A stretch of 25,442 bases of DNA from a virus. The translations under genes were made by a program, and so were the position numbers. The DNA is taken from positions 1 to 25,442 of IMG/VR virus record IMGVR_UViG_3300046459_000564. One strand, 5' to 3'. The notes under the pieces are model-generated. The model ran no database searches. It was given only the letters and a program-made list of their open reading frames with translations, and was not told where the DNA came from. The number at the start of each line of letters is the position of its first letter. Position 1 is the stretch's first letter. Of this stretch, positions 1-25,442 are shown one piece after another.

Positions 1-1556
<1,556 letters not shown>

Positions 1557-1560
<4 letters not shown>

Positions 1561-1787
1561 TGATTCAAGATAAGGGATTCGAGGGCGTCATCCACGACGA
1601 CAATTCCGTTTTCATCCTCAAAAAGGTCGAGGACTCCCTCGCCGGGGTTATTCACAATCATCGTATAGCCAGGGGAAGCAATAGTTTTGTCACCCCCACG
1701 AGGGCGTCGGCAGGAATGAACTAACAGTCGGTGATTATCGTGAACCACCGGGGTGCCTCCGCCTTTGTTATTCCAGGGCTGTTCCAT
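1557..1787 (-). CDS. Small hypothetical protein between two collagen-like genes
   Basis: 76 residues, not recognised. It starts with [11 protein letters not shown], has a central His/Arg-rich part ([19 protein letters not shown]) and a markedly acidic C-terminal half ([19 protein letters not shown]). No signal peptide or membrane segment is visible. It is bracketed by coupled starts: its ATG overlaps the upstream stop by one base (TAATG) and its own TGA overlaps the next ATG (ATGA). That ties its translation to the two collagen-like proteins. A fibre assembly or accessory role is possible by position only. Confidence 0.65.
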
Positions 1788-2842
1788 TAGGCAATCCGTA
1801 TCATGGTCATGCTAGTGGCAAGTGCAATGGCGTCGATGATGCCTCCGCCGGAAGCACGGCCCCAGAGTTCCAGGCTGGTGTTCAGGCTGGTGGTGGTGAC
1901 GATAGCGTCAAGAATCACCTGCGAAAACTGGTTCGGCACGAGATTGGAGATGTATTTCTCCGAGCCAGCGATGTCCGAGCCGCTCGTGGTATTGCGCAGT
2001 TTAAACAGCGCTGCGTCGGAGGTAGCCACGCCGCCTAGACCGGCAACCGACACCACGGCGGTGATTTTGTAAGTCCCGATAGCCGGGAGCAAAAACGCCG
2101 GGTTGCTCGTCACGAACGTCACGGCGGTGTAACTCACCGGCAGCGGAAAATCCGTCCCGGTGGTGCTGAAATAGTATCCGTTCGTTTGGGTCACGATTTC
2201 GCCCGCGGGACCTGTATCTCCTTTGGGACCCTGCTTTCCTTCCGGGCCGGTGATAGCAGCGCCGGGAGGGCCGGTGACGATGACGAGCTTGCCCGCGGAA
2301 ATGAATCCGGACGCGCCGGGGACCGACTGAATCAGTTGGAGGAAAAGCGTGCTGGTGCTGCCGGTGGTGCTGATGGCACTGACGAGATACCAACCGGAGG
2401 CACCGACAAAAACATACGACCCCGTGAGGATAGCCGGATTAAATTCGACGGTCACCTGGACGTTAGGATTGCCCGAGGGCTGCGTGAAGCCCGCCAGGGA
2501 CACGGTGTAGGCGTTGTTTCCGCTGGTGCCCGCCGCTCCGGGTTCGCCCTTCGGACCGGTGAGACCGAGGATGCCGTCTCCGAACAGCCGGATGAAGTAG
2601 CAGGCCAAACTCTCTTCAGCGCTGCGGGGATTATTCGGTAGACCGATGTCGAGACTGCACGGCAGCGTCCAGACGACTTGTCCGTTCACTTCCGACTTGA
2701 CCACGGTTCCGAAAAACTGAGTCGTGAAATTCTGAATCTGGGACGGCAGGCTCTCGCACGCGGGCGTGTTGTGGTGCCCGACGTGACACGGGTCCTCGCA
2801 CCGGTGGTGATGGTTATTATCCGAACAGCTTCCGCAACTCAT
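1787..2842 (-). CDS. Collagen-like protein with Cys/His-rich N terminus and TNF/C1q-like C terminus
   Basis: 351 residues. The first 30 are Cys/His-rich (CGSCSDNNHHHRCEDPC, then HVGHH and a further Cys), a likely metal-binding or disulfide knot. A collagen stretch (GLTGPKGEPGAAGTSG) follows near residue 95, then a beta-rich segment, a second collagen stretch near 200 (GPEGKQGPKGDTGPAGE), and a C-terminal domain of about 130 residues with alternating beta strands (FLLPAIGTYKITAVVSV) ending hydrophobically in SMTMIRIA. The collagen-plus-terminal-barrel layout resembles C1q/TNF-like trimeric heads. The triplets here are GPK/GEP/GPP, with none of the long GPT runs seen in the other two collagen genes. 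The start overlaps the upstream stop as ATGA. Likely a trimeric virion surface protein. Confidence 0.75.
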   Translation of the reverse strand: MSCGSCSDNNHHHRCEDPCHVGHHNTPACESLPSQIQNFTTQFFGTVVKSEVNGQVVWTLPCSLDIGLPNNPRSAEESLACYFIRLFGDGILGLTGPKGEPGAAGTSGNNAYTVSLAGFTQPSGNPNVQVTVEFNPAILTGSYVFVGASGWYLVSAISTTGSTSTLFLQLIQSVPGASGFISAGKLVIVTGPPGAAITGPEGKQGPKGDTGPAGEIVTQTNGYYFSTTGTDFPLPVSYTAVTFVTSNPAFLLPAIGTYKITAVVSVAGLGGVATSDAALFKLRNTTSGSDIAGSEKYISNLVPNQFSQVILDAIVTTTSLNTSLELWGRASGGGIIDAIALATSMTMIRIA

Positions 2843-3390
2843 GGTGCAAGGTCTTTCTCTAATTGTTTAATCGTGGCCGATAGTCCGCCGTGGCGGTGGG
2901 CCAGAAACCAAACTAGCACTGCGCCTCCGCCTATGCTCAGGATTAAAAGTTCATGTCCGACAATGAGGCTGGGCAGGACAATGAGGGCGACTCCAGCAGC
3001 CGCGCAGGCCGCGCTGGTCGTAACGCTTCCGACAATGAGTTTAAGTGGAGGATAAAAGGCGCTTGCGGCCCCAAAAACAAATAGGACGATGCCAACCCAG
3101 ACGACGCCGGATAACGACGCCAACTTGGCTGCCACTTCGCGAGCGGTGTCTTTCTGCGCCGCGCCGATGCTGATTTCGTTGCGCTCCGTGGTGCGCGTGC
3201 CGGAGGGACTTTCGGTGATGCTCTCATACTTTTGGGTAGTCGGTGACTTGGGGTTTTGACTTTGCCGCAACTCGCTCTGGAAGCCGCTTCCGGAGCGAAT
3301 CACAGCACGCCCCGGTCGGAGCGGAAGATATGCGCAGCCTGCGAAAAGACTAGCTGCTAGAATCAGTGTCGCTATCAGGGTTAGTTTCAT
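2839..3390 (-). CDS. Lipoprotein with C-terminal membrane segments (lysis or exclusion candidate)
   Basis: 183 residues. The N terminus MKLTLIATLILAASLFAGC is a type II signal peptide with lipobox LFAGC, lipidated Cys at residue 19. A polar Ser/Thr/Arg-rich region (about 25-85) follows. From about residue 93 there are two or three hydrophobic segments (VVWVGIVLFVFGAASAF, then AACAAAGVALIVLPSLIV and LLILSIGGGAVLVWFLA), then a short charged tail. It starts inside the preceding small membrane gene (41-bp overlap) and its stop overlaps the next ATG. Neighbouring small membrane protein plus lipoprotein recalls holin/spanin cassettes, but several membrane passes do not match an outer-membrane spanin. 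Superinfection exclusion is an alternative. Confidence 0.7.
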   Translation of the reverse strand: MKLTLIATLILAASLFAGCAYLPLRPGRAVIRSGSGFQSELRQSQNPKSPTTQKYESITESPSGTRTTERNEISIGAAQKDTAREVAAKLASLSGVVWVGIVLFVFGAASAFYPPLKLIVGSVTTSAACAAAGVALIVLPSLIVGHELLILSIGGGAVLVWFLAHRHGGLSATIKQLEKDLAP

Positions 3391-3595
3391 CGAGTGCTTT
3401 CTTAATCGCGGCGCGCTTGGACTTGCTCAGCATCCGGGTTTTTCGGACGATGTAAATCACGGTGACGATGCCTACGGACACCTGCGCCACACTGACCAGG
3501 ATGGACAGGATGGGTTGGAAAATCTCCGTCCATTTGTGGACGGCTTCGAGGCCGAGGTTGCCCACGGCCAGCATCATTACGGGATGGTCTTCCAT
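3350..3595 (-). CDS. Small single-pass membrane protein, holin candidate
   Basis: 81 residues. A hydrophobic helix (about 28-48, ILSILVSVAQVSVGIVTVIYIV) is followed by a basic cluster (RKTRMLSKSKRAAIKK) and an acidic tail (DETNPDSDTDSSS). Size, one membrane helix and a basic segment after it fit small phage holins or holin-like proteins, but there is no sequence-level identification. The ATG directly abuts the TAA of the 31-residue peptide upstream, and the 3' end overlaps the lipoprotein gene by 41 bp, so these read as one translationally linked unit. No endolysin is visible in the window to support a lysis cassette. Confidence 0.65.
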   Translation of the reverse strand: MEDHPVMMLAVGNLGLEAVHKWTEIFQPILSILVSVAQVSVGIVTVIYIVRKTRMLSKSKRAAIKKALDETNPDSDTDSSS

Positions 3596-3691
3596 TTACT
3601 TCGCCAGAATCTGGAGTAACACGGTGAGTATTTTTCGGAGTAATTCCTCAGCGGTATCGCCGGGACGAGGATTGGTTTCGTTTGCAGCCAT
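3596..3691 (-). CDS. 31-residue RPGDT peptide, related to the N terminus of the 20663-21928 protein
   Basis: A short frame reads MAANETNPRPGDTAEELLRK and then ILTVLLQILAK. It shares PRPGDT-(3)-LLRKIL with residues 8-22 of the structural protein at 20663-21928 ([17 protein letters not shown]). An isolated peptide matching the head of a much larger structural protein indicates a real conserved module, possibly an amphipathic docking helix. It is the first gene after the promoter-like element at 3699-3713 (7 nt before its ATG), and its TAA directly precedes the next ATG. No Shine-Dalgarno sequence is evident. Function unknown; a virion docking or assembly peptide is inferred from the shared motif. 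Confidence 0.7.
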   Translation of the reverse strand: MAANETNPRPGDTAEELLRKILTVLLQILAK

Positions 3692-3698
3692 AGTAGTC

Positions 3699-3713
3699 TC
3701 TCTAAACAGTGTG
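3699..3713 (-). promoter_or_regulatory. Candidate phage promoter element, copy A
   Basis: On the minus strand this reads CACACTGTTTAGAGA, identical over 15 bases to copy B before the portal gene. It lies between the capsid-gene terminator and the ATG at 3691, with only 7 nt to the start codon. Position after a terminator and at the head of an operon supports a promoter. A match to part of the T7/SP6-type promoter core (CACT, then TA, then GA) is suggestive only. Confidence 0.6.
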
Positions 3714-3741
3714 GTTTTTTTTATTTACCGGCCAGAAGTAA

Positions 3742-3771
3742 AGAGACCGCCGGAATTACCCGGCGGTCTCT
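3742..3771 (-). terminator. Hairpin terminator after the capsid gene
   Basis: A perfect 12-bp stem (AGAGACCGCCGG / CCGGCGGTCTCT) with a 6-nt loop sits 28 bp beyond the capsid stop. On the minus strand it is followed by TTTACTT, a weak U tract. It separates the capsid unit from the downstream small membrane gene unit. Confidence 0.8.
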
Positions 3772-3799
3772 CGTTCACCTACCCCTGACCACCGCTGGA

Positions 3800-5152
3800 T
3801 TACAGCGGGAATTGGGCACCGTCCGGAAGGACGGGGGTAATCACGTCATTCGGATTACCGACGCTGGGCGTCTCGTCATCGCCGCACACTCCAATGGAAG
3901 TGAAGCTGTCCGAGCCGCTGAAGGAACTGGCAGTCGTGTCGAGGCACCCGACGAGGCCGAGGTCCGCTTTGCAGCGCTTATACAGAATGGGGACGATGTG
4001 CTGCGGGCGCAAGGGCCGGTAAGCACGGGTAATCTGGTATTTGTGCCACCCGAAGTCCCCCCAGGTGTTACACTCGTTGTCGATGTGGTAGTGCCACTCA
4101 AGCTCTCCCATGTGCAACTGTGGGGCGAAGCGGAAGGAGCCTTCTCCGACGTATTTCTCGGGCACGAGGCGCTCGAAGCTGCCATCAGCAATGAGGACGC
4201 CGAGTTCGTAGTCCGCGGCCAGCCAAACGGGGTTCGGCTTAGCGAACGCGGTGCGCCGGGCAGGGTTGCTGACGATGGTGACGGGGTCAACCAGAGCCAG
4301 GGTGCCATCGGCGTTGAAGCCGGTAGCGCGCAAGGGCCGCTGGTCCACACCAAAAGCAATGCCGCGGTAAGCGGGGCTCTGCTCGAAGCTATAAGCGGTG
4401 AGAGTCGTCTCGCCGAGCTTGTAGCCGCCGGTCGTAAGGGCAACCATGACGTTTTGGACGCCGACTTCAGAGCGAAAATACTCGACCTGGTCAGACCCGC
4501 CGATGAAGCGAAAGTGGGGCATCCCCTTGTCGTTCGCATACCACTCAGCGAAAAGAACTTCGCGCATGTAGCGGGCGATGTAATGGAGCGCCTTGAAGGT
4601 CATCGGACCCGTGGGCAACAGTGGCGCGAACTTCACGCCGAGGTCGGTTTCGAGACCGCCGGTCCACAGTGAATCGAAGTCGTAATTCGCGTTGGCCGTG
4701 AATTTCGACGCGGAGCGCAGGTAAAGCTGAGCCCGCACGTCAGCGTTGACGTATTGGGTAATCAGTTTCTTCATGCTGTCTTCGGCCATCACATAGGAGC
4801 CCTTGAAGGCAGCATAGCCTTTCTTCACGCAGATGTTCGGACCGCGGCCACGGAACGACTCAAGCCGGAGCGTGAAATCGACGGTGTCCGTCAAGTCCTG
4901 TTTGCCTTGCTGGCCGCAGATGTCCAGGTCGCAAACGAAATTGGGGATTGCCAGGCTATCGCCGGGCGCGGCCTGCATTTGCACGACGGAACGAATCGAG
5001 TCGGAAACGCCGGACGGGAAAACTCCGCCGCCGATAACGTTGAGGTAGGGTGAATTCGCGGCAAGCGCCTTAGCGATGGTGCCGACGATACGATTTTGGT
5101 CCTTGGACGCCAAGTCGCTGATAGCGCTGGGGTCATCACAGAAAAAAGCCAT
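3800..5152 (-). CDS. Major capsid protein (probable)
   Basis: 450 residues from the ATG at 5152 (MAFFCDDPSAISDL). An upstream ATG at 5221 would add 23 residues rich in hairpin-coded sequence and is less likely. Long, mixed alpha/beta, no signal peptide or membrane segment, several Cys and aromatic residues. The assignment rests on size, abundance-type architecture, its own promoter and terminator, and its place downstream of portal and scaffold in the usual head-gene order, interrupted here only by the sugar cassette. The C-terminal 50 residues are Ser/Thr/Asp-rich (SSFSGSDSFTSIGVCGDDE) and may be exposed. I did not recognise a diagnostic HK97-fold motif by eye; another abundant head protein is the main alternative. 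Confidence 0.7.
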   Translation of the reverse strand: MAFFCDDPSAISDLASKDQNRIVGTIAKALAANSPYLNVIGGGVFPSGVSDSIRSVVQMQAAPGDSLAIPNFVCDLDICGQQGKQDLTDTVDFTLRLESFRGRGPNICVKKGYAAFKGSYVMAEDSMKKLITQYVNADVRAQLYLRSASKFTANANYDFDSLWTGGLETDLGVKFAPLLPTGPMTFKALHYIARYMREVLFAEWYANDKGMPHFRFIGGSDQVEYFRSEVGVQNVMVALTTGGYKLGETTLTAYSFEQSPAYRGIAFGVDQRPLRATGFNADGTLALVDPVTIVSNPARRTAFAKPNPVWLAADYELGVLIADGSFERLVPEKYVGEGSFRFAPQLHMGELEWHYHIDNECNTWGDFGWHKYQITRAYRPLRPQHIVPILYKRCKADLGLVGCLDTTASSFSGSDSFTSIGVCGDDETPSVGNPNDVITPVLPDGAQFPL

Positions 5153-5183
5153 AACGGTTAAGTGGTTTACTAACAAGCTTTTA

Positions 5184-5204
5184 CAACGGAAGCTCACTCC
5201 GTCG
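5184..5204 (-). other. Hairpin in the capsid gene leader
   Basis: CGACGGA pairs with TCCGTTG (one G-T wobble) around a 7-nt loop, ending 31 nt before the capsid ATG. It could stabilise the leader mRNA of the most highly expressed gene. Modest stem, so low certainty. Confidence 0.35.
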
Positions 5205-5301
5205 TGCAGATTTCCCTGCACAGGACTATTTTGATTTCGCTGTGGCCATCAGCGGTTAAGGCCGTCCCCGACGAAGCCGAATCGAGGCATTCTAAGGCTT
5301 C

Positions 5302-5335
5302 ATTATACGGTGAGGGTAAAAAGAAAACTGGTCAA
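5302..5335 (-). promoter_or_regulatory. Possible sigma70-like promoter for the capsid gene
   Basis: A perfect TATAAT at 5302-5307 lies in the 190-bp gap before the capsid gene. TTGACC (5330-5335) is upstream at a 22-bp spacing, longer than the usual 16-18, so the -35 assignment is doubtful. A start near 5295 would leave a leader of about 143 nt. A dedicated promoter between the sugar cassette and the capsid gene makes sense because capsid protein is needed in far larger amounts. Confidence 0.4.
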
Positions 5336-5342
5336 CTGTAAA

Positions 5343-6071
5343 TCAGCGATTTAAAAATGCCTGGCGCTCCGCCATGAGCCGGTCGAACACCGCTCGGGAC
5401 TTAACCTGGTGGACGAACACTACCCCGTTGTAGCGCACGTTGCGCGCCATCTCCGAGAGTCCGATGTCCGAGGAAGTCTCGAAGCTCCGTCCATCCGGAT
5501 AGCTGAAGTGAGGAATACCCGCCGCGTGGCAGAGTTGAAGTTGGTAGTGGTCGATGCACCCGGTCGGTATCGGCATTCCGCCCTGAGACTCCGGCTCACA
5601 ATATGACGGTGCGGGGGACTCCAACACGGGCACCAGCCGCTCCAGCACTTCGCGAGAAAAAAAGTAGGGGGGCTGCATCGCTATCTTCGGAAGTTTGGAT
5701 GCGCCGGTGTTAGTATCCTGGACTTCGTTACTCCAAAAAACATTCGGATGGTCGAGCAGATACCGGGGCATCTTCGGGGACAGCATGACACTGTCAGCGT
5801 CGTGAAAAAGGTAGTGAGTATACGGAGTTTCGAGAAGTGCCCGCAGATACGCCGCGTGGCGCACGAGAGACCGAGCACCCGCCCACTCCGCGGCACCGCA
5901 GGACCGGTAATAGACTCCCTCGGGGTTGCCCGCGAGCGCCGTGATGGGCGCGTCCTCCGGGCTGAGGATAAGGACACTAACGCCGTGGTGACGGTAGGCC
6001 GGAAAGTTAGCTTCGATTTGGTGCTGGTCCCCGGCGTATCCGCTAACTGCTACGAGCATGTTCCGTTTCAT
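5343..6071 (-). CDS. GT-A-like glycosyltransferase, paralogue of the preceding gene
   Basis: 242 residues. FHDADS (about 90-94) supplies a D-x-D type metal/nucleotide-sugar motif. Blocks SPEDAPIT (37-44), WSNEV (113-117) and QPPYFFSR (133-140) are shared with the gene just upstream (SPEDSPVT, WSNEV, QPPYFLTR), so the two are tandem duplicates. Expected role: cytoplasmic transfer of a sugar from a nucleotide donor; acceptor unknown. The start overlaps the upstream gene by 29 bp (ATG at 6071; another in-frame ATG at 6059 would remove four residues). It ends the sugar cassette, and the capsid gene follows after a promoter-bearing gap. No membrane segment is visible. Confidence 0.75.
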   Translation of the reverse strand: MKRNMLVAVSGYAGDQHQIEANFPAYRHHGVSVLILSPEDAPITALAGNPEGVYYRSCGAAEWAGARSLVRHAAYLRALLETPYTHYLFHDADSVMLSPKMPRYLLDHPNVFWSNEVQDTNTGASKLPKIAMQPPYFFSREVLERLVPVLESPAPSYCEPESQGGMPIPTGCIDHYQLQLCHAAGIPHFSYPDGRSFETSSDIGLSEMARNVRYNGVVFVHQVKSRAVFDRLMAERQAFLNR

Positions 6072-6774
6072 AAATTTCTCGGGCTTCCCGGCAGAGTGCT
6101 ACCTGCCAGTCGGTTTTGATTGGGTGACAAAAGGTCGTTCCCATTTGGGCAATGCGGTAGTGCAGCGTCTGCCAGGCGATTTTCTCCGGCTCCGTCTCAG
6201 TCGTGCGAAAAACCTGTTCACCTGGGTGCTCTAATTCCGTAAAGGCTCGGTGCCGCAGCCCGGCCTCGCACGCCCACGCGAGCATGGCGTAGTCCAGGTA
6301 GGGAGTGATTGGATGCACCGGGACGCGCGCGCTAGCTTCCAACATGCGTTGGATACTCTGCCGAGTTAGGAAATATGGGGGCTGGGCCGCAATCTTCGGA
6401 TACGGGCTCGCGTGCGGTCGGGGCTCAACTACTTCATTCGACCAAAGCGTGTCCGCGGCCTGGTCGTATAACCGGGGGTCAATGCGGGCGCTCACGCAAA
6501 AACTGTCGGCATCGTTGAGCAGAAAATACTGGTGGGGAAACGTCAGCAGATACTTCAAGTGCTCGTGCTGCCGAGTCCAACTGTCCGCGCCGATGTAGGC
6601 GCGCTTGCCTTTATGCACCGCCCAGTGGCCCAGGATGGTAACCGGGCTGTCCTCCGGGGACATGATGATGACCGGGCACCCGTGCGCGCAGTGTATCGGC
6701 ATGGCGCGGCGCACCAGGGCCTCGTCGCCTGCGTAGCAATGGATGCTGACGACTGTGTCAGGATTCATGTTCAT
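6043..6774 (-). CDS. GT-A-like glycosyltransferase
   Basis: 243 residues from the ATG at 6774, which overlaps the stop of the fucose synthase gene as ATGA. A longer frame to 6879 exists but would overlap that gene by over 100 bp and is rejected. LLNDADS (about 85-91) is the D-x-D motif; SPEDSPVT, WSNEV and AQPPYFLTR are shared with its tandem paralogue. Family knowledge: such short single-domain GT-A enzymes move a sugar from a UDP- or GDP-donor to a protein or glycan. Its position directly after the GDP-fucose genes makes fucosyl or another GDP-sugar transfer plausible but unproven. Confidence 0.75.
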   Translation of the reverse strand: MNMNPDTVVSIHCYAGDEALVRRAMPIHCAHGCPVIIMSPEDSPVTILGHWAVHKGKRAYIGADSWTRQHEHLKYLLTFPHQYFLLNDADSFCVSARIDPRLYDQAADTLWSNEVVEPRPHASPYPKIAAQPPYFLTRQSIQRMLEASARVPVHPITPYLDYAMLAWACEAGLRHRAFTELEHPGEQVFRTTETEPEKIAWQTLHYRIAQMGTTFCHPIKTDWQVALCREAREIYETEHARSS

Positions 6775-7733
6775 CGCTGGCTGTCGTAAATAAGTTTTGC
6801 GTGGGGGGCCAGTTCCCGGTCGAGGAAGTCCCGGTAGGCCCATCCAAGTCCGTCGCACAGTTTTACTCTCGGCCTCCACCCAAGAGATAACATTTTAGAA
6901 CCGTCTAGGGCACGCTGGGGGGTTCCGTCTGGCTTACTAACATCCCATTGAATTGGACCTGAAAATCCCACAACCGCCGCTATCGAGGTCGCCAGGTCCC
7001 GTATAGAAATTGGATGCCCCGAGCCGATGTTAACCGGAGACGGGTCATTATACTTCTGCATGAGAGTTATACACGCATCGGCACAGTCGTCAGCGTAAAG
7101 AAATTCCCGTGTGGGAGCCCCAGAACCCCAGCACGTAACCGCTCCACGACAAATCCGGGCCTCGTGAAATTTGCGAATAAGTGCCGGTAAGACGTGGCTT
7201 GATTTTAAATCATAGTGGTCAAACACCCCATATAGATTAGTCGGCATACACGAAATGAAGCACGACCCGTGCTGACGCCAATACGCCTGGCACAACTTAA
7301 TGCCCGCGATTTTGGCAATCGCATACCACTCATTGCTGGGTTCCAGGGGGCCTGTTAGCAAGCTGTCCTCCCGGACCGGCTCAGTTGCAAGTTTCGGATA
7401 CACACACGCGGAGCCCATGAACAGCAACTTTTTGACCCCGTGCCGGTGCGCACCCTCAATAACATTCATTTGAATCTGAAGATTCTGAGCGAGGAATTGC
7501 GCTTCGTGGCCAGTATTGCTGCACACTCCCCCGACACGGGCCGCAGCGAGAAATACATACTCCGGTTTTTCCCTATGAAAAAATCGCAAAACGTCCCTGG
7601 TCTCACAAAGGTCCAAGGCATCGTGAGTCTGTGCAACAATGTTATTAAAGCCTTTGGCCCGCAACTGCCGCACGATAGCGGACCCGAGAAGTCCGCGGTG
7701 ACCGGCGACGTAAATTTTAGAGTTTTTCTTCAT
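6771..7733 (-). CDS. fcl: GDP-L-fucose synthase (GDP-4-keto-6-deoxymannose epimerase/reductase)
   Basis: 320 residues. Converts GDP-4-keto-6-deoxy-D-mannose to GDP-L-fucose using NADPH, in the cytoplasm. Extended short-chain dehydrogenase fold: GHRGLLG nucleotide motif at residues 11-17, then MGSACVYP (Ser108, Cys110), Tyr137 and Lys141 in YAIAK, and His180 in KSSHVLP. These correspond to the catalytic Ser, Cys, Tyr, Lys and His of the E. coli enzyme, and the length is normal (about 320). I choose the ATG at 7733 ([11 protein letters not shown]), which overlaps gmd by 17 bp; an ATG at 7745 would add four residues. It directly follows gmd, giving the full two-step route from GDP-mannose. Confidence 0.93.
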
Positions 7734-8676
7734 ACAAATCTGCATCCACCATCATCCGCACCAGTTCGGGGAAACGCACCTTGGGTTCCCAGCCGAGGGC
7801 ACCCCATGCTTTTTGATAGCTCCCGATAAGCACATCGACTTCCGCCGGGCGGTCGTATCGGGGGTCGTGCTCCACGTAATCGTGCCAATCGAGTCCGACG
7901 TGCGCAAAGGCCAGTTCCAGAAACTCCCGGACGCTGTGAGTCTCGCCCGTCGCGAGCACGTAATCGTCGGGCTTGTCCTGCTGTAACATGAGCCACATGC
8001 CCTCAACGAAGTCCTTGGCGTAGCCCCAGTCCCGGCGTGCGTCCAGGTTGCCGAGATACAGTTTGCGCTGGGTCCCGGCCTTGATGTTCGCGATGGCGCG
8101 GGTAATCTTGCGGGTGACAAAAGTTTCACCGCGCCGGGGGCCTTCGTGGTTGAAAAGTATTCCGTTGCTCGCGTGCAGACCGTATGCCTCGCGGTAGTTC
8201 TTGGTCATCCAGTAGGCGAAGACCTTGGCGCAGCCGTAGGGCGAGCGAGGGTAGAATGGGGTCGTCTCCTGCTGAATCGGCTCCTGGACCATGCCGAACA
8301 TTTCGCTGCTGCTGGCCTGATAGTATCGAGTGCGAGTGCCGTGCTCCCGAATCGCTTCGAGCAGCCGGACCGCGCCCATGCCGACAACGTCGCAGGTGTA
8401 TTCCGGGCAGTCGAAGCTCACCCGGACGTGGCTTTGAGCCCCCAGGTTATACACTTCGTCCGGTGCAATTTTTCCAATGAGGCGCGCGAGACTGCTGCCA
8501 TCCGTTAGGTCCCCGAAGTGCAGATTCAAGCGGTCGAAAATGTGGTCGATGCGCGACGTATTTATCGTCGAGGACCGGCGAAGAATGCCGTGGACGGAAT
8601 ATCCCTTTTCGAGCAGTAACTCCGCAAGATAGCTGCCGTCCTGGCCCGAGATGCCGGTAATGAGTGCTGTTTTCAT
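7717..8676 (-). CDS. gmd: GDP-mannose 4,6-dehydratase
   Basis: 319 residues from the ATG at 8676 ([14 protein letters not shown]), which overlaps the upstream stop as ATGA. The frame is open to 8862, but that extension covers the upstream gene and lacks homology-like sequence. Converts GDP-D-mannose to GDP-4-keto-6-deoxymannose with NADP. Motifs: GISGQDG at 8-14; S-S-E at about 123-125 in place of the common T-S-E; Tyr147 and Lys151 in YGCAK; further GMD signatures such as [13 protein letters not shown] and EVYN, and [16 protein letters not shown]. Slightly shorter than cellular GMDs (about 350-370). All key residues look present, so it should be active. GDP-mannose must come from the host. 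Confidence 0.95.
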
Positions 8677-9428
8677 ACAAAGTGCTTTCGTGCGAAACTT
8701 ATAGCGGAGAGGTCTTTGACGCCGTGCAGCCAAACCACACCGCGGTCGGCGATGCTGTGCAACTGGGGCTCCGTCATGCTGGCGGTCCGCCAATGGAATT
8801 CCATGAACTTGAAATTCGCGGTGCCCCAGGTTCGGAAATCGCCCGCGAGGCCGTAGTCCCATCCAACGCTGGTCTCGTTCACGCGCCGGGCCAGCCAGTG
8901 CAAAAACCGCAGGTTGCCGGACAGAAAACAGTTGCCGTTGATGTGTTTTGCGATGCTAGGACCTTCGACCTGGCATCCGGCCACGCACACCTTGCCCCGG
9001 AGCTTGTCCCACGCGTCGTGAAAGATGGGCAACCAGTCGCGATTGAGGGGGGCACAGTCGGCTTCGAGCATGAATGCCGCCTTATATCGAGGGATGCCGG
9101 GTTTTTCTGCCGACATGGAGTAAAACCATTCGATAGCGCCGAACGCGAGGCTGTTGCACCCGCAGGGCCATCCGACTCCCTTGCGCACGGACGTGTGGGT
9201 GAATACGTGGAACTTGCGGGCCAGGTATCGCACGGCTTCGCTCGAAAAAGGTTCGCAATCGAATCGGTTCACGAGCAGCAAGTCCGCGGATTCATTCACG
9301 CCTTCTGGCTGAGTGTCCGCGAGCAGCTTGAGTAGCGCGCCCATTTGCGCTTTGTCGCCGGACCAATACGGCGCGACGAGCAACAGTTTGTTGCTGCGAG
9401 GCTTTGCTATTTCGCGTCGGTTGCTCAT
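8673..9428 (-). CDS. Glycosyltransferase-like protein
   Basis: 251 residues. The N terminus [14 protein letters not shown] and a central [10 protein letters not shown] (about 119-128) give a beta strand ending in E-A-D, a variant of the D-x-D site of GT-A enzymes. [15 protein letters not shown] region follows near residue 210, where such enzymes often carry a second acidic motif. Several Cys occur (PCGCNS). No membrane segment. It sits 3 bp after the preceding glycosyltransferase gene, and its stop overlaps the gmd start, so it belongs to the cassette. Donor and acceptor cannot be told. Start at 9428 (MSNRREIAK) has only a weak GCGGAT upstream. Confidence 0.65.
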
Positions 9429-9431
9429 GGG

Positions 9432-10286
9432 TTATCCGCGGGGTCCGTAAACTTTGTGCCCTACGTGGCCCGCGACAAGGCCGAAGTCCACGTAGGGTTG
9501 ATGGTTCGCTGCGAGGGCGCGGGTGCAAAAAGCTACATCTTCACCCATGCCGAGGCAGCTATGCGTCCGCGCCGTAGCTTGCGCAGCCGCTAAGATACCG
9601 TGGGCCTTTGCGGCGTGCTCGCCGGTTAGTGGCCCCTCTGAAAAAACCTTGAGTGCCCGGCCTACCGCGGCCATAAGCTCATGCTCGCTACTCGTGAACC
9701 AGTGCCCGTGACGACCGCCGGGGTCGCGCGCGAGATACGGAAACTTGCGTTCGATGTCCTCGAAAACGGTGCGGTGTATCAGTAGGCAGCCGGTGCCCAC
9801 CCACTTCGTCGGCCTCAGTTCGTCGCGGGGCACCTTGCGCGCGTCGGCCTCGTGGTCCGCGCGAGCCGCACCCTCGTTATACATCGGTTTGTTCGCGCCG
9901 GGCTGCCGTCCGAAATACAGCGCGCCGACGAGGGACTTCCCGTGGCTGAGTAGCCGGTCGATGGTGTTGTAACTGGCGAACGGCTCCGGTAACGCAAATC
10001 CCGTGTGCGCATTATACCAGAGCGCGTTGCCGAAGGGCAGCACCATGTCGTCGTCGATGGTCAGCATCCACTCAAGGCTCGATTGCAGAAAAAGGTCTGC
10101 GCATGTATTCCGGCTGTGGGCCACGAAGGCGTCCCCGAAGTTCAGCATACTGGCGGTGCGCCGCTTGTCCGTAAGCTGCGCCACGCAGAATGCTGTCATC
10201 GGATTCGTCTGCTTCATCCAGGGCAGCACGAGCATGACCTTCTTGTCGAGGACGGTCACGCTGTTAGTTGGAGTTGTCGCAATCAT
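9432..10286 (-). CDS. Glycosyltransferase, GT2/GT-A-like
   Basis: 284 residues. Typical GT-A elements: VMLVLPWMK near the N terminus, WMLTIDDDMVLP (DDD at about 78-80) as the metal/nucleotide-sugar site, a WVGTGCLLIHRTVFE strand-helix (about 164-178) and GMGEDVAFCTRA (near 247), which matches the E-D acceptor-side motif of phage and bacterial GT2-like proteins. Cytoplasmic, no membrane segment. It is the first sugar gene after the scaffold; its ATG follows directly on the stop of a 32-residue membrane peptide. Substrate unknown. Confidence 0.8.
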   Translation of the reverse strand: MIATTPTNSVTVLDKKVMLVLPWMKQTNPMTAFCVAQLTDKRRTASMLNFGDAFVAHSRNTCADLFLQSSLEWMLTIDDDMVLPFGNALWYNAHTGFALPEPFASYNTIDRLLSHGKSLVGALYFGRQPGANKPMYNEGAARADHEADARKVPRDELRPTKWVGTGCLLIHRTVFEDIERKFPYLARDPGGRHGHWFTSSEHELMAAVGRALKVFSEGPLTGEHAAKAHGILAAAQATARTHSCLGMGEDVAFCTRALAANHQPYVDFGLVAGHVGHKVYGPRG

Positions 10287-10385
10287 TTAGTAGTCCCGGT
10301 CCCAACACGCCCACACTCCGATAATAATGAATATAAGAACGAATCCAAAAAATACTGCCGCAATAGTTGTCTCAAACGGGCTCAT
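10287..10385 (-). CDS. 32-residue single-pass membrane peptide
   Basis: Reads MSPFETTIAAVFFGFVLIFI, continues IIGVWACWDRDY. One strongly hydrophobic helix covers residues 8-27, flanked by a short polar N terminus and a W-D-R-D-Y tail. Start lies 1 nt after the scaffold stop, and its TAA is directly followed by the ATG of the next gene, so spacing fills the gap exactly, which supports a real gene. No known family recognised. Possible roles: membrane anchor for the sugar enzymes, or a small regulator of envelope function. Confidence 0.6.
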   Translation of the reverse strand: MSPFETTIAAVFFGFVLIFIIIGVWACWDRDY

Positions 10386-10386
10386 A

Positions 10387-11724
10387 TCACTTGTTGGCGG
10401 CGGCGCGTTCGCGTTCTTCCGTCACCTGTTTTCGCAGATTATCGAGGGCGTCTCCGGCGGACTGATTAAAGTCGTCTTTCTTCGACACGGGTGCCGGAGC
10501 ATTCGTCGGCGCATTCGACTCGCGGATGCGCGTCACGCTTCCTTGCTTGAATTTGTCCAGCTTAGCCGTCAGGTCGGCGATGGTTTTCTTGTCAACCTCA
10601 GAACCTGACTTAAGCGCAGCGTGCTCCTTTTGCAGATAGAAAAGCTGCGCGGTCGCGGTCAGCATGATGGCACGCATCTCCGGACTGTCATCTTTCATGG
10701 CCGCTTCCAGATGGCCCTTGGTCGTTTTCACAAACTCATTGTGTTCTGCGGCGGATTTACGGTCGGCTTCTGGTGCTTTCGGGTCAATCGGCTTTTCGGT
10801 GAACCAGGACAGGGACTTTGTTAGCTCCCCCAGGTGTTTTTGGGTCGCCGTATTGTGCTGAACTGCGGCGGCTTCCGCGGCCTTGGTGCGCTCCGCGACG
10901 TATTCCGTCACGTTGGTCTTGGCGGCTTCGATGGCGCGGCTTTTCTCAAACTTGCGCTGCTCAATGTCAGCAATCTTGGACTCCACGGTGCGTTGCAGCG
11001 CGGGGTCAGCGATGGCAGCGAAAAGGGCATCCATCTTGACGTTTTCCGGTCCGCCGTGCTTCTTGATTTCGGCGATAATTTCCGGGGTGGTCACTTTGGA
11101 GCGCTGAAGCTGCGCGTAGATGAATTCGCGCGTGGTTTCTACGTCCTTGTCGAAAGTTTTCCACTTCGGGTCGGACTCAATGTCGAGTTTTGCGCGCCAG
11201 GTCCGGTGGTCTTCCAATTCCTTGAGCGCTTCCGGCGGCGCAGTGTTTTTCAGTCGCTCCGCAGCTTCTGCGTTCTCCTTGCGTAGCTTTTCAAGCTCGG
11301 CTTCGAGCTTGGCAACCTCCTGGGCCGCTTTAATTTTGATGGCGGCGAAAGATTCAGCACTTTTGGGGCTGGCGTTCGGCGCGAGTGTCGGACTGTCCTT
11401 GAAAAGGGCTTCGGCGCGCTTGCGGTCGGCTTCGATTTTGTCCGCGGCAGCCTTCGCCTCGGCGATTTCAGCCTCGGTCTTTGCCGGGGGAGTATTTTCA
11501 GCGGGTTTTTCCTCTGTCGGGGCTTCTGCGGCCTTTTTCGCGGATTCTTCAGCGGATTTGGCGAGGGCGTCGAGTGCGTCAGCCGCATCTCCGCTGTCCA
11601 CGGGGGCCATATTCTGGCCGGAAATGTCCTGCGCCGCTAATTTCTGCGCAACTTCGGTGTTGTGGGCCGTCGCGTCAGGAAAAGTCTCCAGCGCTACCTT
11701 GTTTGTGTTAGTGTTTTCGGGCAT
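10387..11724 (-). CDS. Scaffold-like head assembly protein (probable)
   Basis: 445 residues, highly charged, Ala/Glu/Lys-rich and mostly helical. An acidic, low-complexity N terminus (to about residue 95) precedes a long coiled coil (around 133-165, KLEAELEKLRKENAEAAERL), further helices rich in E/K, and a basic C-terminal tail ending EERERAAANK. No Cys is apparent. Phage scaffolds commonly have this composition and a C-terminal basic helix that binds capsid protein. Position after portal and before the capsid gene fits the same role. No protease motif was found, so I do not call a fused maturation protease. Start follows the upstream stop by 6 nt (CCACCT) without a Shine-Dalgarno. Confidence 0.7.
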   Translation of the reverse strand: MPENTNTNKVALETFPDATAHNTEVAQKLAAQDISGQNMAPVDSGDAADALDALAKSAEESAKKAAEAPTEEKPAENTPPAKTEAEIAEAKAAADKIEADRKRAEALFKDSPTLAPNASPKSAESFAAIKIKAAQEVAKLEAELEKLRKENAEAAERLKNTAPPEALKELEDHRTWRAKLDIESDPKWKTFDKDVETTREFIYAQLQRSKVTTPEIIAEIKKHGGPENVKMDALFAAIADPALQRTVESKIADIEQRKFEKSRAIEAAKTNVTEYVAERTKAAEAAAVQHNTATQKHLGELTKSLSWFTEKPIDPKAPEADRKSAAEHNEFVKTTKGHLEAAMKDDSPEMRAIMLTATAQLFYLQKEHAALKSGSEVDKKTIADLTAKLDKFKQGSVTRIRESNAPTNAPAPVSKKDDFNQSAGDALDNLRKQVTEERERAAANK

Positions 11725-11730
11725 AGGTGG

Positions 11731-12036
11731 TTATTCGTTGAGTTTTTTACCGTCAGAGTGAGCCTCGTCGTCTTCGAGCGGGGGGTAATTGTCCTGTGAC
11801 TTCGGCGCATCCTGCGTCGGGACCGTCAGAGTGATTATAGCCTTGAGGGATTCCTGCCATCCACGCACTTCACCGGAACGAACGCATATTTCGTTAGTAT
11901 CGCCCTTGGCTAATAGCGCCGGAACGGACTCCGCAAGCTTCGGGATAAGCCTTTGACCGGTGCGGGTGTTAAAAAACGTGCGTAGAACAGCGCAATCCTC
12001 GCTGTCCCAGGGCAAACTGTCATTCGTGATTTCCAT
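11731..12036 (-). CDS. Hypothetical protein between portal and scaffold
   Basis: 101 residues. Begins MEITNDSLPWDSEDCAVLRTFFNTRTGQRL; this looks like a helix-turn-helix pair with a conserved-style FxxTRTGQRLIPKLAE block, then a short basic segment and an acidic tail (PPLEDDEAHSDGKKLNE). Not recognised. Phages with this gene order often encode a small protein here, sometimes a head-joining or packaging accessory. It begins 19 nt after the portal stop with no Shine-Dalgarno visible. Confidence 0.65.
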   Translation of the reverse strand: MEITNDSLPWDSEDCAVLRTFFNTRTGQRLIPKLAESVPALLAKGDTNEICVRSGEVRGWQESLKAIITLTVPTQDAPKSQDNYPPLEDDEAHSDGKKLNE

Positions 12037-12055
12037 TGGTGGTCATTTTAGGGGG

Positions 12056-14161
12056 TTATGGTTGGGCTTCCGGCGGGGGTGGGCCGACGGAAGACATGAT
12101 TTGGTGGCCCTCGGCATCGTGGGCCATACTCTGCTGCTGAACTTGCTGCGCCTGGGCGTCGAGCGCGTGTAAATTCGCAATCTCAGGCCCGGCTTTCTTA
12201 AGAAAATCGAGGACAGGTTTTATTTTGTCCTTCGGCGCGCCCTGAGCTTCCCAGTTGTTCGCGTGCTCGTTGATGTGCGCTACGAGCGTCTCGAAAATTG
12301 CTGTGTGGCTCTGGCCCTCCATCATCGCGGACGCTTGTTGCTCGGCAATCGGCATCAAAATGCTCAGATGGATTTCGTGATTATCGCGGGGGGACACCGG
12401 CACCGGCTGGCCTTGCATAATGAGCGCCAGTTCCATCTGCTGTAACCGGCTCTGCTCCGCCTGCTCCGTCGGGTCGTTCGTCGGAAGCAACACGCGGTCC
12501 ACGAAGTCCGAGCCGACTCGGGCCGTGCCGTCTTCTACTTCGAGGGCGCGCTGATTATACAGCGGGTTGCCCCTTTTCTCGGTGCAAAACGCGCTCGTCA
12601 TTTGGCGCTCCGCGGGCGTTAGGTCGCGAATCGTGCTGGCCACGGGCTGCATCCGCAGTTCCTCGATTTCGGCCCGCGTCATGTGCTCCAGCAATTCCTT
12701 CTGCGCGGCCTTGGCATCTTCTTCGAGGGTGTCCGGGTCGCAAATTCGTTTTTGCATGGTGCGCACCATCGCCACGAACTGCTCCAAAAATCTGGTAATG
12801 CGCACATCCTTGGTCTCTTCTTCTCGCGCGGCGAACAAATCCACTTCCGCTTTGGTGGTGCGCTCGCCCCCGAATTGCCGGGGGCTGGTGTTGCCGATAA
12901 GTTGGTCAGCGAGCAACGCCAGATACGCGTCGAGCTTGAGGAATGGCTCAATGTCGCCGTCGATTTTTTGCTCGCGCAGGTCCCAGTCTCGGGGGATTAG
13001 GGCCATGCAGCCGATGACGTTCATCTTGAACGTGTGCAGCCGCTTCACGTCGCCCTGGACGAGAATCTTGCCGGAGAGGATACTCCTGTCAACGACTTCG
13101 TTGCGCGTCCGGTCAATCATCCCCGCGAGTTCGTATAGGTCGCGCCCGATGCCCTTGCTCCCGTGCATGGTGCCATTGCCCTTTTGGAAGGCGAAAAACG
13201 ACATGCAGTCTTCCATCCCGTCGAACCGGTCGAGCTTGGTGAAAATCTCCGACATCTCCGCGCCCGCGAGCCGGTAGTGACTGACTTTGCCGGTCACTTC
13301 CCGCACGAGCAGCGTATACACCGTGCATACGCTCGCGCCCGCCATGTAGCTAACACCGATGGTCAGTTCGCGGATTGCGTTCTGATACCAGGTTTCAATA
13401 GTGCCGCCGATGTTGAGAAGGTCTCGAATCTGGGCCGGGCTGGCGGCATTGATAGCGGCGATGGTTTGCTCAATGTTCCAACCCAATTCTTCCGCCGTTT
13501 CCCGGTCCTTGATGTAGGCGAAAAGTTCGTGCGGCAGATACATTTCCTTGAGCACGACGAACTGGGCATTCGATGCCGCCTGCTTGCAACCGTCCGGGAG
13601 AAAATTTTCTGCTTGCTGAAAAGCTTTGGGGAACCAGGTATATCCCTCGTCGAGCCACGCCGCCACGGTGTGGCCGAACAGCGCGTTGTCGAACGCCAGG
13701 TCCTCCACCAGGGTCCGCCATCCGACGCGGTTGCGGATTGTCTTGGTGATTACGTCCCGGAATTTCTCCGACTTCTCGACGTTGTTCTGCCACTTGTTAC
13801 TCAGGGTGCTGTCGGTCAGGTATTTAACACCCGAGACGGCCTCACAAAATCTGGGCGCGACTTTTTCAATCCAGAGCGGCAGTGGTTTGGTGGTAAAATT
13901 CTGCTTCCACCCCAATCCTTCGGACTCCAGTCGGGCGCTGTCGTATGGGCGCTCCGCGTTGTATTTGGCCAGGATGCGGGAATTGACCACCTGCCGCTGG
14001 CGGTTCGCGGCGATGATGGTGCGCACCACGTTGACGGCCATGCCCGAGTCCCGGATACTGCGTTGAGTCGGGTGCCCGGCGGAGTCAATCTTGGGCGATT
14101 GGATAATCCCCCCGGCGGGGTCCAGGTTGTTAGAAGTAGGATACTGCGTTTCGGCAGGCAT
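12056..14161 (-). CDS. Portal protein
   Basis: 701 residues from the ATG at 14161 (MPAETQYPTSNN). A frame to 14221 is open, but that start lies inside the upstream gene, whereas 14161 is 4 nt after a promoter-like element seen elsewhere at the same distance class. The protein is large, helix-rich in its C-terminal half, with a Gln-rich, Pro-ending tail (QAQQVQQQS, PPPPEAQP). Portal-like features: SILSGKILVQGD and MALIPRDWD in the wing/stem region, LLADQLIGNTSPRQFGGERTTKAEV and LFAAREEETKDVRITRFL, typical of podovirus-type portals where polypeptide ring subunits carry long tails. Position just after TerL and before scaffold agrees. Forms the 12-mer DNA gate at one capsid vertex. Confidence 0.85.
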   Translation of the reverse strand: MPAETQYPTSNNLDPAGGIIQSPKIDSAGHPTQRSIRDSGMAVNVVRTIIAANRQRQVVNSRILAKYNAERPYDSARLESEGLGWKQNFTTKPLPLWIEKVAPRFCEAVSGVKYLTDSTLSNKWQNNVEKSEKFRDVITKTIRNRVGWRTLVEDLAFDNALFGHTVAAWLDEGYTWFPKAFQQAENFLPDGCKQAASNAQFVVLKEMYLPHELFAYIKDRETAEELGWNIEQTIAAINAASPAQIRDLLNIGGTIETWYQNAIRELTIGVSYMAGASVCTVYTLLVREVTGKVSHYRLAGAEMSEIFTKLDRFDGMEDCMSFFAFQKGNGTMHGSKGIGRDLYELAGMIDRTRNEVVDRSILSGKILVQGDVKRLHTFKMNVIGCMALIPRDWDLREQKIDGDIEPFLKLDAYLALLADQLIGNTSPRQFGGERTTKAEVDLFAAREEETKDVRITRFLEQFVAMVRTMQKRICDPDTLEEDAKAAQKELLEHMTRAEIEELRMQPVASTIRDLTPAERQMTSAFCTEKRGNPLYNQRALEVEDGTARVGSDFVDRVLLPTNDPTEQAEQSRLQQMELALIMQGQPVPVSPRDNHEIHLSILMPIAEQQASAMMEGQSHTAIFETLVAHINEHANNWEAQGAPKDKIKPVLDFLKKAGPEIANLHALDAQAQQVQQQSMAHDAEGHQIMSSVGPPPPEAQP

Positions 14162-14165
14162 AGCG

Positions 14166-14180
14166 TCTCTAAACAGTGTG
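14166..14180 (-). promoter_or_regulatory. Candidate phage promoter element, copy B
   Basis: CACACTGTTTAGAGA on the minus strand, starting directly after the TAG of the upstream gene and ending 4 nt before the portal ATG. Same 15 bases as copy A. If the T-A/G-A boundary is the start site, the portal mRNA would have a leader of only about 8-10 nt. Confidence 0.6.
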
Positions 14181-14450
14181 CTATTCGGGGGATTTCCGCC
14201 AGATTCGTTTCCACCGGCCATCCGGGCACCGCTCGGTCGTCAGCAACACCTTGGCGTCGAGCAGACACCCGCAGAGCCCGCACTGGTCTCCGATAAGCTC
14301 CGGCCCCGGAATGCGATGCGGGCACCGGCGGCACTCATGCCAGCGATTCACTTCTTCCGCGGGATTCACCAGCGCCCGGTAGCCCCGGAAACGAGCGTAG
14401 CCGACAGCCAGCATAGCCGCGGCGAATCGAAAAGGGTTCGGTATCTTCAT
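14181..14450 (-). CDS. Small zinc-ribbon-like protein
   Basis: 89 residues from the ATG at 14450 (MKIPNPFRFAAAML), which overlaps the upstream TGA as ATGA; a longer frame to 14474 is unlikely. Two Cys pairs spaced C-R-R-C and C-G-L-C (then GC) with His residues nearby form a probable zinc knuckle or ribbon at about residues 38-62. A hydrophobic N-terminal part (FAAAMLAVGYARF) might be a short membrane or core helix. Placed between TerL and portal with another Cys-rich protein. Function unknown; nucleic-acid or protein binding is the usual role of such folds. Confidence 0.7.
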   Translation of the reverse strand: MKIPNPFRFAAAMLAVGYARFRGYRALVNPAEEVNRWHECRRCPHRIPGPELIGDQCGLCGCLLDAKVLLTTERCPDGRWKRIWRKSPE

Positions 14451-15022
14451 GGCGTGCGTCGCTTTCTCCAGCAATGGGCCGGGAGTGACGCATCGTCCAC
14501 CACGTCATGGTCCACCCACACCGACACCGGCAGGCTCTCCCCCAGGTGACTGCATCCGTTTAAACGCGCATCTATCGTCCGGCCCCCGAGAATTTCTTTG
14601 TGCATGGCACGGACTGCGGCACGACAACTGCTGCATCCCTCCGGGAGAGCCGTGTTCAGCGGGCAGGCCGCGCACACGTTCGCGCGGTTGGCGGCGTCGG
14701 TGGGGCTGGCCCAAGGCACCCGGTTGCCGGGCATCAGCCCGCGAATGAAAGACAGGTATTTGAGCACGCGCCCCTTGAGGGACGCAATCTTCAGGTGCCG
14801 CTCGTTTTCGCCGTTGATTTCGGAGCAGTGCGCCGGGTTGCGCGCGCACGCCTGGGCGCTCACTTCCGCCTCGACGTTTCCCTGCGCGCGTCCGGCGCGC
14901 TTGCGATATGCGGCTACCCGACGCATCACGTCGGCCCAAGAGTGTCCCCGGATTCGAGCGCCGTCGCTATCGGTGAAAAAATATCCGTCCCGCGGGAAAA
15001 GGTTTACGTTTATGCGCTTCAT
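14447..15022 (-). CDS. Cys-rich hypothetical protein next to terminase
   Basis: 191 residues. Starts MKRINVNLFPRDGYFFTDSDG with an ATGA overlap to TerL. The N-terminal 60 residues contain GYFFTDSDGARIRGHSWADVMRRVAAYRKRAG, resembling a small DNA- or peptide-binding beta-helix unit. At about 118-135 there is ANVCAACPLNTALPEGCSSC, a four-Cys cluster likely to bind zinc, and two further Cys lie downstream. Not recognised as a named family. Location between TerL and portal suggests packaging or connector assembly, but small TerS is not excluded. Confidence 0.7.
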   Translation of the reverse strand: MKRINVNLFPRDGYFFTDSDGARIRGHSWADVMRRVAAYRKRAGRAQGNVEAEVSAQACARNPAHCSEINGENERHLKIASLKGRVLKYLSFIRGLMPGNRVPWASPTDAANRANVCAACPLNTALPEGCSSCRAAVRAMHKEILGGRTIDARLNGCSHLGESLPVSVWVDHDVVDDASLPAHCWRKRRTP

Positions 15023-16947
15023 AAAATCGGGGTGTCGCTGAGGTAGTCTGTGGTGTTCGTGCAGTCGTGATACGCCCCGCCCTTAAGCACCCGTTCGTCG
15101 GACCAGCCGTCGAAGTCATCGGAGTCCCCCGGCATCGGAACATCGTTGCCCTTCATACTCAGTATAGTCCCGGAGCCGCGTCGGGCGGCGAATACAAAAA
15201 GCGTCAAGCTGTCGGCTTCGTCCGGGGAAGTTTTCCCAGTGCTGATGTAGTCCGCCTTCGTTTGGACTTTTTTTTGTTTGCCAGTCGTAACGAATTTTCG
15301 CTGAGTCACCTGGACTGCTAGTTTCTCCAGGTTCATGCTGGGGTGCAACAGCAAGTAGCCAAATTCCGCATACGCGCGTAGCCCGAACCAAAGTTCGCTG
15401 CAAACTCGTAAAAATTCTTCCTCACAGGTGTGAGTATCTTCCTCCATGAGCCGGGTCTTGCTTGCGCTGTTACTGTAGTTAACATCGTGTATGGCGGGGG
15501 ACCAGTCGTGCTTCATCAAGTCCGCGATGCCCGCGCCGTGACCGGTTCTGTCGCACGCGAACCATTCCGGCTTAACGCCCGCCTTCTTGTTGATTTCAAT
15601 CAGCTTTGCGCTCATGGCCACGGTGTCGCCCTTCGGCAGCATGAACTGCTGGTCCGCCTGAAGCGCCCATCGAGTGGTTGAACGACTGTTAGTATCCTTG
15701 AACATGATAGTGCGCCCGTTCGGGAATTCCAACGTCGGGGGGACCTTGTAGCCCGTGGCTCGACCCCAGCGCCCGAGGGTATACGGGGCTCCTGCGCCGC
15801 CTTCGAGCGCCAAGTCGCACGAGGCAACCGCCACGGGGGTATCGAGAAAAATGAATTCCCCGCGCATGTTGTGCAGCATTCCCGGAGGAATTACCGCGAG
15901 TTCGATGCCCTGGGGCGGATACGCGCCGCGGCCCATCGTGTAATATCCGGGCGATTGCAGCCCGCCGGAATTGAGCGCAATAGCGTCGAGCCCGGCGCGC
16001 GTTTGCAGACCGGGATAGATGGTTTTGCCAGTGACCACGTTCTCCGACTTCTCTCCGTCAAGTCGGAGCACGTCCCAGCCGCGCGTGGATTTCCACCGGA
16101 AGTGCTTGTCGATGTCGAAGCTCTCCCATCCGAACGGGGGCTCTGCGCGGATACCGACTTCGTCCCGCTGGTTGCGGGGATTGTAGGCACCAAAAATCTT
16201 GAACCCACCCACGGCCCCTTCTTCTTCAACCTGGCTCAACACGTTGTCGATGTCGCCCCACACGCCTTGCGGGATGTTCTCGATTTCGTCCAGGAACAAG
16301 AACAGCCGGGATAGCGGGCCGAAGACCGGATGCGGGACTGGCCGCGGGATACGCTTCGTTCCCTGGATGCGCCCCGCTTTCTTTTGCTTGCCCATCGGGA
16401 TGACGAGACCCTTGATTGCGCCCGCCTGATTTCGCCGGGAGCGCCCGATGAATAGTGCATTCACTTCGCCCGGCATCGGCAGCGTGGCGCTGCTGTGCAA
16501 CCGGACCAGATGCGAAAAAAGGTTCGATTCCAAGTGGTCCTCGCTCGGGCCGAGCACGCGCACCGCGGTGTATTCCGGGTCGCGAATGAATTCGAGGAAC
16601 AGCCGCACACCGACGCTGTAGGATTTGCTCATGCTGCCGCCGCCCATAATGAGCCCCTGATTCGTGGTGCGAAATAAATCCCACAGGTCTCGCGTCGATT
16701 GCGGCGCTGGGTTGAATAGTGTCGGGGTCCAGAGTATCTGTGCCGCTTCCTCCGGAGCGTCGGATTCCAGCAGGTCGTGCAGGTAGTGTGTTAGGATGGG
16801 ATTGTATTTGGCCGGATTGTCATCGGAAATCTTGACCTTCATCTTGCACGCTTCGACGACGGCCATCGCGGCTTCCCGCTTCCGGTCGGAATGCACGAGC
16901 GACGCTACCTGGGCCGCTAACACCTTAGCTGGTCCGTCAGGAAGCAT
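15019..16947 (-). CDS. terL: Terminase large subunit (ATPase/nuclease)
   Basis: 642 residues. The packaging motor that translocates phage DNA into the prohead and cuts the concatemer. ATPase part: P-loop-like GGGSMSKS at about 102-109 (divergent from the usual GxxxxGK[ST] form), Walker B LFLFLDE at 215-221, and a coupling-type GAYNPRN at 253-259. Nuclease part: three acidic centres, Asp378 in ASCDLA, Asp466 in ACDRTGHG and Asp576 in SPDEADS, as in RNase H-like terminase nucleases. Length is at the upper end for TerL. The ATG overlaps the upstream stop by one base (TAATG); the stop overlaps the next ATG. No small terminase is obvious upstream. Confidence 0.93.
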   Translation of the reverse strand: MLPDGPAKVLAAQVASLVHSDRKREAAMAVVEACKMKVKISDDNPAKYNPILTHYLHDLLESDAPEEAAQILWTPTLFNPAPQSTRDLWDLFRTTNQGLIMGGGSMSKSYSVGVRLFLEFIRDPEYTAVRVLGPSEDHLESNLFSHLVRLHSSATLPMPGEVNALFIGRSRRNQAGAIKGLVIPMGKQKKAGRIQGTKRIPRPVPHPVFGPLSRLFLFLDEIENIPQGVWGDIDNVLSQVEEEGAVGGFKIFGAYNPRNQRDEVGIRAEPPFGWESFDIDKHFRWKSTRGWDVLRLDGEKSENVVTGKTIYPGLQTRAGLDAIALNSGGLQSPGYYTMGRGAYPPQGIELAVIPPGMLHNMRGEFIFLDTPVAVASCDLALEGGAGAPYTLGRWGRATGYKVPPTLEFPNGRTIMFKDTNSRSTTRWALQADQQFMLPKGDTVAMSAKLIEINKKAGVKPEWFACDRTGHGAGIADLMKHDWSPAIHDVNYSNSASKTRLMEEDTHTCEEEFLRVCSELWFGLRAYAEFGYLLLHPSMNLEKLAVQVTQRKFVTTGKQKKVQTKADYISTGKTSPDEADSLTLFVFAARRGSGTILSMKGNDVPMPGDSDDFDGWSDERVLKGGAYHDCTNTTDYLSDTPIL

Positions 16948-17339
16948 TAGAGGGGGCGTCCGCAGTGCTCGATTAGGTCGGCGTCGTGGACGTTGGGGAA
17001 GTCAACCACCGGCGCGGATTCCCATCCGACGGCGTGGAAGTGGTGTATGCGGGGAGTGCCTGACTTGCGGTGCATCGCCGGGGTGAATGAAAAGTTCATC
17101 GCTTCGATTGGGACTAGCCAGCGGACCTTTTCGACTTCCGCGGCGAGATGGGGAAGGTTCGAGGATATTCGCCCGAGCACGTCGAATCGGGGGTGCTTCG
17201 CGGCGTTGCGGACGGTGAGGATGCGGGGGCTCCAGCCGCGCGCGGACCAGGACCGGACCCAGAGTCGGAGGATGCTCGCTTGGCTGGGGTCAGCGTGCTC
17301 CGAGCTATCCCAGTAGGTGTAAACGTTTGGTTTGGGCAT
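16947..17339 (-). CDS. Short glycosyltransferase-like protein upstream of terL
   Basis: 130 residues beginning MPKPNVYTYWDSSEHADPSQ. A strand then Y-W-D, followed by LRLWVRSWSARGWSPRILT, is the pattern that opens GT32/capsular-polysaccharide-type glycosyltransferases and phage proteins related to them. The DxD strand expected later (around residue 80-100) is replaced by WLVPIEAMNFSF, so this may be a truncated or non-catalytic relative, or an unrelated small protein. Its ATG lies 6 nt after the tRNA 3' end, so it is probably co-transcribed with the tRNA and terL. No membrane segment. Confidence 0.55.
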   Translation of the reverse strand: MPKPNVYTYWDSSEHADPSQASILRLWVRSWSARGWSPRILTVRNAAKHPRFDVLGRISSNLPHLAAEVEKVRWLVPIEAMNFSFTPAMHRKSGTPRIHHFHAVGWESAPVVDFPNVHDADLIEHCGRPL

Positions 17340-17345
17340 AAAATT

Positions 17346-17420
17346 TGGTAGCGGGGGCGGGAGTCGAACCCGCTATTTTCACGTTATGAGCGTGACGAGC
17401 TACCGTTGCTCTACCCCGCA
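17346..17420 (-). tRNA. tRNA with anticodon CAT (Met, or Ile2 if the C is modified)
   Basis: Complete cloverleaf with encoded CCA. Acceptor pairs G2-C71 to G7-C66 are perfect but 1:72 is T-T. D stem GAGC/GCTC with loop AACGGTA; anticodon stem TCACG/CGTGA and loop CTCATAA; T arm GCGGG-TTCGACT-CCCGC; discriminator A. The anticodon stem lacks the three G-C pairs typical of initiators, so an elongator Met or lysidine-type Ile is likelier. Copy C of the promoter-like element ends 2 nt before it. Confidence 0.93.
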
Positions 17421-17422
17421 GT

Positions 17423-17437
17423 TCACTAAACAGTGTG
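17423..17437 (-). promoter_or_regulatory. Candidate phage promoter element, copy C (tRNA and terL unit)
   Basis: CACACTGTTTAGTGA on the minus strand, one base different from copies A and B. It sits directly downstream of a strong terminator and 2 nt before the tRNA 5' end. Because a tRNA needs no ribosome site, this copy argues that the element is a transcription signal and not a Shine-Dalgarno substitute. Confidence 0.6.
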
Positions 17438-17439
17438 CC

Positions 17440-17480
17440 AAAAAAAGACGAGCCGCCATCCGTATTATCAGATGGCGGCT
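17440..17480 (-). terminator. Rho-independent terminator
   Basis: Perfect 10-bp stem (AGCCGCCATC / GATGGCGGCT) with a 10-nt loop, followed on the minus strand by CGTC and seven T residues. Ends the unit that contains the recombinase, the Cys-rich protein and the tRNA-like element. The next promoter-like element begins a few bases after the T tract. Confidence 0.9.
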
Positions 17481-17765
17481 GTAACCCAGGCTGGTGAAGA
17501 CTTAATTTGTGTTGGGACCCTGGAAAAACAATGAATAAAACCAGGGATGAATCAGAAAGGGCCTGGAGGGGAGATTGGTCGGGGGAGAGTGACTTCTTCC
17601 ACTCATTCATCGGCACAATTGCCGGTGTCCTAGATTTTGGACGACCCCCCGGTAAATTATTTGGTTGTGTTCATAATTGATAAAAGTTGGTGGACACTAT
17701 CGCGGCCCTGGCGTCCGACTGTCGGAGGGCTATTTACGGGCAGTAACGCCCGGCCCGAATTATTG
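17481..17765 (-). other. 285-bp non-coding stretch with small hairpins
   Basis: I see no convincing gene. Structures: CCCTGG/CCAGGG pair (17518-17523 with 17541-17546), CGGCA/TGCCG hairpin (17611-17624), CCGAC/GTCGG palindrome (17717-17727), CGGGC/GCCCG hairpin (17738-17753), and a resolvase-site-like sequence at 17668-17696. It lies downstream of the recombinase and is a natural place for an attachment or resolution site. Confidence 0.5.
17668..17696. other. Candidate serine-recombinase crossover site
   Basis: 29 bp with imperfectly inverted ends, TGTTC at one side and GGACA at the other (TGTCC on the other strand), and an AT-rich centre containing AATTGATAAAA. The end pattern and length resemble resolvase site I sequences (TGTC to GAAC, about 28 bp). 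It lies about 370 bp beyond the recombinase stop. Only a visual match, with no second copy found. Confidence 0.25.
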
Positions 17766-17862
17766 CTGCTGTTCCAGGACTCGAACCTGGGGCGGGTAAA
17801 CAAGTGGCGACCTGTTTATTCGTCTATCGCCAATCATCATTAGACCACTCTGACAAACAGCA
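17766..17862 (-). tRNA. Class-II-sized tRNA-like gene, anticodon not assignable
   Basis: Seven perfect acceptor pairs (TGCTGTT/AACAGCA) with a G discriminator and a perfect T arm (CCAGG-TTCGAGT-CCTGG) frame 65 nt. Inside, a 3-bp TCA/TGA D-like stem with AGTGGTC loop is visible. The rest can fold two exclusive ways: a variable-arm-like hairpin AAACAGG/CTTGTTT, or a stem TGGCGA/TCGCCA with a 16-nt loop. Neither gives a standard 7-nt anticodon loop with T33. No CCA is encoded. Total 97 nt, fitting a Leu/Ser type or a degenerate copy. It starts 11 nt after the Cys-rich gene. Confidence 0.5.
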
Positions 17863-17872
17863 ACAAATTGGT

Positions 17873-18052
17873 TCACTTTCCGCATTTTCCGCCGCAGCAC
17901 TTGCCGCCGTTCTTGTGCTCGGGGCTCTTGCCGTTGGTGATGCGGGCCAGCCGGAGCGTAGCCTCGTCCCGACGACGTTGGTTGGCGGTTTCAACCGCGG
18001 GACTGAATTTGCTACCCTTCGGGGCGGCTTCGTAAGTAAATGATAAGTTCAT
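17873..18052 (-). CDS. 59-residue basic protein with a C-terminal Cys cluster
   Basis: MNLSFTYEAAPKGSKFSPAV begins the frame; a basic helix follows (QRRRDEATLRLARI), and it ends GGKCCGGKCGK, a C-C-x3-C knot that could bind metal. Short but well formed: it fills the gap between recombinase and tRNA-like element, and starts 12 nt after the recombinase stop. No family recognised. A small DNA-binding partner of the recombinase (directionality factor or regulator) is an idea from position and charge alone. Confidence 0.65.
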   Translation of the reverse strand: MNLSFTYEAAPKGSKFSPAVETANQRRRDEATLRLARITNGKSPEHKNGGKCCGGKCGK

Positions 18053-18063
18053 AGTGGGTTTGA

Positions 18064-18792
18064 CTATTGTTTTCGTTTTGCGTTCAAAATAATTGTGCGC
18101 ACGTTTTGCTCGGTCCAGTGCTTGCCGGACCGCGTGCGGGAGTCCATGATGTTCAGCAGCCGCGCTATTTCGCGGTAGTTTTTGGGGTGGTCGGCGTGGT
18201 CGTCGTCCCTGCCCGGTTCTCCATTATGCCAGTCCAGCATGAGTTTGAGCAATGCCGCCTCGGGCTTGAAAAAACCGTAAGGTTTAACGCCTTCCACGTT
18301 CATCTTGCCCGCGGCCTTGAGCCGGTCCTTGGCGCTGCGCAGTTTGCGCACCAGGACGGACTTCTCCCATTCCGCCAGCGCGCCCATGATTTGTCGAATG
18401 AGCACGCGCGTGGGGTCACCGCCGTCGGCTGCCATGTCCGTCAGGTTGCCCTGGTCGGCGCTGAAAACTTTGATGCCTCGGGTCCGACACTCTTTCAGGA
18501 GTAGTTCGGAGACCATCAGGTCGCGCGCGAGTCGGTCCATCCGCTCGACGACGATTGCTTCGAGGGGTTCCCCGCCGTTCTGCTTGCTCCAGGATACTAT
18601 CTCCAGGGCAGCCGAAAACATCGGTCGGTCGATGCCCTCCACGGTTCCAGAAACGCCTTCCTCCCGAAACTCTCGGTGGTTGGTGAGCTTGTGGATTCGG
18701 CAGAAGTCCTCAATAACCCTGTCCTGTCGGTCGAAGCCGTCGCCCGCGATTTGGGTCGCGCCGCTTACTCGTAGATAACTCACTACATTCAT
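18064..18792 (-). CDS. Serine recombinase (resolvase/invertase type)
   Basis: 242 residues from the ATG at 18792 (MNVVSYLRVSG). A TTG-initiated extension to 18825 is open but unlikely. Catalytic Ser in YLRVSG at about residue 10, the E-G-V-S-G loop, VERMDRLARDL with the conserved Arg/Asp pair near 92-102, and a long E helix (IMGALAEWEKSVLVRKLRSAKDRLKAAGK). A C-terminal winged/helix-turn-helix-like part follows (YREIARLLNIMDSRTRSGKHWTEQNVRTII). Size matches resolvase/invertase with a small extra C-terminal domain, shorter than large serine integrases (400+). Possible jobs: multimer resolution, fibre-segment inversion, or integration. It follows a GT4 glycosyltransferase and a collagen-like fibre. 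Confidence 0.9.
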   Translation of the reverse strand: MNVVSYLRVSGATQIAGDGFDRQDRVIEDFCRIHKLTNHREFREEGVSGTVEGIDRPMFSAALEIVSWSKQNGGEPLEAIVVERMDRLARDLMVSELLLKECRTRGIKVFSADQGNLTDMAADGGDPTRVLIRQIMGALAEWEKSVLVRKLRSAKDRLKAAGKMNVEGVKPYGFFKPEAALLKLMLDWHNGEPGRDDDHADHPKNYREIARLLNIMDSRTRSGKHWTEQNVRTIILNAKRKQ

Positions 18793-18835
18793 GTGGGAAG
18801 GTAACACGGGCTGCGGGATAATCAAGTCCGTATTT

Positions 18836-19894
18836 CTACTGGGAGTTCCATCCGTGTTCCCACAGAAGCTCCAGCCGCTTGAAATAGTGGTCGTATTGCT
18901 TGGCTACCTGCGGAATTGAATACAGCCGGACGGCACGCTCGCGGATGTATTCGCAATCCAGGTATTTCGCCACGCGCAGCGCACTCACAAACTCGCCCAG
19001 GTAATTGCATCGAAAGCCGGAGCGCCCGTGGTCCACGGTCTCGGTGAAGCCTCCGAAGTCCGTGGAAATGACCGGGGTGCCGCACATCTGTGCCTCGACT
19101 GCCACGCTGCCGAAGGGCTCAATGTATTGCGTCGGACACAGTAGCGCAGTTGCGCGGCTCATGTATTCGTTTCGCTCCGCGTTGCACAGCGGTCCGAGAT
19201 ACTCCGCGCCGTGGGTGACCAGGCTCGTGTCCCCGTGGCCGATGACCTTGAGCGGGATGCCCGCGGCGTGTGCGGCCTGGCACGCAATGGCGATTCCCTT
19301 GCGGGGTGTTAGCCGCCCCACATACAGCGCGAATCTTTCCTTGTTGAATCGCTCCCGGAACTGAAAATCGCTCTCGTCGAAGAACAGAGGTATCACGTCG
19401 TCGAAAAATCGTCCTTCCCAACTGTCCTGGAACCCGTGCGTGCAGTGCCGCCACGCGTGGCTTTCATACACCCGATACGGTGCGTAGCTGCCGACGTAGC
19501 CAATGGAGTATTCGAGCGCCAGACAGTCCGGGTGAGCCTCTGTTACGGACTGCTGGCTGCGCCCTCCGATGGTGCAGATTATATCCCGAGGTTGTTTTCG
19601 CTTCGCGATGGCAGACACCATCCGAGGATTGCACAGCGCCCACAGCGCCGGGGAATTATCCGTGGCGGCATATTGGTATTGCGTGTTGCCAAGAAGAACC
19701 CGCTGTTCTTCCTCGGAAATACACGACACGAATTCCGAGCAGGGCGCTTCGTTGTGCTCCGCGCCGTAAAGAAAAACGGTGTGATTCAGGTGCCGCAGCA
19801 GTTTGGCGAAACGAATCGTGGCCTGGGTAAAGCCGCATAGTTCGTATTTGCTGGTGGTTTGGGTGGTCGGTAGGGCGAGCAGGTGAATACTCAT
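18836..19894 (-). CDS. GT4-family glycosyltransferase (GT-B fold)
   Basis: 352 residues. C-terminal GT-B domain is clear: FALYVGRLTPRKGI at about 188-201, LKVIGHGD at 215-222, and the E-x7-E motif EPFGSVAVEAQMCGTPVIST (259-278) with Glu259 and Glu267. N-terminal domain begins MSIHLLALPTTQTT and contains the acceptor-binding half. Retaining enzymes of this family use nucleotide-activated sugars (UDP- or GDP-). It lies 1 nt after the stop of a GPT collagen-like fibre gene (TGA-C-ATG), so enzyme and fibre are translationally linked, which suggests the fibre as acceptor. No signal peptide; cytoplasmic. Confidence 0.92.
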   Translation of the reverse strand: MSIHLLALPTTQTTSKYELCGFTQATIRFAKLLRHLNHTVFLYGAEHNEAPCSEFVSCISEEEQRVLLGNTQYQYAATDNSPALWALCNPRMVSAIAKRKQPRDIICTIGGRSQQSVTEAHPDCLALEYSIGYVGSYAPYRVYESHAWRHCTHGFQDSWEGRFFDDVIPLFFDESDFQFRERFNKERFALYVGRLTPRKGIAIACQAAHAAGIPLKVIGHGDTSLVTHGAEYLGPLCNAERNEYMSRATALLCPTQYIEPFGSVAVEAQMCGTPVISTDFGGFTETVDHGRSGFRCNYLGEFVSALRVAKYLDCEYIRERAVRLYSIPQVAKQYDHYFKRLELLWEHGWNSQ

Positions 19895-19895
19895 G

Positions 19896-20660
19896 TCAGG
19901 TTATGTTGATTGCCTCCGAAGAAATTGATTGGAAAGTCCAGACTCCGGCGGCACCTGGATTAACAGATAGCCCTACCTTGGTGCTGGCGGGAGTTACATC
20001 GAAGCCGGTGGAAAGGGATTGCAGCACCTGGGCCGTGGGCACATTTTGAAAACCGGAGGACCCGTTACGGTGGTTCGCTATGACGGAGCCCTGGACGACG
20101 GTGCTTGCGCCAGTCGCCCGGACGATGCCCTCCACATCCCAACACCCGGTGTCGGTTGCCGCGGTTTGCGCAACGCCCGTGAACGAGCACCGACTAACAT
20201 CCGTAACCGTAGCGCCGGTTCCAAACCGCATTGAAAAGATTGGACCTGCCACTCCGGTAGCGGTCTTCGTGGCCGTGATGCGCCACCGGACGGTGGTGCC
20301 GATTTTGACGTGCCCGGAGATAGCCAGGTCGGAGTTGGTCAGATACGTGTCGGTGGCGTTCGCGGTTACGTCAGTGACGTTAGCGTTAGCCAGGGTAGGA
20401 CCGGCAGCGCCAGTCGGTCCGGTGGGTCCGGTGGGTCCAGTCGGTCCAGTGGGACCGGCTGCCCCAGTTCCTCCGGTTGGCCCGGTCGGACCGGTAGGAC
20501 CCGATGCTCCGGTTCCGCCAGTCGGTCCTGTAGGACCAGTAGGTCCGGCTGCTCCAGAAGCGCCGGTGCCCCCGGTAGGCCCGGTTGGTCCGGTCGGACC
20601 TGATGCGCCGGTGCCTCCCGTGGGTCCTGTTGGTCCTGTTGGTCCTGGGTTTCGTAGCAT
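19896..20660 (-). CDS. Collagen-like fibre protein with C-terminal beta domain
   Basis: 254 residues. After MLRNP a Gly-Pro-Thr tract runs to about residue 88, built from [16 protein letters not shown]-type units and ending [20 protein letters not shown]. The remaining 165 residues form a beta-rich domain ([47 protein letters not shown]), resembling phage/viral jelly-roll fibre heads. Two Cys are present. Start follows the upstream gene by 2 nt after TAA, with GGAAGG as a possible Shine-Dalgarno. The GPT triplets match those of the fibre at 1-1560. Likely a virion surface fibre; glycosylation by the neighbouring GT4 enzyme is inferred. Confidence 0.85.
20396..20650 (-). repeat. Gly-Pro-Thr collagen-coding repeat tract
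   Basis: About 28 triplets, mostly G-P-T with G-G-T and G-A-S/G-A-A variants in a higher-order cycle of five to six triplets. Repeats in the same orientation as those at 316-600 and 1282-1450 could permit recombination between fibre genes. Confidence 0.85.
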
Positions 20661-20662
20661 GG

Positions 20663-21928
20663 TTATCCTTCCTTGGCGGTATACGGACTGCTAGTGCTGG
20701 CGCTTATGACATTCATGGCTTCTGTCGTGATGTAGTTGCCTTCCAGTTCGTAGCTGCCATTAGGCTTAATAAGTATACTAGGCTGTGCCGCCGTGGCGGC
20801 AGTAGTAAAATTTATCCACTTATCTTCGGTGCTGACATTCTCGAAAAGAAGATATTTACGTGCAGTGTTAGCCGCCATAACTTGCTGACTGACGCCGCCG
20901 GTGGCCACTGTGCCGGAGCGGTCCGTAAGAGTTCCACGCTGGGCCGTATTTATGGTGCGTAGGTTGCCGCTCAGGTCCTCGCTCAAAGCTACTTGAAAAG
21001 TTTCGGTCCACGTAGGCGATGCGGCATTAGCCACGGCTGGCAACACCCCCAAATTCGTAGCGCCAGGCACTACGGAATTATTCGACTTATTTCCCGCTGA
21101 AGTCTGGGTCCCGCTGGGAATGTTGCGGGTGATAAGCCCTATGTCGGAAGCAATCGGGGCCGTGTTTGAAGCTGTGGCTCCGCACACCGAAAAATACCTG
21201 AAAATTGTTTGTAGGTTGAACCCCGTCATCGGGGTCGAACCGTTGAACACCGTGACTTTGAAATATCTCGCTAGCGGGGGAAAGTGCAACTCAGAAATGT
21301 TAGCTGCGGTAATCGTCGTGGTCGGACCGAAGAAAAAGGTTACGTTGTCATTTGAAAAAGAAACAACGACAGTGGCGGTGCCCGCGAAGGGAGACGACCC
21401 CGCATATATACTAACAGCGGCGTAGCCTAGAATGTCTTCGGAAGTTCCTGTGAAGGTGCCGAAGGCTCCTAGTGGGGTGCTAGACGAATTGGCAGCCGAT
21501 ATAACCCCGGTAGTTGATACCGGCTGCGTTGCCGGAAAGTTGCTGACGGAGACCGGGATGGTGCTCTGGTCGGAAGCAATGACGACCGGTATACTGTTAG
21601 CGCTTGTCTTCGAGCCGACAGTGGGTGCTGAACTGCCAAGCCACGACTGAACGTCTACCTCCTGGGTGCCGCACGGAATGTTACGCACCACGAGTCCGAA
21701 GTCATTGACAGCCGGGCACGAATCTAGGACCGTAGCCCGATTATCGGACGCACTGTCTTTGATTTCTACTGCGCCGATTTCAATATCGCCGGGCTCGACG
21801 ATGACCGGCAGCGGAACCGGGATGCCGCCCCCGCCGCCGGTGATAAGCGACTTGAGGCGCAGCAGTATCTTCCGGAGCAGATTGTTGTCCGTGTCGCCTG
21901 GGCGGGGGTCCTGTTCGTCAAGGGCCAT
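20663..21928 (-). CDS. Virion structural protein with N-terminal RPGDT helix and internal repeats
   Basis: 421 residues. N terminus [20 protein letters not shown] then [15 protein letters not shown] is the motif shared with the peptide at 3596-3691, followed by a Pro-rich linker. Two internal repeats: [15 protein letters not shown] (about 75-89) and [15 protein letters not shown] (near 263-277), each before a TVG- or SAG-type segment. A segment [21 protein letters not shown] is widespread in phage tail/baseplate proteins. The C terminus ([20 protein letters not shown]) matches a beta-sandwich block common in phage neck or fibre proteins, ending PYTAKEG. Likely a tail or fibre-base adaptor. 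It overlaps the preceding small gene by 11 bp. Confidence 0.8.
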
Positions 21929-22106
21929 AGAAAAGTCTCGCGGTGCGATGCAGTCTGCGACGAAGCCTGTTACGAAACCCGATTGCTTTGCCGAGCGTCA
22001 GTCTGCGCACTCGCACTCGGGTGCAGCGGGTGTCGGAGTTGAGTAGGTCAACAATCGACTCCAGCACTACCGCGTGCGGCTCCGGCGCGTTAGGGAGCGA
22101 GGGCAC
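21918..22106 (-). CDS. Small basic hypothetical protein
   Basis: 62 residues, GTG start. It begins MPSLPNAPEPHAVVLESIVDLLNS, and the second half is strongly basic (CTRVRVRRLTLGKAIGFRNRLRRRLHR). It overlaps the upstream gene by 17 bp and the downstream gene by 11 bp, and would close an otherwise 160-bp empty gap in a tightly packed operon. No family recognised. The alternative is a non-coding spacer; composition and overlap pattern favour a gene. Confidence 0.5.
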   Translation of the reverse strand: MPSLPNAPEPHAVVLESIVDLLNSDTRCTRVRVRRLTLGKAIGFRNRLRRRLHRTARLFYGP

Positions 22107-22374
22107 CGGTCGGAGTAGCCGCCAGCGTCCCGCCGGTAGCGTCGCTGTTCAGGGCGATGAGCAGCCGGATGAAAGTGCGAATGGGCTCGTCCCGGAACGC
22201 GGTGCGGATGTCAACGCCGCGAACGCCGCAGCTACACGGGAAACCGGACGTGTTGCCGAAGATAATTGCGAGTTGGTCCACGACTTCCGCGGGGATGGGC
22301 AGGTCGTGGTTCCCTTGCAGATAATCCGCGAGGGCTTGCAGTTTGGTGCTTTGCGCTGTAGTGAGAATGGCCAT
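22090..22374 (-). CDS. Hypothetical small protein at the head of the fibre operon
   Basis: 94 residues. Begins MAILTTAQSTKLQALADYLQ, mostly helical, with a C-S-C pair (GFPCSCGVRG) near residue 48 and a hydrophobic helix IRTFIRLLIALN. Low-complexity Ala/Thr/Gly tail. Not recognised. Copy D of the promoter-like element lies about 20 nt upstream of its ATG, so this is the first gene of a unit running through the structural protein, the collagen-like fibre, the GT4 enzyme and the recombinase. Confidence 0.7.
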   Translation of the reverse strand: MAILTTAQSTKLQALADYLQGNHDLPIPAEVVDQLAIIFGNTSGFPCSCGVRGVDIRTAFRDEPIRTFIRLLIALNSDATGGTLAATPTGALAP

Positions 22375-22394
22375 AAATTTCGTGTTGTGTTACC

Positions 22395-22410
22395 GTCAGT
22401 ATACAGTGTG
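22395..22410 (-). promoter_or_regulatory. Candidate phage promoter element, copy D
   Basis: CACACTGTATACTGAC on the minus strand, 3 nt after the stop of the protease gene. It keeps CACACTGT and GA but has TATACT where copies A-C have TTTAGA/TTTAGT. TATACT is also a fair -10 hexamer. No -35 match at 17 bp. Confidence 0.5.
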
Positions 22411-22413
22411 GGT

Positions 22414-23226
22414 TTAGTGGATGCGCCGCAAGGGCGGAGTTGGAGATTTCTTGTCCGGCAGGTGCAGAATCGTTTTCAACTCAGCATCGAGCACCGGCAC
22501 CACTACCCTGGCACTATCGGCCAGCGCAGCCAGCGCGCCATCGCCGGGGCAGCCATATCCGTCCACCGCAAATTGCACCCTGTGCCGGGCCGCGAACATA
22601 CGCACGGCGCGCACCGGGACGAAAAACTCTACCCCCGGCTGGTTATTGCCGACAGTGACGCCGATGACGCCGCCGTCAGAAAAGACTGGTCCTCCGGACG
22701 CGCCGGGCACTACGACAGCGCTCATTTGGTCCACCGGCCCGGACCAGGGCCAGCCAGCGACATGCACCCCGACTTGGGACACGATGCCGGAGGTAATGCT
22801 GCCGTCGAAAACTTCACCCCGAAAATTGCCGACGATGAACACCGGCGCACCGACGGCGTCCCACTCTTCACGAGCAAAACGCACGGGCTCGAAGTATCCC
22901 GGCGGCACGTCGATACTGAGTAGGGCCAAATCCAGGTCGGAATCCCGCGCGATAACGGTAGCGGTGAACTTGCACTCGCCCACCTTACGGCCCTCGAACC
23001 GAACCAGCTTTACGGCACTGACCTCGTTGAACCCTTCGACAACGTGGTTCGCCGTCCAGAGAAAAGTGCGGGGTTTCCCGAAGGGGTTGGTTCTCTGCAC
23101 CGCGAACGCACTACCCTGGCCCGCGCTGGTCTTTAGCAGCGCGGTGGAATTCTGCGCGTCGGTGTATTTGTTCGGCACCGAGCACGCCGTTAGCAGGAGG
23201 GCCAATAGAAAAACTAACTTTTTCAT
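22414..23226 (-). CDS. Trypsin-like serine protease lipoprotein
   Basis: 270 residues. MKKLVFLLALLLTAC is a type II signal peptide with lipobox LTAC, lipidated Cys15. Protease domain: FLWTANHVVEG with His61, DSDLDLALL with Asp99, and VPGASGGPVFSDGGVIGV with Ser177, the full His-Asp-Ser triad in HtrA/trypsin order. No PDZ domain follows; the tail is Pro/Lys/Arg-rich. Predicted to be anchored in the outer or inner membrane facing the periplasm. Its TGA is followed by copy D of the promoter element, and its ATG overlaps the stop of the secreted protein gene as ATGA. Possible roles: virion-associated protease, host-envelope modification or superinfection control. Unusual cargo for a phage. Confidence 0.9.
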   Translation of the reverse strand: MKKLVFLLALLLTACSVPNKYTDAQNSTALLKTSAGQGSAFAVQRTNPFGKPRTFLWTANHVVEGFNEVSAVKLVRFEGRKVGECKFTATVIARDSDLDLALLSIDVPPGYFEPVRFAREEWDAVGAPVFIVGNFRGEVFDGSITSGIVSQVGVHVAGWPWSGPVDQMSAVVVPGASGGPVFSDGGVIGVTVGNNQPGVEFFVPVRAVRMFAARHRVQFAVDGYGCPGDGALAALADSARVVVPVLDAELKTILHLPDKKSPTPPLRRIH

Positions 23227-23609
23227 CGCGGGTGTTTGAGCCGGAGAGGAAGCCGATTGCGCAAATCCGGAGAGGGCGCAAAGGTTTCTACCGGCCAGAA
23301 ACGATACGCCGACGGATACCGCGCGGCCAGGTTGACGAAGGCCCCGAGCAACGGAGGGTTCGCGGGGTTATCGAACACCACCAGGTCCCCGGTGCTTCTC
23401 CAGGTAGTTCCCAGGTCGTGCGACACTTGCAGGTCGAACACACCGAGGAATGGCGGCGCGGGAAAAGAATACTCGTAAATCGGACCGAAGTCCGGGTCAA
23501 CGTAAATCAGGTCCGAGTTGTATTGCGTGACCAAGTAGATTGGGAAAGATGCCGACTTTGCGCTAACGCAGAGCAGCAGCGAAAAAAGGATTGCGAGGAA
23601 GAACTTCAT
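23223..23609 (-). CDS. Secreted hypothetical protein
   Basis: 128 residues. MKFFLAILFSLLLCVSAKSA is a Sec signal peptide, cleavage likely near residues 19-21. The mature part is aromatic- and Pro-rich (YEYSFPAPPFLGVFDL, DLGTTWRSTGDLVVF), suggesting a beta-sandwich exported to the periplasm or surface. Not recognised. It is paired by an ATGA overlap with the serine protease lipoprotein, so it could be the protease substrate, inhibitor or partner. It starts 4 nt after the small membrane gene; no Shine-Dalgarno is evident. Confidence 0.75.
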   Translation of the reverse strand: MKFFLAILFSLLLCVSAKSASFPIYLVTQYNSDLIYVDPDFGPIYEYSFPAPPFLGVFDLQVSHDLGTTWRSTGDLVVFDNPANPPLLGAFVNLAARYPSAYRFWPVETFAPSPDLRNRLPLRLKHPR

Positions 23610-23613
23610 AACG

Positions 23614-23916
23614 TTAGGCCACTGGAGGCGGTGTCGAAATGGCGCTGTTCAGAGCGGCAGCTACCGAGCCCACCAAGTCCGTTTGATGTTGCACCGCGTC
23701 CGCCTGGGCCTGAACGTCTGCCTCCGCAATGCCGGTGGGCTTGGCCTTCAACGCCGCGATGACCAGGTCCCCCGTGGCCGAAAGAGTTTGTGTCACACCG
23801 GCGAGAGCCAGCGTGTTCGCCTGAAGATTTGCAAGAGCGCCCATGATTTGTTTCCTTTGTTTGTTGTTTCGCCAAAGCACCCACACCATCGCGAGAAGCA
23901 TCAGCCAGTTGTCCAT
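23614..23916 (-). CDS. Small membrane-anchored protein
   Basis: 100 residues from the ATG at 23916 (MDNWLMLLAMVWVLWRNNKQ); a GTG at 23922 would add two residues. One N-terminal hydrophobic helix (about 4-16) with basic flank, then an Ala/Gln/Leu-rich heptad-like region (QIMGALANLQANTLALAGVTQTL, EADVQAQADAVQHQTDLVGSVAAAL) likely to form a coiled coil. This looks like holin-associated or fibre-anchoring small proteins of phages, without a confident family. Promoter-like copy E lies just upstream (2 nt). Confidence 0.65.
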   Translation of the reverse strand: MDNWLMLLAMVWVLWRNNKQRKQIMGALANLQANTLALAGVTQTLSATGDLVIAALKAKPTGIAEADVQAQADAVQHQTDLVGSVAAALNSAISTPPPVA

Positions 23917-23918
23917 GT

Positions 23919-23933
23919 TCACAGATACAGTGC
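23919..23933 (-). promoter_or_regulatory. Candidate phage promoter element, copy E
   Basis: GCACTGTATCTGTGA on the minus strand, the weakest match to copies A-D (keeps CACTGT and GA). Ends 2 nt before the ATG at 23916, the same near-leaderless geometry as copies A and B. Confidence 0.4.
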
Positions 23934-23977
23934 GGACTCAGAGCCCCGATGTCCGACTTTTATTTTCAAAAAAAATT

Positions 23978-24070
23978 GGCCCCGGTCACGGGAATTGCAC
24001 CCATTGTTCAGCCTCACCGATTCGCCGCGTCCGGCACACTCGGGTCGATGGCTTTGCGCATAGCACCGGG
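23978..24070 (-). other. Degenerate tRNA-like segment downstream of tRNA-Ile
   Basis: Ends pair as an acceptor stem (CCCGGT/ACCGGG, six pairs plus a G-G) with a G discriminator and an encoded CCA. Next to it, CCCGT and TGCAATT look like a T arm, but the 5' side AATGG pairs poorly (three of five). I cannot find a proper anticodon arm; the internal 65 nt contain a GCC/GGC stem only. It lies 17 nt after the Ile gene and may be a decaying or insertion-bearing tRNA. Confidence 0.35.
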
Positions 24071-24087
24071 ATTTCAGAAAAAATTAG

Positions 24088-24227
24088 CGCCGGTGGGGGC
24101 TATTGACACCCCGACCTGCGGATTATAAGTCCGCTGCTCTACTACGCGCCCCCCAAACCCTGGTCGTGCTCCGTAGCCTAGGGAACCGTTTCCAGCCATC
24201 AGGCGGCGCTCACTGAGCTACACCGGC
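24088..24227 (-). tRNA. tRNA-Ile (anticodon TAT) with a D-loop insertion of about 68 nt
   Basis: Acceptor GCCGGTG pairs perfectly with CACCGGC over 7 bp at the two ends of a 140-nt element. D stem GCTC (24215-24218) pairs with GAGC (24136-24139), anticodon stem GCGGA/TCCGC holds loop CTTATAA (anticodon TAT), and T arm GGGGT-GTCAATA-GCCCC is present. The D-loop is 75 nt instead of 7-11. Removing 24143-24210 would leave a canonical AGTGGTA loop with GG. The insert is bounded by an inverted pair GCGCC/GGCGC. A sigma70 promoter places the transcription start at its first base. No CCA encoded. Confidence 0.75.
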
Positions 24228-24233
24228 ACGGAC

Positions 24234-24262
24234 ACCTTAGCACACCGGCCCTTCGATGTCAA
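24234..24262 (-). promoter_or_regulatory. Sigma70-type promoter for the tRNA-Ile unit
   Basis: TTGACA (24257-24262), exactly 17 bp, TAAGGT (24234-24239) on the minus strand. The expected start, 7 nt past the -10, is 24227, the first base of the tRNA acceptor stem. The match of spacing and start site is strong support for both promoter and tRNA 5' end. Confidence 0.8.
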
Positions 24263-24430
24263 ATTTTAATATCGCGGCAGATTGTCTAAGCGAGTCCGGG
24301 CTGGCGATACCCCCCATCGGCTGTCAGGGAAATTCTTGCCTAGGGGGTGGGGCCTTTTCTGCCGGTCTGCGCGCCCTGGGACCGTGGGTCGGCTGGCCCT
24401 CCTGGCGGTGCGGCTGCGGAGCACGGCCAT
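24263..24430. other. Non-coding stretch upstream of the tRNA promoter
   Basis: No supported gene on either strand. The one structure seen is an ACCCCC/GGGGGT pair (about 24309-24314 with 24344-24349) enclosing about 29 nt. Open frames crossing here have no sensible composition or start signals. Confidence 0.5.
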
Positions 24431-24472
24431 CTCGTGAGTTGACCACAGGTCGAGTGGGGCAGAATGTCTCAC

Positions 24473-24511
24473 ATGCGTGAGCCTCACGCATAATGCGTGA
24501 AAATCACGCAT
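24473..24511. repeat. Four alternating copies of ATGCGTGA / TCACGCAT
   Basis: ATGCGTGA, gcc, TCACGCAT, a, ATGCGTGA, aaa, TCACGCAT in 39 bp. Each neighbouring pair is a perfect inverted repeat, with spacers of 3, 1 and 3. This is the layout of a cooperative operator array. Confidence 0.85.
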
Positions 24512-24549
24512 ACGTCCTCGGGATGTCCGTCGGTTTCGCTTACACTGCT

Positions 24550-24631
24550 TTCTCATTATTGAGAACCTATTACGCTCCATATCCGCTATTGGTATGCGCT
24601 ATTGGGGCTAATAGGTTCTCAAGATTGAGAA
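24550..24631. repeat. 23-bp inverted repeat around a 36-bp spacer, each arm with its own palindrome
   Basis: Left arm 24550-24572 and right arm 24609-24631 match as an inverted repeat at 21 of 23 positions, including 12 perfect (GAGAACCTATTA / TAATAGGTTCTC). Each arm contains TTCTCA-4-TGAGAA. The spacer holds a 9-bp direct repeat CGCTATTGG (24584-24592 and 24597-24605). Confidence 0.85.
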
Positions 24632-24639
24632 ACAAAAGA

Positions 24640-24656
24640 TGGGACAACTTGTCCCA
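24640..24656. repeat. 17-bp palindrome TGGGACAA-C-TTGTCCCA
   Basis: Perfect 8-bp arms with one central base. Too tight a loop for an RNA hairpin, so a dimeric protein site is favoured. Confidence 0.8.
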
Positions 24657-24666
24657 CTGTGTTACG

Positions 24667-24676
24667 TTAACGTTAA
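24667..24676. repeat. Palindrome TTAACGTTAA at the end of the 24673-24861 gene
   Basis: Perfect 10-bp palindrome overlapped by a second one, ACGTTAACGT (24664-24673). It overlaps the stop codon of the small gene. Confidence 0.6.
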
Positions 24677-24861
24677 TCCCAGGCTCCGCTCTCGATAAGC
24701 GCTGCGTGGGCTGTCTTCGCTACGTTGTCGAGTAGGCGCGCCATGTTCACGGGGTGGTCGCGCTCCCAGGGCAGCGTGCGTAGCGGTGTGGCTATGGCCA
24801 GCACCTTCTCAAGGGCTCGGGCGAGCCGTAGCTCGCGCTCTGTCAATTGGTCAGCGCTCAT
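24673..24861 (-). CDS. Small helical hypothetical protein
   Basis: 62 residues from the ATG at 24861 (MSADQLTERELRLARALEKV), which overlaps the upstream stop as ATGA; an upstream start at 24885 would overlap further and is less likely. Amphipathic charged helix first (ERELRLARALEKVLAIA), then a Pro-bearing turn, then a second helix (ARLLDNVAKTAHAALIES). No Cys, signal or membrane segment. Not recognised; small helical phage proteins of this size often bind host enzymes or DNA. Confidence 0.65.
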   Translation of the reverse strand: MSADQLTERELRLARALEKVLAIATPLRTLPWERDHPVNMARLLDNVAKTAHAALIESGAWD

Positions 24862-25112
24862 GCGGCCCTCCCGAATTTGACACACGGCGCGAAATGAATC
24901 TCGCCCAGCCCGTCCGCGGCGGTCATGCTGCCCTCGTCAATCATGTCGGCCCAAATGGAGCGCGACACCGACTCGTGGCTTGTGTGGTCTTCGATGACGC
25001 AATGCTCGTTGAGCTTGTGGAGTTTGGCACAGTCGGCGCAGTCTGCGGCGTGGACCACGAACGCGCCCTTGCTCTGGTCCCGCAGGTTTGCTCCAAATAT
25101 CTTGAGTTTCAT
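24858..25112 (-). CDS. Small Cys/His-bearing hypothetical protein
   Basis: 84 residues. HAADCADCAKLHKLNEHC near residues 21-38 has two Cys spaced C-A-D-C followed by His and Cys, a possible zinc site. Starts MKLKIFGANLRDQ. AAAGGA lies 15 nt upstream of the ATG, a fair Shine-Dalgarno-like run and one of the few in the window. Not assigned to a family. Stop overlaps the next start (ATGA). Confidence 0.7.
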   Translation of the reverse strand: MKLKIFGANLRDQSKGAFVVHAADCADCAKLHKLNEHCVIEDHTSHESVSRSIWADMIDEGSMTAADGLGEIHFAPCVKFGRAA

Positions 25113-25133
25113 AGTGTCGGATTCCTTTACAGT

Positions 25134-25352
25134 TTAGTGGTTGTTGCCGTCGAAGTTGATGAACACCCCGAGCTTGCGCTCGTTCGCTTGGTGTGCCGCC
25201 AGTCGGCGCTGCTGCTCCGCGAGGCACAAGCAACAGAAGCAAGTGCCGCAGCCGCAGCGGTGATAGCTCGACACACGAGCGTGCTTGGCCAGTTCCTTGG
25301 CGTCCAGGTCCTTCACTTGCTGCTCGTAAGATTTCTCATTCATCATGCCCAT
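25134..25352 (-). CDS. Cys-rich small protein, zinc-finger-like
   Basis: 72 residues from the ATG at 25352 (MGMMNEKSYEQQVK); in-frame ATGs at 25346 and 25343 are alternatives. A charged N-terminal helix (QQVKDLDAKELAKHARVSS) leads to YHRCGCGTCFCCLCLAEQQ, with six Cys in 13 residues plus an upstream His, a probable metal-binding cluster. Then a helical AEQQRRLAAHQANERK segment and FINFDGNNH. Not recognised. It precedes the other two small genes with a 21-bp gap and may be a regulator or host-takeover protein. Confidence 0.7.
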   Translation of the reverse strand: MGMMNEKSYEQQVKDLDAKELAKHARVSSYHRCGCGTCFCCLCLAEQQRRLAAHQANERKLGVFINFDGNNH

Positions 25353-25442
25353 ACAATACCACGGCGCTGTTTAAACGCAAACACAAAATGCGTGCGGAAC
25401 TGCGGAGCAACTGACCGGGGAAACTACTTAGTCCGAGCGACC
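25353..25442. other. Right-edge stretch, no gene assigned
   Basis: 90 bp upstream of the first small gene. TTGCGT and TATTGT at a 16-bp spacing (about 25356-25382, minus strand) form a weak promoter-like pair, with GTTTAAAC inside. An upstream gene may enter from the right edge, but the frame is not identifiable. Confidence 0.3.

Follow-up and report, generated by a model that had tools for sequence, protein, structure and literature searches.

A phage tRNA-Ile(UAU)-type cloverleaf with a hairpin arm in its D-loop, and similarly armed tRNAs in other phages

In the tRNA genes of bacteria and phages, group I introns lie in the anticodon loop, exceed 200 nt and are self-splicing, whereas archaeal tRNA introns at non-canonical positions include D-loop inserts of tens of nucleotides. 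Phage tRNAs may also depart from the host form in ways connected with defence. They have been proposed to escape anticodon nucleases through changes in the anticodon loop (PMC10264068); AriB, from the PARIS system, touches the D-loop in a predicted complex with its target tRNA-Lys(UUU), which is cleaved less well after a U16C change (PMC12409363); and retron effectors are another tRNA-targeting defence relevant to phage-encoded tRNAs (PMC11555353). Phage are absent from a review of non-canonical tRNAs, and according to a 2024 paper every bacterial tRNA known is a canonical cloverleaf. In the open-access literature searched, we came across no account of phage tRNAs with a hairpin in the D-loop, although an earlier mention in the subscription literature is possible.

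Here, we analyse a tRNA gene in a 25,442-nt stretch of DNA from a soil phage (IMG/VR record IMGVR_UViG_3300046459_000564), hereafter the window, and a set of phage tRNAs that share its main feature, a D-loop enlarged by a hairpin, which we call armed tRNAs. With canonical bacterial tRNA-Ile (RF00005), the window tRNA has in common a four-arm cloverleaf with stems of 7, 4, 5 and 5 bp as well as T33, A37 and A38, but it differs in its 75-nt D-loop, odd T-loop, missing G18G19, G73 and lack of CCA. As in group I introns, an insert lies within a tRNA gene, but in the D-loop, with a length of 65–68 nt and no catalytic core. The archaeal introns resemble it in the position and size of the insert, whereas here no bulge–helix–bulge (BHB) that restores a normal loop was found, and the armed class occurs in bacterial phages and often has inserts that are too short and simple. 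The defence-evading phage tRNAs (PMC10264068, PMC12409363, PMC11555353) likewise depart from the host form, and Lys(UUU) is prominent in the armed class; however, the known cases rely on point changes, for the most part within the anticodon arm, whereas here a whole hairpin stands in the D-loop and evasion is something that we infer.

The window cloverleaf and its surroundings

On the minus strand, positions 24088–24227 form a single cloverleaf in our own cloverleaf scanner. Its acceptor stem joins GCCGGTG (24221–24227) to CACCGGC (24089–24095) by seven of seven Watson–Crick pairs, and its D stem joins GCTC (24215–24218) to GAGC (24136–24139) by four of four pairs, enclosing a D-loop of 75 nt (24140–24214, from both scanner and fold) that holds the inserted arm. 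The anticodon arm (24118–24134; GCGGA CTTATAA TCCGC) is perfect, with five of five pairs, T33, A37, A38 and the anticodon TAT at 24125–24127, and was recovered by the scanner, by the fold and in a partial RF00005 match. The T arm (24096–24112; GGGGT GTCAATA GCCCC) has four Watson–Crick pairs and one G-U pair. Read directly, the 3′ end consists of a discriminator G and CTA (24085–24088) with no encoded CCA, followed by an A and a T6 run; the product would be about 140 nt long, or 143 nt including CTA.

The cloverleaf is real, a point on which we have hardly any doubt. Its scanner score is 26.1, whereas shuffling the whole window 1000 times with dinucleotides preserved gave 22.2 at best and never as much as 24. 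The minimum-free-energy fold is the same cloverleaf (−69.4 kcal/mol, z = −2.9), with the D stem running on into the hairpin of the insert, and nearly all stem pair probabilities are 0.97–1.0, the lowest (0.91) belonging to the last pair of the anticodon stem. A preliminary description had joined two tRNA halves into one cloverleaf at these coordinates, with a perfect 7-bp acceptor stem and a 4-bp D stem bracketing a 75-nt D-loop; the shuffles, the fold and the scanner bear this out, and it was right to describe the locus as a cloverleaf of the tRNA-Ile(TAT) type whose D-loop holds a structured insert.

The insert is about 65–68 nt long, having been delimited earlier as 24143–24210. It forms a hairpin arm (24146–24209, minus strand) closed by GCGCC (24205–24209) and GGCGC (24146–24150), a closing pair that had already been proposed and that has a pair probability of 1.0, and it folds better than its dinucleotide shuffles (z = −2.3). 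Deleting 24143–24210 leaves, as claimed, a 7-nt AGTGGTA loop in the joined form. Searches with the protease and the large protein gave relatives that are either 98–100% or about 43% identical and no variant copies of the insert, whose identical copies offer no covariation.

The elbow of the window tRNA is altered on both sides. Its T-loop reads T53-G54-T55-C56-A57-A58 with a T53.G61 pair ('TGTCAATAG'), where a canonical T-loop has G53 T54 T55 C56 and C61, and no unpaired G18G19 is left on either side of the arm, so that both partners of the D-loop/T-loop contact have changed together. The discriminator is G73, and the 3′ end is G-CTA instead of CCA. As a consequence of the non-canonical T-loop, the gene is not accepted by ARAGORN even after removal of the insert, and the match to the Rfam tRNA model RF00005 is partial (20.8 bits, below the gathering score of 29). 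Across the whole window, ARAGORN and Rfam (E up to 1) call a single tRNA, an ordinary tRNA-Met at 17346–17420.

Upstream on the same strand, a −35-like TTGACA (24257–24262) and a −10-like TAAGGT (24234–24239) are separated by 17 nt, the latter lying 6 nt ahead of the first tRNA base. The promoter TTGACA-17-TAAGGT that had been proposed stands in part: the −35 is strong and, together with its upstream block, is kept in distant relatives (77% identity over 63 nt in G013, G014 and G026), but the −10 is weak, with 3/6 consensus matches, and is absent from the list of a consensus scan. In these three relatives the block, −35 included, is followed by a gene starting ATGAAAACC and there is no tRNA, and L025 likewise has a gene starting ATGAAAACC in place of a tRNA after the same block. 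Directly downstream of the armed tRNA is a second tRNA-like element (23977–24070, minus strand), recognized by reading and by a fold with a z of only −1.1. It has a CCCGGT/ACCGGG acceptor-like stem, a T arm (ATGGG-TGCAATT-CCCGT) and an encoded CCA followed by T8, and its middle is one long irregular hairpin with no normal anticodon arm.

The armed tRNA is identical in three assemblies, namely the window and two other metagenome contigs, G001 and G002. G001, a near-identical relative of the window phage, measures 74,478 bp and is probably near-complete, because both its ends match the window and overlap there. It encodes a family A DNA polymerase-like protein, a sigma-70 region 4 protein, a 2627-aa protein and collagen-like fibres (L448–L451); a search of 50,697 phage records gave no match to its conserved 721-aa protein, and no RNA ligase or tRNA-repair gene was found among 20 of its proteins tested. 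We searched 46 relatives, identified by way of a conserved phage protein and often with the protease-gene side of the genome cut off or diverged, for further copies of the armed tRNA and found none. It is known from one phage lineage only; the tRNA-Met is common to many of the relatives. No cultured relatives of the window phage were found. Compensation for ATA codons was considered as an explanation and rejected, ATA being not especially frequent in the window (35 of 293 Ile codons).

D-loop-armed tRNAs in other phages

Scans of IMG/VR for the pattern TAGCTCAG ... GAGC ... GTTCRA at abnormal spacing, followed by a relaxed, anchored cloverleaf test, yielded about 48 other distinct phage tRNAs with D-loops of 19–73 nt and many isotypes. 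Many other pattern matches were rejected as tandem or partially duplicated tRNAs. Matches to tRNAs of cultured Streptomyces, Gordonia and Microbacterium were also set aside, the entries inspected (H41, H84, H90 and H83) being annotated at ordinary length. Lys-TTT (13), Glu-TTC (7) and Arg-TCT (4) are among the isotypes, next to others. Both Lys(UUU) (13/48 versus 15/156 in the background, p = 0.004) and Glu-TTC (7/48 versus 0/156, p = 3e-5) are enriched in the armed set, in comparisons that are uncorrected for phage relatedness and that use biased background loci.

The D-loop has its natural variable sites 5′ and 3′ of G18G19. In the first 39 armed tRNAs, the arm lies 3′ of G18G19 in 34 and 5′ in three, and the remaining two, one of which is the window member, have no GG outside the arm. 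Many of the short inserts are mini-hairpins with a GNRA cap (GAAA, GTAA or GCAA). Pairing within the inserts is specific to each tRNA: it is lost when 5′ and 3′ insert halves are swapped between tRNAs, and 0/5000 permutations reach the native energy sum in both size classes.

Most other members have fully canonical T-loops and the appearance of decoding tRNAs. The Rfam tRNA model aligns end to end with one of them, L385, D-loop insert included (67.7 bits), and L231 is an independent Ile(TAT) with a 67-nt D-loop, G18G19 kept and a canonical T-loop. Of the 48, ARAGORN overlooks 31, assigns a wrong anticodon to 11 and calls six with the right anticodon; a class of phage tRNAs so largely missed or misnamed would widen the range of molecules with which the bacterial translation machinery, or inhibitors of it, has to cope. 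The window tRNA very probably belongs to this class: its D-loop of 75 nt compares with the at least 19 nt that defines the set, and its insert is a hairpin, although it departs from the usual, but not universal, placement of the arm beside a kept G18G19.

One armed tRNA, the Ile(GAT) of a Lactobacillus prophage (L199), has an unannotated homologue, 85% identical, in the cultured Lactobacillus phage Lb and in an L. pentosus plasmid record. In helices 3–5 of the arm, L199 and Lb differ by two double-compensatory and four single-side changes, none of which breaks a pair, and helix 2 loses its innermost pair in one of the two sequences. This covariation comes from two distinct sequences with a weak shuffle control (60/500), and sliding the partners abolishes the signal. 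A further member, L206, has the same acceptor and T arm with the inner hairpin replaced. With a member in phage Lb, which infects L. brevis ATCC 367, the class is open to direct experiment; searches for cultured relatives of L193, L361, L210 and L231 found none. Adjoining the armed tRNA-Ile, phage Lb and the plasmid record also carry a 58-nt tRNA (L494, 537–594, and L496, 175–232) with intact acceptor, D and T arms and no anticodon arm, scoring 47.2 and 44.8 bits, respectively, against the Rfam tRNA model.

A probable retained arm and the alternatives to it

On balance, we read the window locus as a phage gene for an Ile(UAU)-type tRNA with a retained arm, and place it at the long end of an armed class that is enriched in phages. 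Its D-loop would have grown into an additional hairpin, kept in the RNA, to give a cloverleaf with a hypertrophied D arm. That the arm is kept rather than spliced appears likely, and the simplest account has it retained on the elbow side. Such an arm may change the elbow and the D-loop face, so that host defences that cleave or bind tRNA recognize it less well. By analogy with the known systems, evasion of tRNA-targeting defences is the role that we favour as the main one, tentatively and as an unproven proposal; it would give phages a testable new route of escape from tRNA-targeting immunity. A broader proposal is more doubtful still, namely that D-loop hairpins are a general and convergent counter-defence of phages, altering the face read by host anticodon nucleases and other tRNA nucleases with decoding kept, and that the window tRNA is an extreme member with its elbow rebuilt or lost. 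Charging of the window tRNA and decoding of AUA would be the least certain step for this member, with about even chances.

The altered elbow, with no G18-G19 and no T54, makes a non-decoding tRNA mimic or decoy a serious rival for the window member, if an unlikely one. Its tRNA shape would occupy or distract tRNA-binding proteins or nucleases, which agrees with the joint change of T-loop and G18G19, with G73 and the CTA end, with the CCA-ended element lacking an anticodon arm directly downstream, and with the anticodon-armless tRNA beside the armed one in phage Lb. However, the anticodon arm (T33, A37 and A38 included) and the stems are perfect, and the canonical T-loops and decoding look of most other members argue against a mimic.

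It is improbable that the arm is a D-loop mini-intron whose excision leaves a normal tRNA of about 72 nt. The 7-nt loop of the joined form would suit such an intron, as would the archaeal D-loop inserts L250 and L313 among the matches listed in our genome scan, but no 3-4-3 BHB restores a normal D-loop (archaeal controls gave no clear motif in the same test either) and the region holds no Rfam intron, ribozyme or group I catalytic core. Splicing is less likely for these reasons and because many class members have a short GNRA hairpin alone, which is too small, and one belongs to a Lactobacillus phage and hence to a bacterial host; the joined form, moreover, is still rejected by ARAGORN on account of its T-loop. 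We know of no tRNA-splicing endonuclease in bacteria. Rfam matches near the insert (FMN, RAGATH-21, viral pseudoknots and mir-9058) were far under threshold and judged to be chance. Among the three options that the preliminary description had offered, the mini-intron therefore finds no support, and a nuclease-evading arm best fits the recurrence elsewhere; neither the altered elbow nor the wider class figured in that description.

We give equally little credence to a decaying tRNA gene in which an insertion is tolerated: the degenerate T-loop, the missing G18G19 and CCA and the single phage lineage would be expected of decay, but all four stems are intact, the insert folds better than shuffles and class members elsewhere show compensatory change. 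Chance pairing of unrelated tRNA halves, or an assembly artefact, can safely be set aside, since the occurrence in one lineage that might suggest it is outweighed by the shuffle result, by the identity of three assemblies and by a search of the relatives for halves within separate intact tRNAs, which found none.

Cellular genomes and other unusual phage tRNAs

The short-arm pattern matched in 0/398 Pseudomonadota, 3/296 Actinomycetota and 1/297 Acidobacteriota genomes, and by eye all four matches are partial tRNA duplications, so that none of these 991 bacterial genomes holds a true case of the short form. Among the GTDB genome matches listed for the long-arm pattern, six pass the cloverleaf test: two named archaea, one 'Candidatus ainarchaeum', an internal duplication, a weak case and L357. 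The sole remaining candidate from a bacterial genome is a Phe-like tRNA of Dysgonomonas mossii with an apparent D-loop hairpin (L244, 2846–2938, minus strand), possibly in a prophage. From the short-form count, the long-form scan and this candidate, we take the class to be phage-enriched, with exclusivity to phages not proven.

Several phage tRNAs met in the scans are unusual in other respects. An armed tRNA with a 60-nt D-loop (L180, from 2618, plus strand) has the anticodon CTA and would read amber codons, and two with a similar arm layout (L205, 497–613, and L210, 1495–1609, both minus strand) have the anticodon ATT, in which A34 would be unusual. Elsewhere in the molecule, a tRNA-Leu(TAA) (L090, 1815–1946, plus strand) has an apparent anticodon-loop insert of about 49 nt, far below the size of a group I intron, and in a tRNA-Asp(GTC) (L114, 5174–5284, plus strand) about 39 nt seem to be inserted around position 26, between the D arm and the anticodon arm.
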